This document shows positions 1 through 64,000 of a stretch of DNA of 64,000 nucleotides, one piece after another. This DNA is from Ancylobacter radicis (GTDB lineage Bacteria; Pseudomonadota; Alphaproteobacteria; Rhizobiales; Xanthobacteraceae), in NCBI RefSeq assembly GCF_018449475.1, contig NZ_JAHCQH010000014.1, positions 434,001-498,000 on the forward strand. Reading direction: 5' to 3'. The position numbers were made by a program, and so were the translations under genes. The stretch's first letter is position 1. The number at the start of each line of letters is the position of its first letter. The notes below the pieces were generated by a model. That model did not search any database, was not told the DNA's origin, and saw only the letters and a program-made list of their open reading frames with translations.

Positions 1-10
1 ACCGATAACT

Positions 11-22
11 TTCCTATAGGAA
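11..22. promoter_or_regulatory. Palindromic operator upstream of the XRE-cupin regulator
   Basis: The perfect 12-bp palindrome TTCCTATAGGAA lies 71 bp upstream of the regulator start. A near-identical copy (739-750) precedes the ABC importer operon that follows. The shared motif suggests the regulator controls both itself and the operon. This is inference from position and symmetry; no binding data are available. Confidence 0.6.
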
Positions 23-93
23 TGTATTGTTCGTTTGCTGCCGTAGTGTTCTGATAGCGGCTGTTGGTCCGCATTCCTGTCGGAGACGCCGCG

Positions 94-714
94 ATGGACG
101 TTAAGGCCGATAAGGCCGATGGAATCGAACTCGGCGTTCGGGTGCGTGGTCTGCGGACCCGTGCTGGCCTCACCATCAAGCAGGTGGCCGAACGGGCGGG
201 CATCTCGCCGTCGGCAATCTCGAAAATCGAGAACAGCCTGCTCTCGCCGACCTATGACAACATCATCCGCCTCGCCCAAGGGCTTGGCGTCGATATCTCC
301 GAACTGTTCTCCTCCGCGCGCAAACAGGCGCCGCATGGCCGTCGGTCCCTCACGCGGGCAGGTGGAGGCGACTACATCCGCACACGCGCCTATACGCTGG
401 AGATGCTGTGCTCGGACCTCACCGCCAAGCGCATGCAGCCGATGAAGGCGCGGCTGCGGGCGCATGAGGCCCATGAGTTCGGCAGTCTCGTCGCCCATGC
501 CGGCGAGGAAATCGTGCTGGTGCTGAAGGGCCGCGTGACGCTGCTCACCGAATTCTACGCGCCGGTGACCCTCGAAGAGGGCGACAGCGTCTATTTCGAC
601 AGCACGATGGGGCACGCCCTCCTGAGCGCAGGCGCGGAGGACGCGGAGATTTTCTGGGTCTGCGCCGCCGATCAAAGCCTCCGTTTCGACGAGACGCCGC
701 CGGAAACTCCTTGA
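94..714 (+). CDS. XRE-family transcriptional regulator with C-terminal cupin domain
   Basis: This is a 206-residue protein. An N-terminal helix-turn-helix (about residues 14-70, including SPSAISKIENSLLSPT) is followed by a small beta-barrel cupin domain (about 125-195, with the VLKGRVTLL and LEEGDSVYFDS strands). This is the usual design of one-component regulators that sense a small metabolite in the cupin and govern amino acid or polyamine use. I chose the ATG at 94 because GGAG (82-85) sits at good spacing; a TTG at 64 is possible but has no better ribosome site. The gene is followed by an importer and catabolic operon on the same strand, and a 12-bp palindrome precedes both units, so it is probably the local regulator. 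The effector is unknown. Confidence 0.9.
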   Translation: MDVKADKADGIELGVRVRGLRTRAGLTIKQVAERAGISPSAISKIENSLLSPTYDNIIRLAQGLGVDISELFSSARKQAPHGRRSLTRAGGGDYIRTRAYTLEMLCSDLTAKRMQPMKARLRAHEAHEFGSLVAHAGEEIVLVLKGRVTLLTEFYAPVTLEEGDSVYFDSTMGHALLSAGAEDAEIFWVCAADQSLRFDETPPETP

Positions 715-737
715 CACTTTCTCATTGGGAATAAAAT
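711..737 (+). promoter_or_regulatory. Candidate sigma70 promoter of the importer operon
   Basis: A perfect -35 hexamer TTGACA (711-716) is followed after 15 bp by TAAAAT (732-737) as a possible -10. The -35 overlaps the stop codon of the regulator gene. The operator copy at 739-750 lies immediately downstream and would cover the transcription start, which fits repression by occlusion. The spacing is shorter than the ideal 17 bp. Confidence 0.5.
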
Positions 738-738
738 G

Positions 739-750
739 TTCCTATAAGAA
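739..750. promoter_or_regulatory. Second copy of the XRE-cupin operator motif
   Basis: TTCCTATAAGAA matches the palindrome at 11-22 in 11 of 12 positions. It stands 57 bp before the binding-protein gene, just after a good -35/-10 pair. GGAA at 728-731 gives a further inverted partner to the TTCC here. Confidence 0.6.
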
Positions 751-807
751 ACTCCCATCAAAACCCCAAAATGAACGCCTTGCCATCCATTTCCAGAGGA
801 TGATCAC

Positions 808-1677
808 ATGACCGAAAATGTCGGTAACCGCCGCACCTTCCTGGCCGCCGGATCGCTTGTCGGGGCGGCTGCCGTCCTTGGCGCCGGCTCCGGCCCGGTG
901 CTCGCCCAGGACGCCCCCGCCGGCAGTACGCTCAAGGCGATCCGGGATCGCGGCGAACTCCGCATCGGTGTCGCACCGGGCGAGCCGTGGTTCTACAAGG
1001 ACCAGCGGTCCGGTGAGTGGTATGGCCTCGGCTGGGGCGCCGGCGTCGCGGTGGCGAAGGAACTCGGCGTGAAGCCGGTTCCGGTCGAGACCACCTGGGG
1101 CAATGCGGTGGCCGCTTTGCAGGCCGGCCAGTTCGACGTCATGTTCACCATGGATGCGACGCCGCAGCGGGCTCTGGCGGTGGATTTCCCCGTGCAGCCC
1201 ATGTTCTGGTACGCGCAGGGCGTTCTGCTCGCCGACGGCGTGACGGCCAGCACTTGGGAGGAGATGAACAAGCCGGAATTCCGCATCGGCGTGGTGCTCG
1301 GCACGTCGCCGGATCGCGACATAACGGTGCGCCTGCCCAAGGCGACCATCGAGCGTTTCCCCAGCGCGGACGAGACCGGCGCGGCCTTCATCGCCGGGCG
1401 CATGGACGGCATCTCGCTGTTCCACCCGGCCTTGGTGATGCTGCAGTCGCGGCTCAAGCGGGGCAAGGTGATCCTGCCGCAGCCGCTGCGCGAATCCCCG
1501 TCCAGCGCCGCGGTGCCGAACGTTGCCGACAAGAGCTGGCGCGACTGGCTCGGCGTCTGCCTCGGCTATTTCTACGCCACCGGCCAGACGCAAAAGATCT
1601 TCGAGGACTATCTCGCCTTCCGCGGCATCGATCCGGCCTCGACGCCGGCGATCATGCGCGAACGCTGGAAGGCCTGA
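808..1677 (+). CDS. ABC transporter substrate-binding protein, polar amino acid family
   Basis: This 289-residue periplasmic solute-binding protein has the family 3 (polar amino acid) fold. A twin-arginine-like leader is visible (NRRTF near residue 7, then a hydrophobic stretch to about residue 33 ending VLAQ). The mature part begins with the typical GELRIGVAPGEPWFYKD and contains LQAGQFDVMFTMDATPQRA. It captures a small charged or amphipathic solute for the two permeases and ATPase encoded downstream. It is the first gene of the operon and is separated from the permeases by a hairpin with a T-tract, which would keep binding protein in excess. The ligand cannot be read from the sequence. Confidence 0.9.
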   Translation: MTENVGNRRTFLAAGSLVGAAAVLGAGSGPVLAQDAPAGSTLKAIRDRGELRIGVAPGEPWFYKDQRSGEWYGLGWGAGVAVAKELGVKPVPVETTWGNAVAALQAGQFDVMFTMDATPQRALAVDFPVQPMFWYAQGVLLADGVTASTWEEMNKPEFRIGVVLGTSPDRDITVRLPKATIERFPSADETGAAFIAGRMDGISLFHPALVMLQSRLKRGKVILPQPLRESPSSAAVPNVADKSWRDWLGVCLGYFYATGQTQKIFEDYLAFRGIDPASTPAIMRERWKA

Positions 1678-1689
1678 TTATCCCTCGAT

Positions 1690-1721
1690 CGGCGCGCCGC
1701 CTGAATCCGGCGCGCCGTTTT
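1690..1721 (+). terminator. Intra-operon hairpin with T-tract after the binding-protein gene
   Basis: A perfect 10-bp stem, CGGCGCGCCG (1690-1699) and its repeat at 1708-1717, with an 8-nt loop is followed by TTTTATTATT. It has the form of an intrinsic terminator yet lies between the binding protein and its permeases. It probably acts as a partial terminator or as a 3' stabiliser. Confidence 0.75.
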
Positions 1722-1767
1722 ATTATTGCGCCCGTCCGCTCATCGCAGCCCGGCAAGGCCGAACCGA

Positions 1768-2439
1768 ATGCAATATGTGTGGGACTTCCGGCCGGTATGG
1801 CTGAACTTCGGCGTTTTGCTGGAAGGGCTGGTCAACACGCTGAAGCTTTCCGGCTTCTCGATCGGACTCGGCCTCGCCATCGGGCTTGTCCTCGCCATGG
1901 GCCGGCTGGCGCCGTCGCGTATCGTTTCAATCCCCGCGACCGCGATCATCGAATTCTACCGCAACACCCCGCCGCTGGTGCATTTCTTCTGGTATTTCTA
2001 TGGCCTGCCCATTCTCACGGGCATCAGCCTGACGCCCTTCGCGGCAGCGGCGGCAGCACTTTCGGTACAGTCCGGTGCCTTTTTCGCGGAAGTGTTTCGC
2101 GGCGGCATCATTTCGGTCGATCGCGGGCAGTGGGAAGCCGGCCGCGCCATCGGCATGAGCCACGTGCAGCTGATGCGCCGCATCATCCTGCCGCAGGCCT
2201 TCCGCCGCATGATCCCGCCGCTGATGGAGCGTTCCTTCGAGCTGGTGAAGACCACCTCGCTCGCGGCGACGCTGACTTATGGCGAGCTGGTCTACAAGGC
2301 GATGGTGCTGGCGACGCAGACCTACCGTCCGATGGAGATCTATTCGACGGTGGCGGTGATGTTCTTCACCGTGCTGTTCGTCGCCAGCCTCGGCATGCGC
2401 GCGGTGGAACACCGCCTCGCGCGCCGCGCGGCCCGGTGA
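1768..2439 (+). CDS. Amino acid ABC transporter permease (first subunit)
   Basis: This 223-residue inner-membrane permease is of the HisM/GlnP type. The EAA loop that docks the ATPase is clear (QWEAGRAIGMSHVQLMRRI, then LPQAF). Several hydrophobic helices are present, and the IEFYRNTPPLVHFFW segment is typical of polar amino acid permeases. I chose the ATG at 1768 (MQYVWDF) over an earlier in-frame start at 1726 because family members start near here. The second permease starts 5 bp downstream of the stop, so the two subunits are probably made together as a heterodimer. Confidence 0.9.
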   Translation: MQYVWDFRPVWLNFGVLLEGLVNTLKLSGFSIGLGLAIGLVLAMGRLAPSRIVSIPATAIIEFYRNTPPLVHFFWYFYGLPILTGISLTPFAAAAAALSVQSGAFFAEVFRGGIISVDRGQWEAGRAIGMSHVQLMRRIILPQAFRRMIPPLMERSFELVKTTSLAATLTYGELVYKAMVLATQTYRPMEIYSTVAVMFFTVLFVASLGMRAVEHRLARRAAR

Positions 2440-2444
2440 TCGCC

Positions 2445-3113
2445 ATGAATTACACCTTCCAGTTCGGCGAAATCCTGGCGAATAGCGACCTTCTGCTGCG
2501 CGGGCTGAAGCTCACCATCCTGCTTTTCGCCATCGCCTTTTCCGGCGCGCTAGTCTGCGGGCTGTTCATCGGCCTCGCGCGCGGGTCGGCGCTCCGGGTG
2601 CCGAACCTGATCGCCACCGCCTATATCGAGATCTTCCGCAACACCCCGGTGCTGGTGCAGCTGATCTGGTTCTATTACGCCCTGCCCGCCCTCTCCGGCT
2701 GGCAGCCGAGCGCCTTCACCGCCGCCGCGCTCGGCCTGTTCCTCAACACCTCAGCCTATTGCGCTGAAATCTGGCGCGCCGGCTTGCAATCACTGCCGGC
2801 CGGGCAATGGGAGGCAGGGCGCGCCATCGGTATGAGCGAATGGCAGTTGCTGCGCCGCGTGGCGGTGCCGCAGGCGTTTTCCCGCATGGTGCCCGCCTTC
2901 ACCAATCGCGGTGTCGAGCTTGCCAAGATGACCTCCATCGCCTCCACCATCACCGTGCAGGAGCTGATGTACGAGGCGAAGATGCTGAGCACGCAGACCT
3001 TCCTGCCGCTCGAGACCTTCACCATCGTCGCGGTGATCTATTTCGTCCTCATTTACCCGGGAACGCTGGCCGCCTACGCGCTTGAGCGTCGCCTCAATTC
3101 CAAGGGAGCCTGA
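2445..3113 (+). CDS. Amino acid ABC transporter permease (second subunit)
   Basis: This 222-residue permease is paralogous to the preceding one, with the same EIFRNTPVLVQLIWFYYALP signature and EAA loop (QWEAGRAIGMSEWQLLRRV). The ATG at 2445 follows the previous stop by 5 bp. A long open frame extends far upstream in this phase, but it overlaps the two preceding genes and is not coding there. With the ATPase 5 bp downstream it completes the membrane part of the importer. Confidence 0.9.
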   Translation: MNYTFQFGEILANSDLLLRGLKLTILLFAIAFSGALVCGLFIGLARGSALRVPNLIATAYIEIFRNTPVLVQLIWFYYALPALSGWQPSAFTAAALGLFLNTSAYCAEIWRAGLQSLPAGQWEAGRAIGMSEWQLLRRVAVPQAFSRMVPAFTNRGVELAKMTSIASTITVQELMYEAKMLSTQTFLPLETFTIVAVIYFVLIYPGTLAAYALERRLNSKGA

Positions 3114-3118
3114 TCGCC

Positions 3119-3928
3119 ATGGTGGACGTGACATCGGCGAGTGTGCCCCCGGTTCTGGCCCCCCCGGTTCTCGCGGTCGAGGGGCTGCACAAGAGCTTCG
3201 GCAGCAATGAGGTGCTCAAAGGCATCGACCTGAAGGTCGCCGCCGGCGAGCGCATCGCCATTCTCGGCTCATCCGGTTCCGGCAAGAGCACGCTCCTGCG
3301 CTGTATAAACTTCATGGAGACGCCGAGCGCCGGGCGCATCGCCCTCGATGGCACCTCCATCGGCGTCGAGGGGCGTGGCGGGGCGATTACCGCGCGATCG
3401 GGCGAGCTGCGCCGCCTGCGCACCCGCGTCGGCATGATCTTCCAGCAATTCAACCTGTTCCCCCACATGACCGTCCTCGAAAACGTCATGGAAGGTCCGG
3501 TGACGGTGAAGGGCATGAACCGCAAGGAGGCTCGCGCCACGGCGCAGGACTATCTCAAGCGCGTTGGCCTGTCCGACAAGGCGGAGCAATACCCGCAGCG
3601 CCTGTCCGGCGGCCAGCAGCAGCGTGTCGCCATCGCCCGCGCGCTCGCCATGGAGCCGGAGATCCTGCTGTTCGACGAGCCGACCTCCTCGCTCGACCCG
3701 GAACTGGTCGGCGAGGTGCTCGACGTCATTCTCGGCCTCTCGAAGGAGGGGCGGACCATGCTGCTGGTCACGCACGAGCTCGGCTTTGCCTATCATTTCG
3801 CGACACGGGTGCTGTTCCTGCACGAGGGGCGCATCCATGAGCAAGGCACCCCCGACGAGGTGCTGAAGAACCCGCGCGAGGAGCGCACGCAGGCCTTCCT
3901 GCGCCGCTTTTCAGCGTTCCACTTCTGA
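3119..3928 (+). CDS. Polar amino acid ABC transporter ATP-binding protein (GlnQ/HisP type)
   Basis: This 269-residue cytoplasmic ATPase powers the importer. Walker A is GSSGSGKST (about residues 50-58), the signature is LSGGQQQR, and Walker B with its glutamate is ILLFDEPTSSLDPE. The Q-loop and H-loop (LLVTHELGF) are intact. A proline- and valine-rich N-terminal tail of about 18 residues precedes the domain. It starts 5 bp after the second permease and is followed 12 bp later by an enzyme gene, so transport and metabolism are in one transcript. Confidence 0.93.
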   Translation: MVDVTSASVPPVLAPPVLAVEGLHKSFGSNEVLKGIDLKVAAGERIAILGSSGSGKSTLLRCINFMETPSAGRIALDGTSIGVEGRGGAITARSGELRRLRTRVGMIFQQFNLFPHMTVLENVMEGPVTVKGMNRKEARATAQDYLKRVGLSDKAEQYPQRLSGGQQQRVAIARALAMEPEILLFDEPTSSLDPELVGEVLDVILGLSKEGRTMLLVTHELGFAYHFATRVLFLHEGRIHEQGTPDEVLKNPREERTQAFLRRFSAFHF

Positions 3929-3940
3929 GCGAGATCGAAC

Positions 3941-4849
3941 ATGGTTGAGGAAAAGGGCGCCCAGACGCCGCTCGAGGACCCGCGCAACCACGATCTGTGG
4001 ATCTGGCTCAACGGCCGTCTGGTGAAGCGGGCGCAGGCGATGGTGTCGATCTTCGACGCCGGCTTCGGCCTGGGTGACGGCGTGTGGGAAGGCATCCGCA
4101 TGGCGAAGGACCGGCTGGTGCTGGTCGACGATCATCTGGACCGGCTCTTTGAGGGTGCCAACACCATCGCCCTCGACATCGGCATGACCAAGGCGCAGTT
4201 GCGCGCGGCGCTGGAAGAACTGTGCGCCGCCAACGACATGACGGACGGTGGCCATATCCGCCTGATGGTGACGCGCGGCGAGAAGCACACGGTGCATCAG
4301 GACCCGCGCAACGCGCTCGGCAAGCCGACCATCGCCATCACCGCCGAGTTCAAGGTGCCCGATCCGGAGATCAAGAGGGCCGGCATCAAGCTGTTCACCT
4401 CGACCTTCCGCACCTCCGGGCCGGACAGCTTCGACCTGCACCTCAATTCGCACAGCCGGCTGAACTTCATCCGCCCGCTGCTGCAAGCCATCGCCGCCGG
4501 CGCCCATGAGGCGCTGATGCTGGACCCGGGCGGCTTCGTCGCCAGTTGCAACTCGACCAATTTCTTCATCGTGAAGCGCGGCGAAGTGCTCACCTCGACC
4601 GGTCGCACCTGCTTCAAGGGCATCACCCGGCGGAAGGTGCTCGAACTCTGCGCGCGGGAAGGCATACCCTGCCGCGAGACCGACTTTACCCTCGCCGAGG
4701 CCTACAATGCCGACGGGGCCTTCGTGACCGGCACCTTCGGCGGCGTCACGCCGGTGCGCAGCCTCGACGGGCGGCCGATCGGCGCCGCGCTGCCTTGCCC
4801 GATGACCCAACGCCTGTCGGATCTTTATGACCGCACCTTCCTCGCCTGA
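3941..4849 (+). CDS. Class IV aminotransferase-fold protein, apparently lacking the PLP lysine
   Basis: This 302-residue protein aligns by eye along its length with D-amino acid and branched-chain aminotransferases (fold type IV): FDAGFGLGDGVWEGIR, DDHLDRL, GHIRLMVTRG and FKGITRRKVLELC are all in place. In a gapless comparison with bacterial D-amino acid aminotransferase, which I recall from memory, the Schiff-base lysine (in KSLNLL) falls on Asn169 (in HLNSHSRLN). The glutamate that contacts the PLP ring nitrogen (in TEGSSSN) falls on Ser202 (in ASCNSTN). If right, it either does not use PLP in the usual way or has another role, such as lyase chemistry. Annotation pipelines will probably call it an aminotransferase. 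It lies between the importer ATPase and an MmgE/PrpD gene that it overlaps by 23 bp. Confidence 0.8.
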   Translation: MVEEKGAQTPLEDPRNHDLWIWLNGRLVKRAQAMVSIFDAGFGLGDGVWEGIRMAKDRLVLVDDHLDRLFEGANTIALDIGMTKAQLRAALEELCAANDMTDGGHIRLMVTRGEKHTVHQDPRNALGKPTIAITAEFKVPDPEIKRAGIKLFTSTFRTSGPDSFDLHLNSHSRLNFIRPLLQAIAAGAHEALMLDPGGFVASCNSTNFFIVKRGEVLTSTGRTCFKGITRRKVLELCAREGIPCRETDFTLAEAYNADGAFVTGTFGGVTPVRSLDGRPIGAALPCPMTQRLSDLYDRTFLA

Positions 4850-6254
4850 CGCTGACGGATCGGGCCTCACCGCCGCCATCTCCCGCTTCGCCGCGGGATT
4901 TGACGGCGCGGCGATCCCGGCGACGATCCGGGCGAAGGCACGCACCCACATCCTCGATAGTATCGGCTGCGGCCTTGCCGGTGCGTCGACCGAAATGCAG
5001 CGGCGTATCCTTGCCGCGACCCGCATCGAAGCCCGCCCCGGCCCCTGCCGCGTGCTGGGCGAGAGCGAGGGGCTCGGCCCGGTCGCTGCCGCTTTCGTCA
5101 ATGCCGCGGCGATGAATGCGCTCGATTTCGACGATGGGCTGGATGACGAAATGGGCCGTGGCATGGGGCATCCCGGCGCCTCCATCGTCGCCGCCGCGCT
5201 CAGCGCCTGCTTCGAGCGGACGGTCACCGGAGCGGACTTCGTCACCGCCGTGGCGCTGGCCTATGAGGTCAACAACCGGCTGATCCGCGCCATGCAGCCG
5301 AGCATCGAGCGTTTTCGGCTGGTCTATGGCGTGTGCCAGCATCAGGCGATCGGGGCCGCCATCGCCTATGGCAGGCTCATGGACCTCGATGACGCGGCCA
5401 TGGAGAATGCGCTCGGCTTTGCCGGCACCTTCGCCAATGTGCCGAGCCTGCGGAAATACAATTGGGAGCGCCGGCCGCTCGTCACCTTCAAGGATTTCCT
5501 CGCTCCGGCGGCGGAAGCCGGTGTGCGCGGCGTCAGCCTGCACCGCGCCGGGCTGGTCGGTGCCAAGGCGATACTCGACGGCCCCTCGGGCCTGTGGCGC
5601 ATGCTCGGTTCCGACCGGTTCGAGCCGGAACGACTTACCGAGGGGCTGGGCCAAAACTGGACGCTCGGCTTCAACACCCTGAAGCCCTACCCGGCCTGCC
5701 GCTGGATGCACACCACGCTTGACGCCTTCGAGACCCTGCTGGCCGAGCACACCATCCCGGCCGACGCGATCGAGGCCATCACCGTGCATACCGACGCCGC
5801 GCTGCGGCGCGACTTCATGGATGGGTCGCCGCTCAGCATCAACGATGCGCAGTTCTCCTTCCCCTACACGCTGGCGGCTCTTGCGCTGCGTCTTGACCGG
5901 TCGCGCTGGTACGATGCCGGCCCTATGACCTCGCCGGTGTTGAGGGCCCTTGCAGGGCGCGTGAGCGGCGTTGTCGATGCCGAGGCGAGCGAACTGATGA
6001 ACGGCCAGCGGCGCCCGGCGGGGCGGGTCGATATCCGGCTGAAGGACGGCACGGCATATGGCTCTCCGCTCGTCGTCGATGCGCCGGGCGGTGTGCGCCG
6101 TCCGCTGCCGGACAGCGTGGTCGCGGAAAAATTCCTCGGCAATGCGCGCGTCGCGCTCGGTGCCGAGAGCGCCGCCGATTTACTCGGCCTCATCGCGCGC
6201 ATCGAGACGGTGCCGGATCTGGGCGCCGCTCTCTCCCGGCACGGCTGCGGCTGA
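4827..6254 (+). CDS. MmgE/PrpD family protein
   Basis: This 475-residue cytoplasmic protein belongs to the MmgE/PrpD family, which includes 2-methylcitrate dehydratase, cis-aconitate decarboxylase and an iminodisuccinate epimerase. Family marks include ILDSIGCGLAG near residue 40, ALDFDDGLDD with GHPG (the helical-domain active-site region), and KPYPACRWMHTTLDA. It starts inside the last codons of the aminotransferase-like gene (23-bp overlap), which implies tight coupling. The usual prpBC partners are absent, so propionate catabolism is unlikely. The reaction is probably dehydration, decarboxylation or epimerisation of a di- or tricarboxylate derived from the imported solute; this is inference. 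Confidence 0.85.
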   Translation: MTAPSSPDADGSGLTAAISRFAAGFDGAAIPATIRAKARTHILDSIGCGLAGASTEMQRRILAATRIEARPGPCRVLGESEGLGPVAAAFVNAAAMNALDFDDGLDDEMGRGMGHPGASIVAAALSACFERTVTGADFVTAVALAYEVNNRLIRAMQPSIERFRLVYGVCQHQAIGAAIAYGRLMDLDDAAMENALGFAGTFANVPSLRKYNWERRPLVTFKDFLAPAAEAGVRGVSLHRAGLVGAKAILDGPSGLWRMLGSDRFEPERLTEGLGQNWTLGFNTLKPYPACRWMHTTLDAFETLLAEHTIPADAIEAITVHTDAALRRDFMDGSPLSINDAQFSFPYTLAALALRLDRSRWYDAGPMTSPVLRALAGRVSGVVDAEASELMNGQRRPAGRVDIRLKDGTAYGSPLVVDAPGGVRRPLPDSVVAEKFLGNARVALGAESAADLLGLIARIETVPDLGAALSRHGCG

Positions 6255-6437
6255 AAGGGGTGAGCAAGCATTTCGCCGGGTTCGAGAGCCCGGCGGAGAG
6301 CTGACCGATTCCCCGCTGCGCGAGCCCGGCGTCCCACCCCTGCCGGCGCTGGGCATGCTAGCTTCGCCTACCGACGCGCCGATCCGGTCTGATCCGGTAT
6401 TTCGACATTTGCGTTCCTGAAGAGAAACGAGACCCGC

Positions 6438-7868
6438 ATGTCCCCCAACACCCAGAAATTCTACATTGATGGTGCCTTTGTCGACCCGATCGAGAATCGC
6501 CCGCTCGGCGTGGTCGATCCGGCGACCGAGCAGGTGTTCGCCACCATTTCGCTCGGCACGCAGGCCGATGTCGACCGCGCCGTGGCCGCCGCCCGCACGG
6601 CGTTTGCGAGCTTCCAGTTCACCTCCAAGGAGAAGCGCCTTGCCCTTCTGGAGAGCCTGCTCGCCGTCTATGAGCGCCGCTATGAGGATGTCGCGCAGGC
6701 GATCAGCCATGAGATGGGCTCGCCCATCGCCCGCGCCCGCGACTCGCAGGCCTATGCGGGTCTTGGCCATCTGAAGGCGACCATCGAGGCGTTCCGTAAC
6801 TTCGAGTTCGACGAGACGCGCGGCACCACCCGCGTCACCCATGAGCCGGTCGGCGTCGTCGGCCTCATCACGCCGTGGAACTGGCCGCTCAACCAGATCA
6901 TGTGCAAGGTCGCGCCCGCCATCGCCGCCGGCTGCACCATGGTGCTGAAGCCTTCCGAGATCGCCCCGATCTCCGGCGTCGTCTTCGCCGAGATCATGCA
7001 CGAGGCCGGCTTCCCCAAGGGTGTGTTCAATCTGGTGAACGGCACCGGCCCGGAAGTCGGCGCGGCGCTGTCCTCCCATCCCGACATCGACATGGTGTCC
7101 TTCACCGGCTCGACGCGCGCCGGCATTGATGTCGCGCGCAACGCCGCGGCGACGGTGAAGCGCGTGGCGCAGGAACTCGGCGGCAAGTCCGCCAATATCG
7201 TGCTGCCGGATGCCGACCTCGAAGCCGCCGTGTCCCAGGGCGTGCTGTCCTGCTTCTCCAATACCGGCCAGTCCTGCGACGCGCCGACCCGCATGCTGGT
7301 GCCCGCCGCCCGCCATGACGAGGCGCTGGAGATCGCCCGCAGCACGGCCGCGACCGTGCGCGTCGGCGCCCCCACCGACACCGAGACGCAGATCGGCCCG
7401 CTGGTCAGCGACGTGCAGTTCGCCAAGGTGCAGGACCTCATCCAGGCCGGCATCGACGAGGGCGCGACGCTGGTGGTCGGCGGTACCGGCAAGCCGGAAG
7501 GGCTGGAGACCGGCTATTTCGTCAAGCCGACCGTGTTCGGCCATGTGAAGCCCGGCATGCGCATCGAGCGCGAGGAAATCTTCGGCCCGGTGCTGTCGAT
7601 CCTCCCCTATGACAGCGTCGATCAGGCCATCGCCATCGCCAACGACACGCCTTATGGGCTGGCCGCCTATATCCAGGGGACGGACATCGAGGAAGCACGC
7701 CGCGTCGCCGGCAAGCTGCGGGCCGGCTCGGTCTATCTGAACTATCCGGACTGGGACCTGTTCGCGCCCTTCGGCGGCTACAAGCAGTCCGGCAACGGGC
7801 GCGAATACGCCGATTTCGGCCTGCGCGACTTCCTGGAGATCAAGGGCATCGTCGGCTACGGCGCCTGA
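6438..7868 (+). CDS. NAD(P)-dependent aldehyde dehydrogenase
   Basis: This 476-residue aldehyde dehydrogenase family enzyme oxidises an aldehyde to the acid with NAD(P). The catalytic cysteine is Cys280 (in NTGQSCDAP) and the general base Glu246 (in QELGGKS). The oxyanion-hole asparagine lies in PWNWPLNQ, and the FTGSTRAG nucleotide loop and EEIFGPVLS motif are present. It follows the MmgE/PrpD gene after 183 bp of unassigned sequence, so it may have its own promoter. It is the last gene before a strong terminator. It probably completes the pathway begun by the imported compound, but the substrate is unknown. Confidence 0.92.
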   Translation: MSPNTQKFYIDGAFVDPIENRPLGVVDPATEQVFATISLGTQADVDRAVAAARTAFASFQFTSKEKRLALLESLLAVYERRYEDVAQAISHEMGSPIARARDSQAYAGLGHLKATIEAFRNFEFDETRGTTRVTHEPVGVVGLITPWNWPLNQIMCKVAPAIAAGCTMVLKPSEIAPISGVVFAEIMHEAGFPKGVFNLVNGTGPEVGAALSSHPDIDMVSFTGSTRAGIDVARNAAATVKRVAQELGGKSANIVLPDADLEAAVSQGVLSCFSNTGQSCDAPTRMLVPAARHDEALEIARSTAATVRVGAPTDTETQIGPLVSDVQFAKVQDLIQAGIDEGATLVVGGTGKPEGLETGYFVKPTVFGHVKPGMRIEREEIFGPVLSILPYDSVDQAIAIANDTPYGLAAYIQGTDIEEARRVAGKLRAGSVYLNYPDWDLFAPFGGYKQSGNGREYADFGLRDFLEIKGIVGYGA

Positions 7869-7883
7869 TCGACAATGCTCAGG

Positions 7884-7914
7884 ACGGCCGGCATCAGATG
7901 GTGCCGGCCGTTTT
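7884..7914 (+). terminator. Intrinsic terminator after the aldehyde dehydrogenase gene
   Basis: A 10-bp perfect stem ACGGCCGGCA / TGCCGGCCGT (7884-7893 and 7902-7911) with an 8-nt loop is followed by TTTT. It lies 15 bp after the stop and between convergent genes, so it closes the left operon. Confidence 0.85.
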
Positions 7915-7976
7915 GGCGAGCCCATGCCATAGGCTCATCCTTGATCCCATGGCACGCCCGCACATTCCCGCCACGG

Positions 7977-8687
7977 CTATCGCCAATAGGCGACGGTGAG
8001 GCGTTGCGCGTCGCCGATCCCGGACGCTTCCCAGTGCTTTTTCAGACGTCGGGCGCAATCGGCATGTGCGCCGGCCCAGGCAAATACGGTGGCGCCTGCT
8101 GGTGGCACGAGGGCCGAGACCGCAACGAAAAGCCGGTCACCGACGGTCTCTCCGCGGCCGGGATGAACCCAGCGGACGAGAATGCCGGGAGGGTGAGAAA
8201 ACCCGATCCGTTCCTCCCGCGTCCCCACGCTCAGCACGGCGATGCCAACCGCCGAGACCGGCAGGGCCTCGACAATCCGTGAAATTGCCGGCAGGGCCGT
8301 CTCGTCGCCGGCGAAGATGTGCCAGTCGGCCGCGCCGACAGGACGCCCCACCGGTCCGGCGATCTCGCATGTGGCACCGGCCTGCGCCTGTGCCACCCAG
8401 CCGCAGGCCGGCCCCGGCGTGTCATGCAGAAAGAAGTCGATGTCCATCTCGCCAGCATCCGCATTGATCCGCCGGATCGTGTAGAGGCGCGTCGCCCGGC
8501 ATTCGCCCTCTCCGATCGACAGCCTCACATGCAATTGCCGGGGCGCATCGAAGGGCGTGAGATCGGCGCCGCTCAGGGTGATGCGACGCATCCGTCGCGA
8601 GAGGTCCGCGACGCGCACGACTGTCATCGTCCGCCGCGCGAGACCGGCGTCGCAAACAGTGATCACATCGGGGGATGCCGCCGTCAT
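7977..8687 (-). CDS. Siderophore-interacting protein (FAD-dependent ferric-siderophore reductase)
   Basis: This 236-residue cytoplasmic flavoprotein of the SIP/ViuB family reduces imported ferric siderophores and so releases Fe2+. The N-terminal FAD-binding barrel carries the RLYTIRR motif followed by MDIDFFLH. The C-terminal NAD(P)H-side domain contains FAGDETALPAI and VFAWAGAHAD, and the chain ends with the family-typical AYWR. It overlaps the end of the fused permease gene by 4 bp and is the last gene of the iron operon, which runs right to left from the receptor at 13.7 kb. Confidence 0.9.
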   Translation of the reverse strand: MTAASPDVITVCDAGLARRTMTVVRVADLSRRMRRITLSGADLTPFDAPRQLHVRLSIGEGECRATRLYTIRRINADAGEMDIDFFLHDTPGPACGWVAQAQAGATCEIAGPVGRPVGAADWHIFAGDETALPAISRIVEALPVSAVGIAVLSVGTREERIGFSHPPGILVRWVHPGRGETVGDRLFVAVSALVPPAGATVFAWAGAHADCARRLKKHWEASGIGDAQRLTVAYWR

Positions 8688-10657
8688 CGCCGAGCCAGCA
8701 TGTAAAGAAGATAGGGCGTGCCGATGAGCGAAGCGAACAGGCCGATCGGCATCTGGTAGGGGTAGAAGGCGAGCCGTGAAGCGAGGTCGGCTACGCCCAT
8801 CAGCAAGGCTCCGAGCGCCGCCGAGATCGCCACCAGGCTCCTCGCATCGGCTGCGCCCGTATGGCGGGCGATGTGCGGCGCCATCAGGCCGACAAAGCTC
8901 ACAGGCCCGAGGGTCAGCGCGGCAGCGCCTGTCAGCAACGCGGCAAGAGTGAGCAGGACCAGTCGCGTCCGTATCATGGCAAGGCCGAGCGCCGCCGGCA
9001 TCTCACTCCCGAGGGACAGCAGGTCGAGCCATCGCGACAGCAGCAATGCCGGGAAGATGAGGACGACGGCGAGAACAGCTGTCACCACGGCAATCGCAGG
9101 ATCGACATGCGCCGTCGCGCCGGTGAGCCAGGCGAGGATCATCCCCGCCTCCATGCCTCCGCGCGTCATCAGAATCGTCAATGCGGCGCCGCAGAAGGAA
9201 CCCAGGGCGACGCCCGCGAGCAGCATGCGGTTGCCCTCGAAGGCGCCTCCGCGAGCCGCGACGATCAGGACGGCGAAGCCGAGGATCGCGCCCAGCGTCG
9301 CGCCGGCGATCTGTCCCGCCAGCCCCATCGCGGGGGCGGCAAAGACGCTGATCGCCATGGCCAGGATCGCCGCCGAACTCACCCCGAGCACTTCCGGGCT
9401 CGCCAGGGGATTCGACGTCATGCGCTGAAGGAGGCAACCCGCGGTCGCCAGCATGGCGCCGCCGGCCATCGCGGCAACGAGCCTCGGCGCGCGCCAGGGA
9501 AGCAGCGTTGCGACCGTCGAGAGAGAATCGAACCCGATGTCGATCTCGCTCCGCCCGACCAGCAGCGCCAATGCCGTGACAAGGGCGAGGCTGCCGAGAA
9601 TGGCCGGAAACAGCTGGCGGCGCGACGATTCCGTCAATCCATCCGCCCGCAAATCCGGACGCGCCGCGCGCAGCCGGCTGGATAGCCAGAACAGCACCGG
9701 TCCGGCAAACAGCGCGGTAACCGCGCCGGTTGGCATGTCGAAGCGGCTGGCCCGATCGATCGCCTGCACGAGGCCGTCGGTGACGCTCAGCATCAGGGCG
9801 CCCAGAAGCGGCGACAGCGGCAGGACAAGGCGTACCGTCCGCGCTCCCATGAGCCGCGCGAGATTTGGCGCAGCGAGACCGACAAAGCCGATCACGCCGA
9901 CCTGCGAGACGACAGCCGCCGAAAGAGCCACGGCGAGAACGAGTATGGCGAGCCGTACAGCTGATACCGATAGTCCCAGCGCACGCGCCCCCTGATCATC
10001 GAGTGTCAGCAGGGTCAGCGCGCGCACGAACAGCATCGAGATAACGAAGGCCGGTACGAAGCGCACGGCAAGATCGAGCGGCGGCATCCAGTTCTGTTGT
10101 GCGAGCGAGCCGCCGCCCCAGAGAAACAGGGAGGTCAGATACTGGCCGCTGTAGAGGATGATGGTGGCCGTGAGCGAGGCACAGAGCAGCCCCACCATCA
10201 TGCCCGCCACCACCACGGTCGCCGGCTCGAAGGAGCGTCGCCAGGACAGGCCAAGAACGATGAAGACGGCGACCAGCCCACCCGCGAAGGCAACGCTCTC
10301 GCGCGGAAAGCCGCCGAGTTCGGGGGCGAAAGCTGTCGCGGCGACAATGGCGAGATGGGCGCCGGCGGCTACGCCGAGGCTCGACGGATCGGCAAGCGTG
10401 TTGCGCAACACGATCTGCAGCAGCACCCCTGCCAGCCCGAGGGCCGCCCCCGCCAGAAGTCCGACCAGATAGCGCGGAGCAAGGCTGTGAAGCGCGATCA
10501 GGCCGGCGAACCTGCCGGAAGGGTTCATTGCGGCGATGGAGCCATTCGCGGAAAAAACGTCCACCAGCGACCAGCCAAACAGAGCAAGCGACAGCATGGC
10601 GAGCAGCAGGCACAGCAACAGGATGTGGCGGCGTGAGGCGATGTCGTCAGGCATCAT
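8684..10657 (-). CDS. fhuB: Fe(III)-hydroxamate ABC transporter permease, fused double-domain FhuB type
   Basis: At 657 residues this is twice the size of a single FecCD permease. Two homologous halves can be seen: AAGAHLAIVAATAFAPELGG in the first matches GVSSAAILAMAISVFAAPA in the second, and VGFVGLAAPNLAR matches VSFVGLMAPHIAR. This tandem layout is the mark of FhuB, the inner-membrane channel for hydroxamate siderophores. The start overlaps the fhuD stop (ATGA). The cognate ATPase FhuC is not encoded anywhere in the window, so the complex must recruit an ATPase from elsewhere. Confidence 0.92.
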   Translation of the reverse strand: MMPDDIASRRHILLLCLLLAMLSLALFGWSLVDVFSANGSIAAMNPSGRFAGLIALHSLAPRYLVGLLAGAALGLAGVLLQIVLRNTLADPSSLGVAAGAHLAIVAATAFAPELGGFPRESVAFAGGLVAVFIVLGLSWRRSFEPATVVVAGMMVGLLCASLTATIILYSGQYLTSLFLWGGGSLAQQNWMPPLDLAVRFVPAFVISMLFVRALTLLTLDDQGARALGLSVSAVRLAILVLAVALSAAVVSQVGVIGFVGLAAPNLARLMGARTVRLVLPLSPLLGALMLSVTDGLVQAIDRASRFDMPTGAVTALFAGPVLFWLSSRLRAARPDLRADGLTESSRRQLFPAILGSLALVTALALLVGRSEIDIGFDSLSTVATLLPWRAPRLVAAMAGGAMLATAGCLLQRMTSNPLASPEVLGVSSAAILAMAISVFAAPAMGLAGQIAGATLGAILGFAVLIVAARGGAFEGNRMLLAGVALGSFCGAALTILMTRGGMEAGMILAWLTGATAHVDPAIAVVTAVLAVVLIFPALLLSRWLDLLSLGSEMPAALGLAMIRTRLVLLTLAALLTGAAALTLGPVSFVGLMAPHIARHTGAADARSLVAISAALGALLMGVADLASRLAFYPYQMPIGLFASLIGTPYLLYMLARR

Positions 10658-11565
10658 GCGAGTGCGTTGCCCAGCAGGCGGGCGAGGCGACGCGCGGTCG
10701 GCAGCCCGCCAAACGGATTGACTGGGTCGATGACATGCACCCGGCCTTGGGCGACCGCCGGCAAGGCGTTCCAGAGAGGGCTCTCGGGCAGCACGCGCAG
10801 CGCATCCGATGGAATCGGGCGGACGATGATGATGTCGGCATCGCCCACATTCGCCAACGACACGAGATCGACCGGAGCCTGAGCCGAATACCGTGTCTGG
10901 CCTGCCCAGGCATTGCGTAGGCCGAGGCTGTCGAGCACATGACCCTGCATGCTGTCGGCGCCGAACACTCGAAAATGCCGGGGATCGCCGATATTGATGA
11001 TGCAGAAGGCGTCGCCCCGCCGCCTCGCAAGCCGCTCCCGCTGCGCGCTGATTTCCGCCGCCACCTCGATTATGAGGTTTTCCGCCCTCTCGCCGCTCCC
11101 CGTGAGCCGCCCTAGCTCCCGTGCCGCCTCCATGGCGGGCTCATAGGGCGAACGCCCGCGCTGGTCGATGCGGAAGCTATGGACGGGTGCGATGCGGCTC
11201 AGATTGGATTGATATTTCACGTACCACGGCGCGGAAAGGATCAGGTCCGGAGCGGCGCGCAGAAGTGCCTCATAGTTCAGGCTGCCGCGCAGGCCGAGAT
11301 CAGAGACACCGGGCGGCATGGCGGGCTCGACCACCATCTGGCGATAGAGCCGCAACTCCGCCGCGGCGACCACCTCGACACCCATGGCGATGGCTGTCTC
11401 CAGCATCGCCCAGTCGATCGCAGCGACCCGGACCCTAAGACGCTCCGTGGCGCAGGCGGGCATCCCCACCCCCGCAATTGAGGCGGCAAGGCCCGTACAG
11501 AGCGTTCGCCGGGTGAGGCCGTTCACAACGGATATCCCAAAAGCTGGCCGAGGTCGCGAGGACAT
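10654..11565 (-). CDS. fhuD: Iron-siderophore substrate-binding protein, FhuD type
   Basis: This 303-residue periplasmic binding protein of the FhuD/class III helical-backbone family delivers ferric siderophore to FhuB. A leader with TRRTLCTGLAAS (possible Tat motif) and GMPACA (possible lipobox) precedes the mature domain. PDLILSAPWYVKYQSNLSRI and GDADIIIVRP are typical fold elements. The ATG at 11565 gives the plausible leader; an earlier in-frame start would run into the receptor gene. It starts 23 bp after the receptor stop and overlaps fhuB at its end. The Tat-like leader suggests export in folded form, as for other cofactor-linked proteins, but the motif is not perfect. Confidence 0.88.
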   Translation of the reverse strand: MSSRPRPAFGISVVNGLTRRTLCTGLAASIAGVGMPACATERLRVRVAAIDWAMLETAIAMGVEVVAAAELRLYRQMVVEPAMPPGVSDLGLRGSLNYEALLRAAPDLILSAPWYVKYQSNLSRIAPVHSFRIDQRGRSPYEPAMEAARELGRLTGSGERAENLIIEVAAEISAQRERLARRRGDAFCIINIGDPRHFRVFGADSMQGHVLDSLGLRNAWAGQTRYSAQAPVDLVSLANVGDADIIIVRPIPSDALRVLPESPLWNALPAVAQGRVHVIDPVNPFGGLPTARRLARLLGNALA

Positions 11566-11588
11566 CTGTATTTGCGCACCGGCCGGCG

Positions 11589-13721
11589 TCACCAGCGGTA
11601 GTAGAGACCCGCGCTCACCGTCCGGCCGTAGCCATAGGCGCAGGTCGTCGACGTGTAGCAAGAGGCCAGATAGGTCTCATCCGTCAGGTTCTTGGCGTTG
11701 ACCTGCAACCGCCAGCCATCGAGTTCCGCATATTTCTTGCCGAAATCGTAGGACAGCGCGGCGTCGAACAGCGTCACGTCTGGAAGCTCGATCGTGTTGT
11801 TGGTGTTGTAGCTCGACCCGATATAGCGGACGCCGACGGCACCCGCGAGCCCGTAAAAGGGCGAGCCCGGCTGGACGTCGTAATGCACCCAGAGCGAGGC
11901 CATATCGTCGGGCACGCCGACGGGGACGAGGCCCTCCAGGCCGCTATTGTCCTGCGTGTATTTCGTGTCCAGATGGGTATAGGCGGCGAGGACCGACCAG
12001 CCGTCCTGCAACTGGGCCTTGGCCTCGAACTCGAAGCCGCGCGAGCGCGCCTCGCCGATCTGGACCGAGTAGCCGATATGGGCGAGGTCCGACGTCAGAA
12101 GGTTCTGGCGCGTCAGATCGAAATAGGCCGCGGTGATCAGCAGGTCGGTGCCGGGCGGCTGGTACTTGATGCCCACCTCATATTGCGTTCCCTGTTCAGG
12201 CTCGAAGGCATCGCCGTTGAAATCGGTGCCGGCGATCGGCGTGAAGGATTCGGCGTAGCTCACATAGGGGGCGAGGCCGTTGTCGAAATGGTAGAGCAGG
12301 CCGAAGCGGGTGCTGGGCGCGGAATCGTCCTGCTTTTGCAGCGTGGTGCTGCGGGTCGTGCTTTCCGCCCAGTCCTGGCGGATGGCCAGGGTGGCGATCC
12401 AGTTGCCGATGCGGATCTGGTCCTGGGCATAGAGCCCATACTGGGTACCGTCCACATCGGTGCGGCGCAGGGCCGGCATCACGACCGTCTTGCCGTAGAC
12501 CGGATTGAAGATGTCGATCGAGGGCGCGGTTCCACTGCCCGAATTATAGAAGCCATCATAGGCCTGCGCGTCGAAACCGACGAGCAGGGTGTGGCGCAGC
12601 GCGCCGGTCTCGAACGTCTTCTCGATCTGGTTGTCGAAGGCGAACGAGCTGAGTTCGTCATGGGAATAGGTCACCGAGCGTGACAGCGTTCGGTTGTCGG
12701 CTCCGAGCGAGCGACCATAGACGCCGGCATAGTCGAGTTCGGTGCCGAACCACTGCCCGTTTGCCCGCACCACCAGCGTGTCGTCGACGGCATGCTCGAA
12801 CCGATAGCCGAGCGACGCCTGTGTGCGGTCAAACTGCTCGATATCGGGTTCGCCCGCATTGAAATCCCGAGGAATGACGCCATTCGGATTAAACACGGCC
12901 GAGCCCATCGAGGGCACACCGGCGTAGGAGTTCGCCTCCGGGTCGCGCTGGTAGAAGGCCGTCAGCGTCAGGCTGGTCTGGTCGCTCGGCCTCCAGGTCA
13001 GGGTCGGGGCGACCGCGAAACGCTCCGCCGACGTGTCCTCGATCTGGCCATTGCCGGCACTGCCGACCGCCGCCACGCGGTAGAGCAGCGAGCCGTCCTT
13101 GCTGATGGGGCCGGAGAGATCGGCCACGGCGCGGCGATAGGCGAAGTTGCCGACATCGGCTCCGACCTCGTGATAGGGCTGGGCCAGCGGCATCTTCATG
13201 ATCTGGTTGACCATGCCGCCAGTCGGCGCCTGGCCGTAGAGCACCGAGGTCGGCCCCTTCAGCACGTCGATGCGCTCGAGAAGGTAGGGGTCGATCTGTG
13301 GCGAGACGAAGTTCATCTTCATCAGGCGCAGACCGTTCAGATAGGTCGCGGCGTCGAAACCCCGGATCTTGAACAGGTCGAAACGTGTCGAGATGGCGCC
13401 GCGGCTCTCCGGGATCACGCCCGCGGTGTAGCGCAGCGCCTCGTTCAGCGAGAGCGCGTTCTGCTGCCGAATCTGGTCCGCCGTGATCACCGAGATGCTC
13501 TGCGCGGTCTCGACGATCGGCGTGTTGGTCTTTGTACCCGTCGAGGAGCGTTCGGCGACGAGGCCGTTGACCGGCCCCGTGGGTGTCTGGCCACGGCCTT
13601 CCACGCTGATCGTATCAAGCTCTATGGATGCGTCTTCTTCCGCATATGCCGATGAAATTCCGGCAAATACCACTGAGGCGACCAGAATATTAGACGTATG
13701 GCGGTAAAATGGACTGCGCAT
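11589..13721 (-). CDS. TonB-dependent siderophore receptor
   Basis: This 710-residue outer-membrane receptor imports ferric siderophore using TonB energy. It has a signal peptide (residues 1-27, ending SSAYA), a TonB box-like IELDTISVEG, a plug domain (ETAQSISVITADQIRQQ, LKGPTSVLYGQAPTGGMVN), and a 22-strand barrel ending in the required aromatic residue (AGLYYRW). The plug sequence is close to the ferrichrome/hydroxamate receptor group (FhuA/FoxA). It heads an operon with FhuD, FhuB and the SIP reductase. A divergent LysR gene lies 161 bp away. The ribosome site is weak (AGG close to the ATG). Confidence 0.93.
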   Translation of the reverse strand: MRSPFYRHTSNILVASVVFAGISSAYAEEDASIELDTISVEGRGQTPTGPVNGLVAERSSTGTKTNTPIVETAQSISVITADQIRQQNALSLNEALRYTAGVIPESRGAISTRFDLFKIRGFDAATYLNGLRLMKMNFVSPQIDPYLLERIDVLKGPTSVLYGQAPTGGMVNQIMKMPLAQPYHEVGADVGNFAYRRAVADLSGPISKDGSLLYRVAAVGSAGNGQIEDTSAERFAVAPTLTWRPSDQTSLTLTAFYQRDPEANSYAGVPSMGSAVFNPNGVIPRDFNAGEPDIEQFDRTQASLGYRFEHAVDDTLVVRANGQWFGTELDYAGVYGRSLGADNRTLSRSVTYSHDELSSFAFDNQIEKTFETGALRHTLLVGFDAQAYDGFYNSGSGTAPSIDIFNPVYGKTVVMPALRRTDVDGTQYGLYAQDQIRIGNWIATLAIRQDWAESTTRSTTLQKQDDSAPSTRFGLLYHFDNGLAPYVSYAESFTPIAGTDFNGDAFEPEQGTQYEVGIKYQPPGTDLLITAAYFDLTRQNLLTSDLAHIGYSVQIGEARSRGFEFEAKAQLQDGWSVLAAYTHLDTKYTQDNSGLEGLVPVGVPDDMASLWVHYDVQPGSPFYGLAGAVGVRYIGSSYNTNNTIELPDVTLFDAALSYDFGKKYAELDGWRLQVNAKNLTDETYLASCYTSTTCAYGYGRTVSAGLYYRW

Positions 13722-13820
13722 AACCTGAATCGATCAGAATATTGGAAGGAGAGCCAAGATAGTCATAGCGACCGCCCGCGATCCAATAAGCCAACCTCGC
13801 TAATTTGATAATCCAAGTTT

Positions 13821-13843
13821 ATGATGAAGCCCAAGCCCATCAT
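13821..13843. promoter_or_regulatory. Candidate LysR operator between receptor and LysR gene
   Basis: ATGATG (13821-13826) and CATCAT (13838-13843) form a perfect 6-bp inverted repeat with an 11-nt spacer, matching the T-N11-A layout of LysR-type binding sites. It lies 40 bp upstream of the lysR start and 100 bp upstream of the divergent receptor gene. An AT-rich stretch (13844-13860) follows. No clear Fur box or RirA-type site was seen by eye. Confidence 0.5.
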
Positions 13844-13882
13844 TCTTGATTATAATAATTCCGATCTGGCATCGCTGACATC

Positions 13883-14818
13883 ATGACGCGCGTTTCTGGC
13901 CCGAAGACACAGGAAGCCTTTGAAATCCGGCATTTGCGGTATTTCGTCGTGCTGGCGGAAGAGCAGAATTTTGCCCGAGCGGCGGAACGCCTCGGCATCG
14001 CTCAGCCGGGGCTGAGTCAGCAGATCATGAAGCTTGAGTCGATCGTAAAGACACCGCTGCTCGACCGGACACAGCGCCTGATGAAGCTGACGCTGGCCGG
14101 CGAAGTCTTTCTTGAAGAGGCGCGCAAGACGCTCAACGCGGCGGAGGCGGCGCTCGTCGCCGTGACCAAGGCAGGGCGCGGCGAGACCGGCCGCATTTCG
14201 ATCGGCTACGTCGCCTCCGTTGCCTATGCCGGCGTGCTCACACATTCGATCGCAAGTTTCCGCAAGGCACATCCAGACGTTGAACTACAGCTCGTGGAAA
14301 TGGAAATGGGCGAGCAACTTTCCCGCATCTCCGAGGGGCGGCTTGATTTCGGCTTCATCCGCCCGCCCACACCCCTGCCGCCCAATGTCGTGACGCGCGT
14401 CATACTGAAGGAGCGTCTGGTCGTCGCCCTTCCTGCCGATGACGCACTCGCCAGCGCGGGGGCGCTGGATCTGGTGGATCTCGCCGATCGCGAATTCATT
14501 ACCCCGCGCCAGGCTCCCGATGTTGGCTTTCGTCGCAACACGACGACGGCCTGCGAGGAAGCGGGCATCAGCCCCGTCATCAGACCGATCGGAAGGGACT
14601 TCACGACGATCGCCAGCATGGTCGCCGTCGGACTGGGCATCGCTCTGGTTCCGAAATCGCTCGACTGTCTCAGGCTGCCCGGCGTGCGCTACTGCAATAT
14701 TCGCGGCATCCATACGAGGTCCGAACTCGCGACCGCCCATCGCAAGAGCGAGCTGTCCCCGGCAGTGCGCGCCTTCATCACGCATAATCGGTCCGCGGCC
14801 TACACCGCCGAGGGATGA
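13883..14818 (+). CDS. LysR-family transcriptional regulator (divergent from the siderophore receptor)
   Basis: This 311-residue LysR regulator has a winged helix-turn-helix at about residues 15-75 (RHLRYFVVLAEEQNFARAAE, QPGLSQQI) and a C-terminal periplasmic-binding-protein-like effector domain (RISIGYVASVAYAG, SMVAVGLGIALVPKS). It is transcribed away from the siderophore receptor gene with a T-N11-A dyad between them. It therefore probably controls the uptake operon, perhaps sensing the siderophore or a breakdown product rather than iron itself. That link is inference from position. Confidence 0.9.
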   Translation: MTRVSGPKTQEAFEIRHLRYFVVLAEEQNFARAAERLGIAQPGLSQQIMKLESIVKTPLLDRTQRLMKLTLAGEVFLEEARKTLNAAEAALVAVTKAGRGETGRISIGYVASVAYAGVLTHSIASFRKAHPDVELQLVEMEMGEQLSRISEGRLDFGFIRPPTPLPPNVVTRVILKERLVVALPADDALASAGALDLVDLADREFITPRQAPDVGFRRNTTTACEEAGISPVIRPIGRDFTTIASMVAVGLGIALVPKSLDCLRLPGVRYCNIRGIHTRSELATAHRKSELSPAVRAFITHNRSAAYTAEG

Positions 14819-14911
14819 ATCGGGGGTGAGCAGCCCCCCAAGACAACGCACGCGGTACGAGCAGAGCTACAGCGATCCAAGGCTCCGGCCGCGCAACACG
14901 CGCGGCGCCGT

Positions 14912-17839
14912 CTAGAAACGCCAGCGCAGCCCGGCCTGCACGGCGTTGACGGTCACGCTGTCGGCGTACTGGCCGAGATAGGACACGCCAAGGCTTGCCT
15001 GTTCGCTGAGGCGCAGATCGAGACCGACTTCCAGCAGAGCAGTATTCTCCGCCAGCGGCACGCCGGCCACGGTGAAGCTGGCCGCCGGCACGCTGAGAAA
15101 CGCCATCTGCGCTTCCGGCGTGATATCGCCGAAAGCATATTGCCAGGCGAGCGAGGCGTGCGGCTTCAGTTCCATGCCATTGGCAAGTTCCATCGTGGTC
15201 GCGACCCGCAGGCCGAGCGAGGAATAGCCGACGCCGGTCGAGGCGGATTCGCTCGTGAGCCCGGCGGTGGCGCCGGTTTCGCTGAAGCTGTCGGTGTGGA
15301 GATGGACATAGGCCAGGCCGGCAAAGGGCTCCAGCGCCAGTTTTTCCACCGCGAAACCATAGCCGATCTCGGCGAAGATCTGCGCGGTGCTGCCGTCGTA
15401 ATCGGCGTTCGCCTGTTCGGAATAGCCGGGATAGGCGATGGTCCGGGAGGCGTCGATCTGGTTGAAGGCGTAGCTGGCGCCGAGGCGCAGGTTCCACGGC
15501 CCATCGCTCGTTCCCGCGTAGAGCGCCAGCAGTACGCTGTCGACGTCCGAGGAACTGGCCAGCGTGTCGATGTCGGCGCTTGACTGGGTGTAGCCCAGCG
15601 CCGCGCCGATCAGCCAGCCGCCCACCTGCACATCCGCGCCGGACAGGATGCCGCCCAGCGTCGCGTCGACCTCGGCATTGGCCGACCCCGCATCATAGTC
15701 GCTGCGGCCGGCGAAGGCCTGCGCCCACAGCGTGCCGTTGAAGGCCGGTTCCGGAGAAGCCGCCTCGGCCTTGACCGGAAACGGCACGCCGGTGGCGGCC
15801 GGGGGCGCATAGGCGAGCACCGGGCCACCATAACCCAGCGCCGCGAGCGGACCGGGCTGCGCGCCATAGCCCCCCTGACGCAGGCGCCCGAGCACCGACT
15901 GGCGGCTGTACTGGCTGTCGCCGATCACCACCGTCTGGGTGCTGGCATAGGCCTCGCCGGACAGCGCGGCGAGCGCGCCGGGCAACTGGTCCGCACTGAG
16001 ATCATAGAGCGGGCTCAGTGCCTCCGGCAGGGGCGAGAGCAGGCCGCCGGTCGGGGTGTTGATGAAGCTGTCGAGCGCGCTGCCGACCGCCTGCTGGTTC
16101 GGCGTGATGCCGAGGCCGCCGAGGTCGGCGGCGACGTTGAGGCTGACGAGGTTGGTCGTGGTGGCAAGGCTCGCCGCGTAGAGAGCCGGCAGCCCCTCGG
16201 TGGTCAGCGTCTCGAAGCCGCCGGTGATCTCCTGCGTCGCCGCCAGCACGGCGTAACTCGGCGCGATATCCGCGGTCTGGAACGAGACCGAGAGCGTGCC
16301 GGCGAGCCGTGCCGCGCCGGTGATCTCGAAAGCGTCGACGCCCAGCCCGGTCATGCGCATCGCATAGGTGCCGACCGAGGTCTGCGCGAAGGTGCCGCGG
16401 AACAGATGGGTGATCGGAATGCCGGTGCCGCTGACGCCGAACCAGCCGCTGTTCTCGAACCGCTTGGCATCGCCCGCCGTGGCGGCAACGCGCCCGTCGA
16501 TGATGCCGGTATTGACGATCACGCTGCCATAGCTGTCCGCCCCGGTGCGCAGCGCGTCGGCGGCGGCTGTCGTCTGCAGCGTGCCGTAATTGAGCAACGT
16601 GCCATAGAGCCCGTGCATCTCCACCGCCGCGCCGGCGATGCCGGTTGCCGTGATCGTGCCGGTATTGGTGAGCACGCCATAAGTGTCGCCGCGAATGGCG
16701 ACGCCCAGATTGCCGCTGACCGCGATGGTCCCGCTGTTGATGATGTCGTCGCCGATGATGCCGGAGAGCACGGCGTCATTGTCCGTGCTGGAGGACAGCG
16801 CGCCCGTGTTGCGGATCGGGTTGTAGATGCCGGGAATGGTGGCGAGATAACCATTGATACCGTTGGCGTCGACATAGATGCCGACGACATTGTCGCCATA
16901 GGCCGAGTTGGAGGACACCACCGCGCCGGGAATGTCGATCTCGTACCAGGTGACAATGCCCAAAGCGTCGACATGCATGACCGCCGGATGCACCACGCCA
17001 TCGGCCGTGACCCAGTTCACAACGAGGTTGTACTCGCCGGAGCGCCCCGCACCGGTGATGCCCTCGAAATGGGTGGCGACCGCACCGGGATGGTCATAGG
17101 TGACATAGGTGCCGTTGGTCAGATCGTAGATATAGCCGTGCTCGGCGTGGATGACGCCGTCGACCATCACCTCGCCATAGCCGCCGGCGATCTTGTCGCC
17201 ATAGATGCCGTAAGCCGTGGTGCTGATGGCGCCGGGAATGTTGTTGGTGGTGTAGGTGCCGGTGTCGATGTTGTAGATGAAGGCGTTGCCGGTCGCGAGG
17301 CGCGTGTCGTAATTGCCGACCGCCCGATTGCCGAAAGTGCTGTGCGCGATGGTGTAGAGCGTGTCGGCGCCCGGATAGATCAGCGTCGTGATCTGCTGGC
17401 CCGGCGCATTGGCGGCATCATAGAGATAGCTGAGGTCATAGGGCGCCGAGGCCGAGGTCTGGTAGCTGCCGACCACCCGCAAAATGCCGCCGGGATTGCC
17501 GAAATTCGGCCCGTAGGGCGAGGAGCCGATGGCGCCGGGGAAGTTCGCCCCATTGCTGGTCGCCTCCGGCATGGCCGACCAGGTCTGCGTCGTCATGTTG
17601 TAATAGAGGCCGCCGGTCTCCGTCGTGCCGGGGATCGTGTAGTTGCCGACGATGTTGTCGCCGCGAATGCCGGTGAGAAACGTGCCGTTGGTGCCGAAAT
17701 TCAGCGTCTGATAGGTGGTGGGCGACGGCGCGGGAGCCGCCTGCGCCGCAAGAGGAACACCACCCACGCCGAGGCCGAAGGCAACAAGGCCGAGCGCGCG
17801 TGAGCGCGACACGTCGTAAGACGGCGATCGAATTGTCAT
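14912..17839 (-). CDS. Autotransporter domain-containing protein with a repeated N-terminal passenger
   Basis: This 975-residue type Va secreted protein has a signal peptide at residues 1-34 (hydrophobic core LGLVAFGLGVG, ending AAQA). The passenger contains about six units of 46-60 residues (see repeat entry), then beta-helix-like stretches rich in G, T and N (NSGTIAVSGNLG, NTGTITATG). About 280 C-terminal residues form the outer-membrane barrel (from GTLWAQAFAGRSDYD) and end in the required phenylalanine (AGLRWRF). I chose the ATG at 17839; a start at 17896 adds a charged stretch before the signal. It stands alone, convergent with the LysR gene. Its role, perhaps adhesion or surface binding, is unknown. 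Confidence 0.88.
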   Translation of the reverse strand: MTIRSPSYDVSRSRALGLVAFGLGVGGVPLAAQAAPAPSPTTYQTLNFGTNGTFLTGIRGDNIVGNYTIPGTTETGGLYYNMTTQTWSAMPEATSNGANFPGAIGSSPYGPNFGNPGGILRVVGSYQTSASAPYDLSYLYDAANAPGQQITTLIYPGADTLYTIAHSTFGNRAVGNYDTRLATGNAFIYNIDTGTYTTNNIPGAISTTAYGIYGDKIAGGYGEVMVDGVIHAEHGYIYDLTNGTYVTYDHPGAVATHFEGITGAGRSGEYNLVVNWVTADGVVHPAVMHVDALGIVTWYEIDIPGAVVSSNSAYGDNVVGIYVDANGINGYLATIPGIYNPIRNTGALSSSTDNDAVLSGIIGDDIINSGTIAVSGNLGVAIRGDTYGVLTNTGTITATGIAGAAVEMHGLYGTLLNYGTLQTTAAADALRTGADSYGSVIVNTGIIDGRVAATAGDAKRFENSGWFGVSGTGIPITHLFRGTFAQTSVGTYAMRMTGLGVDAFEITGAARLAGTLSVSFQTADIAPSYAVLAATQEITGGFETLTTEGLPALYAASLATTTNLVSLNVAADLGGLGITPNQQAVGSALDSFINTPTGGLLSPLPEALSPLYDLSADQLPGALAALSGEAYASTQTVVIGDSQYSRQSVLGRLRQGGYGAQPGPLAALGYGGPVLAYAPPAATGVPFPVKAEAASPEPAFNGTLWAQAFAGRSDYDAGSANAEVDATLGGILSGADVQVGGWLIGAALGYTQSSADIDTLASSSDVDSVLLALYAGTSDGPWNLRLGASYAFNQIDASRTIAYPGYSEQANADYDGSTAQIFAEIGYGFAVEKLALEPFAGLAYVHLHTDSFSETGATAGLTSESASTGVGYSSLGLRVATTMELANGMELKPHASLAWQYAFGDITPEAQMAFLSVPAASFTVAGVPLAENTALLEVGLDLRLSEQASLGVSYLGQYADSVTVNAVQAGLRWRF
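16835..17671 (-). repeat. Protein-level repeats in the autotransporter passenger
   Basis: Residues about 57-335 hold a recurring pattern: a GxxxVGxY-like element (DNIVGNY, RVVGSY, RAVGNY, KIAGGY, GRSGEY, NVVGIY at about residues 61, 121, 172, 216, 265 and 317), a YxYD-type strand, and a PGA turn (about 101, 156, 202, 251 and 304). The period is 46-60 residues. The pattern resembles beta-propeller or HAF-type extracellular repeats. The DNA copies are diverged, so this is old duplication. Confidence 0.75.
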
Positions 17840-18664
17840 AACTGGTCCCGCGCCCCGGATTCGGTGTTTCCGAACGTTATCGTTCCAGTCGATCAATAGC
17901 GATGTCGTTTCTTGGTCCTATTTCGGCACGGCGGGAAACTGTAGCTGGGTACGCCCACCCTCAACCGCGCTCGAATCGAGTTGTTTCAAGCTATTTCTCC
18001 CATCTGACGCTACGTCATGTAACCGCCAAAATGTTCGATGTGTTCATGAGCCATTGCATTCAACTCGCGCGGAAATGAGAAAATATAGACTCCATATCGC
18101 CAACAACATTCAACCCGCCGATGCGGGAACGGCATGACGGATACGACTGAACTCTCTTCAGCCTGCGCGACGCGCTGTCTCGCTATCCACAGTGCCGCCA
18201 CGGGCCAGCCAGCCCTTTGCTCCGTGGGAGGCCAAAGACACCCTCCCCTTCTTGTGACGGCACGGATGTCCGGCCATTTTGGTTTTCAACCGGCCTGTCC
18301 ATGGGAATGTGAAAGCCGGCGAGACCGATGCCTGATATCCGACAAAATCCGGTCTGGCGGCTGTCCTTCTTGCCGCCGCGAAGACCCCTGAGGCGATAGC
18401 TGTTTGATCGCGTGCTGAACCATTTCGCCAGCGCACATGCCAAGCAGCGGTGCCGAGGGCGCAGCACATGGCGGCAGGTCCGCTCGTACATCTCCGGCTC
18501 CGGTTCAGCGGGCGCGAGTCGGTCGCGGGGATCGGCCTCCCATGGTCGCACTGGAGACCGCCCGGCTGCGGGCCTAAGCTGCGCCCACCCTTCCGGTGCT
18601 GTCATGCGCGCCGGAATGGTGCTGCGTGCGTGGGTGGTGGGGCAAATACAAGGAGACGAGTACG
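17840..18664. other. Unassigned intergenic region between autotransporter and NDH-2
   Basis: About 825 bp without a convincing gene. The open frames here are short, overlap on both strands and lack ribosome sites. The part nearest the autotransporter (17990-18110) is relatively AT-rich and probably holds its promoter. The right end carries the AAGGAG ribosome site of the NDH-2 gene (18650-18655). No RNA gene or repeat was recognised. Confidence 0.5.
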
Positions 18665-19945
18665 ATGGCGACCAATCCCACTGAAAAGCCCCGTCACCGG
18701 ATCGTGGTCGTGGGAGCCGGCTTTGCCGGGGTACAGCTCATCCATAAGCTTCAGCATCCCGACGTCTCGATCACGCTGGTCGACCGTCGCAACCATCACC
18801 TGTTCCAGCCGCTGCTCTATCAGGTGGCCACCACCGTGCTGGCCACCTCCGAGATCGCCTGGCCGATCCGTCACCTGTTTCGCGACCGCCCGGAAGTGGA
18901 GACCCTTCTCGGCGAGGTCATCGGCGTCGACCGGGACAAGCGGACCGTGCAACTGGATGACGGCCCCAGCCTTCCCTACGACACGCTGGTTCTCGCCACC
19001 GGCTCCCGCCACGCCTATTTCGGCAAGGATCAGTGGGAGCCCTATGCGCCCGGTCTGAAGACGCTGGAGGATGCCACCACCATCCGCCGGCGCATGCTTC
19101 TCGCCTTCGAGCGGGCGGAGATGGAACCGGACCCCACGATCCGCGATGCCCTCTTGACTTTCGCCATTGTCGGCGCCGGGCCGACCGGCGTCGAACTCGC
19201 GGGCACCATCGCCGAGCTTGCCCGCCACACGCTTCCTCCCGAGTTCCGCCGCATCGACACGCGCAAAGCGCGCATCCTGCTCATCGAGGCCGGCCCCCGC
19301 GTTCTGCCCGCCTTCAGCGAGCCGCTCTCGGCCTATGCGCAAGCCGCCCTGGAGCGGGTCGGCGTCGAGGTGCGGCTCGGCCATCCGGTGACGGATTGTG
19401 GCCCGAACAGCATTCGGATCGGCGACACCGATATCGCCTGCCGCATGATTATCTGGGCGGCCGGCGTGCAGGCCTCGCCGGCTGCGGAGTGGCTGGGAGC
19501 CGAAGCCGATCGCGCCGGACGGGTGGCGGTGCGGCCCGACCTGACGCTGGAAGGCGATGAGAACATTTTCGTCATCGGCGACACCGCCAGGGTGCAGCAG
19601 CCAAATGGCGACCCGGTTCCGGGGCTGGCCCCGGCGGCCAAGCAGCAGGGCGCCTATGTCGCCCGAGTCATCCGGCACCGACTGGAAGGCCGCCCGCCGG
19701 TTGCTCCGTTCCACTACCGGCATCAGGGCAACCTCGCCACCATCGGACGGCGCGCCGCGATCATCGAATATGGCAATTTTCGCATGAAGGGCGGCCTGGC
19801 CTGGTGGATCTGGGGCCTTGCCCACATCTACTTCCTGATCGGCACACGCTCCCGCTTCGCCGTAGCCTGGAGCTGGCTATGGATCTACCTCAGCGGCCTC
19901 CAGAGCGCCCGGCTGATCACCCAGCGCGAGCAACATCGGAGATAG
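18665..19945 (+). CDS. ndh: NAD(P)/FAD-dependent oxidoreductase, type II NADH dehydrogenase-like
   Basis: This 426-residue flavoprotein of the NDH-2 family probably passes electrons from NADH to quinone without proton pumping. The FAD dinucleotide fold is at residues 13-22 (VVVGAGFAG), followed by the family mark HHLFQPLLYQVA. The NADH fold is FAIVGAGPTGVELAG, and FVIGDTA and PAAKQQGAYVA are present. The C-terminal hydrophobic part (WWIWGLAHIYFL, WSWLWIYLSG) would attach it to the inner membrane. AAGGAG nine bases upstream fixes the ATG at 18665. It is a single-gene unit convergent with the GntR gene, ending 12 bp from it. Confidence 0.9.
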   Translation: MATNPTEKPRHRIVVVGAGFAGVQLIHKLQHPDVSITLVDRRNHHLFQPLLYQVATTVLATSEIAWPIRHLFRDRPEVETLLGEVIGVDRDKRTVQLDDGPSLPYDTLVLATGSRHAYFGKDQWEPYAPGLKTLEDATTIRRRMLLAFERAEMEPDPTIRDALLTFAIVGAGPTGVELAGTIAELARHTLPPEFRRIDTRKARILLIEAGPRVLPAFSEPLSAYAQAALERVGVEVRLGHPVTDCGPNSIRIGDTDIACRMIIWAAGVQASPAAEWLGAEADRAGRVAVRPDLTLEGDENIFVIGDTARVQQPNGDPVPGLAPAAKQQGAYVARVIRHRLEGRPPVAPFHYRHQGNLATIGRRAAIIEYGNFRMKGGLAWWIWGLAHIYFLIGTRSRFAVAWSWLWIYLSGLQSARLITQREQHRR

Positions 19946-19957
19946 GGCGACGCACGC

Positions 19958-20623
19958 TCAGCCGACAGCGTCGGCTTCGTGTTGCAGGGCGGCGAGCAGC
20001 GACATGAAACGTTCGCCCTGCACCAGCACATGCGCATGAATCCGCTCGGCAGCGCGGTTGCCGTCCCCGTCCAGCAAGGCCTCAAGAATGGCTTCATGCT
20101 CGGCGAGCGAGGCCCCGATGCGGCGCGGAACCTTGAGCTGAAGGCGCCGATAGGGCTGGAGCGCGGTTTGCAGCCGGGTGGCCTCGGCGCGCAAGACGCG
20201 ATTTCCGGTGGCCGCGTAGATCGCGGCATGAAACCGCGCATTGGCCGGGTAATAGGCGTCGTCATCGCCGGCCGCCACCGCCTCGCAACAGGCTATGTGC
20301 GCCTGGTTGATCGCGACGCGGTCCAACGGCCCGAGCCGCTGCGCCGCCAGCCGCGCGCAGGAGGCCTCGATCTCCGCCATGAGTTCAAAGGATTCGACCA
20401 GTTCGCGCGGGCCCAGCAGCGTCACGAACGCCCCGCGCCGGGGACGCATCTCGACCAGACCCGAGGCCGAGAGCTGGATCAGCGCCTCGCGGATCGGCGT
20501 TCGCGACACACTGAAGCGCTCGGCGAGGCTCGCTTCGTCGAGCCTCTGTCCCGGCCTCAAATGGCCCGCGACAATGTCGTCTTCGAGAGCTTCGCGAAGC
20601 CTCGGAGTCTGCTCACCACGCAT
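19958..20623 (-). CDS. matR: GntR-family (FCD domain) regulator of malonate genes, MatR-like
   Basis: This 221-residue regulator has an N-terminal winged helix (LREALEDDIVAGHLRPGQRL, SRTPIREALIQL) and a C-terminal all-helical FCD ligand domain (NARFHAAIYAATGN, AEHEAILEALLDGD). It is divergent from the malonyl-CoA decarboxylase gene. The shared 185-bp region carries a palindrome centred on GTATAC that resembles the operator reported for MatR of Rhizobium. Malonate is the effector of known MatR proteins. The assignment rests on family, position and operator together. Confidence 0.88.
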   Translation of the reverse strand: MRGEQTPRLREALEDDIVAGHLRPGQRLDEASLAERFSVSRTPIREALIQLSASGLVEMRPRRGAFVTLLGPRELVESFELMAEIEASCARLAAQRLGPLDRVAINQAHIACCEAVAAGDDDAYYPANARFHAAIYAATGNRVLRAEATRLQTALQPYRRLQLKVPRRIGASLAEHEAILEALLDGDGNRAAERIHAHVLVQGERFMSLLAALQHEADAVG

Positions 20624-20674
20624 GGCGTACCTCCACGCGAAGAAAGCCAGCTTCCATACCGCAATGCAAGAGGG

Positions 20675-20696
20675 ATCATCTTGTATACTTGATGAT
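20675..20696. promoter_or_regulatory. MatR-type operator
   Basis: The 22-bp dyad ATCATC-TTGTATACTT-GATGAT is symmetric in 9 of 11 base pairs per half. Its core resembles the TCTTGTA/TACACGA site that I recall for rhizobial MatR. It lies between divergent matR (52 bp away) and matA (113 bp away), so it could control both. A TTGACT hexamer overlaps its right edge (20696-20701). Confidence 0.7.
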
Positions 20697-20808
20697 TGAC
20701 TCTCGATGCAATATCGCCTTCACTGAATAAGCGAGACAGGCCCCGTCGGCATATCCGGGAGGGCCGCGTCTCCAGCAGGATCAACGGCTCAGCAACGCTG
20801 GAACGGCC

Positions 20809-22179
20809 ATGGGATCGAACACTTCCTTTGTGGCGGACCTCCTGATCTCCATCGCGGAGCGCGGCCGCACCCTGCTTGACCGCTCCCATCGCGTCAGCGG
20901 CGCGACCCGCGTCGAAACGCTGGCGGAGCGTTGCGAGACCCTACTATCCGGGCGCGGCGAGGCCTCCGGCGTGGCCCTGGCGGCCGACATCCTCACCCGC
21001 TACGCCCATATGAAGACCGGCGAGAGCATCGCCTTCTTCGAAGTCCTGGCCGAGAAGTTTGGGCCCGATAGCCAGCGGCTCGCGGCGGCGCTCGATAGCT
21101 ATGCGCGCGATGGCGTTGCCAAGGCCGCTGCGGAGCTGCATCAGGCGAGCGAGCCGCGTCGGCAGGAATTGTTCCGCCGCTTCAATCTCGCGCCGGGCGG
21201 TACGTTGTCCCTCGTGCGGATGCGCGAAAATCTGATGGAGGCGATGGTTCGCCGGCGCGATCTCGCCGAGGTCGACCGCGACTTCGCCCATCTGTTCGCG
21301 TCGTGGTTCAACCGTGGCTTTCTGGTGCTGAAGCGGATCGACTGGTCGACGCCGGCCAATGTCCTGGAAAAGATCATCCGCTACGAGGCCGTCCATGCGA
21401 TCCGCGATTGGGACGACCTGCGCGCCCGCGTCGATTCGCCGGACCGGCGCTGCTATGCCTTCTTTCATCCGGCACTGGTCGACGAGCCGCTGATCTTCGT
21501 CGAGGTGGCGCTGATGAAAGAAACGCCCGGCGCGATCTTCCCGGTCCTTGATCCGTCGCGCACCGTATTGCGACCGCAGCAGGCGACCACCGCGGTTTTC
21601 TATTCCATTTCGAACTGCCAGAAAGGGCTTGCCGGCGTCTCCTTCGGCAATTTCCTCATCAAGCAGGTGCTTGAGGAAATCGCCCGCGAACTGCCCTCGC
21701 TCTCGACCTTTGTCACGCTCTCGCCCGTGCCCGGCTTCCGCAAATGGCTGGATGCCGAACGCCGCGCGGAACAGAGCGTGGTGCTGACCACAGCCGACCG
21801 CAAGGTGCTGGAAAAACTCGACCTTCCAGACTGGGCGGCCAATCCCGAGCTGCGCGATGAACTCGCCGCCGTGCTCGGCCCCATCGCCGCCTATTATCTG
21901 CTGGCGGCCCGCACCCCGAAGGGGGCCCCGGTCGATCCCGTCGCCCGCTTCCATCTCGGCAATGGGGCAAGGCTGGAACGCATCAACCTCATGGGCGACC
22001 TGTCGGCCAAAGGCATCGCGCAGGCGGCCGGGCTGATGGTGAACTACCGCTACATTCCCGCCGATATCGAGAAAAATCACGAAGCCTTCGCCGGAAAGGG
22101 CGAGGTGGTGGCAAACGCCAATGTGCGCAAGCTGCTCAAGGTCGACACAGCCTCCCGCGCCCTCGTTCCCGTTACCTGA
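20809..22179 (+). CDS. matA: Malonyl-CoA decarboxylase
   Basis: This 456-residue enzyme converts malonyl-CoA to acetyl-CoA and CO2. The N-terminal helical domain (to about residue 170) and the GNAT-like catalytic domain are both present. The LSPVPGFRKWL segment holds the conserved serine, FHLGNGARLERIN the conserved histidine, and GLMVNYRY is near the C-terminus. The length fits bacterial MatA/MCD proteins. It is followed 9 bp later by malonyl-CoA synthetase and then by a TRAP transporter, giving a full route from external malonate to acetyl-CoA. Confidence 0.94.
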   Translation: MGSNTSFVADLLISIAERGRTLLDRSHRVSGATRVETLAERCETLLSGRGEASGVALAADILTRYAHMKTGESIAFFEVLAEKFGPDSQRLAAALDSYARDGVAKAAAELHQASEPRRQELFRRFNLAPGGTLSLVRMRENLMEAMVRRRDLAEVDRDFAHLFASWFNRGFLVLKRIDWSTPANVLEKIIRYEAVHAIRDWDDLRARVDSPDRRCYAFFHPALVDEPLIFVEVALMKETPGAIFPVLDPSRTVLRPQQATTAVFYSISNCQKGLAGVSFGNFLIKQVLEEIARELPSLSTFVTLSPVPGFRKWLDAERRAEQSVVLTTADRKVLEKLDLPDWAANPELRDELAAVLGPIAAYYLLAARTPKGAPVDPVARFHLGNGARLERINLMGDLSAKGIAQAAGLMVNYRYIPADIEKNHEAFAGKGEVVANANVRKLLKVDTASRALVPVT

Positions 22180-22188
22180 AAAGCCGTC

Positions 22189-23712
22189 ATGTCCGACAAT
22201 CATCTGTTTGCCGCCTTCCGCTCCGCCATCCCGTCGCTCGACAAGCCGCTCGCCATGCTGGCGGATGGGTCAAGCGTGTCCTATGGCGAGATTCTGACGC
22301 TCTCCGCGCGTCTGGCGGGCCTGCTCGTCGCCCGCGGCGTCAAACCGGGCGACCGCCTGGCGGTGCAGGCGGAAAAGTCGGTGGCGTTTCTCGCCCTCTA
22401 CCTCGCCGCGCTGAGAGCCGGCGCGGTCTTCCTGCCCCTCAACACCGCCTACACGCTGAACGAGGTGCGCTATTTCCTCGGCGATGCCGAGCCGGCGCTG
22501 TTCGTCTGCGGTTCCGAGAGCGAGGCGCAGGCCCGCCGCCTCGCCGCCGAACTCGGCCTTCCCGCCGTGGAAACGCTGGACGCGGACGGCGCCGGCTCAC
22601 TGACCGAGGCAGCGGCCGCCTTCCCGCCGAGCTTTGACGATGTGGCGCGCGGGCCGGACGACCTCGCCGCCATTCTCTACACCTCCGGCACCACCGGCCG
22701 GGCCAAGGGCGCGATGCTGAGCCATGGCAATCTGCTGTCCAATGCGCAGGTGCTGAAGGAGTGCTGGCGCTTCACCGGCGACGATGTGCTGATCCACGCG
22801 CTGCCGCTGTTTCATACGCACGGCCTGTTCGTGGCGGCCAATATCGTCCTGCTCAGCGGAGCGTCGATTTTCTTCCGCACGCGGTTCGACCCGCGCGAGG
22901 CGATCGAGCTGATGGGCCGCGCCACCTGCCTGATGGGCGTTCCCACCTTCTACACGCGGCTGCTCGACCAGCCGGGCCTCACCCGCGAGGCGACGGCGCA
23001 TATGCGCCTGTTCGTCTCCGGTTCGGCCCCGCTGCTGGCGGAGACCCATCGTGCGTTCCGTGAGCGCACCGGCCATGCCATCCTCGAACGCTACGGCATG
23101 ACCGAAACCTGCATGAACACGTCGAACCCCTATGAGGGCGAGCGTATTGCCGGCACGGTCGGCTTTCCCCTTCCGGGGGTCTCGATACGCATCACCGACC
23201 CGACCTCGGGCGCGGCGCTTGCCGACGGCGAGATCGGCATGGTGGAGGTGAAGGGCCCGAACGTCACCAAGGGCTACTGGCGCATGCCGGAGAAGACCGC
23301 CAGCGAGTTCCACGACGGCTACTTCATCACCGGCGACCTCGGCATGATCGACCCGCGGGGCTATCTCCACATCGTCGGGCGCGGCAAGGATCTCGTCATC
23401 ACCGGTGGGTTCAACGTGTACCCCAAGGAGATCGAGGGCGAGATCGATGCCATTGAGGGCGTCGTGGAGAGTGCCGTGATCGGCGTACCCCATCCCGATT
23501 TCGGCGAGGGCGTCACCGCCATTGTCGTGCCCGGCAAGGGCGCGAGCCTGACCGAGCGGTCCATCCTTCAGGCGCTGGAAGGCCGGCTGGCGAAGTTCAA
23601 GCAGCCCAAACGGGTGTTCTTCGTCGAGGAATTGCCGCGCAACACCATGGGCAAAGTGCAGAAGAATACGCTGCGCGATGCCTACAAGGACATCTACCGC
23701 CAAAGTGCCTGA
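22189..23712 (+). CDS. matB: Malonyl-CoA synthetase (malonate-CoA ligase)
   Basis: This 507-residue acyl-adenylate-forming ligase activates malonate with ATP and CoA. It has the P-loop YTSGTTGRAKGAMLSHGN, the A5 region ERYGMTETCMN, the hinge motifs TGDLG and GRGKDLVITGGFNVYPKEIE, and the catalytic C-terminal lysine in NTMGKVQKN. The sequence is close to Rhizobium MatB and human ACSF3. It lies between matA and the TRAP genes. With MatA it forms the cycle malonate to malonyl-CoA to acetyl-CoA. Confidence 0.94.
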   Translation: MSDNHLFAAFRSAIPSLDKPLAMLADGSSVSYGEILTLSARLAGLLVARGVKPGDRLAVQAEKSVAFLALYLAALRAGAVFLPLNTAYTLNEVRYFLGDAEPALFVCGSESEAQARRLAAELGLPAVETLDADGAGSLTEAAAAFPPSFDDVARGPDDLAAILYTSGTTGRAKGAMLSHGNLLSNAQVLKECWRFTGDDVLIHALPLFHTHGLFVAANIVLLSGASIFFRTRFDPREAIELMGRATCLMGVPTFYTRLLDQPGLTREATAHMRLFVSGSAPLLAETHRAFRERTGHAILERYGMTETCMNTSNPYEGERIAGTVGFPLPGVSIRITDPTSGAALADGEIGMVEVKGPNVTKGYWRMPEKTASEFHDGYFITGDLGMIDPRGYLHIVGRGKDLVITGGFNVYPKEIEGEIDAIEGVVESAVIGVPHPDFGEGVTAIVVPGKGASLTERSILQALEGRLAKFKQPKRVFFVEELPRNTMGKVQKNTLRDAYKDIYRQSA

Positions 23713-23819
23713 TCCGAGCCCGGCGCCAACCGAGCCGACAAACGGGCGGATCAACCGCCCGATGCAGACCCTGAGGAAACGCCAACAGTCCGCCGGAAGG
23801 CGGCGACATGGAGGAAAGC

Positions 23820-24824
23820 ATGAACGGTACGCGACTGATCGCGCGCGCCCTGACACTGGGTTGCGCCCTGGCCTTCGCCAGCTCGTCCTTCGCGCAGGAC
23901 ATCACGCTGCGCGCCTCGCATCAGTTTCCGGGCGGCAAGGGTGATCCCCGCGACGAGATGGTGCAGATGATCGCCCGCGACGTCGAGGCCGCCAATGTCG
24001 GGCTGAAGATCCAGGTCTTCCCGGGCGCGTCGCTGTACAAGGCGAACGAGCAGTGGGGCGCGGTGACCAAGGGTCAGCTCGACATCACCTCCTTCCCGCT
24101 CGACTACGCATCGGGCCGTGTGCCGCAATTCTCGGTGACGCTGATGCCGGGGCTGGTGCGCAATTTCGACCGAGCCGATCGCCTCAACGACTCGCCCTTC
24201 ATGCAGGAAATAAAAGCTCTGATCGAAAAGAACGGCGCCATTGTCCTGGCCGATGCCTGGCTCTCGGGTGCCTTCGCCTCGAAGAAGGGATGCATTGCCG
24301 GCCCCGACAGCATCAAGGGACAGGTCACCCGCGCCGCCGGCCCCGCCTTCGAGCAGATGCTGGCCGCCGCCGGCGCGTCCATCGCCTCCATGCCGTCGTC
24401 GGAAATCTACTCGGGCATGCAGACGGGGGTGCTCGACGCGACCAATACCTCCTCGGAGAGTTTCGTGTCCTATCGCCTCTACGAGCAGGTGAAGTGCCTC
24501 ACCGCGCCGGGCGCGAACGCCCTGTGGTTCATGTACGAGCCGGTGCTGGTGTCCAAGCAGGTGTTCGACAAGCTCAACCCGGCGCAGCAGAAGGCGCTGC
24601 GGGACGCGGGCAAGAAGGCGCAGGCTTGGTTCGCGACGGAAGTGCGCAAGGGCGACCAGAAGCTGATCGACACCTACAAGAAAGCCGGCGTCGAGGTGGT
24701 GGAAATGTCCGCCGCCGATTACGACGCCTGGCTCAAGGTGGCGCAGGAAAGCTCCTACAAGAACTTCGCCGAAAAGGTGAAGGGCGGCGACGAGCTGATC
24801 AAGAAGGCGCTGTCCGTCCAGTAG
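23820..24824 (+). CDS. dctP: TRAP transporter substrate-binding protein DctP
   Basis: This 334-residue periplasmic binding protein has a signal peptide ending in SSSFAQ at about residue 24 and the DctP fold (LRASHQFPGG, AGASIASMPSSEIYSGMQTG). The GGAGG at 23810-23814 favours the ATG at 23820 over an in-frame ATG at 23808. Its place in the matAB operon suggests that it binds malonate or a close dicarboxylate. In rhizobia the malonate carrier is often MatC, a different family, so this cluster uses another transport solution. The gene ends 128 bp before dctQ with a stem-loop in between. Confidence 0.9.
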   Translation: MNGTRLIARALTLGCALAFASSSFAQDITLRASHQFPGGKGDPRDEMVQMIARDVEAANVGLKIQVFPGASLYKANEQWGAVTKGQLDITSFPLDYASGRVPQFSVTLMPGLVRNFDRADRLNDSPFMQEIKALIEKNGAIVLADAWLSGAFASKKGCIAGPDSIKGQVTRAAGPAFEQMLAAAGASIASMPSSEIYSGMQTGVLDATNTSSESFVSYRLYEQVKCLTAPGANALWFMYEPVLVSKQVFDKLNPAQQKALRDAGKKAQAWFATEVRKGDQKLIDTYKKAGVEVVEMSAADYDAWLKVAQESSYKNFAEKVKGGDELIKKALSVQ

Positions 24825-24835
24825 GCCCCGCATGA

Positions 24836-24870
24836 GGTCCCGCGCGCTCCCCTGCGGGAGTGCCGGGACC
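24836..24870 (+). other. Stem-loop between dctP and dctQ
   Basis: GGTCCCG (24836-24842) pairs with CGGGACC (24864-24870). Inside it CTCCC pairs with GGGAG (24847-24851 and 24856-24860). No T-tract follows. The position after the binding-protein gene suggests mRNA stabilisation or partial termination that raises DctP over the membrane subunits. Confidence 0.6.
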
Positions 24871-24952
24871 CGAGGCGCCGGGGCGCGCGGCACCGCAGGC
24901 CGGGCGCGCTGGCCCGCCGTGCCTTTCTCTCTCTGACAAGCGAAAGCCTCTC

Positions 24953-25459
24953 ATGGTCAGCCTGTTCCTGCGAGCAGTCGATCTCGTCTCCAAAGCCGCC
25001 GCCATTCTTGCCGGGCTGCTGCTGATCGCCGCGATGCTGGTGATCTGCGAGATGATCTTCCTGCGCTACGTGTTCCGCGCGCCGACCATCTGGCAGACGG
25101 ATTTCGTCATCTTCTCGGCGACCGCCGCCATGTTCCTCGGCGCGCCCTATGTGCTGAAGACGCGCGGCCATGTCGGGGTGGATGTGATCGAGATCGCCCT
25201 GCCCGCCGGCCCGCGCCGCTGGCTCGGCATCATCGGCGCCGGGCTCGGCCTGCTGTTCGCTGTCCTGATGACGATCGCCAGCGTCATTTTCTTCCATGAG
25301 GCCTATGTCAACGAATGGCGCACCTCGACGGTTGCCGCCATCACGCTGTGGATACCGCTGCTGCCGCTACCGGTCAGCTTCGCCCTTCTGTCGCTCCAAT
25401 ATGTCGCCGAACTGATCCGCCGCCTCCACGGCCCGGATGACGCCCGAGGAATCGCGTGA
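24953..25459 (+). CDS. dctQ: TRAP transporter small permease DctQ
   Basis: This 168-residue inner-membrane protein has about four hydrophobic helices (AAILAGLLLIAAMLVICEM, WLGIIGAGLGLLFAVL and LWIPLLPLPVSFALL among them). The conserved RYVFRAPTIWQTDF segment and HVGVDVIE are typical of DctQ. I chose the ATG at 24953; an earlier in-frame start adds a low-complexity basic stretch. Its stop overlaps the start of dctM (TGATG). Confidence 0.88.
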   Translation: MVSLFLRAVDLVSKAAAILAGLLLIAAMLVICEMIFLRYVFRAPTIWQTDFVIFSATAAMFLGAPYVLKTRGHVGVDVIEIALPAGPRRWLGIIGAGLGLLFAVLMTIASVIFFHEAYVNEWRTSTVAAITLWIPLLPLPVSFALLSLQYVAELIRRLHGPDDARGIA

Positions 25460-26778
25460 TGAGCCTTTCCCCCACCCTGTCCGGCATGCTCATCATCGGC
25501 CTGCTGTTCCTCATGCTCGGCACCGGCATGCCGATCGCCTTCGCCCTCGGCCTCACCGCCATTGGCGGGCTGCTGATGGCCAACGGGATCGGTGTCTTCG
25601 ACGTGCTCGCGGAGACGATGTTCGCGGGCATCGCCAACCTCGCCTATGTCTCGATCCCGATGTTCGTGCTGATGGGCGCGGCGGTGGCCGCCACCCCGGC
25701 CGGCAAGGACCTTTACGAGGCGCTCGACCGCTGGCTCAACCGCGTCCCCGGCGGGCTGGTGCTGTCGAATATCGGCGCCTGCGCCATTTTCGCCGGCATG
25801 ACCGGCTCCAGCCCGGCCACCTGCGCGGCGATCGGCAAGATGGGCATTCCCGAAATGCTCAAGCGCGGCTACCCGGCCTCGGTCGCGACCGGCTCGATCT
25901 GCGCCGGCGGCACGCTCGGTATCCTCATTCCGCCCTCGGTGACGATGATCGTCTACGGCATCGCCACCGAGACCTCGATCGGCCGGCTTTTCCTGGCGGG
26001 CGTGATGCCCGGCCTGATGCTGGTGGCGATGTTCATGGCGTGGGCACTCTATGATTGCCGCCGCAAGAACTTCAACTTCGACGTGAGCGGCAGCCGCTTC
26101 ACCTTTGGCCAGAAACTGGCTGCCCTGCCCAAGGTCACGCCCTTCCTGATCATCATCGTCGGCACGCTCTATGTGCTCTATGGCGGCGTCGCCACGCCCT
26201 CGGAGGCGGCCGGCGCGGGCGCCTTCCTGACGCTCGGCGTGGTCATCATCATGTACCGGCTGTTCCGGCCGGGGCCGATCCTGGAGATCTTCTCCTCCAC
26301 CCTGCGCGAGAGCGTCATGATCATGATGATCATGGCCTCGGCCGAACTCTTCGCCTTCGCCCTCTCCTCGCTGTTCATCACCCAGACCGTGGCGGGAGCC
26401 ATCGCCTCGCTGGATGTGAACCGCTGGGTGCTGATGGCACTGATCAACCTGTTCCTGTTGGTGGCCGGCATGTTCCTGCCGCCGGTGGCGATCATCGTGA
26501 TGTCGGCGCCGCTGCTCTACCCGATCATCGTCTCCTCGGGCTTCGACCCCTACTGGTTCGCGGTGATCCTGACCATCAACATGGAGATCGGCCTCATCAC
26601 GCCGCCGGTGGGGCTCAACCTGTTCGTGGTCAAGGCGATCGCCCCACAGGTGCCGGCGCAGCAGGTCCTGCTCGGGGCGCTGCCCTATGTGCTGCTCATG
26701 ATGCTGGGCATCGTCATTCTCTGTATCTTCCCGGAAATCGCCACCTGGCTGCCGACCTATGTGATGGGCCCGCTCTGA
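25459..26778 (+). CDS. dctM: TRAP transporter large permease DctM
   Basis: This 439-residue membrane protein has about twelve hydrophobic helices and forms the Na+-coupled transport path of the TRAP system. Family marks include MTGSSPATCAAIGKMGIPEM, GGTLGILIPPSVTMIVYG and TPPVGLNLFVVK. The ATG at 25459 overlaps the dctQ stop; a GTG one codon earlier is also possible. It is the last gene of the malonate operon, with 179 bp to the next gene. Confidence 0.92.
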   Translation: MSLSPTLSGMLIIGLLFLMLGTGMPIAFALGLTAIGGLLMANGIGVFDVLAETMFAGIANLAYVSIPMFVLMGAAVAATPAGKDLYEALDRWLNRVPGGLVLSNIGACAIFAGMTGSSPATCAAIGKMGIPEMLKRGYPASVATGSICAGGTLGILIPPSVTMIVYGIATETSIGRLFLAGVMPGLMLVAMFMAWALYDCRRKNFNFDVSGSRFTFGQKLAALPKVTPFLIIIVGTLYVLYGGVATPSEAAGAGAFLTLGVVIIMYRLFRPGPILEIFSSTLRESVMIMMIMASAELFAFALSSLFITQTVAGAIASLDVNRWVLMALINLFLLVAGMFLPPVAIIVMSAPLLYPIIVSSGFDPYWFAVILTINMEIGLITPPVGLNLFVVKAIAPQVPAQQVLLGALPYVLLMMLGIVILCIFPEIATWLPTYVMGPL

Positions 26779-26957
26779 CGCCGCCGAATGCACGGTGAAC
26801 ATATTGCCGACGACCTGCCCTCCTCTTGGGCAGTGTCATGCTGCAGGCGGACAAGCAAGCTTCGCCTCTTGGCGATACTCGCCGCGCGATTCCCGGCCTT
26901 AACCTTGCCCGTGCGTCGGCGGTGGCCGATGCGCAGGTTCAGGAAGAGGTAGCGTGC

Positions 26958-28277
26958 ATGACGGCCAATCCCTTTCATCTCGCCTGGTTTCTCCAGGGCT
27001 CCAGCATCCAGGCCTGGGGCGAGCCGTGGACCGGCAATATCGGCCAGGACTGGATGAGCGCCGACATGTTCGTCGACCTCGTGCGGTCGATGGAGCGGGC
27101 CTGCTTCGACTACCTGCTAATCGAGGATTCCATCTATGTCGGTCAGAACTGGCAGGATTCGCGCGACATCTTCCTGAAGGGCGGCATCTGCGTGCCCCGG
27201 CAGGAGCCCAGCGTGGTGGCAACGCTGCTGGCCGCCTCGACCCGCAAGCTCGGCATCGTGCCGACGCTCTCCACCTTCGCCTATCATCCCTATCTGACCG
27301 CCCGCATCATCTCCTCGCTCGACCAGATCTCCGGCGGGCGCGCCGGCTGGAACATGGTGACGGGCTCGTCGGATCTCTCCGCCCAGAATTTCGGCATGGA
27401 GAAGCTGCCCGAGCACGACCAGCGTTATGTGATGGCGGAAGAGTATATCGACATCGTCAAGGGGCTGTGGAACTCGTGGGAGCCGGGCGCGATCATCAAT
27501 GATCACGAGAACGGCGTGCTGATCGACCCCGCCAAGGTCCACACCATCGACTATGCCGGCACCTATTACGCCTCGCGCGGGCCGCTGAATTCCGGCCCCT
27601 GCCCGCAGGGCCAGCCGGTGATCGCACAGGCCGGCGGCTCCCGAAGCGGGCGCAAGATCGCCGCGACCCATGCCAACACCATCGTCGCCGCGCCGAACGG
27701 CGTCGCCGCGATGAAGCAGTACCGCGACGATGTGCGCGCGCAGATGGCCGAGCTTGGCCGCAATCCCGACGACTGCAAGATCCTGTTCCTGCTCTCGCCG
27801 ATCGTCGCCGAGACCGAGGACCAGGCGAAATGGGCGGCCGAACAGCGCCGCGTCTCCGCCGCGCAGAATCTCGACGCGCGCATGGCCCGCTTCGGCTGGA
27901 GCACCAATCTCGACCTGTCCAGCCTCGACCTCGACACGCCGGTCAGCCAGCTCACCCTCACCACCAATGGCCACCAGTCCAGCCTGTCGCAATTCCTCAC
28001 CCGCGCCGGCGACAAGCCGCTGCGCGAGGCGATGATCGACCATGTGAGCTGCGGCTATTGCGTCGATGTGGTCGGCACGCCGGACAGTGTCGCCAGCCAG
28101 ATGGACGAGATCATGCAGGAGATCGGCGGCGACGGCTTCCTCATCGCCCTGTCCGATGTCTCGCGCCGCTCCGTCTCCACCATCACCGACGGCCTCGTGC
28201 CGGTGCTGCAACGCCGGGGCCTCACGCGCCGCGCCTATTCCCACCAGTTCCTGCGCGACAACCTTCTCGAGTTCTGA
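26958..28277 (+). CDS. LLM-class flavin-dependent monooxygenase (NtaA/SnaA/DszA type), paralogue 1
   Basis: This 439-residue TIM-barrel luciferase-like monooxygenase uses FMNH2 supplied by a separate reductase. The family motifs ERACFDYLLIEDS, WNMVTGSSDLSAQNFGM, SRGPLNSGPCPQGQPVIAQAG (split by one variable region) and QYRDDVRAQ are present. It is clearly paralogous to the protein at 28984-30297. The ATG at 26958 follows AGGAAGAGG; an open frame continues upstream without support. The substrate may be a sulfur or nitrogen heterocycle, a chelator such as nitrilotriacetate, or a sulfonate; the sequence does not decide. Confidence 0.88.
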   Translation: MTANPFHLAWFLQGSSIQAWGEPWTGNIGQDWMSADMFVDLVRSMERACFDYLLIEDSIYVGQNWQDSRDIFLKGGICVPRQEPSVVATLLAASTRKLGIVPTLSTFAYHPYLTARIISSLDQISGGRAGWNMVTGSSDLSAQNFGMEKLPEHDQRYVMAEEYIDIVKGLWNSWEPGAIINDHENGVLIDPAKVHTIDYAGTYYASRGPLNSGPCPQGQPVIAQAGGSRSGRKIAATHANTIVAAPNGVAAMKQYRDDVRAQMAELGRNPDDCKILFLLSPIVAETEDQAKWAAEQRRVSAAQNLDARMARFGWSTNLDLSSLDLDTPVSQLTLTTNGHQSSLSQFLTRAGDKPLREAMIDHVSCGYCVDVVGTPDSVASQMDEIMQEIGGDGFLIALSDVSRRSVSTITDGLVPVLQRRGLTRRAYSHQFLRDNLLEF

Positions 28278-28305
28278 TCCACGCCGCCCTTCGCAGACAA
28301 GGCTC

Positions 28306-28335
28306 GGGGCCGTCGCGCGCGCGACGGCCCCGTTT
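28306..28335 (+). terminator. Intrinsic terminator between convergent monooxygenase and reductase genes
   Basis: A 26-bp perfect palindrome built from CGGGGCCGTCGCG and its complement (28306-28331) is followed by TTTT. It lies 28 bp after the monooxygenase stop and 59 bp from the end of the convergent reductase gene. Confidence 0.85.
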
Positions 28336-28394
28336 TCAACAAGCGAGCCGTGGGAAAGATTGATCCGAGGACTTGGGCGTCGCTTGCGCGCCTG

Positions 28395-28952
28395 TCAGGT
28401 CGTCAGATGGTGGAAGCGGCGGCCGAAATAGACCAGCCCCTCGCTCGTGCCGCCCTGATGCAGGCCGAGCACCTCGCAGAAGGCGACATCATGCGTGCCG
28501 ACCGTGGCGAGGTCGGTCACCCGGCAGTCGAAGGCCACGCTCGCCTCCATCAGCACCGGCGCGCCAGTCACCAGCGTCATCCAATGCGCGCCGGCGAAAC
28601 GTTCGCTCATGGTCTTCACGCCGCCGGCGAAAGCCATGCCGAGCGCCTCGTGATGCGGGCCGGCGAGCGTGTTGACGCACAGCACGCGGCTGGTGGCGAT
28701 CGCCCGGTGCGACTGGTTGGCGCGGTTGACGCAGACCAGCAGCGTCGGCGGGCTGTCGGTGACCGAGCAGACCGCCGAAGCGGTGAAACCGCATTGGCCG
28801 GCCTCGTCGAGGCTGGTGACGATGTTCACCGCCGCCGGCAGCTTCGCCATGCCCTCGCGATACAGCTCGCGGCTGACCGCCGCCGGGAGCGGCTCGCCGG
28901 CCAGTGCCGCCACGGTGCTGGCCGCAATGCTTCTCGGATCGGTCGCGCTCAT
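28395..28952 (-). CDS. Flavin reductase family protein
   Basis: This 185-residue reductase of the HpaC/NtaB type makes FMNH2 from NAD(P)H for the partner monooxygenases. The split-barrel flavin domain shows AAVNIVTSLDEAGQCGFTAS, SPPTLLVCVNRANQSH and VLCVNTLAGPHH, and the family-typical FGRRFHHL is near the end. The ATG at 28952 has GGAGGTGA just upstream, which argues against the in-frame GTG at 28958. It follows the paralogue 2 monooxygenase by 31 bp on the same strand, so the two form an operon. Confidence 0.9.
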   Translation of the reverse strand: MSATDPRSIAASTVAALAGEPLPAAVSRELYREGMAKLPAAVNIVTSLDEAGQCGFTASAVCSVTDSPPTLLVCVNRANQSHRAIATSRVLCVNTLAGPHHEALGMAFAGGVKTMSERFAGAHWMTLVTGAPVLMEASVAFDCRVTDLATVGTHDVAFCEVLGLHQGGTSEGLVYFGRRFHHLTT

Positions 28953-28983
28953 GCTCACCTCCAGTCGCCATGGGCGAGACGTT

Positions 28984-30297
28984 TCAAAACTCGCGCAGCA
29001 TCTGGCGAAGCGTCGCGCCGGGCGTGTAGCGCGTGCGGGCGAGGCCCCTTCGTTGCAGCGCCGGGACCAGCCCCTCGCAGATGTCGTTGATGTATTGCCG
29101 GCTGATATTGGCGGTGAAGGGGCGGGTGATGAGGAACCCGTCGCCGCCGACCTCGGCCATCACCTCGCCCATCCGCTCGGCGACCTGGTCGGGCGTGCCG
29201 ATCAGACCATCCAGACCGCGCGCCAGCTGGTCGGCGCAGAGCTGGCGCAGCGTCTTGCCGCTGCCCGATTGCTGGAACGCATCGAGCGAGCCCTGCTCGC
29301 CATTGGTGGTTAGGTGCGGCAGCGGCGCGTCGAGATCGAAGGTGGAAAAGTCGATGTCGGTGATGGCCGCGACCAGCGCCAGCGCCTTCTCGCAATAATC
29401 CGGCGCGTCGACGATGCGCGCGGCCTTGGCTTTCGCCTCCTCCTCGCTCTCGCCGAGGATCGGGGCGACCACGAACAGCACCTTGATCTCGTCGGGATCG
29501 CGCCCGCCGGCCGCGGCGCGCGCCCGCACGTCGTCGCGATACGCCTTCAGCCCCGCCACGCCCATGGAGGGAGCGATGATGCTGTCGGCGGTCATCGCCG
29601 CGAATTGCCGCCCGCGGGGCGAGCCGCCGGCCTGCACGAAGGCCGGGCGCACCTGCGGCGAGGGCACGCAGTTCAGCGGTCCCCGGCTCTTGAAATACTT
29701 GCCCTCGAAATGGATCGGCCGGACCTTGGAGGCATCGGCATAGGTGCCGCTGTCCAGATCGCGCACCACCGCATCGGGATCCCAGCTGCCCCAGAGCTGC
29801 TTGCACAGCTCCACATACTCGTCCGCCATGTCGTAGCGTTCCTGGCGCGGCGGCAGCTTGTCCATGCCGAAATTCTCGGCCGCGAGGTCCTCGCCGGTGG
29901 TGACGATGTTCCAGCCGAAGCGGCCCTTGCAGATGCTGTCCAGCGTCGAACACAGCCGTGCCAGCATGAAGGGCGGATAGGCCATGGTGGAGAAGGTCGC
30001 GACCACGCCGAGATTGGTCGTGCTGGCGCCGATCAGCGCCGCCATCGGCGAGGGGTCGGCCTTCGGACCCATGATGTTGTGCTTGAGATAGATCTCGTTC
30101 GTGCCGCCATAGGCTTCGGAGATCATCAGCGTGTCTTCGAGCATGATGTAGTCGAAGCAGGCCCGCTCCATGGCCTTCGCCATATCGACATAGAAGGCGC
30201 CATCCCACGGATCGCCGCCGCCGCCGGTGAACGGCTTGGTCCACTCATCGACCGCGAAATTGGTGAACCAGCCGAGGTGGAATGGACGTGGACTCAT
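28984..30297 (-). CDS. LLM-class flavin-dependent monooxygenase (NtaA/SnaA/DszA type), paralogue 2
   Basis: This 437-residue homologue of the 26958-28277 protein shares its plan throughout: FHLGWF at the start, MERACFDYIMLED, FGWNIVTTGEDLAAENFGM, SRGPLNCVPSPQVRP, and a C-terminus ending in LREF where the other ends in LLEF. It is the first gene of a two-gene operon with the flavin reductase. Both paralogues probably draw FMNH2 from that reductase. The divergent LysR gene 317 bp away is the likely regulator. Confidence 0.88.
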   Translation of the reverse strand: MSPRPFHLGWFTNFAVDEWTKPFTGGGGDPWDGAFYVDMAKAMERACFDYIMLEDTLMISEAYGGTNEIYLKHNIMGPKADPSPMAALIGASTTNLGVVATFSTMAYPPFMLARLCSTLDSICKGRFGWNIVTTGEDLAAENFGMDKLPPRQERYDMADEYVELCKQLWGSWDPDAVVRDLDSGTYADASKVRPIHFEGKYFKSRGPLNCVPSPQVRPAFVQAGGSPRGRQFAAMTADSIIAPSMGVAGLKAYRDDVRARAAAGGRDPDEIKVLFVVAPILGESEEEAKAKAARIVDAPDYCEKALALVAAITDIDFSTFDLDAPLPHLTTNGEQGSLDAFQQSGSGKTLRQLCADQLARGLDGLIGTPDQVAERMGEVMAEVGGDGFLITRPFTANISRQYINDICEGLVPALQRRGLARTRYTPGATLRQMLREF

Positions 30298-30552
30298 GAT
30301 GCTGCCCTGTCTGCCCGCTGCAAGTGAGCGGGAAGGCTAGAGCGGCGGTCATCATCGGCACCATCGGGAAAACCCCAAGCGATGTTCCGGCGTGGGGAGG
30401 TTCAACATTGGGCAGCGAGGCGATCCGTGGACAAACGCTGTGCAATCACCCTTTCCGATGGAAACATGAAGGGCATCGATTTTCGTTGAATATCAGGGAG
30501 ATCGGCACGGCGCCTGTGCGGCGCACAAATTGCTACGCCAGGGCTCAGGTAA

Positions 30553-30590
30553 GCCAAATCTCAGGAATGGGGCCAAACCTCAGGAATGGG
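30553..30590. repeat. Perfectly abutting 19-bp tandem repeat before the LysR gene
   Basis: GCCAAATCTCAGGAATGGG (30553-30571) is directly followed by the same 19 bp with one change (T to C at the seventh base; 30572-30590). A partial match (CTCAGG, 30544-30549) precedes it. It ends 24 bp before the LysR start, so it may be a doubled operator or a recent local duplication. Confidence 0.7.
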
Positions 30591-30614
30591 ACATCGTCGA
30601 CCGGAGGCCTAGCC

Positions 30615-31748
30615 ATGTCGCACATCAGCCAGATCTACGACATCGACCTGAAGCTGCTGCGCTGCTTCTGCACCATCGTCGAGGAGCGCAGCTTCACCGC
30701 CGCGCAGGCGGCGCTCAACCTCTCGCAATCGACCCTCAGCGAGAACCTGAAATCGCTGGAGATCCGGCTCGGCACCCGGCTGTGCCGACGCGGACCGAAA
30801 GGCTTCAAGCTGTTTCGCGAGGGCGAGGTGGTCTACAAGGCCGCGCAGGAACTGTTCGCCTCCATCGAGGCCTTCAAGCAGAAGGCCTCGAACATCAACC
30901 AAAACACCGTCTACGAACTGTCGATCGGCATTCAGGACGGCATTGTCGAGAACCCGTCCGCGCGGCTGCACGATGCGATCCACCGCTTCTCCGAATATTA
31001 CCCCAATGTCCGCTTCCGCATGGAGGTCATGCTCGGCTTCCAGCTTGCCGGCCGGGTCGCCGACGGCATCGTGCATGTCGGCATCGGGCTGGTGAACGAG
31101 CATTATCCGCAATTGACCTATGAGCACCTGTTCGACGAGCAGGGCTTCATGTGCTGTTCCAGCCGGCATCCCTTCTTCACCGTGCCCGACGAGAAACTGA
31201 CCCTGGCCGATATCGAATCCGCCGCCTACTGCAACCGAGGGCATCTCGAATACTACCATCCCGAGCGCACGCGGCGCAGCGACACCTGCGGCGACATCGG
31301 GCTCGGCATCCAGTCCCAGCTCGCGCTCATCCTGTCGGGACGCAATATCGGCTATGTGCTCGACCACACGGCGGAACCGCTGATCGCCAGCGGTTCGCTG
31401 CGGGCGCTGCGGCCCGACCGGGTGCGCATCGTCAACCCGATCACCGCGATGATGGGGCCGGCGGCGGCCGACTTCAAACTCGCCCGGCATTTCGTCGACT
31501 GCCTGATCGACGTCCATATGGAACTTGGCCAGAGCCGGCTGCTGCCGCGCCCGGACTTCGTGACCAGCTGCGGGACGGTGGTGGATCGCGACGGGGTCTT
31601 CAGCGTGCGGCCGATGGCGAGGGACCCCGTCCTGGCACGCCGCAATGGCGTGGCTCATGAGGCGACGGCGACCGGCGAGAACGTGCAAGGGGTCGATCGC
31701 TACGATCTGCCGGAGGGCCCCGCCGGGCGGCAGTACAGCATCGCCTGA
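30615..31748 (+). CDS. LysR-family regulator with C-terminal extension
   Basis: This 377-residue protein begins with a normal LysR helix-turn-helix (LKLLRCFCTIVEERSFTAAQ, QSTLSENLKSLEIRLG) and an effector domain (YELSIGIQDGIVENPSARLH to about residue 305). A further tail of about 65 residues (from about LPRPDFVTSC to the end) has no counterpart in ordinary LysR proteins of about 300 residues. GGAGG (30603-30607) supports the ATG at 30615. It is divergent from the monooxygenase/flavin reductase operon and probably controls it. The tail is charged and probably disordered; its role is unknown. Confidence 0.88.
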   Translation: MSHISQIYDIDLKLLRCFCTIVEERSFTAAQAALNLSQSTLSENLKSLEIRLGTRLCRRGPKGFKLFREGEVVYKAAQELFASIEAFKQKASNINQNTVYELSIGIQDGIVENPSARLHDAIHRFSEYYPNVRFRMEVMLGFQLAGRVADGIVHVGIGLVNEHYPQLTYEHLFDEQGFMCCSSRHPFFTVPDEKLTLADIESAAYCNRGHLEYYHPERTRRSDTCGDIGLGIQSQLALILSGRNIGYVLDHTAEPLIASGSLRALRPDRVRIVNPITAMMGPAAADFKLARHFVDCLIDVHMELGQSRLLPRPDFVTSCGTVVDRDGVFSVRPMARDPVLARRNGVAHEATATGENVQGVDRYDLPEGPAGRQYSIA

Positions 31749-31787
31749 CAGGGGATCGCGCGGTCCCGTCCCGCCGGCCGCCCTGCC

Positions 31788-32948
31788 CTATGCGATACGG
31801 CGCAGCCAGATGGCGCCGCCGGCATTCCTGATCATCCTTGGAAAATCCCGACGCACGCGCGTCGCTTCCATCTGGGTCAGGTAATTGCCGAAAAACTCGA
31901 TGTCCCAGGCGGTGTTATGGGCGAGGAAGGCACGCAACGCATACAGCTCGTTCCACGACCGGTTCTGCTGCACGACCCAGTCGGACGGGTATTCGAACGG
32001 CCAGAATATATCGTGGATGTGGACCAGCACACCCGTCTTCAGCCGGGGCAGGATATCGAGCAGCTCATAGACGACATCGCTGCCGGTTTTCACGACATGC
32101 GTGGAATCGATGAACAGAATGTCGTTCGCCTCAAGCCGCTCGAATTCCTCCAGGGGAACGTCCTGAATGCCCGAATTGATGACCCGGTGGCCCGGCCAGG
32201 GCGTGCCGGCCAGGCGATAGAGCAGATCGGGATAGGGTTCGACGAAGGTGACCTCGCACGCCCCGGCCAGTTCCCGGTCGATCGCGTCCAGCAGGCAGGC
32301 CGACGACCAGCCGCACCCGATCTCGATGATCCGCTGCGGCCGATGGCGCCGGATCAGCGCGTAGAGCGTCGCGCCGTCGCCATACGAATAGGCCGGATTG
32401 TCGTAGCAATAACGGAATCCCGGTGTGGGCTGGTCCGGGAGGGGAACCGCCAGAAGATGCGGCAACAGATCCTGCCAGGCGCTGACCATGCGCGCCCTAT
32501 CCAGACGCAGGCCCGGCAAGGTCTCCGGCAGGGGTTGCGCCGCCAGCCGGGCGAGATGGCGTTCGGCCTCGCTCACGTCCACGACCGGCGAGTAGAAATG
32601 TCCGGCCGGCGCGAACAGCGGGGCTGTGGTGGGGATGGGCTCCGGTTCGGGCGGTGGCGCGGCCCGTTCGGCGTCGATGCGCTGCCGCTCCTCGCTCGTC
32701 AGGAAGGTCGCCGCCATGTCGGCGACGTAGCCGACCACATCGGTCTGATCCAGCGTCAGCGGCGCCGCCCAGGCGGCAATCTCGTCGGCGGACGGCTCGC
32801 GGTTCAAGATCCCATGGTAGAGCGCCGCAACGAAACGCTCCGCATCGCGCCGCGCCGTGTCGTCCGGCGGCGCGTCACACGCGGGCTCGACGCCCGGAAC
32901 GGACAACAGGGGCGCCAGATCGTCCACGCTCATGAGGGCACGGGTCAT
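31788..32948 (-). CDS. DUF4214-like domain fused to a class I SAM-dependent methyltransferase
   Basis: This 386-residue protein has two parts. Residues about 35-95 (FVAALYHGILNREPSADEIA through FLTSEERQ) match the DUF4214 pattern found in secreted and surface-glycan proteins. A proline- and glutamate-rich linker follows, then a Rossmann methyltransferase domain (RIIEIGCGWSSACLLDAI is the SAM loop, VTFVEPYPDLLYRL the acidic ribose contact, FIDSTHVVKTGSDV a later motif). VHIHDIFWPFEYPSDWV suggests the Methyltransf_24 group, which is common near polysaccharide genes. The acceptor is unknown. The gene stands alone, convergent with the LysR gene (39 bp gap). Confidence 0.85.
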   Translation of the reverse strand: MTRALMSVDDLAPLLSVPGVEPACDAPPDDTARRDAERFVAALYHGILNREPSADEIAAWAAPLTLDQTDVVGYVADMAATFLTSEERQRIDAERAAPPPEPEPIPTTAPLFAPAGHFYSPVVDVSEAERHLARLAAQPLPETLPGLRLDRARMVSAWQDLLPHLLAVPLPDQPTPGFRYCYDNPAYSYGDGATLYALIRRHRPQRIIEIGCGWSSACLLDAIDRELAGACEVTFVEPYPDLLYRLAGTPWPGHRVINSGIQDVPLEEFERLEANDILFIDSTHVVKTGSDVVYELLDILPRLKTGVLVHIHDIFWPFEYPSDWVVQQNRSWNELYALRAFLAHNTAWDIEFFGNYLTQMEATRVRRDFPRMIRNAGGAIWLRRIA

Positions 32949-33056
32949 CCTCGATCAACCATACCTCCATACTTTCCGATTTGAGGCATTTCCGCAAGGT
33001 AAGGACATCTTGGGATACACAGCCCCTGGAGGCCTCAGCATCAGCCTCGCGCCGGC

Positions 33057-33437
33057 CTAGCCTTCCTCATAGAGCTCCAGCGGCAGGCCGTCCGGGTCGG
33101 CGAAGAAGGTGAAACGCTTGCCCGTATAGGGATCGACCCGCACCGGCTCGACCGCGACGCCATGGCCGCTCAGCCGCGCGATCTCCGCGTCGAGATCGTC
33201 GGTGGCGAAGGCGAGATGGCGCAGCCCTTGCGCTTCCGGCCGGCTCGGGCGCGGCGGGGCGTCGGGGAAGGAGAACAGCTCGATCCGCGCATTGCCGGCA
33301 TCGAGATCGCACTTCCAGGAGCGGCGCTCGGCGCGGTAGGCCTCGTGGAGGATCGCAAAGCCGAGAATCTCGGCATAGAAGCGGCGCGAGCGTTCATAAT
33401 CCGCGCCGATGATCGCAATGTGATGAATACCCCGCAT
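33057..33437 (-). CDS. VOC-family protein (GloA2/YaeR type)
   Basis: This 126-residue single vicinal-oxygen-chelate unit has two beta-alpha-beta-beta-beta modules. Metal-ligand candidates are His in IHHIAIIGADY, Glu in ARIELFSF, His in GLRHLAFATDDL and Glu in LPLELYEEG. It resembles the SMU1112c/YaeR subgroup of small glyoxalase-like proteins, whose reaction is not established. It is a single gene convergent with nothing close; the nearest gene on the right is divergent. Confidence 0.85.
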   Translation of the reverse strand: MRGIHHIAIIGADYERSRRFYAEILGFAILHEAYRAERRSWKCDLDAGNARIELFSFPDAPPRPSRPEAQGLRHLAFATDDLDAEIARLSGHGVAVEPVRVDPYTGKRFTFFADPDGLPLELYEEG

Positions 33438-33565
33438 CGCGCCATCCTAAGCGCCTCCCGCCGGCCGCGAAAGTCGCGCCGGTCTGACGCACCCGGCCTC
33501 CCGCCCTTGTCATCGCCGCCCATCCCCGGCAGATAAGCCTTTCGTAGCAGAGCCGGGGGGACGAC

Positions 33566-33952
33566 ATGGCGGAAAAGCTGACGATGCACGAGATGCTGGC
33601 CACGGCCAGCCACCTTCCCCGCCTGCCCTTCGACCCCCGCGAACTCGCGGCGATCCGCGGCGCATCGCCCATCATCGGCGCCAAGCTCTCGCCCAAATTC
33701 GAGCCGGAGGACGGCTATTGCTACCTCGCCTCCAGCCAGCTCCACATGGAGTTCGTGGTGGTGAAGTCGGTCCGCAAGAAGACCCTCTTCGGCTCGCTCA
33801 AGCCGCGCTACACGATTTTCATGGGCTTCGACAATGGCGAGGTCTGGGAGCAGGGACCACAGGTCACCACGACCCGCGCCGTCGCCTTCGTGTTCCAGCG
33901 CCTTCAGGCGGCCGATCGCTGGCTCGACAGCGAATATGGCCGCAAGCGTTGA
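33566..33952 (+). CDS. Conserved-looking hypothetical protein
   Basis: I do not recognise this 128-residue protein. It has no signal peptide or membrane helix. A central beta-rich stretch (GYCYLASSQLHMEFVVVKSV, PRYTIFMGFDNGEVWEQGP) suggests a small soluble domain, and the C-terminus is helical and charged. The codon pattern and GC match its neighbours, and a GGGGGGAC stretch before the ATG could serve as ribosome site. It ends 3 bp from the convergent SMR gene. Confidence 0.7.
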   Translation: MAEKLTMHEMLATASHLPRLPFDPRELAAIRGASPIIGAKLSPKFEPEDGYCYLASSQLHMEFVVVKSVRKKTLFGSLKPRYTIFMGFDNGEVWEQGPQVTTTRAVAFVFQRLQAADRWLDSEYGRKR

Positions 33953-33955
33953 GCC

Positions 33956-34273
33956 TCAGCCGGCCTGAAGGCGCAGGCCGATAATGCCGGCGACGATGGC
34001 GCCGACGCAGACGATCTTCATCGCGGTCAGCGGCTCGTTGAACAGCACCGCCCCCAGGATCACCGTGCCGACCGAGCCGACCGCCGTCCACGCCGGATAG
34101 GCGACGCTGACCGGCAGCGTCTTCATCGCGGCGGTGAGGAACAGCAGGCTGGCAATGCCCGCCGCCACCGTGAAGATGCTCCAGCCGACGCGGGAGAAGC
34201 CGTCGGCATATTTCATCGTCACCGCGAACAGCATCTCGAACAGCGAGGCGATGAGCAGATAGATCCAGGCCAT
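33956..34273 (-). CDS. SMR-family exporter, Gdx/SugE-like
   Basis: This 105-residue protein has four membrane helices and the essential proton/substrate glutamate at position 13 (IASLFEMLFAV). Features such as AVTMKYADGFSR and AAMKTLPVSVAYPAWTAVG look more like the guanidinium-exporting Gdx (SugE) branch than the Qac branch. The usual tryptophan after Glu13 is replaced by phenylalanine. I chose the ATG at 34273 (MAWIY). It is divergent from a LysR gene 156 bp away. I looked for a guanidine riboswitch in the leader and did not see one. Confidence 0.85.
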   Translation of the reverse strand: MAWIYLLIASLFEMLFAVTMKYADGFSRVGWSIFTVAAGIASLLFLTAAMKTLPVSVAYPAWTAVGSVGTVILGAVLFNEPLTAMKIVCVGAIVAGIIGLRLQAG

Positions 34274-34429
34274 GTGCCTCTCCCGATGGCCCCGCGACGG
34301 CATCGCATGAGGCGTAGTGACTCGTCGGTGGCGAAGACCGACCCGGCTGCTTATAGTCGCTGCCGAATTGCCGCGGCAAACGCGGAATACTCACCTTACG
34401 GCTGAATTTAGCTCACCTATCAGGCTGTC

Positions 34430-35320
34430 ATGCGACGTCTTCCCCCGCTTGCCGCGCTCCGCGCTTTCGAGGCCGCCGGGCGGCTGGAGAGCTTCAAGCG
34501 CGCGGCGGCCGAGCTGGGCGTCACGCCGACCGCCATCAGCCACCAGATCCGCCAGTTGGAAGCCGAGCTGGGCGTCGCTCTGTTCCATCGCCAGACCCGC
34601 AAGGTCGCTCTCACCGAGGAGGGGCGCGCCCTGCACGGTCCGGTGCGGCTCGGCTTCGATACCATGGCTGAGGCGGTCGACCGGCTGCGCCACAGGCCGG
34701 CGCGTCAGGTGGCGACGCTGTCCGCCACCGTCGCCTTCACCGCCCGGCTGCTGGTGCCGCGCGCCGCCCGCTTTCGCGCCCGCTTTCCCGGCTGGGATCT
34801 GCGCCTGCATGCCGCCGACGAGCCGGTCGATCTCGCGGCCGGCGAGGCCGACGCGGCCATTCGCTATGGCGCCGGGCCCTATCCGGGATTGCAGGCGGAA
34901 GACCTGATGGCGGAACGCTTCGCCCCGGTCTGCGCTCCGCATCTCGGCATCGCCACGCCGGATGATCTCGCCCATGCGACGCTGATCCATACCGAGAGCC
35001 TGTCTTTCGCGCCGCAGGCCAGCGTGCCGAGCTGGCGCCGCTTCGCCGACATCGCCGGGCTGCGCGGGCTCGATGTGGCCGGCGGCATTTCGCTGAACGA
35101 TGAATCGAGCGCCATCCAGGCGGCCATCGCCGGGCAGGGCATCGCGCTGGTGAGCCTCACCCTGGTGGCCGCCGAACTCGCCACGGGCATTCTCACACAG
35201 CCCTTCGGCCCGATCCTCGAAGGGCTGCGCTACCGGTTCCTTGCGCCGGCCCGCAGTAGCGAGCGCCCGGCCACACAGGTACTGCGCCAATGGGTCAGCG
35301 AGGAATTCGCCGCCGGCTGA
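34430..35320 (+). CDS. LysR-family regulator, GcvA-like
   Basis: This 296-residue LysR protein of the GcvA subgroup has its helix-turn-helix at about residues 3-63 (PPLAALRAFEAAGRLESF, TAISHQIRQLEAELG) and a GcvA-type effector domain with DAAIRYGAGPYPGL. The ATG at 34430 is the first in a clear initiation region after an AT-richer leader. It is divergent from the SMR exporter gene and may control it. On the other side it converges with eutC, leaving only 3 bp between stop codons. Confidence 0.88.
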   Translation: MRRLPPLAALRAFEAAGRLESFKRAAAELGVTPTAISHQIRQLEAELGVALFHRQTRKVALTEEGRALHGPVRLGFDTMAEAVDRLRHRPARQVATLSATVAFTARLLVPRAARFRARFPGWDLRLHAADEPVDLAAGEADAAIRYGAGPYPGLQAEDLMAERFAPVCAPHLGIATPDDLAHATLIHTESLSFAPQASVPSWRRFADIAGLRGLDVAGGISLNDESSAIQAAIAGQGIALVSLTLVAAELATGILTQPFGPILEGLRYRFLAPARSSERPATQVLRQWVSEEFAAG

Positions 35321-35323
35321 GAG

Positions 35324-36154
35324 CTACCCCGCTGACAGCCGCAGAGCCGGGGGCTGACCGCCCACCAGCAGCAGGTCGCTTTCGTCCTTCAGCGTCACAC
35401 CGGTAAGACGGCGGGCCATCGCTTCCTTGATCAGCCAGGCCAGCTTGAAGGCGGCGTGGTCATGCGACAGCCCCTCCCCGCGCACATTGGAGATGCAGTT
35501 GCGCTGCGCGTCGGACAGGCCGACATGCGGCGCAAAGGTCAGATAGAGGCCGAGACTGTCCGGGGAAGACAGGCCGGGCCGCTCGCCGATCAGCACCACC
35601 ACGGCGCGGGCCTTGAGCAACTCGCCGACCTCGTCGCCCAGCGCGACCCGCGCCTGCGCGGCGATGGCGATCGGCGCATGGCTCCAGCCGGCCTCGACCA
35701 TCCGCGCCTTGAAGGCGGTCAGAAACGGCACGGCCTGCGCATGGATGGCGGTGGAGGACAGGCCATCCGCCACCACGATGGCCAAATCCACTTCTCCACC
35801 CGCCCGCTCGCTCAGAAGCGCGCGGCTGGCATCGGAGAGGCGACGCCCAAGGTCCGGCCGGCGCAGATAGGCATCGCGCGCCGGCGCCGCCGAGGCGATT
35901 TCCACGATCTCGAAACCCAGCGCGCCGATCTCCTGCGCCATGCGGGCCGAATCGAAGGGGGTGTGCACCGCGTCCCGCGCCTGCGCATGGGCGAGCGCGA
36001 AGCGCAGCACCTCGCGCGTCGGCAGGCCGGTGCCGGCGCGGCCGAGCGCGATCCGCGCGGGTGTGGTGGTCGCGAGTTTGCGCCAGGCATCCTCAATCAC
36101 ATATCCGGCGGCGGCCGGCTCGTCGGGCGTTTCGCTCTTTGCACCCTGGCTCAT
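35324..36154 (-). CDS. eutC: Ethanolamine ammonia-lyase small subunit
   Basis: This 276-residue subunit of the adenosylcobalamin-dependent ethanolamine ammonia-lyase shows the EutC marks: [55 protein letters not shown] and [14 protein letters not shown]. The ATG at 36154 overlaps the eutB stop (ATGA), so the two subunits are coupled. The product, acetaldehyde plus ammonia, would feed general metabolism. No microcompartment shell gene is present. Confidence 0.93.
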
Positions 36155-37539
36155 GCCGCGAGCCCCGGCGCGGCGGCGAGCAGCGGGTGATTGCCACGTT
36201 GCAGCTTCAGGCGCCCGTCCGGCTCGGTAATGCCCATGCGCTGGAGCCACGCCTCGAATTCCGGCGCGCGCTTCAGGCCCAGCACCTCGCGTAGATAGAG
36301 CTGATCGTGGAACGAGGTGGACTGGTAGTTCAGCATGATGTCGTCGGAGCCGGGAATGCCCATGATGTAGGTGACGCCCGCCGCGCCGAGCAGCGTCATC
36401 AGCGTGTCCATGTCGTCCTGGTCCGCCTCGGCGTGGTTGGTGTAGCAGACGTCGCAACCGAGCGGCACGCCCATCAGCTTGCCGCAGAAATGGTCCTCCA
36501 GCCCGGCGCGGATGATCTGCTTGCCGTCATAGAGATATTCCGGGCCGATGAAGCCGACGACGGTGTTGACCAGCAAGGGCCGGAACGGCCGGCACACCGC
36601 ATAGGCTCGCGCCTCCAGCGTCTGCTGGTCGACGCCGTGATGGGCGTTGGCCGAGAGTGCGGAGCCCTGCCCGGTCTCGAAATACATGACATTGTCGCCC
36701 AGCGTGCCGCGCTTCAGCGACAGCGCCGCCTCGTGGCCTTCCCTCAAGGTAGCGAGGCTGATGCCGAAGGAGGCGTTCGCCGTTTCCGTTCCCGCAACGG
36801 ACTGGAAGACGAGGTCGACCGGCACGCCGCGATTGATGACCTCGGTCGAGGTGGTCACATGGGTGAGCACGCAGGATTGGGTGGGAATGTCGAAACGCTG
36901 GATGATGTCGTCGGTCAGCTTCAGCAGCTCGCTCAGAACGGGGAGGCTGTCAGAGGCCGGGTTGATGCCGATGGTGGCATCGCCACAGCCATAGAGCAGG
37001 CCGTCGAGGATCGAGGCGGTGATGCCGGCGGGATCGTCGGTCGGGTGGTTCGGCTGCAACCGCACCGCCATCGTGCCGGGCAGGCCGATGGTGTTTCGGA
37101 ACCGCGTCACCACCCGGCACTTCTTGGCGACGATGATGAGATCCTGATTGCGCATCAGCTTGGACACGGCGGCGGCCATTTCCGGTGTCACGCCCGGCGC
37201 CAGAGCGGCCAGAGCCTCGCTGGTCGCGCTGGCGGAGAGCAGGAAGTCGCGGAAATCGCCGACATTCATATGCGCGATAGGCCGAAACGCCGCTGCGTCA
37301 TGCGTGTCGATAATCAGCCGCGTGACCTCGTCGGTCTCGTAGGGCACCAGCACCTCGCTGAGGAACGCCGCCAGCGGCACCTCGGCAAGGCACATGCGGG
37401 CGGCGACATTCTCCTCCGCTGAGGCAGCGGCAACGCCCGCCAGCATGTCGCCGGAGCGGGGCGGCGTGGCCTTGGCCATCAGTTCCTTCAGGTCCGCGAA
37501 GACATAGGCCTGCGGTCCGACGACATGACGATACGCCAT
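36151..37539 (-). CDS. eutB: Ethanolamine ammonia-lyase large subunit
   Basis: This 462-residue catalytic TIM-barrel subunit has the conserved segments [53 protein letters not shown] and [26 protein letters not shown] nine bases before the ATG at 37539 supports that start over the in-frame GTG at 37551. The reactivase EutA, cobalamin adenosyltransferase and acetaldehyde dehydrogenase are not nearby. The divergent alpha/beta hydrolase gene starts 170 bp away. Confidence 0.94.
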
Positions 37540-37708
37540 TTTCCTGTTCACCTCGCGGCGCTGCCCATGCCCATTTGCGCGCCATGGATAGAAACTATCC
37601 CGAGCCGGCGGCGCCGAAAAGCGCGACTTGCGTTGGTCGACGTCATGCCACGCTGGACGGACGCGCGGCCACGGGCTAGGAGGCGGGAAATCTCAGGGGA
37701 GACGCGCC

Positions 37709-38455
37709 ATGGCCACCTTCATCCTCGTCCACGGTTCCTGGCACTGGGGCGGCTGCTTCCAGAAGGTGGCGAACATCCTCGGCGCCAACGGCCATGCGGT
37801 GATCGCCCCCGACCTCGCCAGCCATGGCTTCGACCCGACCCCGACCGCCGCTGTCACCGACATCGCCGTCTATGCCGCCCCCGTGCGCGCGGCGCTGGAA
37901 GCGATCGAGGGCAAGGCCATTCTTGTCGGGCATTCCGTCGGCGGGGCGACCTGCACCTGGCTCGGCGAGGAGATGGCGGAACAGATCGAGGCGCTGGTCT
38001 ATCTCACCGGCTTTATGGCGCCGAACGGCAAGACCGCCCGCGATTTCGTGATGACGCCGACCTATCTGAAGGACCCGGCCATCGTCGAGACGCAGGGCAT
38101 GCTGCGCCTCGGCAAGGAGGGGCTCGGCCTCGACCTGACGAAGCGCGATCTGATCGCCCGCTCGCTCTATTCGGACTGCACCGCGCACGACATCGACCGG
38201 GCGCTGTCCAATCTCGTACGCGTCACGCCTCACGCGCCATTCCTGTACACATCGTCCACCACACTGCACCGTTTCGGCCGCCTCCCGCGGCACTATATCG
38301 AGTGCCTCCAGGACCGCGGTTTGCCGCTCGCCGTGCAGCGCGAAATGCAGGCGGCGGTGCCGGGTGCCCATCTCCACCAGCTCGATACCGGGCACTCCCC
38401 CTTCCTGTCGGCGCCCGAATCGGTCGCGGACATTCTCATGGAGATCGCCGGCTGA
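37709..38455 (+). CDS. Alpha/beta hydrolase, methylesterase/hydroxynitrile lyase-like
   Basis: This 248-residue cytoplasmic alpha/beta hydrolase has the oxyanion strand FILVHGSWHWGGCF, the nucleophile elbow GHSVGG (Ser in the middle) and a late histidine in LDTGHSPFLSAPE, so the catalytic set is complete. The N-terminus looks like the plant methylesterase/hydroxynitrile lyase group, a fold that bacteria use for varied esters. The ATG at 37709 follows GGGGAG. The in-frame upstream stretch is unlikely to be coding. The substrate is unknown. Confidence 0.85.
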   Translation: MATFILVHGSWHWGGCFQKVANILGANGHAVIAPDLASHGFDPTPTAAVTDIAVYAAPVRAALEAIEGKAILVGHSVGGATCTWLGEEMAEQIEALVYLTGFMAPNGKTARDFVMTPTYLKDPAIVETQGMLRLGKEGLGLDLTKRDLIARSLYSDCTAHDIDRALSNLVRVTPHAPFLYTSSTTLHRFGRLPRHYIECLQDRGLPLAVQREMQAAVPGAHLHQLDTGHSPFLSAPESVADILMEIAG

Positions 38456-38573
38456 CGGTGCGCCCGGCGGGCCACACCCCGGCGGTTCCGTCACACCACC
38501 CCTCCCCTTTGTTGCACCGCACCGCTAGGCTGCGCGCCGGATTCCGGTGATGTCGCAACAACAAGAGGGGAAC

Positions 38574-39629
38574 ATGTCGGATCAGAAGAAGCTCGAGGAG
38601 CTGCGCGCGAAATACGGCTCCATCGCCGGCGGGGTCATTTTCGACCCGACCTTCAAGAAGGTGGCCGAGCTCCAGTTCAAGGGCGGCGACCGGCGCGTCT
38701 GGCCGTGGGCCAATGCCGCGACCCTGCTCGACGCGCCCTATCGGCCGGAGGTTCAGGACCTGCCGGATTTCGGCGGACTCGACGTCGCGCTGATCGGCGT
38801 GCCGATGGATCTTGGCGTCACCAACCGCCCCGGCGCCCGCCAAGGCCCCCGCGCCGTCCGCGCCATCGAGCGTATTGGTCCCTATGAGCATGTTCTCGGC
38901 ATGGTTCCAGCCGCCGAGGTGAAGTTGGCCGACATTGGCGACATGCCGTTCACCAGCCGTTTTAGTCTTGAGAACTGCCACGCGGACATTGAAACCTTTT
39001 ACAAGAAGGTCGTGGCGGCCGGCGTTATTCCGCTGTCCGTCGGCGGTGATCATTCGATCACGGGCTCGATCCTCAAAGCCATCGGCGAGAAGCAGCCGGT
39101 CGGCATGCTGCACATCGACGCCCATTGTGACACCAGCGGCGTCTATGAAGGCGCCAAGTTCCACCATGGTGGCCCGTTCCGAAAGGCCGTGCTCGATGGC
39201 ACGTTGGATCCCCAGCGCACCATCCAGATCGGCATACGCGGCGGCGCCGAGTTCCTATGGGAGTTCTCCTATGAGAGCGGCATGACGGTCATCCATGCCG
39301 AGGAGGTCACCGGCATGGGCGTGCCCGCCATCATCGCGAAGGCCAAGGCCATCCTCGGCACCGGTCCGGTCTATGTGTCCTTCGATGTGGACAGCCTCGA
39401 TCCCGCCTTCGCGCCGGGCACCGGCACGCCGGAAATCGGTGGCCTCACCTCGCGCGAGGTGCTGGAGATCCTGCGCGGCCTCAACGGGCTCGATGTCATC
39501 GGTGGTGACGTCGTCGAGGTGGCTCCGCAGTATGATAGTACCTCCAACACGGCGCATGCGGCGGCGCAAGTGCTGTTCGAAATTCTCTGCATGTCGGTGA
39601 CGGCGCTCAAGGCGCGGCGGGGGGAGTGA
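38574..39629 (+). CDS. Agmatinase/ureohydrolase family protein, possible guanidinobutyrase
   Basis: This 351-residue enzyme of the arginase superfamily has all manganese ligand motifs: GGDHS, DAHCD, SFDVDSLDP, with EVAPQYD near the end. It hydrolyses a guanidino group to urea plus an amine. The N-terminus is about 40 residues longer than that of E. coli SpeB. Its stop overlaps the start of a carbon-nitrogen hydrolase gene (TGATG). That pairing suggests guanidinobutyramide or guanidinobutyrate breakdown, or the agmatine route; which one is inference. AGAGGGG upstream supports the ATG at 38574. Confidence 0.88.
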   Translation: MSDQKKLEELRAKYGSIAGGVIFDPTFKKVAELQFKGGDRRVWPWANAATLLDAPYRPEVQDLPDFGGLDVALIGVPMDLGVTNRPGARQGPRAVRAIERIGPYEHVLGMVPAAEVKLADIGDMPFTSRFSLENCHADIETFYKKVVAAGVIPLSVGGDHSITGSILKAIGEKQPVGMLHIDAHCDTSGVYEGAKFHHGGPFRKAVLDGTLDPQRTIQIGIRGGAEFLWEFSYESGMTVIHAEEVTGMGVPAIIAKAKAILGTGPVYVSFDVDSLDPAFAPGTGTPEIGGLTSREVLEILRGLNGLDVIGGDVVEVAPQYDSTSNTAHAAAQVLFEILCMSVTALKARRGE

Positions 39630-40435
39630 TGCGCCTTGCCATGCTGCAAACCGCCGGCGACCCGGAAAACCGGCCGTCGGTCAATCTCGACATACTGGAA
39701 CGCGCCGCCGCCCGCGCGGCGCAGGGCGGCGCGGACCTGCTGTTGGCGCCAGAGATGTTCCTCACCGGCTATAATATTGGTCGCGAGGCGGCCGAGGCGG
39801 TGGCGGAGCCGGCGGACGGGGCGAGCGCCGTCCGTGCGGCACAGATCGCCAGCACCCATAACGTCGCGCTCTGCTACGGCTATCCCGAGCGCGACGCGGC
39901 GGGCCTCATCTACAATTCCGCCCTGCTGCTCGACCGCGACGGCCGGCAGTTGCTCAACTTCCGCAAGACGCATCTGTTCGGGGATCTCGACCGCGCCATG
40001 TTCGCGCCCGGCGCGGGTACGGCGGAGGTGGCGGAGGTCGCCGGCATGAAGGCGGGACTGCTCATCTGCTATGATGTGGAGTTCCCGGAAGCGGTGCGCG
40101 CGTTGGCTCTGAACGGCGCCGACCTCGTTCTCGTGCCGACGGCGAACATGAAGCCCTATGACGCGGTGTCGCTTTATATCGTCCCGGCCCGCGCCTTCGA
40201 AAGCGAGCTGTTCATCGCCTATGCCAATCGCTGCGGCAGCGAAGGCGAGCTCGACTATATGGGGCTGAGCTGCGTCGGTGACCCGAGCGGGGGCAACCTC
40301 GTGCTGGCGGGCGATGGCGAGGAACTCGTCTTCGCCGATCTCACGACCGAGGCGCTGGAGCGCGGGCGCTCGCTCAACACCCATATGCGAGACCGTCTGC
40401 CTGAGGTTTACGGCCGGCTCGTCGGCTCCCGCTGA
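39629..40435 (+). CDS. Carbon-nitrogen hydrolase (nitrilase superfamily amidase)
   Basis: This 268-residue amidase of the nitrilase superfamily carries the catalytic triad: Glu42 (LLLAPEMFLTGYN), Lys113 (NFRKTHLFG) and Cys147 (GLLICYDVEFPE). It starts on the last base of the ureohydrolase stop codon, so the two are translationally coupled. In known arginine routes an amidase of this family acts on 4-guanidinobutyramide or N-carbamoylputrescine next to a ureohydrolase. A terminator follows after 19 bp. Confidence 0.9.
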   Translation: MRLAMLQTAGDPENRPSVNLDILERAAARAAQGGADLLLAPEMFLTGYNIGREAAEAVAEPADGASAVRAAQIASTHNVALCYGYPERDAAGLIYNSALLLDRDGRQLLNFRKTHLFGDLDRAMFAPGAGTAEVAEVAGMKAGLLICYDVEFPEAVRALALNGADLVLVPTANMKPYDAVSLYIVPARAFESELFIAYANRCGSEGELDYMGLSCVGDPSGGNLVLAGDGEELVFADLTTEALERGRSLNTHMRDRLPEVYGRLVGSR

Positions 40436-40454
40436 GCCGACACACGGTAAAAAG

Positions 40455-40491
40455 AAGGGCGTGCGAGGGGCTGCCCCGCACGCCCTTTTTT
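40455..40491. terminator. Bidirectional intrinsic terminator
   Basis: An 11-bp perfect stem AAGGGCGTGCG / CGCACGCCCTT (40455-40465 and 40477-40487) is followed by six T on the plus strand and preceded by A-rich sequence, which gives U-rich RNA on the minus strand. It lies between the convergent amidase and MFS genes and serves both. Confidence 0.92.
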
Positions 40492-40507
40492 ACGACCGCT
40501 CGATGGA

Positions 40508-41827
40508 TCAGTGCGCGGGCGACTGGCGCGCGCCCATGGCGGAAAGTCCTTCCGCCTCGACGGCGCTGCGGGCGATGAACCGGGCACGCAGCGGCTTCAG
40601 AACAACCAGCGCGAGAAGCGCCGCCATGGCGTTGAGGCCGACCGCGATGGCGAACACCGCGTACCAGCCATAGGCCGCCGCGATGAGGCTGGCGAAGGGC
40701 ACCAGCAGCGCCGCCGTGCCCTTGGCGGTGTAGAGCATGCCGGCATTGGTGGCGGCGAATTTCGAGCCGAACGTGTCGCCGCAGGTCGCCGGGAACAGCG
40801 AGTAGATTTCACCGAACACGCCGAAGAAGCCAGCCGTCGCCAGCACGAAGACCAGCGGGTTCGAGCCGTGATAAACCAGCAGCAATAGCATCACGGCGGC
40901 GGTGCCGAAGGCGATGAACATGGTGTTCTCGCGCCCGATCCGGTCTGAGACATAGCCGAAGATCGGCCGGCCGAAACCGTCAAAGATGCGGTCGAGCGAG
41001 ATGGCAAGGGTCAGCGCCGCCGCCTGCAGGCCGAGCAGGTTCACCGGAATATCAGCGACGCCGAGATCATGGGCGATCGGGCCGATCTGCGCCGCCGCCA
41101 TAAGGCCGCCCGAGGCAACCATCACGAACAGCAGATAGAGCAGCCAGAACACAGGCTTGGTGACGGTCTGCGAGGGCTGGTAGTCGACCTTGCTCTGCGG
41201 CAGCCCAAGCGCCTTCTTCGGCGGCGCGATCTTGTGGACGGGCGGGCGCAGGAACTGGGCGAGCAGCAGGACGACCACACCCTGGCCGATGCCGAACCAG
41301 AAGAAGGCGGCCTGATAGCCATGCGAGGCGATGGTGTTGGCGATCGGCACCACGGTCAGTGCCGCGCCGGCGCCGAAGCCGGCCGCCGTGGCGCCGGCCG
41401 CAAGGCCACGACGGTAGGGAAACCATTTCAGCGCATTGCCGACGCAGGTGCCGTAGACGGCGCCGGCACCGATACCAGCGAACACCGCCCCGACATAGAG
41501 CAGGGTGAGCGAGTCGGCATAGGAGTTGATGATCCAGGCGAGGCCGATCATCACGCCGCCGAAGGTCACGACGATGCGCGGACCATAGCGATCGACGAAC
41601 CACGCCTCGATCGGCACCAGCCAGGTCTCGGTCAGCACGAAGATGGTGAAGGCGGTCTGGATCGCCGCGCGGCTCCAGCCATGGGCCTGATTGATCGGAT
41701 CGACGAACAGGGTCCAGCCATATTGAAGATTGGCGATCATCGCCATGCAGAGGACGCCGCAGGCCAGTTGAAGCCAGGGCTCCCAGGCCCGCGCGCTGGT
41801 CCTTGGGCTCGTAACGTTCGGTTCCAT
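40508..41827 (-). CDS. MFS transporter, oxalate/formate antiporter (OFA) family
   Basis: This 439-residue protein has twelve hydrophobic helices. The OFA-type N-terminus (ACGVLCMAMIANLQYGWTLF) and AHGWSRAAIQTAFTIFVL match OxlT-like proteins. RYGPR in the first cytoplasmic loop is the MFS motif A variant. The central loop is short and basic (APPKKALGLPQSKVDYQPSQ). I chose the ATG at 41827 (MEPN) because the upstream extension is not hydrophobic. It has a long AT-rich leader region. No oxalate enzymes are near, so the substrate is open. Confidence 0.88.
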   Translation of the reverse strand: MEPNVTSPRTSARAWEPWLQLACGVLCMAMIANLQYGWTLFVDPINQAHGWSRAAIQTAFTIFVLTETWLVPIEAWFVDRYGPRIVVTFGGVMIGLAWIINSYADSLTLLYVGAVFAGIGAGAVYGTCVGNALKWFPYRRGLAAGATAAGFGAGAALTVVPIANTIASHGYQAAFFWFGIGQGVVVLLLAQFLRPPVHKIAPPKKALGLPQSKVDYQPSQTVTKPVFWLLYLLFVMVASGGLMAAAQIGPIAHDLGVADIPVNLLGLQAAALTLAISLDRIFDGFGRPIFGYVSDRIGRENTMFIAFGTAAVMLLLLVYHGSNPLVFVLATAGFFGVFGEIYSLFPATCGDTFGSKFAATNAGMLYTAKGTAALLVPFASLIAAAYGWYAVFAIAVGLNAMAALLALVVLKPLRARFIARSAVEAEGLSAMGARQSPAH

Positions 41828-42060
41828 TGAGACTTTCCTCAACCTGTTGATGCCGCGCGGCTCTTGGTGGCCGCTTCCGGCGCGGGTGCTCGACACACCC
41901 CGGATGTTCATCTGGCTGGGCTCGCATGCCGGGCTCGAAACCGCCTCCCGGCCTCTCCGAACGTCAGATCGTGACGCTCGGTCAAGTATTCAATTTTTCA
42001 ATCACGCGATACCGCTCACAAAAGACAAATAACATTTCCAATGATGTTTTCAACATGCTT

Positions 42061-42081
42061 CATACGAATGTATGTTTACAT
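42061..42081. promoter_or_regulatory. Overlapping dyads, possible GntR-type site
   Basis: CATAC-gaat-GTATG (42061-42074) and ATGTA-tgtt-TACAT (42068-42081) are two perfect 5-4-5 dyads that overlap. They lie about 235 bp upstream of the OFA transporter start. The form is like FCD-type GntR operators, but no cognate regulator is adjacent. Confidence 0.35.
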
Positions 42082-42150
42082 GATTTATTGCGGTCAGATC
42101 ATTAAAATAACAATTTAATTTGAATATATTGCGGGATGATTTTCAGTATT

Positions 42151-42164
42151 CTCACGGCCGTGAG
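42151..42164. promoter_or_regulatory. Perfect 14-bp palindrome CTCACGGCCGTGAG
   Basis: A self-complementary 14-mer at the edge of the AT-rich block. It could be a regulator site. It lacks the flanking features of a terminator. Confidence 0.35.
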
Positions 42165-42209
42165 CGAAATATGATCGCGATGGAGCGGTCTCTTGAAGTG
42201 ATGGGATAC

Positions 42210-42255
42210 GGGTCCTGACGCAGAGGTGCCGTGCGCCGTCTCTGCGTCAGGACCC
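42210..42255. repeat. 16-bp perfect inverted repeat
   Basis: GGGTCCTGACGCAGAG (42210-42225) and its exact complement (42240-42255) flank a 14-nt loop. No T-tract follows on either strand. It may be a structured RNA leader, a protein site or the remnant of a small mobile element. Confidence 0.6.
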
Positions 42256-42454
42256 TGGCTTTCCCAGCGCCGCCCGCCGAAGGCGTCCAGCTCGCGATCC
42301 ATGACAGTTGGGTAAGCGGCCAAGAGTCATCGCCACCGGCCGCCGGCTCTCCGACGCATCTTCCCCGCGACTCGCGCGGAACCCCTTGGCCTTCACCGCG
42401 TTCCAATACCGCGGCCGGTGCCTTGTTCCGGCTGCCAATGGAAAGGGATTGTCT

Positions 42455-42598
42455 ATGAACCGCACTGTCCTCGGCGCTCTGGTCGTGGTGCTCGCCGTTG
42501 TGGCCGCCATTTTCGCCTATCAGGCCTATGAGCGGGATCAGAACTCGCTGCAGATCGAAGTCGGTCCGCAGGGCGTAAAGGTCGATCCGCCGGGCTGA
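42455..42598 (+). CDS. Small single-span membrane protein, 47 residues
   Basis: A good ribosome site (GAAAGGGATT) precedes the ATG at 42455. The product starts MNRTVLGALVVVLAVVAAIF, a hydrophobic helix of about 20 residues, followed by a short polar tail with AYERDQNSLQIEVG and ending VDPPG. This suggests an N-in/C-out inner-membrane peptide with a periplasmic tail. I do not recognise the family. It is followed by a transporter gene on the same strand 131 bp away. Confidence 0.65.
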   Translation: MNRTVLGALVVVLAVVAAIFAYQAYERDQNSLQIEVGPQGVKVDPPG

Positions 42599-42729
42599 GG
42601 GGTTGCGCAGGCCGACGAAAGTATCATTTCGGCCGGCTGCATCGCGGGGATGGGTGGTCTAAAAGGGCCGCCTGATCCTCGTCCGGCCTGCGTCCTCGCC
42701 CGCCGCGACGCTCCCGGAGCCCGCAGCCC

Positions 42730-44079
42730 ATGTCATCCAGCCCTGCCGCCCTGTCCGGCGGCACCGTCGCCAATCCCCGCTCGCGCGTCATCCTCGCCAG
42801 CCTGATCGGCACCACCATCGAGTTCTACGACTTCTACGTCTATGCCACGGCGGCCGTGCTGGTATTTCCGCACCTTTTCTTCCCGCCCGGCAATGACGCG
42901 ACCGCCCTGCTCGCTTCCTTCGCCGTGTTCGGCGCGGCGATGGTGGCGCGTCCGCTCGGGGCCATCTTCTTCGGCCATCTCGGCGATAAGCGCGGGCGCA
43001 AGGTGACGCTGGTCGGTGCCCTGCTCACCATGGGCATCGCCACCTTCCTCATCGGCGCCCTGCCCACCTATCATCAGGTCGGCTGGCTGGCCCCGGCGCT
43101 GCTGATGCTGATGCGCCTCGCGCAGGGCTTCGCGCTCGGCGGCGAATGGAGCGGCGCGGCGCTGGTCGCCACCGAGAATGCGCCCGCCGGCAAGCGCGCG
43201 GTCTACGGCACCTTCCCGCAACTCGGCGCCCCGCTTGGCTTTATCCTCGCCAATGGCCTGTTCCTCATCATCGCCGCCATCCTGCCGTCCGATGATCCCT
43301 CACGCCCGTCGCAGGCATTCCTCGATTGGGGCTGGCGCATCCCGTTCCTGTTTTCCATCGTCATGGTGGCGGTGGGCCTGTGGGTCCGGCTCAATCTGGT
43401 GGAGAGCACGGCGTTCGAGAAGACGGTGAAGGCCGGCAAGGTCCACAGCCTGCCGCTGGTTTCGGTGTTCCGCACCCATACGCGCCAGCTCGTGCTCGGC
43501 ACCTTCTACATGCTGGCGACCTATGTGCTGTTCTATCTGATGACCACCTTCTCGCTGAGCTATGGCCGCGCGGCGGTGAACGGTGCCCTGCCAGGACTTG
43601 GGTATGATTACACCACCTTCGTGCTGATGATGATCATCGGCGTGGTGTTCTTCGGCATCTTCACCATGCTCTCCGGCCCGTGGGCGGACCGCTGGGGCCG
43701 CCGGGGCACGCTGATCGGGGTGACGCTCGCCATTATCGCCTTCGGCCTGCTCTGGGTGCCGATGCTGGCCGGCGGCACCATCGGGGTGATGGCGTGGCTC
43801 ATCCTCGGCTTCAGCCTGATGGGGATGACCTTCGGTCCGATGGGCGCGCTGCTGCCGGAGCTGTTCCCGGCCAATGTGCGCTACACCGGCTCGGGCATTT
43901 CCTACAACGTCTCCTCCATCCTCGGCGCGGCGGTCGCTCCCTTCATCGCCATCGCGCTGTGGAGCTGGGGCGGCGGCAGCCCGTTCTGGGTAGGATTATA
44001 CCTTTCCGCAATGGCCGGCCTGACGCTGATCGCGCTGCTGATGGGCACGGAGACCCGCGACGTCGACATCGAGGCGTGA
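42730..44079 (+). CDS. MFS transporter, metabolite:H+ symporter (MHS) family
   Basis: This 449-residue protein with twelve helices belongs to the group of ProP, ShiA and KgtP. It has the subgroup mark GTTIEFYDFYVYATAAVLVF at the N-terminus and the motif FGHLGDKRGRKVTL in the first cytoplasmic loop, followed by RLAQGFALGGEWSGAALVA. Members import small organic acids or osmolytes with protons. No partner enzyme is adjacent. The gene converges on the DHA2 transporter gene, 15 bp away. Confidence 0.9.
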   Translation: MSSSPAALSGGTVANPRSRVILASLIGTTIEFYDFYVYATAAVLVFPHLFFPPGNDATALLASFAVFGAAMVARPLGAIFFGHLGDKRGRKVTLVGALLTMGIATFLIGALPTYHQVGWLAPALLMLMRLAQGFALGGEWSGAALVATENAPAGKRAVYGTFPQLGAPLGFILANGLFLIIAAILPSDDPSRPSQAFLDWGWRIPFLFSIVMVAVGLWVRLNLVESTAFEKTVKAGKVHSLPLVSVFRTHTRQLVLGTFYMLATYVLFYLMTTFSLSYGRAAVNGALPGLGYDYTTFVLMMIIGVVFFGIFTMLSGPWADRWGRRGTLIGVTLAIIAFGLLWVPMLAGGTIGVMAWLILGFSLMGMTFGPMGALLPELFPANVRYTGSGISYNVSSILGAAVAPFIAIALWSWGGGSPFWVGLYLSAMAGLTLIALLMGTETRDVDIEA

Positions 44080-44084
44080 CGTGT

Positions 44085-44107
44085 CGCCCGGATCTCAGAT
44101 CCGGGCG
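44085..44107. terminator. Hairpin between convergent transporter genes
   Basis: CGCCCGGATCT and its exact complement are separated by one base, giving a 23-bp near-perfect palindrome just after the MHS gene stop and spanning the stop codon of the opposite gene. It lacks a T-tract, so termination is likely but not proven. Confidence 0.5.
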
Positions 44108-45615
44108 AGCCTCAGCCGGGCGATGAGGAAGGCGAGCAGCGCCGCCGCGACACAGGCCATCGCCGCCCGGTCGAGCGCCACCATGAAGGCGGCATGCGCC
44201 GCCTCCACCAGCGGCGCGGCCAGTTCCGCCGGCAGTCGCCCGGCGGCAATGACCGCGCCATCAAGCGTCGCGCGCGCCGCCGTGAGCGCGGCTCCCGGCA
44301 GGTCGGGCAGGCTGAACGCCACCATCTCCAGCCGATAGCTCGCCGCGACGAGACTACCGAGCACGGCGATGCCGAGCGCGCCGCCAAACTCGAAACTGGT
44401 CTCCGAGATCGCCGAGGCCGCCCCGGCACGCTCCGCCGGGGCGATGCGCATGACGAAATCGGTGGTGAGCGTGCCGACCGGCGCAAGCCCAAGGCAGATC
44501 AGCACAATTGCCGTCATGAGGACCCAGATCGACGAGCCGGGGTGAAGCTGCGTCAGCACGGCGAAGCCCAGTGCCGCGATCAGCGCGCCGGCGGAGAGCA
44601 CATCGGCGGAGCGCCAGCGGCGCACCAGCCAGGGCGTCGCCATGGAGCCGAGCGCGAAGCACACGCCGGACGGTGCGGTCCAGAGCCCGGCCTCCAGCGG
44701 GCTCATGCCGCGCACGAGCTGGAGATATTGCGAGATGAAGACGAAGATGCCCATCGCACCGAGCATCGCCGTTACATTGATACCGAGCGCGGCCCCGAAA
44801 CCGGGCGTGCGGAACAGCGCGAGGTCGATCATCGGGTCGGCGAGCCGCTTCTGCCGCGCGACGAACAGGGTGCCGACGCCGAGACCCAGCGCGACAGCCG
44901 CTACCGCCTCAACTCCAAAGCCGGATTCGGCCATCCGCTTCATGCCGTAAATAATTGACAGAGAAGCGATAATCGACTGCGCCGCGCTGAGCACATCAAG
45001 CCGGCCGGCCGTCTCGTCACGGAACTCCGGCAGCAGCAGCGGCCCGGCGATGAGCAGGCCGATCATCACCGGAACGGCGGCAAGAAACACCGCTCCCCAC
45101 CAGAAATACGTCAGGATAATACCTCCGACCAGCGGGCCGAGCGCCGCGCCGGAGGAGAAGCAGGCGATCCATACGCCGATGGCGAAGGTGCGCTCGCGCT
45201 GGTCGAGGAAGATGTTGCGGATCAGCGAGAGGGTCGAGGGCGCCAGCGTCGCCCCGGCGATGCCGAGCACCGCGCGGGCGGCGATCAGTTCCTCGGCGGT
45301 GCGGGCGAAGGCGGCGAGAATCGAGGCTGCCGCGAAGGCCGCGGCACCGATCATCAACAGCCGGCGCCGGCCGATACGGTCGCCCAGCGTGCCCATCAGC
45401 ATCAGCGTGCCGGCCACCATGAAGCCGTAAATATCAATGATCCAAAGGAGTTGTGCGGCGGAGGGGGCGAGGTCGAGCGACAGATGCGGCACCGCGAGGT
45501 TCAGCACGGTGAGGTCCATCGCATAGACGAGGCATGGCAGGGCGATCACCCCGAGCGCCACCCAGTCGCGCAGGCTCGCCATCCCGGCCCGACCTTGTTC
45601 ACTCGTTACCTGCAT
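44095..45615 (-). CDS. MFS transporter, DHA2 (14-helix drug efflux) family
   Basis: This 506-residue efflux pump of the EmrB/QacA/SmvA type has fourteen hydrophobic segments. The marks LVYAMDLTVLNLAVPHLSLD, GTLGDRIGRRRLL and GIAGATLAPSTLSLIRNIF are typical, with the acidic residue in helix 1 used by QacA-like pumps. I chose the ATG at 45615 (MQVTSEQ); one at MASLRD is an alternative. No membrane fusion protein is adjacent, so it probably works alone in the inner membrane. Confidence 0.9.
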   Translation of the reverse strand: MQVTSEQGRAGMASLRDWVALGVIALPCLVYAMDLTVLNLAVPHLSLDLAPSAAQLLWIIDIYGFMVAGTLMLMGTLGDRIGRRRLLMIGAAAFAAASILAAFARTAEELIAARAVLGIAGATLAPSTLSLIRNIFLDQRERTFAIGVWIACFSSGAALGPLVGGIILTYFWWGAVFLAAVPVMIGLLIAGPLLLPEFRDETAGRLDVLSAAQSIIASLSIIYGMKRMAESGFGVEAVAAVALGLGVGTLFVARQKRLADPMIDLALFRTPGFGAALGINVTAMLGAMGIFVFISQYLQLVRGMSPLEAGLWTAPSGVCFALGSMATPWLVRRWRSADVLSAGALIAALGFAVLTQLHPGSSIWVLMTAIVLICLGLAPVGTLTTDFVMRIAPAERAGAASAISETSFEFGGALGIAVLGSLVAASYRLEMVAFSLPDLPGAALTAARATLDGAVIAAGRLPAELAAPLVEAAHAAFMVALDRAAMACVAAALLAFLIARLRLARI

Positions 45616-45751
45616 CACGCACCCCGACAATGGGCGGTGGGCATAGCCCATTGCCCCCGCCCCAACCAGAGGGTGCTGACGTTCCGGCACGGTGCGAGGG
45701 CAACGTGACGCGATCCGGCAACAGTTCGGTGTTTTTATACCTCCGCCACGG

Positions 45752-47083
45752 TCAGGGCGGCGCCGCGCCCTCGATCCGCGCCCGCAGCTCGCGCTGCGCC
45801 GCCTCGTCCAGCGGGAAGCGCCACATCAGTGCAATGGCGGCGAGCTTCGGCAGAAGCGGCAGCCAGGCATAGAGTGCCGCGAGGGCTCCCGTCCCCGCGC
45901 CGCCGGGGCTACCGGGGCTGAAACCGGCAAGGTCGAGAAGCGGAAAAACCAAGCCGACACTGAGGGCTAGCGACAGTTTCGTCGCCAGCGTCCAGGCCGC
46001 GAAATACAGGCCTGACCGCTGCTCGCCGGAGGCGGCGGTGTCGACGTCGATGACATCCGCCTGAATGGCCGGGGGGATGACGAGGTCGAAGGCCAGCAGG
46101 AGGCCCGTCGCGACGCAGATCGCCGCGAAGGCGATGACGTCGCCCGGCCCAAGAAATCCAGCGGCGGCGAAAATGGCGCAGGCGATGAGCATGGAGCCGC
46201 ACCAGGCGCGGTGTTTTTCTACCTTCTTCACCACATGAAGGGCCAGCGGCACACCGGCTATCGCACTGAGAAAATAGGCGAAAAGCAGCGGGCCGCGCAG
46301 TTCGGGGGCGCCCAGCCGGTCGGCCACGAAATACAGGAAAAGCGTTGCCGGAATGGCGTTGGCGAGGCCGTTCAGCACGAAGGCGGCGAGCAGGCGCCGG
46401 AACGGACGGTTCGCCGCGAGGTATCTGAGTGCCGCGCGCAGATCCAGACGGGTGCGGGAATGGTCCATCGGCTCGGGCACGAAACGCACCGCCAGGAGGC
46501 CGGCCAGCGGTGCAGTGAGGAGGACGATCAGGCCGATGAGAGCAAGTCCGTGCAATCCGTCCACCCGGTCGAAGCCCATCATGAAGGGCAGGCTGATCGC
46601 CACCAATGTGCCGACAAGCGTCGCCCCCTCCCGCGCCGCGGTGATCGCCGCCCGCTCGCGGTAGTCGCCCGACAGTTCCGCCCCCCAGGCGCCATAGGCC
46701 AGGGTCGCCCCCGTGTAGCCGAGCGAGACGCCGGTCGCCCAGAAGGCGAGATAGAGGAGCCCTGCCCCGGCCGGCGGGCCGAACAGCATGAAGGCGCTGA
46801 CCGCCGCCACCGGGAGCGCGGCGAGGAAGAGGGTGCGCCGCCGCCCGAAGCGCACGCGCAGCCGGTCCGACAGCCAGCCCAGCGCCACGTCGCCCGCCGC
46901 ATCGACAAGGCGCACCGCCAGCAGCACCCCGCCGACGGCGCCGAGCGGCAGGCCCAGCGTCTGCGTGTAGAAGGTCGGGACCAGCAGATAGAGCGGGAGG
47001 GCGAGCGCCGCGAGCGGCAGCGCCGGCAGCGCATAGGCGGCAAGCCGCCAGCGTCCCAGGCCGCCCGGTGAGGGCGCCGGCAT
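45752..47083 (-). CDS. MFS transporter, GPH (MelB-like) family
   Basis: This 443-residue transporter of the glycoside-pentoside-hexuronide:cation symporter group has twelve hydrophobic helices. RLVDAAGDVALGWLSDRLR (MelB-type DxxxD region), RFGRRRTLFL and AELSGDYRERAAITAAREG are the family marks. Its ATG shares a base with the stop of the DUF3833 gene (TGATG), so the two are coupled. Family members of this type in alphaproteobacteria are often uncharacterised; sugar is only one possible substrate. Confidence 0.85.
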   Translation of the reverse strand: MPAPSPGGLGRWRLAAYALPALPLAALALPLYLLVPTFYTQTLGLPLGAVGGVLLAVRLVDAAGDVALGWLSDRLRVRFGRRRTLFLAALPVAAVSAFMLFGPPAGAGLLYLAFWATGVSLGYTGATLAYGAWGAELSGDYRERAAITAAREGATLVGTLVAISLPFMMGFDRVDGLHGLALIGLIVLLTAPLAGLLAVRFVPEPMDHSRTRLDLRAALRYLAANRPFRRLLAAFVLNGLANAIPATLFLYFVADRLGAPELRGPLLFAYFLSAIAGVPLALHVVKKVEKHRAWCGSMLIACAIFAAAGFLGPGDVIAFAAICVATGLLLAFDLVIPPAIQADVIDVDTAASGEQRSGLYFAAWTLATKLSLALSVGLVFPLLDLAGFSPGSPGGAGTGALAALYAWLPLLPKLAAIALMWRFPLDEAAQRELRARIEGAAPP

Positions 47084-47601
47084 CACGGCCGGCGGAATTC
47101 GACGCGCGAACGGGCGACCGGCAGACCGTATTTCGTCACCCATGCCGTGTTCAGCATCGTGCCGTCCGGCCGCAGGGTCATCGTGTCGTGGAAGCGGACG
47201 AGATTCTCGCCCGGCCCTTCATCGAGGTCGATCAGATAGTTGAAGGTCGCGGTATTGCCGCGGATGGTCACCGTCGTATCCCCGCGCACATCCTCGCGTG
47301 TGCCGCGATAGGTGCCATCGGCCTGCTTCTCGAACCGCCAGGTCTTGGTCTGGCGCTCGCCATCGGCAAAGGTGAAATTCTCCACCAACGTCAGCATCCG
47401 GCCGTTCCATTTGCCGTCGAGGGCGACGGAGAAACGCCGCGACGTGCCGTTGATGGCGTGGAAAGAGCCCTCGGCCTGGCTCGCGCCGGCGAAATAGCCC
47501 TCCAGCGTGAAGGGCTGCGCCGTGCTGGCGGCGGCGGGTGCCGTCAGCGCGAGGGCTGCGAGCAGACTCATGGGTAGAAGACGTTTCAGGCTCTGGCGCA
47601 T
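47083..47601 (-). CDS. DUF3833 family exported protein
   Basis: This 172-residue protein has a signal peptide (residues 1-27, LLPMSLLAALALTAPAAAS) followed by a lipocalin-like beta-barrel domain. The DUF3833 pattern can be followed: LEGYFAGASQAEGSFHAING, LTLVENFTFADGE, KTWRFEKQADGTYRGTREDV and NTAWVTKYGLPVAR. GGAGGG precedes the ATG at 47601. Unlike many members it has no lipobox cysteine. It is the first gene of a pair with the GPH transporter. The function is unknown; some DUF3833 genes occur near lipid or stress genes. Confidence 0.85.
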   Translation of the reverse strand: MRQSLKRLLPMSLLAALALTAPAAASTAQPFTLEGYFAGASQAEGSFHAINGTSRRFSVALDGKWNGRMLTLVENFTFADGERQTKTWRFEKQADGTYRGTREDVRGDTTVTIRGNTATFNYLIDLDEGPGENLVRFHDTMTLRPDGTMLNTAWVTKYGLPVARSRVEFRRP

Positions 47602-47711
47602 CGCACCCTCCGTGGTCCTGCCCGCAACTACGTGCCGAACCGGGTTGTGGATGTGCGCGGGCAAGGTCGCGATCACGAAAGCGGATCGAGGACCGGCTCA
47701 GAACCGGCGTG

Positions 47712-47749
47712 CCGTCACGCGCCGCCGTCGTGAGGACGGCGCGTGACGG
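47712..47749. terminator. Long GC hairpin at the end of the NMT1-type importer operon
   Basis: CCGTCACGCGCCG (47712-47724) pairs perfectly with 47737-47749 across a 12-nt loop. It lies 23 bp beyond the stop of the minus-strand binding-protein gene. There is no T-tract, so it may be a Rho-dependent or 3'-stabilising structure. Confidence 0.6.
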
Positions 47750-47772
47750 GGCCTGCTGTCAGGATCGGACGG

Positions 47773-48783
47773 TCACTGCGCCTTCGCCTTGGCGAGGAAC
47801 GAGCCGTCGAAGGTCTTGGAGAGATCGATGGACGCGCCGTCGAACTTCGGGTCGGTGGTGGTGAGCAGGTTCAGCGCGCTTTTCATGCTGGCTTCGTCGA
47901 TGTTGCCATCGGTCGAATAGGACTGGCGCGAGGCGTTGAACGCCTTGATGTACAGGTCCTTGTCGCCCAGCCAGTAATCCTGCGGCACGACGGCGGCCAC
48001 CTCTTCCGGCGTCGCCTTCTCCAGCCATTTCAGCGTGCGGTAGAACACGTTGGTGAGCGCCTGCACCGTCTTGGGATTGGCCGCGATGAAGTCTTCCTTG
48101 AGGTAGAGCACCGCCGCCGGGTTCATGCCGCCGAACAGCTTCTCCGTGCCTTCCGTCGTGCGGGTGTCGATCATCACATTGATCAGGCCCATGTCTTCCA
48201 GCTTGGAGATCACCGGGTCGAGATGGGAGATGGCGTCGATCTCGCCCTTCTGCATCGCCGCGACCGCCGAGGCGCCGCCACCGACGCCGATGAAGGACGC
48301 GTCATCCGACTTCAGCCCGGCCTTGGCGAAGGCGTACTGGACCAGAATATGGGTCGAGGAGCCCGGCGCGGTGACGCCGATATTCTTGCCCTTGAGATCG
48401 GCCACCGATTTGATCTTGTCGGCTTCCGACTTGCGCACCGCGAGCACGATGCCGGGATAGCGGCCGAGGTCGATGACGGCGCGGATGTCCTGCTTCTTCT
48501 GCTGCATGCGGATCGTGTGCTCATAGGCACCCGTGACCGCATCCACCGAGCCGCCGACCAGCGCCTGCAGCGACTTGGCGCCGCCGCCGAAATCGTTGAT
48601 CTCGACGGTGAGGCCGGCGTCCTTGAAGTAGCCGAGCCGCTCGGCCAGCGTCAGCGGGAGATAATAGAGCAGCGGCTTGCCACCGACGCCGATAGTGAGG
48701 TCCGGCTTCTCCACATCCGCCGCCTGCGCGCCAAGGGTGGGGAAAAGCAGGCTCGCTGCCAGCAAAAGAGAACGTATTTTCAT
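47773..48783 (-). CDS. ABC transporter substrate-binding protein, SsuA/THI5-like
   Basis: This 336-residue periplasmic protein of the NMT1/SsuA/TauA group has a signal peptide ending GAQAAD at about residue 22. The family pattern is YYLPLTLAERLGYFKDAGLTVE, LVGGSVDAVTGAYEHTI and LKGKNIGVTAPGSSTHILVQ. Members bind sulfonates, nitriles, pyrimidines, aromatics or other small acids. It is the last gene of a five-gene unit with the permease, ATPase, lyase and CoA-transferase, so the ligand is probably the organic acid those enzymes degrade. Confidence 0.9.
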   Translation of the reverse strand: MKIRSLLLAASLLFPTLGAQAADVEKPDLTIGVGGKPLLYYLPLTLAERLGYFKDAGLTVEINDFGGGAKSLQALVGGSVDAVTGAYEHTIRMQQKKQDIRAVIDLGRYPGIVLAVRKSEADKIKSVADLKGKNIGVTAPGSSTHILVQYAFAKAGLKSDDASFIGVGGGASAVAAMQKGEIDAISHLDPVISKLEDMGLINVMIDTRTTEGTEKLFGGMNPAAVLYLKEDFIAANPKTVQALTNVFYRTLKWLEKATPEEVAAVVPQDYWLGDKDLYIKAFNASRQSYSTDGNIDEASMKSALNLLTTTDPKFDGASIDLSKTFDGSFLAKAKAQ

Positions 48784-48829
48784 TGGGTTCCTCCCGTTTC
48801 TTGATGAGATTTGTCAGCGGCTGAACCTG

Positions 48830-49624
48830 TCAGCCCTGTTCGCTGGCCGCCTGGGGCCGCCAGACCAGAAGGCGGTTTTCCACCCGCGTCACGATCCAGT
48901 CGATGACCAGCACGAAGGCCGCCAGAATGAACATGCCGGCGAACACGCCGGTGACGTCGAACACGCCTTCCGCCTGATGGATGAGATAGCCGAGCCCCGC
49001 CGCCGAGCCGAGATACTCGCCGACCACCGCGCCGACCAGCGCGAAGCCGACGGCGGTGTGCAGCGAAGAGAACATCCACGACATGGCCGAAGGCCAGTAG
49101 ACGTTGCGGAACAGCTGGCGCTCGTTCATCCCCATCATGCGGGCATTGGCGAGCACCACCGGGCTAACCTCCTTCACGCCCTGATAGACGTTGAAGAACA
49201 CGATGAAGAACACCAGCGTCACGCCCAGCGCCACTTTCGACCAGATGCCGAGACCGAGCCACAGCATGAAGATCGGCGCCAGCACCACGCGGGGCAGCGC
49301 GTTGACCATCTTCACATAGGGGTCGAACACCGCCGCCAGCAGCGGCTTGCGGGCAAACCAGAAGCCGATCAGCACGCCGCCGACCGAGCCGATGATGAAG
49401 GCCAGCACGGTCTCGGTCAGCGTGATCCAGAGATGCTTCCAGATCGTGCCCGAGACGAACAGCTCGACCACACGCTTGATCACGTCGAGCGGGGTGGAGA
49501 AGAAGAATTCCGGCAGCAGGTACTTGCCGCCGATCGGCACGGTGGCGCCGACATGCCAGAAGCCGAGCACGGCGATGGCGACCAGAACCTGCAGCAGCAG
49601 GAGCTTCAGGGGATGCGTCTTCAC
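48830..49624 (-). CDS. ABC transporter permease, SsuC/TauC-like
   Basis: This 264-residue inner-membrane permease has about six helices and the ATPase-docking loop AIGSVGG..., with LPRVVLAPIFMLWLGLGIWS and ARMMGMNERQLFRNVYWPSA typical of the SsuC/TauC group. It starts with GTG at 49624, overlapping the stop of the ATPase gene (GTGA). The binding-protein gene follows after 46 bp. Confidence 0.9.
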   Translation of the reverse strand: MKTHPLKLLLLQVLVAIAVLGFWHVGATVPIGGKYLLPEFFFSTPLDVIKRVVELFVSGTIWKHLWITLTETVLAFIIGSVGGVLIGFWFARKPLLAAVFDPYVKMVNALPRVVLAPIFMLWLGLGIWSKVALGVTLVFFIVFFNVYQGVKEVSPVVLANARMMGMNERQLFRNVYWPSAMSWMFSSLHTAVGFALVGAVVGEYLGSAAGLGYLIHQAEGVFDVTGVFAGMFILAAFVLVIDWIVTRVENRLLVWRPQAASEQG

Positions 49625-50493
49625 GGGGCGATCTCCTCGCCTTCGGTGATGTCGCCATAGGTCTTGGCGACCTCGGCCTTGAGCTGGTTCCAGATCTGCC
49701 GGTGCAGTTCATGGAAACGCGGATCGAGACGAATTTCGGAAGCGTCGCGCGGGCGGGCGAGGTCGATGGGGAAATCGCCGATGATGCGCGCCTCGGGCCC
49801 CGCCGACATGATGACCACGCGGTCGGAGAGCGCGATGGCCTCTTCGAGGTCATGGGTGACGAACAGCACCGCCTTGCGGTCCTGCGCCCAGAGCCGCAGC
49901 AAGAGCGTGCCCATGATCTGCCGGGTCTGTGCGTCAAGCGGGCCGAAGGGCTCGTCCATCAAGAGAATCTTGGGATCGCGCACCAGCACCTGGGCGAGGC
50001 CAACGCGCTTGCGCTGGCCGCCGGAGAGCTGGTGCGGGTAGCGCTCGCCGAAGCGGCCGAGGCCGACCTTGGTCAGCCACTCCTGCGCCTGCTCCAGCGC
50101 CCGCGCGCGCGGCGTACCGCCGATCTCCAGCGCGATGGCGACATTGTCCAGCGCCGTCTTCCACGGCATCAGCGCATCCTGCTGGAAGAGATAGCCGGCC
50201 TGGGCGTTGAGCCCTACCAGCGGCTCGCCGAAGATTGCGACCTTCCCGCCGGCCGGCTTCAACAGGCCCGCCGTGGCGTTGAGCAAGGTGGACTTGCCGC
50301 AGCCGGTGGGGCCGACAATGGCGACGAACTCGCCCTCGCGCACATGCAGCGAGGTCGGCGCCACCGCCTTGAACACCGGCTGGCCCTTCATGGCGAAGCT
50401 GATGCTCACATCATCGAGCGCCACGGCGAGCGGCGCGCCGCTGGCGGCCGGCGCGGCATGTGGTGCGGGGGAAGGCCGCAACGCGGTTTCCAT
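49621..50493 (-). CDS. ABC transporter ATP-binding protein, SsuB/TauB-like
   Basis: This 290-residue ATPase has Walker A GPTGCGKST, signature LSGGQRKRVGLAQ and Walker B ILLMDEPFGPLDAQ. The signature has KR where most members have QR. I chose the ATG at 50493 because AGGAAG lies six bases upstream; the in-frame ATG at 50508 lacks such a site. A repeat element of about 110 bp lies just upstream, between this gene and the HMG-CoA lyase-like gene. Confidence 0.9.
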   Translation of the reverse strand: METALRPSPAPHAAPAASGAPLAVALDDVSISFAMKGQPVFKAVAPTSLHVREGEFVAIVGPTGCGKSTLLNATAGLLKPAGGKVAIFGEPLVGLNAQAGYLFQQDALMPWKTALDNVAIALEIGGTPRARALEQAQEWLTKVGLGRFGERYPHQLSGGQRKRVGLAQVLVRDPKILLMDEPFGPLDAQTRQIMGTLLLRLWAQDRKAVLFVTHDLEEAIALSDRVVIMSAGPEARIIGDFPIDLARPRDASEIRLDPRFHELHRQIWNQLKAEVAKTYGDITEGEEIAP

Positions 50494-50561
50494 GTCGCTT
50501 CCTCTCATCTCAGTTCAAAGTCCGCCACGCATGTGTCGGCATGCATGCGAACGAGGTCCTT

Positions 50562-50673
50562 TCCCTCTCCCCGTCGGGGAGAGGTGGCCCGCGCAGCGGG
50601 TCGGTGAGGGGCGACAACATCCCGATGCGTCGAAGCCCCCTCACCCCAGCCCTCTCCCCGACGGGGAGAGGGG
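50562..50673. repeat. Rhizobiales-type palindromic intergenic repeat element
   Basis: Two copies of a hairpin made from CCTCTCCCC and GGGGAGAGG (50564-50584 with loop GTC; 50651-50671 with loop GAC) flank an inner pair GTGAGGGGC / CCCCTCAC and a small CCCGC-gca-GCGGG hairpin. The whole forms a nested inverted repeat. This sequence type (CCCTCACC... CCTCTCCCC...) is common between genes in Rhizobiales. It sits inside an operon and may add an RNA structure between the enzyme and transporter genes. Confidence 0.85.
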
Positions 50674-50712
50674 AAAAGGCGGCCCTCAGGGCCGGCGGCT
50701 GCGCTGCCGGGC

Positions 50713-51657
50713 TCACGATGCCGCCTCGATGCCTGCCGGGACGGGGTGAAGATCCCCGCTCCGGCCCGCCTTGGCCACCTGGCCGTTAATGTCGTGGCCG
50801 AGCAGGGCCGGCAGCCCGCGCGCCAGTTCAAGCAGGCGCGGCAGGTCGACGCCGGTCGCCACGCCCATCTCCTCCAGCATATGGACGAGATCCTCGGTCG
50901 AGATGTTGCCGGTCGCGCCCGGCGCGAAGGGGCAGCCGCCAATGCCGCCGAGCGAGGCGTCGAAGCGGTCCGCCCCCTCCTCCAGCGCGGCCAAAACATT
51001 GGCGAGACCCATGCCGCGCGTGTTGTGGAAATGCAGGGTCAGCGGCACGGCCCCAAAGCTCTGCCGCACCGCCCGCACCAGCCCCGCCACCTGCCGGGGA
51101 TTGGCCATGCCGGTGGTGTCGGCGAGCGTGATCGAATCGAGACCGATCTCCAGATAGCGCCCGGCCAGCGCCAGCACCTTGTCCGGCGCCTGCGTCCCCT
51201 CGAACGGGCAGCCAAAGGCGGTGGCGATGGAGCCGTTGAGAAGCGCCCGCCCCTTCGTTTCCGCGACGATGGCGCGGAAACCCTCCAGCGACTGTTCCGG
51301 GGTCATGCGCATATTGGCGAGGTTGTGCGTCGCGCTCACCGACAGGACGAGGTTCAGCTCGTCCATGCCGGCCTCCAGCGCCGCCTGCGCGCCGCGCAGA
51401 TTGGGCACCAACGCGACATAGGTCACGCCCGCGCGGCGGGTGATGGCGCGCGCCACCTCGCCCGCATCGGCCAGATTCGGCACCGCCTTGGGCGAGACGA
51501 AGGAGGTCACCTCGATCTTCGACACGCCGGTCTGCGACAGCGCGTCGATCAGCGCGATCTTGTCGGGCGTCGGCAGGAAGCGCGGCTCGATCTGAAGCCC
51601 GTCGCGCGTCACCACTTCCTGGATATGCACGCGGGCGGGAAGGCTCGCCAGACTCAC
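50713..51657 (-). CDS. Hydroxymethylglutaryl-CoA lyase family protein
   Basis: This 314-residue TIM-barrel lyase of the DRE-TIM family has the metal and acid motif RDGLQIEPRFL, HFHNTRGMG and the catalytic-cysteine loop GIGGCPFAPGATGN, so it looks active. It cleaves a 3-hydroxy-3-methyl acyl-CoA into acetyl-CoA and a keto acid. The GTG start overlaps the stop of the CoA-transferase gene (GTGA). With that transferase it would activate and split HMG or a relative such as citramalate; no leucine-catabolic genes are nearby. Confidence 0.92.
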   Translation of the reverse strand: MSLASLPARVHIQEVVTRDGLQIEPRFLPTPDKIALIDALSQTGVSKIEVTSFVSPKAVPNLADAGEVARAITRRAGVTYVALVPNLRGAQAALEAGMDELNLVLSVSATHNLANMRMTPEQSLEGFRAIVAETKGRALLNGSIATAFGCPFEGTQAPDKVLALAGRYLEIGLDSITLADTTGMANPRQVAGLVRAVRQSFGAVPLTLHFHNTRGMGLANVLAALEEGADRFDASLGGIGGCPFAPGATGNISTEDLVHMLEEMGVATGVDLPRLLELARGLPALLGHDINGQVAKAGRSGDLHPVPAGIEAAS

Positions 51658-52886
51658 GAGGCGGTCTCCTCGGGCGCGGGCTGGGCGACAGCGCCGCTGG
51701 CGAGCAGCGCCTCGATTTCCGCCGCGCCATAGCCGAGCCCGGCCAGCACATCGGCGGTGTTCTCGCCGAGGCGCGGGCCGAGCCAGTTCACGCTGCCGGG
51801 GGTCTCCGAGAGCTTGGGCACGATGCCCGGCATCTTCACCTGCGTTCCGTCCGGCAGGATCGAGGGCAGGATCATCTCGCGCGCCAGATATTGCGGGTCG
51901 CGCACGATGTCCTCGACCGAATAGATGCGCGAATTGGGCACGTCCGCCTTGTCGAGCACGGCCACCACCTCCTCGATCGGGAAGCGGCGGGTCCAGTCGG
52001 CAATGGCGCCGTCCAGTTCCGAGGCATGGGCGGCGCGCCCCTCATTGGAGGCAAGGCGCGGGTCGTTGCCGAGATCGTCGCGGCCGATGGCGGTCATCAG
52101 CCGCTTGAAAATGGCATCGCCATTGCCGGCGACCACCACATAGGCGCCGTCGCGGGTCGGATAGGTGTTGGAGGGCGCGATGCCCGGCAGCGCGCCGCCG
52201 GAACGCTGGCGCACATGGCCGAGCAGATCATATTCCGGGACCAGACTCTCCATCATGTTGAACACGCTCTCATAGAGCGAGACGTCGACCACCTGCCCGC
52301 CGCCATGGCCGGTCTTCACGCGGATCAGCGCCATCAGCGCGCCGATCACCGCATGCAGGGCGGACAGCGAATCGCCGATGCTGATGCCGGTGCGCGCCGG
52401 CGGGCGGTCGGGATCGCCCGAGGTGAAGCGCATGCCGCCCATCGCCTCGCCCACCGCGCCGAAGCCGGGACGCTCGCGATAGGGCCCGTCCTGGCCGAAG
52501 CCGGAAATGCGGACCATGACGAGATTGGGGTTGATCGCCTTCAGCGCCTCCCAACCGAGGCCCCAGCGTTCCAGCGTGCCGGGCCGGAAATTCTCGATCA
52601 GCACATCGGCCTCGCGCACCATGCGGCGCACGATCTCCTGGCCTTCCGCCGTGCGCATATTGATGGCGATCGACTTCTTGTTGCGCGACTGAAGATACCA
52701 CCAGAGCGAGGTGCCCTTGTGCAGCTTGCGCCATTTGCGCAGCGGATCGCCCTCGCCCGGCGACTCGACCTTGATCACCTCGGCACCGAATTCGGCCATC
52801 AGCCGGGCGGCGAAGGGGGCGGCAATCAGATTGCCGAGTTCGACCACGCGGATTCCCGCCAGCGGTCCGTGGGTGGCTTCGTCCAT
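51654..52886 (-). CDS. CaiB/BaiF family CoA-transferase (family III)
   Basis: This 410-residue enzyme moves CoA from a donor such as succinyl-CoA to an organic acid. It shows LAGIRVVELGNLIAAPFAAR, GAEVIKVESPGEGDPLR, NKKSIAINMRTAEGQ, ENFRPGTLERWGLGWEAL, ISGFGQDGPY and GQVVDVSLYESVFNMMES, all typical. GGGAG nine bases before the ATG at 52886 fixes the start; a long upstream frame is not coding. It is similar in type to succinyl-CoA:glutarate (and HMG) CoA-transferases. It heads the operon with the lyase and the importer. Confidence 0.92.
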   Translation of the reverse strand: MDEATHGPLAGIRVVELGNLIAAPFAARLMAEFGAEVIKVESPGEGDPLRKWRKLHKGTSLWWYLQSRNKKSIAINMRTAEGQEIVRRMVREADVLIENFRPGTLERWGLGWEALKAINPNLVMVRISGFGQDGPYRERPGFGAVGEAMGGMRFTSGDPDRPPARTGISIGDSLSALHAVIGALMALIRVKTGHGGGQVVDVSLYESVFNMMESLVPEYDLLGHVRQRSGGALPGIAPSNTYPTRDGAYVVVAGNGDAIFKRLMTAIGRDDLGNDPRLASNEGRAAHASELDGAIADWTRRFPIEEVVAVLDKADVPNSRIYSVEDIVRDPQYLAREMILPSILPDGTQVKMPGIVPKLSETPGSVNWLGPRLGENTADVLAGLGYGAAEIEALLASGAVAQPAPEETAS

Positions 52887-53044
52887 GCGACGCATCTCCC
52901 GGAGGTTTTTCCGTTCTATCGGTCGAAAGCGGCGCGAGGTCCAATCATCTTTCGGCATAATTCGATGCCCGGCACGCGCGGGATGCTGAAAACAGGACGG
53001 GGAAACTCGGTCAGGGCACGCGCCCGCGCCTGAGACCGCGGCCT

Positions 53045-54301
53045 TCAGGGGCCCTCGCGGCCGGTAGCGGCCAGCCGGTCCAGATGGGCGCGGATATGGG
53101 CGGCCTCGGCAGCCGTGGTGGCGAGGCCGATCGCGGTCATGAAGCCATCGCGCGCCTCGCTCGTTCGGCCGAGCTGCATCAGCAGCGCGCCGCGCAGGCC
53201 ATGATAGTAGAAATAGCCGGACAGCTTGTCGCCGAGCGGCTCGACCATGGCCAGCGCCGCCTCCGGCCCGCGCAGCTTCGCGACCGCCACCGCCCGGTTC
53301 AGCGTCACCACCGGGGAGGGCTGGATGATCTCGAGGGTGCTGTAGAGCAGCTCGATCTCCGCCCAATCCGTCTCCTCGGGCCGCGCCGCACGCGCATGCA
53401 GCGCCGCGATCGCCGCCTGCACCTGATAGGGACCCGGCCGGCGGTGACGCAGCGCCTTGTCGAGCAGGGCAAGCCCCTCGGCGATCACCGGCCGGCTCCA
53501 GAGCCGGCGGTCCTGATGGTCGAGCAGGATCACCATGCCCTCCGCGTCGAACCTCGCCTTGGCACGGGCATGCTGGAGCAGCATGAGCGCGGCCAGACCC
53601 ATGATTTCCGGCTCGGCGGGAAACAGCCGCAGCAGCAGCCGGGCGAGGCGGATCGCCTCCTCGCACAAGGGCTCGCGGGCGGCGGACAGGTCGCCCGCGG
53701 CCGAATAGCCCTCGTTGAAGACGAGGTAGATCATGGCCGCGACGACGCCGAGCCGTTCGGCGCGCTCCACCGCGCCGGGCGTCTCGAAGGGCACTTCAGC
53801 CTTTGCCACCCGCGCCTTCGCCCGTGTGATGCGCTGCTCCATCGCCGCTTCCGTGACCAGAAAGGCGCGGGCGATCTGCCTGACCGAGAGGCCGGAGACG
53901 ACGCGCAGCGCCAGCGCGATCTGCTGCGTCGCCGGCAGATCCGGGTGGCAGCAGATGAACAGAAGGCGCAGCACGTCATCGCGATAATGCGCGCCGTCCA
54001 TGCGCTCGGCGATCACCGCCTCGGCGTCCTCGATGTCGGAGAGCATCTCCTCGGCCGGCAGCTCGGTCTGCCGGGCCCGGCGCCTCACCGTGTCGAGCGC
54101 GACATTGCGGCCGACGAAAATCAGCCAGGCGGCGGCATCGCGCGGCGGGCCGTTCTGCGGCCAGCTGCGCAGGGCGCGCAGGCACGCTTCCTGGAACGCC
54201 TCCTCGGCCAGATCGAGATCGCGGAAATAGCGCAGCAGAGCGGCCACCGCCTGCGGACGCGCGGCGGCCAGCGTGGTGCCGATCCGGCGCGCCTCGTCCA
54301 T
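53045..54301 (-). CDS. ECF42-type RNA polymerase sigma factor with C-terminal helical repeat domain
   Basis: This 418-residue sigma factor is much longer than ordinary ECF factors of about 190 residues. Region 2 (AVAALLRYFRDLDLAEEAFQ) and region 4 (LSVRQIARAFLVTEAAMEQR) are followed by a TPR-like C-terminal half containing VFNEGYSAAGD and LYSTLEIIQPSPVVTLNRAVA, the DUF6596 mark of the ECF42 group. That group works without a classical anti-sigma factor; the extension is thought to control activity. It overlaps the YciI gene (TGATG), the standard ECF42 partner. It is the last gene of a five-gene operon. Confidence 0.92.
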   Translation of the reverse strand: MDEARRIGTTLAAARPQAVAALLRYFRDLDLAEEAFQEACLRALRSWPQNGPPRDAAAWLIFVGRNVALDTVRRRARQTELPAEEMLSDIEDAEAVIAERMDGAHYRDDVLRLLFICCHPDLPATQQIALALRVVSGLSVRQIARAFLVTEAAMEQRITRAKARVAKAEVPFETPGAVERAERLGVVAAMIYLVFNEGYSAAGDLSAAREPLCEEAIRLARLLLRLFPAEPEIMGLAALMLLQHARAKARFDAEGMVILLDHQDRRLWSRPVIAEGLALLDKALRHRRPGPYQVQAAIAALHARAARPEETDWAEIELLYSTLEIIQPSPVVTLNRAVAVAKLRGPEAALAMVEPLGDKLSGYFYYHGLRGALLMQLGRTSEARDGFMTAIGLATTAAEAAHIRAHLDRLAATGREGP

Positions 54302-54672
54302 CAGGGCGCGAAGCTGCCGGGCACGAACAGGCTGACGGGCCGCACCTCATAGGCGCCGCCGGGATTGGCGCGGGCGAGTTCGCGGGCGACCTCCAGTGCC
54401 TCCTCAAGATCGGCGCAGTCGATGGTGTAGAAGCCGAGCAACTGCTCCTTGGTCTCGGCGAACGGGCCGTCCAGCACCAGCGGCGGGTCCTGGTCCTTGC
54501 GCAGCGTGGTGGCGGCGGTGGTCGGCAGAAGGCGCGCCGCCGGGCCCAGCTTGCCGGCCCTGGCGAGCTTTTCGTGGACGACGGCAAGGCGGGCCATCAC
54601 GGCGTCGTCCTCCTCCTTGGTCCAGCCACAGACGACGTCTTCCTGATGGTAGCAGAGCAGTGCGTAGATCAT
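54301..54672 (-). CDS. YciI/DGPF-family protein, ECF42 partner
   Basis: This 123-residue protein has a ferredoxin-like YciI fold and the group motif VLDGPFAETKEQLLGFY. DGPF proteins are almost always encoded next to ECF42 sigma factors. Their biochemical role is unknown; YciI-like proteins can act as small lyases or dehydrochlorinase-like enzymes or bind metabolites. GAAAGGG supports the ATG at 54672. Confidence 0.92.
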   Translation of the reverse strand: MIYALLCYHQEDVVCGWTKEEDDAVMARLAVVHEKLARAGKLGPAARLLPTTAATTLRKDQDPPLVLDGPFAETKEQLLGFYTIDCADLEEALEVARELARANPGGAYEVRPVSLFVPGSFAP

Positions 54673-54699
54673 GTTCGCCCTTTCGCAGTAGGGGGCGGC

Positions 54700-55008
54700 C
54701 TAGCCGCCGCTGATCGCCGTAAGCACGAAGACGTCCGCCCCCGGCGCGAGCGGCGTCGCAAGCCTTGCGCGGCGTCCGTCGACGAAGACGTTGATATGCC
54801 GCCGGATCGACGGCGTCTCGTCGCAGATGCGCTCGCGCATGCCCGGCCAGAGCGCGTCGAGCGCATCCACCATCTCGTCGACTGTGCCGGCGTCAAGCGG
54901 GACGAGCCGGTCGGCGCCGGGAAAGAGCACGACAAGATGCGGCGGAAGGCGCACCAGCACCCGCGCCCGCGGCTCATCCGCCTTTTCGCGTGCCGTCTTC
55001 CCGTCCAT
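54700..55008 (-). CDS. MoaD/ThiS-like beta-grasp protein ending in Gly-Gly
   Basis: This 102-residue small protein has the ubiquitin-like beta-grasp pattern (ARVLVRLPPHLVVLFPG, VDEMVDALDALWPGMRERI, HINVFVDGRRA, ADVFVLTAISGG) and the C-terminal diglycine used for adenylation and thiocarboxylation in MoaD and ThiS. No E1-like MoeB/ThiF gene and no molybdopterin or thiamine gene is near. It starts 5 bp after the stop of the beta-propeller gene. A longer frame upstream is not needed. It may be a sulfur carrier or a conjugated tag for the propeller protein; this is speculation. Confidence 0.85.
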   Translation of the reverse strand: MDGKTAREKADEPRARVLVRLPPHLVVLFPGADRLVPLDAGTVDEMVDALDALWPGMRERICDETPSIRRHINVFVDGRRARLATPLAPGADVFVLTAISGG

Positions 55009-55013
55009 CGCTC

Positions 55014-56096
55014 TCAACGCTCCTGCACCAGTGTCTCGACCGAGGTGATGGTCGGCAGATGCGGCGCGACGCAGTCCCATGTCTCGCCCTCGTCGATGCT
55101 CGCATAAAGGCCGCCGGCATTGGTGCCGAAATAGACCCCCGCCGGCTCCAGCGTATCGGTCGCCATCGCCTGGCGCAGCACGTTGAAATAGGCACCGCCC
55201 TGCGGCAGGCCCACCCGCTTGGCCTGCCAGCTCGCACCGGCATCGCGCGTGCGCCACACCGCCGTGTTGCCCTCGGGCATGAACCGCCCCTTGATGTCGC
55301 CGTTCAGCGGGATGAGGTAGAGGCCGTCAGGGTCGCGCGGATGCACCGCCGCCGGAAAGCCGAAGGACGAGGGCAGCCCCTTCTCGATGCTCTCCCAGCT
55401 TCGTCCGCCGTCATCGGAACGGTACATGCCGCAATGGTTCTGCTGGTAGAGGCGCCCGCCCCCGGGCGCCATGACGAGGCAATGCACGCACTGGCCGAAC
55501 TCGGGATAGTTCTGCCCCTCCGGCATGAAATCGGCGCGGGTGCCGCGATTGCGGGTCTCCCACGTGGCGCCGCCATCCTCGGTGGCGAACACGCCCGCCG
55601 CCGAGATGCCAACCCAGATCTTCCGCTCATCGGCAGGATCGAGCACCAGCGAATGCAGGATCAGCCCGGCGCCGCCCGGATTCCACTCCGGCCGCGTCGG
55701 GTGCTTCTGCAAGCCGTTGAGATGGGTCCAGTTCGCGCCGCCATCCACGCTGCGGAACAGCCCGGCCGGCTCGACGCCCGCATAGAGGCTGCCGTCCGGC
55801 GCCGTGGCGAGGCTCCACACCGCTTTCACCGGGGCCTGCCCGGCCTCAGAGGCGAGGCCCTGGCTCGAATGGGTCCAGCTCGCGCCGAAATCCGTGGATT
55901 TCCACACCGCCGGCCCGAACCATTCATTGCCGCCGCCGGCATAGATCGTTCCGCTCCGCGGGTCCGCCACGACATGGTTGGTCGGCCATGTCTCGCAGAA
56001 CGGGCCGCGCACCTGCCATGAGCGACGCGCGGCGTCGCTTTCGACGATGAAGGCGCCCTTGCGGGTGCCGACCAGGATGAAGACCTGCTGCGCCAT
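55014..56096 (-). CDS. WD40/YVTN/BNR-like beta-propeller protein
   Basis: This 360-residue protein is built from BNR/sialidase-type propeller blades: VWKSTDFGASWTHSSQG, LFRSVDGGANWTHLNG, VFATEDGGATWETRNRG, MYRSDDGGRSWESIEKG and VWRTRDAGASWQAKRVG, each with an Asp-box-like SxDxGxxW. No signal peptide is visible, so it is probably cytoplasmic, and no sialidase catalytic residues were identified. GGAGG five bases before the second ATG (56096) favours that start. The MoaD-like gene follows after 5 bp, so the two probably work together. Confidence 0.88.
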   Translation of the reverse strand: MAQQVFILVGTRKGAFIVESDAARRSWQVRGPFCETWPTNHVVADPRSGTIYAGGGNEWFGPAVWKSTDFGASWTHSSQGLASEAGQAPVKAVWSLATAPDGSLYAGVEPAGLFRSVDGGANWTHLNGLQKHPTRPEWNPGGAGLILHSLVLDPADERKIWVGISAAGVFATEDGGATWETRNRGTRADFMPEGQNYPEFGQCVHCLVMAPGGGRLYQQNHCGMYRSDDGGRSWESIEKGLPSSFGFPAAVHPRDPDGLYLIPLNGDIKGRFMPEGNTAVWRTRDAGASWQAKRVGLPQGGAYFNVLRQAMATDTLEPAGVYFGTNAGGLYASIDEGETWDCVAPHLPTITSVETLVQER

Positions 56097-56108
56097 CATA
56101 CCCTCCTG

Positions 56109-56522
56109 TCACTCGCTGGTGACGATCATCCAGGAAACGCCGAAGCGGTCGGTCAGGGTGCCGAAGCGCGGCGAGAAGAAGGTCTTTGCCAGCGGCATGG
56201 TCACCTGCCCGCCCTGCGCGAGAGCCGCGAATGTCGCGTCCGCCTCCTCCGGGGACGCGACCGAGAGCGCCAGCGAGATGCCGTTGAACCCGGCGGCATC
56301 GGACTGGCAGCCATCGGAGGCCAGCAGCTCGGCGTCGCCGATCCTGAAGCTGGCATGCATGATCCTGTCGTCCCAGCCCTCCGGTATCATGCCCGGCGGC
56401 ACCGGGTCCGGCGCGTCGCGAAAGCGCATGAGCATGGTGACCTCGGCGCCGAGTGCCGTTTTATAGAACGCGATGGCTTCCTCGGTACGGCCATTGAACA
56501 TGAGGTAGGCCTGAACATTCAT
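56109..56522 (-). CDS. PhnB-like VOC-family protein
   Basis: This 137-residue protein of the PhnB/3-demethylubiquinone-methyltransferase-like VOC group shows AYLMFNGRTEEAIAFYKTAL, DRIMHASFRIGDAELLASD and FGTLTDRFGVSWMIV. These small proteins are often found with ECF42 and DGPF genes; their reaction is unknown. It is the first gene of the operon, 12 bp before the propeller gene. The promoter must lie in the 212 bp shared with the divergent SRPBCC gene. Confidence 0.9.
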   Translation of the reverse strand: MNVQAYLMFNGRTEEAIAFYKTALGAEVTMLMRFRDAPDPVPPGMIPEGWDDRIMHASFRIGDAELLASDGCQSDAAGFNGISLALSVASPEEADATFAALAQGGQVTMPLAKTFFSPRFGTLTDRFGVSWMIVTSE

Positions 56523-56734
56523 CGCTTTTCTCTCCTTTGGCCGCGCCTCTGCGGGCGCCCATGAGGCGAGGACGAACGGCCGATAGCCGTGCCGACAGCG
56601 CCGCGGAAATTTTCTCGGGCGTGCGGCCGGACCTCAACGACGGTCGGGGCGTTTCAAAAAAACGAAGATCGTGATGTCGGCCTGGGCGAGGATGGGCCGT
56701 CCTTGGCGCAGAGCCCCTCACCCACTCAGGACCA

Positions 56735-57184
56735 ATGACCATGCCCAGCACCGTCCGCCTGCACCGCGTTCTGGCGACCAGCCCCGACAAGGTCTATCGC
56801 GCCTTCATCGAGGCGGACGCCCTCGCGAAATGGCTGCCGCCCAACGGGTTTGCCTGCACCGTGCATCATCTGGAGGCCAAGGTCGGCGGCACCTTCCGCA
56901 TGTCGTTCCGCAATTTCACGACCGGCCACAGCCACGCCTTCGGCGGCGCCTATGTCGAACTCGTTCCGGGCGAACGCCTGCGCTACACCGACACATTCGA
57001 CGATCCCAATCTTCCCGGCGAGATCACCGTGACCGTGACATTGACGAAGGTCTCGGTCGGTACCGATCTGTCCATCGTGCAGGACGGCATCCCGGACGTC
57101 ATTCCCGTGGAAGCCTGCTACCTCGGCTGGCAGGATTCGCTGCGGAACCTGGCGATGCTGGTCGAGCCCGACATCAACCAATAG
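56735..57184 (+). CDS. SRPBCC (AHSA1-type) protein
   Basis: This 149-residue START/Bet v1-like protein shows VRLHRVLATSPDKVYRAFIE, KVGGTFRMSFRNF and EACYLGWQDSLRNLAMLVE, the marks of the activator-of-Hsp90 (AHSA1) domain group. Such proteins bind small hydrophobic ligands and are frequent neighbours of ECF42 operons. An in-frame ATG two codons later (56741) has better spacing to AGGA. It is divergent from the PhnB-like gene. Confidence 0.88.
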   Translation: MTMPSTVRLHRVLATSPDKVYRAFIEADALAKWLPPNGFACTVHHLEAKVGGTFRMSFRNFTTGHSHAFGGAYVELVPGERLRYTDTFDDPNLPGEITVTVTLTKVSVGTDLSIVQDGIPDVIPVEACYLGWQDSLRNLAMLVEPDINQ

Positions 57185-57383
57185 CCTCTCGCGGGAAAAT
57201 CGGCAGGCGGCAGCGCGAAAGCGCCGAGAGGGCCGGTCCTCTTTGGGCGCGTGTCGATAGGTATGGGTCCAGAGGTATGGGTCGACCACGACGCGCGCCT
57301 ATCGCCCCGTCGCGCCGTTTTCGCGGTTGTCTTCCGTTACGTACGGACCCAGTATCGCGCGGCGGCGGTGTTCGGGAGACGGC

Positions 57384-58331
57384 ATGACGACCGAAATAAG
57401 AAGTGCCGCCGTCAGTGCCGTGACGACGCGTATCGTGGTCAGCCCGGACGCCTTCGACGCCTTCGCCGACTGGCAGGCCGCCTTCACCCGCGGGGCCTCC
57501 TCGCATCCCGGCTTTCTCGGCCTCGACATCCTTCCCGCCTATGCCGGCTCCACCGAGTGGCAGATCATCCAGCGTTTCGTCGCCCATGAGGCGCTGGAAT
57601 CCTGGCTGGCCCATCCCGCCCGCGCGGCCCTGCTGGACAGCCTCGCCGGGCTGCGAGCGGCGGGCGCGCCCGACATGCCGGAAGAGGTCGCGCCCGACTA
57701 CCACGCCTTCGGCACGGTGACGGAAGTCATCACCACCGTGGTGGAACCCGGCCGCGAGAACGAGTTCCTCGACTGGACCCAGGCGATCCAGTCCGCGCAG
57801 GCGCGCTTTCCCGGCTATATGGGCACCTTCGTGCAGGCGCCCGTCGCCGGCGATCCGCCCTACTGGACCGCGCTGGTGCGCTTTTCGACCCCCGGCCAGC
57901 TCGATACGTGGCTGGCCTCCGCCGAGCGCCGGGAGCGGCTCGCCAGCGCCGATCCCACCATGTCGCACTGGTCCAGCCGGCGGCTGGCCGCCGGCTTCGG
58001 GGCGTGGTTCGCCCCCGATCGGGCCGGCGCGGTGCCGCCGGCCTGGAAACAGACGGCGCTGGTGCTGCTCGTCCTGTTCCCGGTCGTCGGGCTCGAAATC
58101 CGCTTCCTCAGCCCGCATCTGGCCGGCCTGCCGACGGCGGTCGCCACCTTCATCGGCAACGCCATCAGCGTGAGCCTGGTCTCCTGGCCGCTGGTCGGCC
58201 TCGCCCGCGCCGGCATGGGCTGGTGGCTGGCGCCGGCCCCCGCGCATCGGCGCCGCGCCGAGATCGGTGGCGCGCTCCTGCTGATCGCCCTCTATGCGGC
58301 AGAGATGGGCCTGCTATCCCTGCTGTTGTGA
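57384..58331 (+). CDS. Two tandem ABM domains with a membrane C-terminus
   Basis: This 315-residue protein has two antibiotic-biosynthesis-monooxygenase (ABM) ferredoxin-like domains in tandem (about residues 12-100, FADWQAAFTRGASSHPGFLG; about 105-195, FLDWTQAIQSAQARFPGYMG). Three or so hydrophobic helices follow (TALVLLVLFPVVGLEI, AVATFIGNAISVSLVSWPLV, IGGALLLIALYAAEMG). The pattern of paired ABM plus membrane anchor is known in uncharacterised bacterial proteins. GGGAG precedes the ATG at 57384. ABM domains can be quinol oxygenases or heme-degrading enzymes, or may only bind ligands. Confidence 0.85.
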   Translation: MTTEIRSAAVSAVTTRIVVSPDAFDAFADWQAAFTRGASSHPGFLGLDILPAYAGSTEWQIIQRFVAHEALESWLAHPARAALLDSLAGLRAAGAPDMPEEVAPDYHAFGTVTEVITTVVEPGRENEFLDWTQAIQSAQARFPGYMGTFVQAPVAGDPPYWTALVRFSTPGQLDTWLASAERRERLASADPTMSHWSSRRLAAGFGAWFAPDRAGAVPPAWKQTALVLLVLFPVVGLEIRFLSPHLAGLPTAVATFIGNAISVSLVSWPLVGLARAGMGWWLAPAPAHRRRAEIGGALLLIALYAAEMGLLSLLL

Positions 58332-58385
58332 CGTGTCGTGCCGTGCCCACGCCTCACCCTCTCCGATGCAGATAAGGGACTTGCG

Positions 58386-58868
58386 ATGACCAGCGACGAC
58401 GAGAAGTTCATGAAGCGTGCCATCGAACTGTCCGCCAAGACCGCGCTGGTCGACAGCGCCGGCGGCGTGTTCGGCTGCGTCATCGTCAGCGATGGCGAGA
58501 TCATCGGCGAGGGCGCCAATCGCGTCGTGGCCGAGAATGATCCCACCTGGCACGGCGAGATCGAAGCCATCCGCAAGGCCTGCAAGAAGGTGGGCAGCTT
58601 CAAGCTGCCGCGCGCCACGCTCTACACCAGCGCCGAGCCCTGCCCCATGTGCATGGCCGCCGCCTACTGGGCCGGCATCGAGAAGGTGTTCTATGCCTCG
58701 ACCAATGCCGACGCGCTCGAATATGGCGATTTCGACGACAGCATGATCTATGCCGAGCTGAAGAAGCCGGTCAGCGAACGCTCGATCGAATGCGTGCAGA
58801 TTCTGCGCGAGGACGCGGTCGAGGTGTGGAAGCAGTACAAGAACAAGGCCGACCGCGTCCCCTACTGA
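58386..58868 (+). CDS. Nucleoside/guanine deaminase-like cytidine deaminase-fold enzyme
   Basis: This 160-residue zinc enzyme has the CDA-type motifs WHGEIEAIRKAC and PCPMCMAAAYWAGI, so the zinc His, catalytic Glu and both Cys are there. The first motif has HGE where guanine deaminases and TadA have HAE. The C-terminal DFDDSMIYAELKKP and the final Tyr match bacterial guanine deaminase (GuaD of Bacillus), not TadA. The product would be xanthine if it is a guanine deaminase. It lies 54 bp after the ABM gene. Confidence 0.88.
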   Translation: MTSDDEKFMKRAIELSAKTALVDSAGGVFGCVIVSDGEIIGEGANRVVAENDPTWHGEIEAIRKACKKVGSFKLPRATLYTSAEPCPMCMAAAYWAGIEKVFYASTNADALEYGDFDDSMIYAELKKPVSERSIECVQILREDAVEVWKQYKNKADRVPY

Positions 58869-59107
58869 GCGGCACACGGCGCAGCGCCCCACCTAGGAGC
58901 CGTCGGTGCCGGAGAGCCTCACCGTCGGCGCCGAGGCTCCCGCGCCGCTTTCAACGACAAGGGCGCCTGCGGGTGAAAAGGCGCCTGCGGACGCCGGCTT
59001 GTGGCCGTGGCTCACCCCGTCGGGGACCGCCACACGGAACGGGGCGTGCGCGGGATCACCGCGCGCCTCCACTCACCCTGCCGCTGCAGGCTCAGAGTGC
59101 TTGAGGC
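58869..59107. other. Intergenic region with short repeats, no gene seen
   Basis: This region holds a dyad GAGCCTC/GAGGCTC around 58914-58940, two nearby copies of GGCGCCTGCGG (about 58961-58990) and CTTGAG steps near 59100. A 76-codon frame is open on the plus strand but has no ribosome site or recognisable product. Confidence 0.4.
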
Positions 59108-59362
59108 TCAAGTCGCTTGAGATTCAGGGCGATTGATCCACCGCGACGGACGTCCCCTCAGATAGCCCCAGGACGCCTCCCGACGCGCCTCTTCGAGCTG
59201 CTGCTGGAGCACGGCCTGTCCCAGCAGAAGGGCGCGAATGGCCGCGCGGGAATCCCCCGAACACTCCTGGAGAATGGCGCTCACATCGGCCTCGGTGATG
59301 ACGATGGGTTCCGGCTCGCATGGCTCGGTGTGGGGTGTCGGGTGCGGGGCGCTTGTCTGCAT
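59108..59362 (-). CDS. Small hypothetical protein, 84 residues
   Basis: A GAGGAG site precedes the ATG at 59362. The protein has a proline- and glutamate-rich start and then a helical core (ADVSAILQECSGDSRAAIRA, LLLGQAVLQQQLEEARREAS) ending in WGYLRGRPSRWINRPES. The C-terminal SxGYLRG-like pattern recalls small alphaproteobacterial proteins of unknown role. There is no signal or membrane helix with this start. It is a single gene between the deaminase and the creatininase. Confidence 0.65.
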   Translation of the reverse strand: MQTSAPHPTPHTEPCEPEPIVITEADVSAILQECSGDSRAAIRALLLGQAVLQQQLEEARREASWGYLRGRPSRWINRPESQAT

Positions 59363-59496
59363 GGCGGTGTCTCCTCGTTCTCCCGATGGAAGCACGAGAA
59401 CAAAAAGAGAACAAGTCGCCAACACCTCGATCAACCAGCGTTGACCGGCTCGCAGCCCCCGCAGGCGATGCGCGCGCGGCATTCAACCATCACGGG

Positions 59497-60285
59497 TCAC
59501 AAGATGCGGATGGATGGAAACTCCCTCGATAGCGCCGCCGCGATGTCCGGCACCACCTGAGCCAACACGGCCCTGCCCTTGTCGGCCGAGGCGGACTTGG
59601 CCGACGACAGAACGCCGGTCGGCGGGATGGGGCGGGTGTCGAACGGATAGACGTCATAGGGCGGGAAGTCCGCCGCCGGATCATCGGGAATGCGGTCCTG
59701 CCGCACCAGATCGGGGCGGATGTGGAGCATGAGCGAGGTCTCCATTACCGCCGCATGCTCAAGTTCCCAGCTCGGGAAGCCGTTGGGAAAGAGTATGGCC
59801 TCGGTCGCCTTGGTGATGAAGTCCCAGTAGCCGAGCTTGATGATCTTCACATCCGTGCGCCCCAGCATGGCCTGATCGCGCAGGGCGAGATCGGCGGCCT
59901 CGACGAGGAACCAGGCATTCTCCATATGCCCGTCGAACAGCACGATGTTGCGCGCGCCGTGGCGGACCAGTTCATTGATGATGTTGCGGACCAGAGCGAT
60001 GAACACGTTGGCGTCCAGGCTCAGCGTGCCGGGAAAATGGTTCCCGCCGCCGGATTTCGGCTGCGACTTGTAGCCATAGGCCACCGGCGGGGCGACCATG
60101 CCGCCGACCTCGGCCGCCACAGCTTCCGCCAGCGCGGACGGAAGGATCACGTCGGTCAGGAGCGGCAGATGGGGCCCGTGCTGCTCCACCGAGCCCGTCG
60201 GCAGGAAAACAATGGGGTTGTCTTTGACCCGATCGGCGAATTCATACCAGGTCATGTCCGCGATACGGGTCGAGAGGCCGGTCAT
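59497..60285 (-). CDS. Creatininase (creatinine amidohydrolase)
   Basis: This 262-residue enzyme interconverts creatinine and creatine. The metal-binding residues fall at the positions I recall for the Pseudomonas enzyme: Glu34 and His36 (GSVEQHGPH), Asp45 (LLTDVILP), His120 and Glu122 (FDGHMEN). YGYKSQPKSGGGNHFPGT, LGYWDF with Trp154, and FPPYDVYPFD are very close to true creatininase, more so than to the broad creatininase family. It lies 60 bp after the PotA-like ATPase gene on the same strand, so it is probably co-transcribed with the importer. Creatinase and sarcosine oxidase genes are not in view. Confidence 0.88.
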   Translation of the reverse strand: MTGLSTRIADMTWYEFADRVKDNPIVFLPTGSVEQHGPHLPLLTDVILPSALAEAVAAEVGGMVAPPVAYGYKSQPKSGGGNHFPGTLSLDANVFIALVRNIINELVRHGARNIVLFDGHMENAWFLVEAADLALRDQAMLGRTDVKIIKLGYWDFITKATEAILFPNGFPSWELEHAAVMETSLMLHIRPDLVRQDRIPDDPAADFPPYDVYPFDTRPIPPTGVLSSAKSASADKGRAVLAQVVPDIAAALSREFPSIRIL

Positions 60286-60345
60286 GTAGGGCTCCGCTCA
60301 GGGGTAGGCCAGCGACATCGCGCTGGTACCGAAAAGACATCGTCG

Positions 60346-61437
60346 TCACGACGACAGGAAGAAGCCCACATCCTGCGACCATCGGGCGGTGATGGTCTGG
60401 CCGGGGCTGAGGGGGGTATTCTCGATCTGGCTGAGCGACTGCTGGATACGCAGTTCCGCGCCACCGGCGGTCTCCAGGAATACCGTGACACTGGAGCCGA
60501 CGAAGTCGAGCGTCACCACCCGTCCTTCAACTTCGTTGTCCGCTCCCATCGGCGCCGGCGCGAGTTCGATACGGTCGGCCGCGACGACCAGCGTCACCGC
60601 GTCGCCGTCCTGAAAGGTGAACTCGGCCGGGCGCGGGGCGAGCGCGGTGCCGAACGGACCGTCGACGCGCAGCCTCGTGCCGGCGGAAGACGCCGTGCCG
60701 GCGAACAGATTGTTGCCGCCGACGAACTCGGCGACGAAACGGTTGGCGGCGCGGCGGTAGATATCTCGCGGCGCACCGACCTGCTGCACCCGCCCCTCAT
60801 TCATGATGACCACCCGGTCGGCCATGGCGAAGGCCTCGGAATGGCTGTGCGTCACGCAGATGAAGGTGATGCCGAGCTCGCGGTGCAGGCGCACCAGCTC
60901 GGACTGCATCCGCACCCGCAAATGCGGGTCGAGCGCACTCAAGGGCTCGTCGAGCAGCAGCATTTCAGGTTCCAACGCGAGCGCGCGGGCCAGCGCGACA
61001 CGCTGGCGCTGGCCGCCCGAGAGCTGATCGACGCCGCGCTCGGCAAAGCCGGCGATGCCGAGCCGCTCCATCCACTCATCGGCCTTCCTGCGGCGCTCCG
61101 CTGCGGGCAGGCCGCGCTGCTTGAGGCCGAACTCGACATTCTTGCGCACCGACAGGAACGGGAACAGCGCATAGCTCTGCCACACCAGCGGCGCATCGCG
61201 CTCCCACGGCGCATCCTCGTTGAGACGGCGGCCCCACAGCCGGATTTCGCCGGAGGTAGGCTGGTCGAGCCCGGCGATCATGCGCAGCGTGGTGGTCTTG
61301 CCGCAGCCGGACGGGCCCATCAGCGCGATGAACTCGCCCTTCTCGATGTCGAAGGACACATCGGCCACGGCGGCCTGGTCGCCATAATGCTTGGCGACAC
61401 GGTCGAGTTCGATCATGGGAATGGCCATGCGCGTCAT
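60346..61437 (-). CDS. ABC transporter ATP-binding protein, PotA/spermidine-putrescine type
   Basis: This 363-residue ATPase has Walker A GPSGCGKTT, signature LSGGQRQRVALARAL, Walker B MLLLDEPLSALDPH and a C-terminal TOBE domain (about residues 280-360, RIELAPAPMGADNEVEG). It starts with the ATG at 61437 that overlaps the permease stop (ATGA); an ATG at 61428 has a better-placed AAGGAAAGG. With two permeases and a binding protein it forms a PotABCD-type importer for cationic or amino compounds. Confidence 0.92.
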   Translation of the reverse strand: MTRMAIPMIELDRVAKHYGDQAAVADVSFDIEKGEFIALMGPSGCGKTTTLRMIAGLDQPTSGEIRLWGRRLNEDAPWERDAPLVWQSYALFPFLSVRKNVEFGLKQRGLPAAERRRKADEWMERLGIAGFAERGVDQLSGGQRQRVALARALALEPEMLLLDEPLSALDPHLRVRMQSELVRLHRELGITFICVTHSHSEAFAMADRVVIMNEGRVQQVGAPRDIYRRAANRFVAEFVGGNNLFAGTASSAGTRLRVDGPFGTALAPRPAEFTFQDGDAVTLVVAADRIELAPAPMGADNEVEGRVVTLDFVGSSVTVFLETAGGAELRIQQSLSQIENTPLSPGQTITARWSQDVGFFLSS

Positions 61438-62234
61438 CCTTTCCTTCGGGCGGCACGGCCCGCGATGCTCCCGAGCAGCACTTGGGCGAACACGATGAGC
61501 GTGATGCTGACGGCGAAGACGATGGCGCCGATGGCGTTGATGCGCGGGCTGACCTGTCCCTGAAGCATCGCCAGCACGCGCACCGGCAGCGTCTCGTTCA
61601 CGCCGGAGACGAACCAGGCGATCATGAACTCATCGAACGACACGGCGGCGGTGAGAAAGATCGCGGCGAAGATCGCCGGCAGGCAGAACGGCACGATCAC
61701 CCCGAACATGGTGGCCCAGGGCGTCGCGCCGAGATTCCAGGCGGCGCGTTCGATATCCGGGTCGAGATCGGCGAGGCGCATCCGCACCAGCGCCATGGCG
61801 AAGGGCGTGCTCAGCACGACATGGCCGACAATGATGCCGGTCAGGGTGCCGGACAGCCCTATCCGCCCCTCGAAGGTCAGCAGCGCGACGCCGAGGATCA
61901 CCACCGGCACGGTCGGCGGCAGCGCCGCGAGCGCGAGATAGACCGACTTGCCGAGGAATCGGTAGCGGTAGTCGATATAGGCGGCGGAAAAGCCGAGGAA
62001 CGTCGCGATGACGCAGGTGACGCCGGCCACGATGAGGCTGTTCACCAGCCCGCGCTGGATCGTCGCGTCGTTAAAGATCGCCGCGTACCATTGCAGGCTG
62101 AACCCGCCCCAAGGCAGGCTGGGGAAACGGTCGGCGTTGAACGAGAACACGATGGTCGAGACGATCGGCGCGAAGATAAAGGCGAACAGCAGCGCCGTGT
62201 AGGCGATGAGAAGGATGCGGCGGAGAGCGGCCAT
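61434..62234 (-). CDS. ABC transporter permease, PotC type
   Basis: This 266-residue inner-membrane permease has six hydrophobic helices. The EAA region is ERAAWNLGATPWATMFGVIV, and SFDEFMIAWFVSG is a typical PotC segment. It starts 2 bp after the PotB-like stop and overlaps the ATPase start. Together with PotB it forms the membrane channel. Confidence 0.9.
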   Translation of the reverse strand: MAALRRILLIAYTALLFAFIFAPIVSTIVFSFNADRFPSLPWGGFSLQWYAAIFNDATIQRGLVNSLIVAGVTCVIATFLGFSAAYIDYRYRFLGKSVYLALAALPPTVPVVILGVALLTFEGRIGLSGTLTGIIVGHVVLSTPFAMALVRMRLADLDPDIERAAWNLGATPWATMFGVIVPFCLPAIFAAIFLTAAVSFDEFMIAWFVSGVNETLPVRVLAMLQGQVSPRINAIGAIVFAVSITLIVFAQVLLGSIAGRAARRKG

Positions 62235-62236
62235 GC

Positions 62237-63148
62237 TCAGCCTCTCCCCTTGCGCCGGCCATAGGCGAGCGCGATCATCACCAGCATCACCATCATGAGC
62301 GTCAGGATCATCGTCGCCGCCACCACCGAGGCGCGCGGCCAGTTATTGCCGGACTTCACCTGATCGGCGATCAGGATGCTCAGCGTCGGCGGCTTGGAAC
62401 CGCCGAGATAGGTCGGCGCCACATAGTCGCCGAATGCCAGCACGAAGGCGAAGGTACCGGCCACGATCAGCCCGATCCGCGCGGACGGAATGATCACCTG
62501 CCAGATGGTACGAAACCGCCCGCAGCCGAGATTATGCGCCGCCTCGATCAGGATGCGCGGCACGTTGGACAGCGCGAAGGTCTGCAGCAGCACCACGAGC
62601 GGGAGGGTCAGCACGAGATAACCCACCACCGTGCCGGTCGGCGTGTTCAGCACCTGCAGCGGCCCGAGCCCGAGCGGCACCAGCACGGTGTTGATGATTC
62701 CCTGCGGGCTGAAGAAAATCTGGGTGGAATAGATCCGCACCGGATAGCTGGTGAAGAACGGCACCACCAGCATGAAGATCATCAAGCGGCGCGTCGCCGG
62801 GCTCACCTTGTAGGCCAGCGTGTAAGCAGCCGGAAAGGCGGCGAGGCTGGCGATCAGCGCCGTCAGGGCGGAGAGCCAGAACGTGTAGACATAGGCGTTG
62901 CGGAAGAAGCCGGCCGTGAGGATGAAGGTCCAGTTCGCCAGCGTGCTGTCTGGCGCCAGGCGGAAATTCCTCACCGACCAGAAGGTCATCGCGATGAGGA
63001 AGCACAGCGGCACCAGGAAGAAGGCGGCCTGCCAGAGCGCCGGCGGCGCTCCCCAGAATACGGCGTAGCGCGCCCTGTTGGCCCACCGCGATGAGGCCGC
63101 CCGTGCGGGTTCGGAGGCTGTGTCCGGCAATGGCAGAGGTTCGCTCAT
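62237..63148 (-). CDS. ABC transporter permease, PotB type
   Basis: This 303-residue permease has a polar N-terminal tail of about 40 residues, then helices typical of PotB (PPALWQAAFFLVPLCFLIAM) and the EAA loop EAAHNLGCGRFRTIWQVIIP. The ATG at 63148 (MSEPLPL) has GAAGG four bases upstream. An open frame continues further but overlaps the binding-protein gene. The 71 bp to the binding-protein stop suggest one operon. Confidence 0.9.
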   Translation of the reverse strand: MSEPLPLPDTASEPARAASSRWANRARYAVFWGAPPALWQAAFFLVPLCFLIAMTFWSVRNFRLAPDSTLANWTFILTAGFFRNAYVYTFWLSALTALIASLAAFPAAYTLAYKVSPATRRLMIFMLVVPFFTSYPVRIYSTQIFFSPQGIINTVLVPLGLGPLQVLNTPTGTVVGYLVLTLPLVVLLQTFALSNVPRILIEAAHNLGCGRFRTIWQVIIPSARIGLIVAGTFAFVLAFGDYVAPTYLGGSKPPTLSILIADQVKSGNNWPRASVVAATMILTLMMVMLVMIALAYGRRKGRG

Positions 63149-63219
63149 GCGGCCTTCGCAGGTGCTGTTCGGGGAAACGGCAGGCGGCACGCGGCCGCCC
63201 GCCGTGATGAGCGGTCGGA

Positions 63220-64000
63220 CTACATCGACTTGAATTCGGACCAGACGTCGTTCCACTGCTCGATGGTCTGCTTCACCGGGGTCTTGCGGATGAAGATCTT
63301 GCCGTCCTTGTACTCGTCCATGACGTTGCGGGCGTCGAAGGTGTGACGCAGCGCCTTGGCGTCGGCGGGGAAGTCCCTGTTCAGCAGTTCCCAGCCCTTC
63401 CTGTTCGGGATCGAGGCCCAGTAGGCCGGCATGTGGGCCGAGCGGACCTGGCCTTCCGGCGAGGACATGTACTGGATGAACGCCTTGGCGAGGTCCTTCT
63501 TGGTGGAGGACGAGACGATCGACATCGACTCGGTCCACTGGATGCCGCCCTCTTCCGGCACGGTGGCGGAAACCGGCACGCCGTTCTGCTGCAGCAGCAG
63601 CACGACCCAGTCGCCGACGCCGGGAATGGCGGCGGCGGAGCCGTTGGTCAGCATCGAGAACTGGTCGGCCATGGAGTAGAAGCCGGCGGTCTGCGGCTTG
63701 AGCGAGAACAGCGTCTCCTTGAGCTTGCCGAAGGCGGCGTCGGAGATGTCGAACGGCGGCTTGTTGCCGTTATACAGGCTCAGGCAGCCCATCGTCGGCA
63801 GGTACCAGTCGAAGAAGCCGAGCTTGCCCTTGATCTTGGGATCCCACAGCGCCTTGTACGACTTCACGTCGGTCTCGGTGAGCATGTCGGTGCGGTAGGC
63901 GATGCCGAGATAACCGAAGCGGATCAGCACCGAATACAGCTCGTCGCCGACCCAGTGCGGCTCGAACTTCTGGAATTCCGGCCAGTAATCGGCCAGCGGG
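63220..64000 (-). CDS. Extracellular solute-binding protein, PotD/PotF type (partial, 5' end outside window)
   Basis: Only the C-terminal 259 or so residues are present; the frame stays open to the right edge, starting in PLADYWPEFQKFEPHW. Segments such as IAYRTDMLTETDVKSYKALWDP, MTNGSAAAIPGVGDWVV and GIQWTESMSIVSSSTKKDLA match family 1 polyamine-type binding proteins. The gene lies first in the operon before PotB, PotC, PotA and creatininase. The ligand may be a guanidino or cyclic urea compound, as the creatininase suggests. Confidence 0.88.
   Translation of the reverse strand, partial: PLADYWPEFQKFEPHWVGDELYSVLIRFGYLGIAYRTDMLTETDVKSYKALWDPKIKGKLGFFDWYLPTMGCLSLYNGNKPPFDISDAAFGKLKETLFSLKPQTAGFYSMADQFSMLTNGSAAAIPGVGDWVVLLLQQNGVPVSATVPEEGGIQWTESMSIVSSSTKKDLAKAFIQYMSSPEGQVRSAHMPAYWASIPNRKGWELLNRDFPADAKALRHTFDARNVMDEYKDGKIFIRKTPVKQTIEQWNDVWSEFKSM

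Follow-up and report, generated by a model that had tools for sequence, protein, structure and literature searches.

A protein of Ancylobacter radicis that looks like a fold-type IV aminotransferase was found to belong to a discrete clade marked by the replacement of the Schiff-base lysine by Asn and of the glutamate at the N1 position of pyridoxal phosphate (PLP) by Ser or Thr. This protein (hereafter the Lys-less protein), whose gene directly follows the genes of an ABC importer, probably does a job other than transamination on a compound taken up by the bacterium. Annotations of clade members read "aminotransferase class IV", "D-amino acid aminotransferase" or "branched-chain amino acid aminotransferase", although the lysine required for such an enzyme is missing. 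The stretch of DNA analyzed here (64,000 nucleotides, hereafter the window) and the features discussed below are described in Table 1.

Table 1. Features of the Lys-less gene and its presumed operon in the window (clade rows and Lys rows are those of the MAFFT alignment; roles of phosphate-cup residues are from excerpts of PMC12429042)
Feature	Position	Strand	Basis or remark
XRE (HTH) and cupin regulator, first gene of presumed operon	94..714	+	Pfam HTH_31/HTH_3/Cupin_2 on ORF 64-714; start by codon model
Alternative TTG start of XRE-cupin regulator	64	+	
Periplasmic solute-binding protein, family 3 (SBP_bac_3)	808..1677	+	Pfam PF00497, E 2.1e-14
Polar-amino-acid-type ABC permease	1768..2439	+	Pfam BPD_transp_1 on ORF 1726-2439; start by codon model
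Second ABC permease, 4-base overlap with first	2436..3113	+	Pfam BPD_transp_1, 8.6e-23; codon model
ABC ATPase	3119..3928	+	Pfam ABC_tran, 2.6e-39
Lys-less aminotransferase-like protein	3941..4849	+	302 residues, intact ORF
Arg68 codon, phosphate-cup arginine kept	4142..4144	+	Arg in 127/127 clade rows and 27/27 Lys rows
Asn169 codon AAT, at Schiff-base lysine position	4445..4447	+	Alignments
His171 codon	4451..4453	+	Invariant in clade (127/127 rows), not in Lys-bearing relatives
Ser202 codon AGT, at PLP-N1 glutamate position	4544..4546	+	Ser in 95 and Thr in 32 of 127 clade rows
Thr229 codon, phosphate-cup threonine kept	4625..4627	+	127/127 clade rows
Thr265 codon, phosphate-cup threonine kept	4733..4735	+	126/127 clade rows
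MmgE/PrpD-family protein, 23-base overlap with Lys-less gene	4827..6254	+	Pfam PF03972/PF19305
Aldehyde dehydrogenase, 183 bases downstream of MmgE/PrpD	6438..7868	+	Pfam Aldedh

Fold and family assignment

An earlier note, made from the sequence alone, had described the protein as an intact homologue of fold-type IV aminotransferases encoded in an active-looking operon, and this description holds. The ORF is uninterrupted, its product carries the Aminotran_4 domain, and the fold-type IV aminotransferase fold is predicted to be retained. The gene is under purifying selection (dN/dS of 0.12, 0.14 and 0.19 versus three Ancylobacter relatives), and the operon is compact. In the NCBIfam equivalog models for IlvE, D-amino-acid transaminase and PabC, the protein scored under the cut-off in all 18 families listed; the best branched-chain aminotransferase (BCAT) model among those listed gave 221.5 bits versus a cut-off of 363, and TIGR01121 (D-amino acid aminotransferase) gave 156.2 versus 277.45.

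Loss of the catalytic lysine as a clade character

A search of GTDB genomes found 347 encoding stretches, of which the best 80 were kept. Among 398 sampled Pseudomonadota genomes, the Lys-less gene was present in 41 (E <= 1e-60; the window's own genome counted), approximately one in ten, and loci were taken from 30 of these 41. A tblastn check identified Asn at the lysine site in 110 of the 114 loci with a match, comprising the best 80 from GTDB, 29 from the Pseudomonadota sample and the window's own locus. The remaining four were weak own-genome paralogues with approximately 28-31% identity; Lys stood at the site in three of them, and in the fourth the alignment had slipped by one residue. 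With further loci added, the distinct relatives numbered 136 (profile E <= 1e-80, the window excluded from the count), and every one carried an N[ST]HS motif with Asn at site 169, encoded by AAC in 80 and by AAT in 56, and their identity to the window protein dropped as low as 48%. Thus, no clade homologue with Lys at site 169 was found among the 136, and the earlier placement of Asn169 on the Schiff-base lysine and of Ser202 on the N1 glutamate, made by gapless comparison with a D-amino acid aminotransferase, agrees with the alignment of homologues, in which the first site is fixed clade-wide and the second is Ser or Thr in all 127 rows.

The clade was clearly delimited. When 96 genomes belonging to the window's class were searched with a profile, clade members scoring at least 419.8 bits turned up in 10 of them (one being the window's own), and no other sequence in the 96 genomes exceeded 227.3 bits. 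The pair of Asn and Ser/Thr was present in all examined loci scoring above this gap, and the lower-scoring rows kept Lys in 27/27 and Glu at the N1 site in 26/27 in the MAFFT alignment. The Lys set excludes L182 (same gene as L160) and L172 (with an in-frame stop), the clade set excludes L001 and L151 (both the window itself), and the 127 clade rows include a few genes fetched twice. Misalignment was considered and rejected: a profile alignment had put a gap or another letter at the lysine position of several rows that do have Lys; the MAFFT alignment showed Lys in all 27. The Lys/Asn state changed only once on a tree of 154 rows made with FastTree, and the Lys group split off with an SH support of 99, a value that is indicative only, as long branches were warned of.

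We also searched for an invariant lysine across the 127 clade rows and found none. The best conserved one, Lys115, is Lys in 123 rows and Arg in four, and Lys212, which had been named in the earlier note as a possible occupant of the Schiff-base position, is Arg in 113 rows and Lys in 12 in the sequence alignment. These counts rule out a relocated lysine as a clade-wide replacement.

Retained phosphate cup and new invariant residues

Excerpts of PMC12429042 describe, in one fold-type IV enzyme, a Schiff-base Lys, a Glu at N1, a Tyr at O3' and an Arg/Thr/Thr set around the phosphate; excerpts of PMC10003956 report a similar phosphate cup. Lys and the N1 Glu are missing together in every row of the Lys-less clade, while the phosphate-cup residues are kept by sequence (Table 1), as is Glu50; Gly227 is also invariant in the 127 rows. 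In addition, the clade has its own invariant residues, including Trp49, His105, Met109, Gln120, Glu136, His171, Ser172, Asn204 and Ser219, each of which is different or mixed in the Lys-bearing rows. Because the cup is kept and the new invariant residues are common to the clade, these proteins look retooled rather than decayed, although the retained cup could also reflect structural constraint. Arg173 was considered as a counterpart of the lost O3' tyrosine and was dropped, as ordinary relatives vary at the position four residues after Lys, with Leu, Tyr, Trp or Arg there.

Organization of the operon in the window

The presumed operon consists of genes for the XRE-cupin regulator, the solute-binding protein, two permeases, the ATPase, the Lys-less protein and the MmgE/PrpD-family protein, with only 12 bases between the ATPase and Lys-less genes. 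The identical gene order was observed at three Ancylobacter, two Rhizobium and one Roseomonas locus. By sequence, the nearest solved relatives of the MmgE/PrpD-family protein are cis-aconitate decarboxylase and IDS-epimerase. The aldehyde dehydrogenase gene is an unsure member of the operon, and none was found after MmgE/PrpD in the three relatives from Ancylobacter. Adjoining the operon on the minus strand (7977-13721) is an iron-siderophore-type uptake cluster, which encodes a siderophore-interacting protein, a FecCD permease of double length with two matched stretches, a binding protein of the Peripla_BP_2 family and a TonB-dependent receptor.

The nearest solved chains to the solute-binding protein are ancestral cyclohexadienyl-dehydratase-type proteins and amino-acid binders. 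A Phe-His-Pro motif was noticed in this protein and 42 relatives (Phe in 43/43 and His in 42/43, counted on those 43 of 50 proteins that are longer than 255 residues). Amino-acid binders are expected to bear a ligand-contacting Asp at the position of this Phe. The inference of a ligand from the Phe was abandoned as too weak, since only two of the five alignable own-genome controls (eight tried of 13 found) carried the expected Asp. Something other than a plain alpha-amino acid may be imported.

Genomic neighbours across the clade

Two kinds of neighbours were found for the Lys-less gene. Of the 136 distinct relatives, an ABC ATPase gene adjoins it in 72 (the arrangement seen in the window) and a gene of the Sulfotransfer_5 family in 28; none has both, 30 have neither, and the flank was too short in six. 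A neighbour was scored as ABC if an ATPase-like gene lay no more than 500 bases away on the same strand; the type of importer was determined only for the displayed loci and the plasmid tables. Many of the displayed ABC operons consist only of the regulator, the importer and the Lys-less gene. Within 6 kb of the 72 ABC-type genes, same-strand genes included those for a ClC channel (16), ProC (8) and MmgE/PrpD (6), the last also occurring on the opposite strand in three. In Mameliella, a choline-sulfatase-type gene (TIGR03417, 591.6 versus a cut-off of 433.45) overlaps the Lys-less gene by four bases. As such extra genes (ClC, ProC, MmgE/PrpD and choline sulfatase) vary by lineage, no single pathway fits yet, and a single common substrate is not certain either, because 30 of the 136 adjoin neither partner and some adjoin TRAP or unrelated-looking genes.

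Co-occurrence with Sulfotransfer_5

Sulfotransfer_5 (PF19798) was found in 37 of the 398 genomes. Its distribution closely followed that of the Lys-less gene: 36 genomes have both, five have only the Lys-less gene, one has only PF19798 (a weak match of 61.9 bits) and 356 have neither (Fisher 1.3e-44, uncorrected for kinship). Within families, the numbers of genomes with both and with neither were 3/7 (f12), 5/13 (f13), 22/4 (f17), 3/1 (f18), 1/13 (f40) and 1/2 (f46) with 0 mismatches, and the Lys-less gene occurred alone in two genomes of f49 and one of f22. The within-family product over these eight families was 3.9e-13 among the genomes listed for them, single-case families being left out. 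Of the 36 genomes with both genes, 27 have them side by side on one strand, several pairs overlapping by four bases, and nine have them apart. Among 25 genomes with loci from the GTDB search, Sulfotransfer_5 occurred in three, as the neighbour of the Lys-less gene in two (L041 and L061) and together with an ABC-type Lys-less gene in the third (L085).

The 35 Sulfotransfer_5 sequences share a WSGPRN.ST.MM stretch followed by a later LiR.ParV.aSY stretch, which resemble PAPS-binding motifs. APS kinase was examined as support for a sulfotransferase function and was not discriminating, being present in 35 of the 36 Sulfotransfer_5 genomes (all except G032) but also in 304 of the 398 overall. Plant fusions of sulfotransferase and aminotransferase-like proteins exist (At3g05190 and At5g27410); a literature search for these two gene names found no paper.

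The genome of the window is one of the five with only the Lys-less gene, and no Sulfotransfer_5 match was found in its operon or elsewhere in the genome. Therefore, the link says nothing direct on the window copy; it concerns sister groups, and informs on this copy only if all Lys-less proteins share a ligand.

Comparison with known proteins

This kind of protein is already known as a structure. The Lys-less protein in the window is an added member of the kind represented by PDB 7Z79, an aminotransferase-like protein of Variovorax paradoxus released in 2022, with which it shares Asn at the lysine site, the NSHS[RK] and S/T-C/T-N motifs and a high overall similarity. An N174K mutant of the V. 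paradoxus protein was released in 2025 (PDB 9J32). The title of the 7Z79 entry names no function, and our literature search for 7Z79 or 9J32 found no paper, though subscription papers may exist. The solved homologue makes a structural test immediate. What is new here is the clade-wide extent, the two kinds of neighbours and the co-occurrence with the sulfotransferase family, for which we know of no report within the literature searched.

Fold-type IV BCATs (such as 5E25/5CM0 of Geoglobus and 5MQZ of Archaeoglobus) have the Schiff-base Lys and N1 Glu in place of Asn and Ser, and D-amino acid aminotransferase (1DAA; E177S mutant 1G2W) also has the Schiff-base Lys that the window protein lacks. 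ColD is a Lys-less enzyme using pyridoxamine phosphate (PMP), with His at the lysine site. The window protein has Asn169 at this position, and its invariant His is at 171.

Possible roles of the Lys-less protein

The explanation that we consider moderately probable is that this is a non-transaminase protein that handles or acts on the ligand of the importer, held by the old phosphate cup. During evolution the clade would have swapped both PLP residues once and fixed new ones (Trp49, His105, His171, Ser172, Asn204 and Ser219). Such a protein could presumably not hold PLP as an internal aldimine, and would therefore not be an ordinary transaminase. Through the old cup its pocket would most likely bind an anionic ligand, which could be a compound bearing phosphate or sulfate or else PLP/PMP held non-covalently, and the protein might carry out a non-transaminase step on, or handle, the compound brought by the ABC importer encoded directly before it. 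In sister lineages the neighbour is a Sulfotransfer_5 gene rather than an importer, a pattern suggesting that cells obtain the ligand either by import or by making it themselves. The importer and sulfotransferase neighbours offer two concrete handles on the real ligand. The earlier suggestion of a pseudo-transaminase with a new role is the best reading, because Lys and Glu are lost clade-wide, no lysine is invariant, the gene is intact and selected and the operon is compact; the new role itself we only infer.

It is somewhat unlikely that the protein is a non-catalytic pseudoenzyme, limited to binding a vitamer of B6 or a ligand resembling an amino acid and to regulating or escorting a partner, which would be the importer, the regulator or, among sister lineages, the sulfotransferase. 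The joint disappearance of the catalytic Lys and N1 Glu in every clade row would fit such a role, as would the coupling of the gene to partner genes, sometimes with overlap, and the many operons that hold nothing else than regulator, importer and Lys-less gene. On the other hand, the many new invariant residues despite identity down to 48% are more usual for an enzyme, and the partner genes vary by lineage.

A protein that is still a B6 enzyme, binding PLP or PMP without a Schiff base and using His171 or Lys115/Arg173 for proton transfer in the manner of ColD, appears unlikely. The phosphate cup and Glu50 are kept, Lys115 is nearly invariant, and the invariant His171 lies two residues from the old lysine, all of which favour this possibility. 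However, the N1 Glu is gone in every row, and the choice of an N174K mutant by the depositors would suggest that the unmutated protein had failed to act as a transaminase.

The boldest reading, and a quite unlikely one, is a B6-free fold-type IV enzyme whose cup holds the sulfate or phosphate group of an amino-acid-like ester, with His171 and Asn169 performing an elimination, cyclisation or hydrolysis. The ester would be made by Sulfotransfer_5 or imported by the ABC transporter, as in the window. This would explain the either-or neighbours, the co-occurrence with the sulfotransferase family and the overlapping choline-sulfatase-type gene of Mameliella and, if true, would be an uncommon switch of chemistry within a fold that is well studied.

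Finally, an ordinary transaminase whose lysine was misplaced by the gapless comparison, or a sequencing error or decaying gene, has only the caveat of the earlier note in its favour and is practically untenable, given Asn in all 136 relatives with two codons, the lack of any other invariant lysine in the clade, the very name of the N174K mutant of the solved homologue and the dN/dS values of 0.12-0.19.

Additional genomic settings

A similar operon with a GntR regulator is present on annotated plasmids, such as those of Agrobacterium, Paracoccus and Thioclava. Genes for a ClC-type chloride channel and a ProC-type reductase were observed in the Lys-less operons of the Thioclava (L144:8894-11467), Paracoccus (L141:8935-11500) and Agrobacterium (L138:3954-10694) plasmids, and are explained by no reading of the Lys-less protein. 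Other plasmid settings include TRAP-type genes and phospholipid genes. In Mameliella (L148:6004-12839), the importer is followed by the Lys-less gene and genes for the choline-sulfatase-type enzyme, DapA-type and DadA-type proteins, an SDR and an aldehyde dehydrogenase, a row resembling a catabolic set for cyclic amino acids. In four loci on contigs titled Chloroflexi or Thermoflexus (L028, L033, L043 and L049), the Lys-less gene lies beside an epimerase-like gene and two enolase-superfamily-like genes, as read from their sequences, a setting quite unlike most proteobacterial loci seen.
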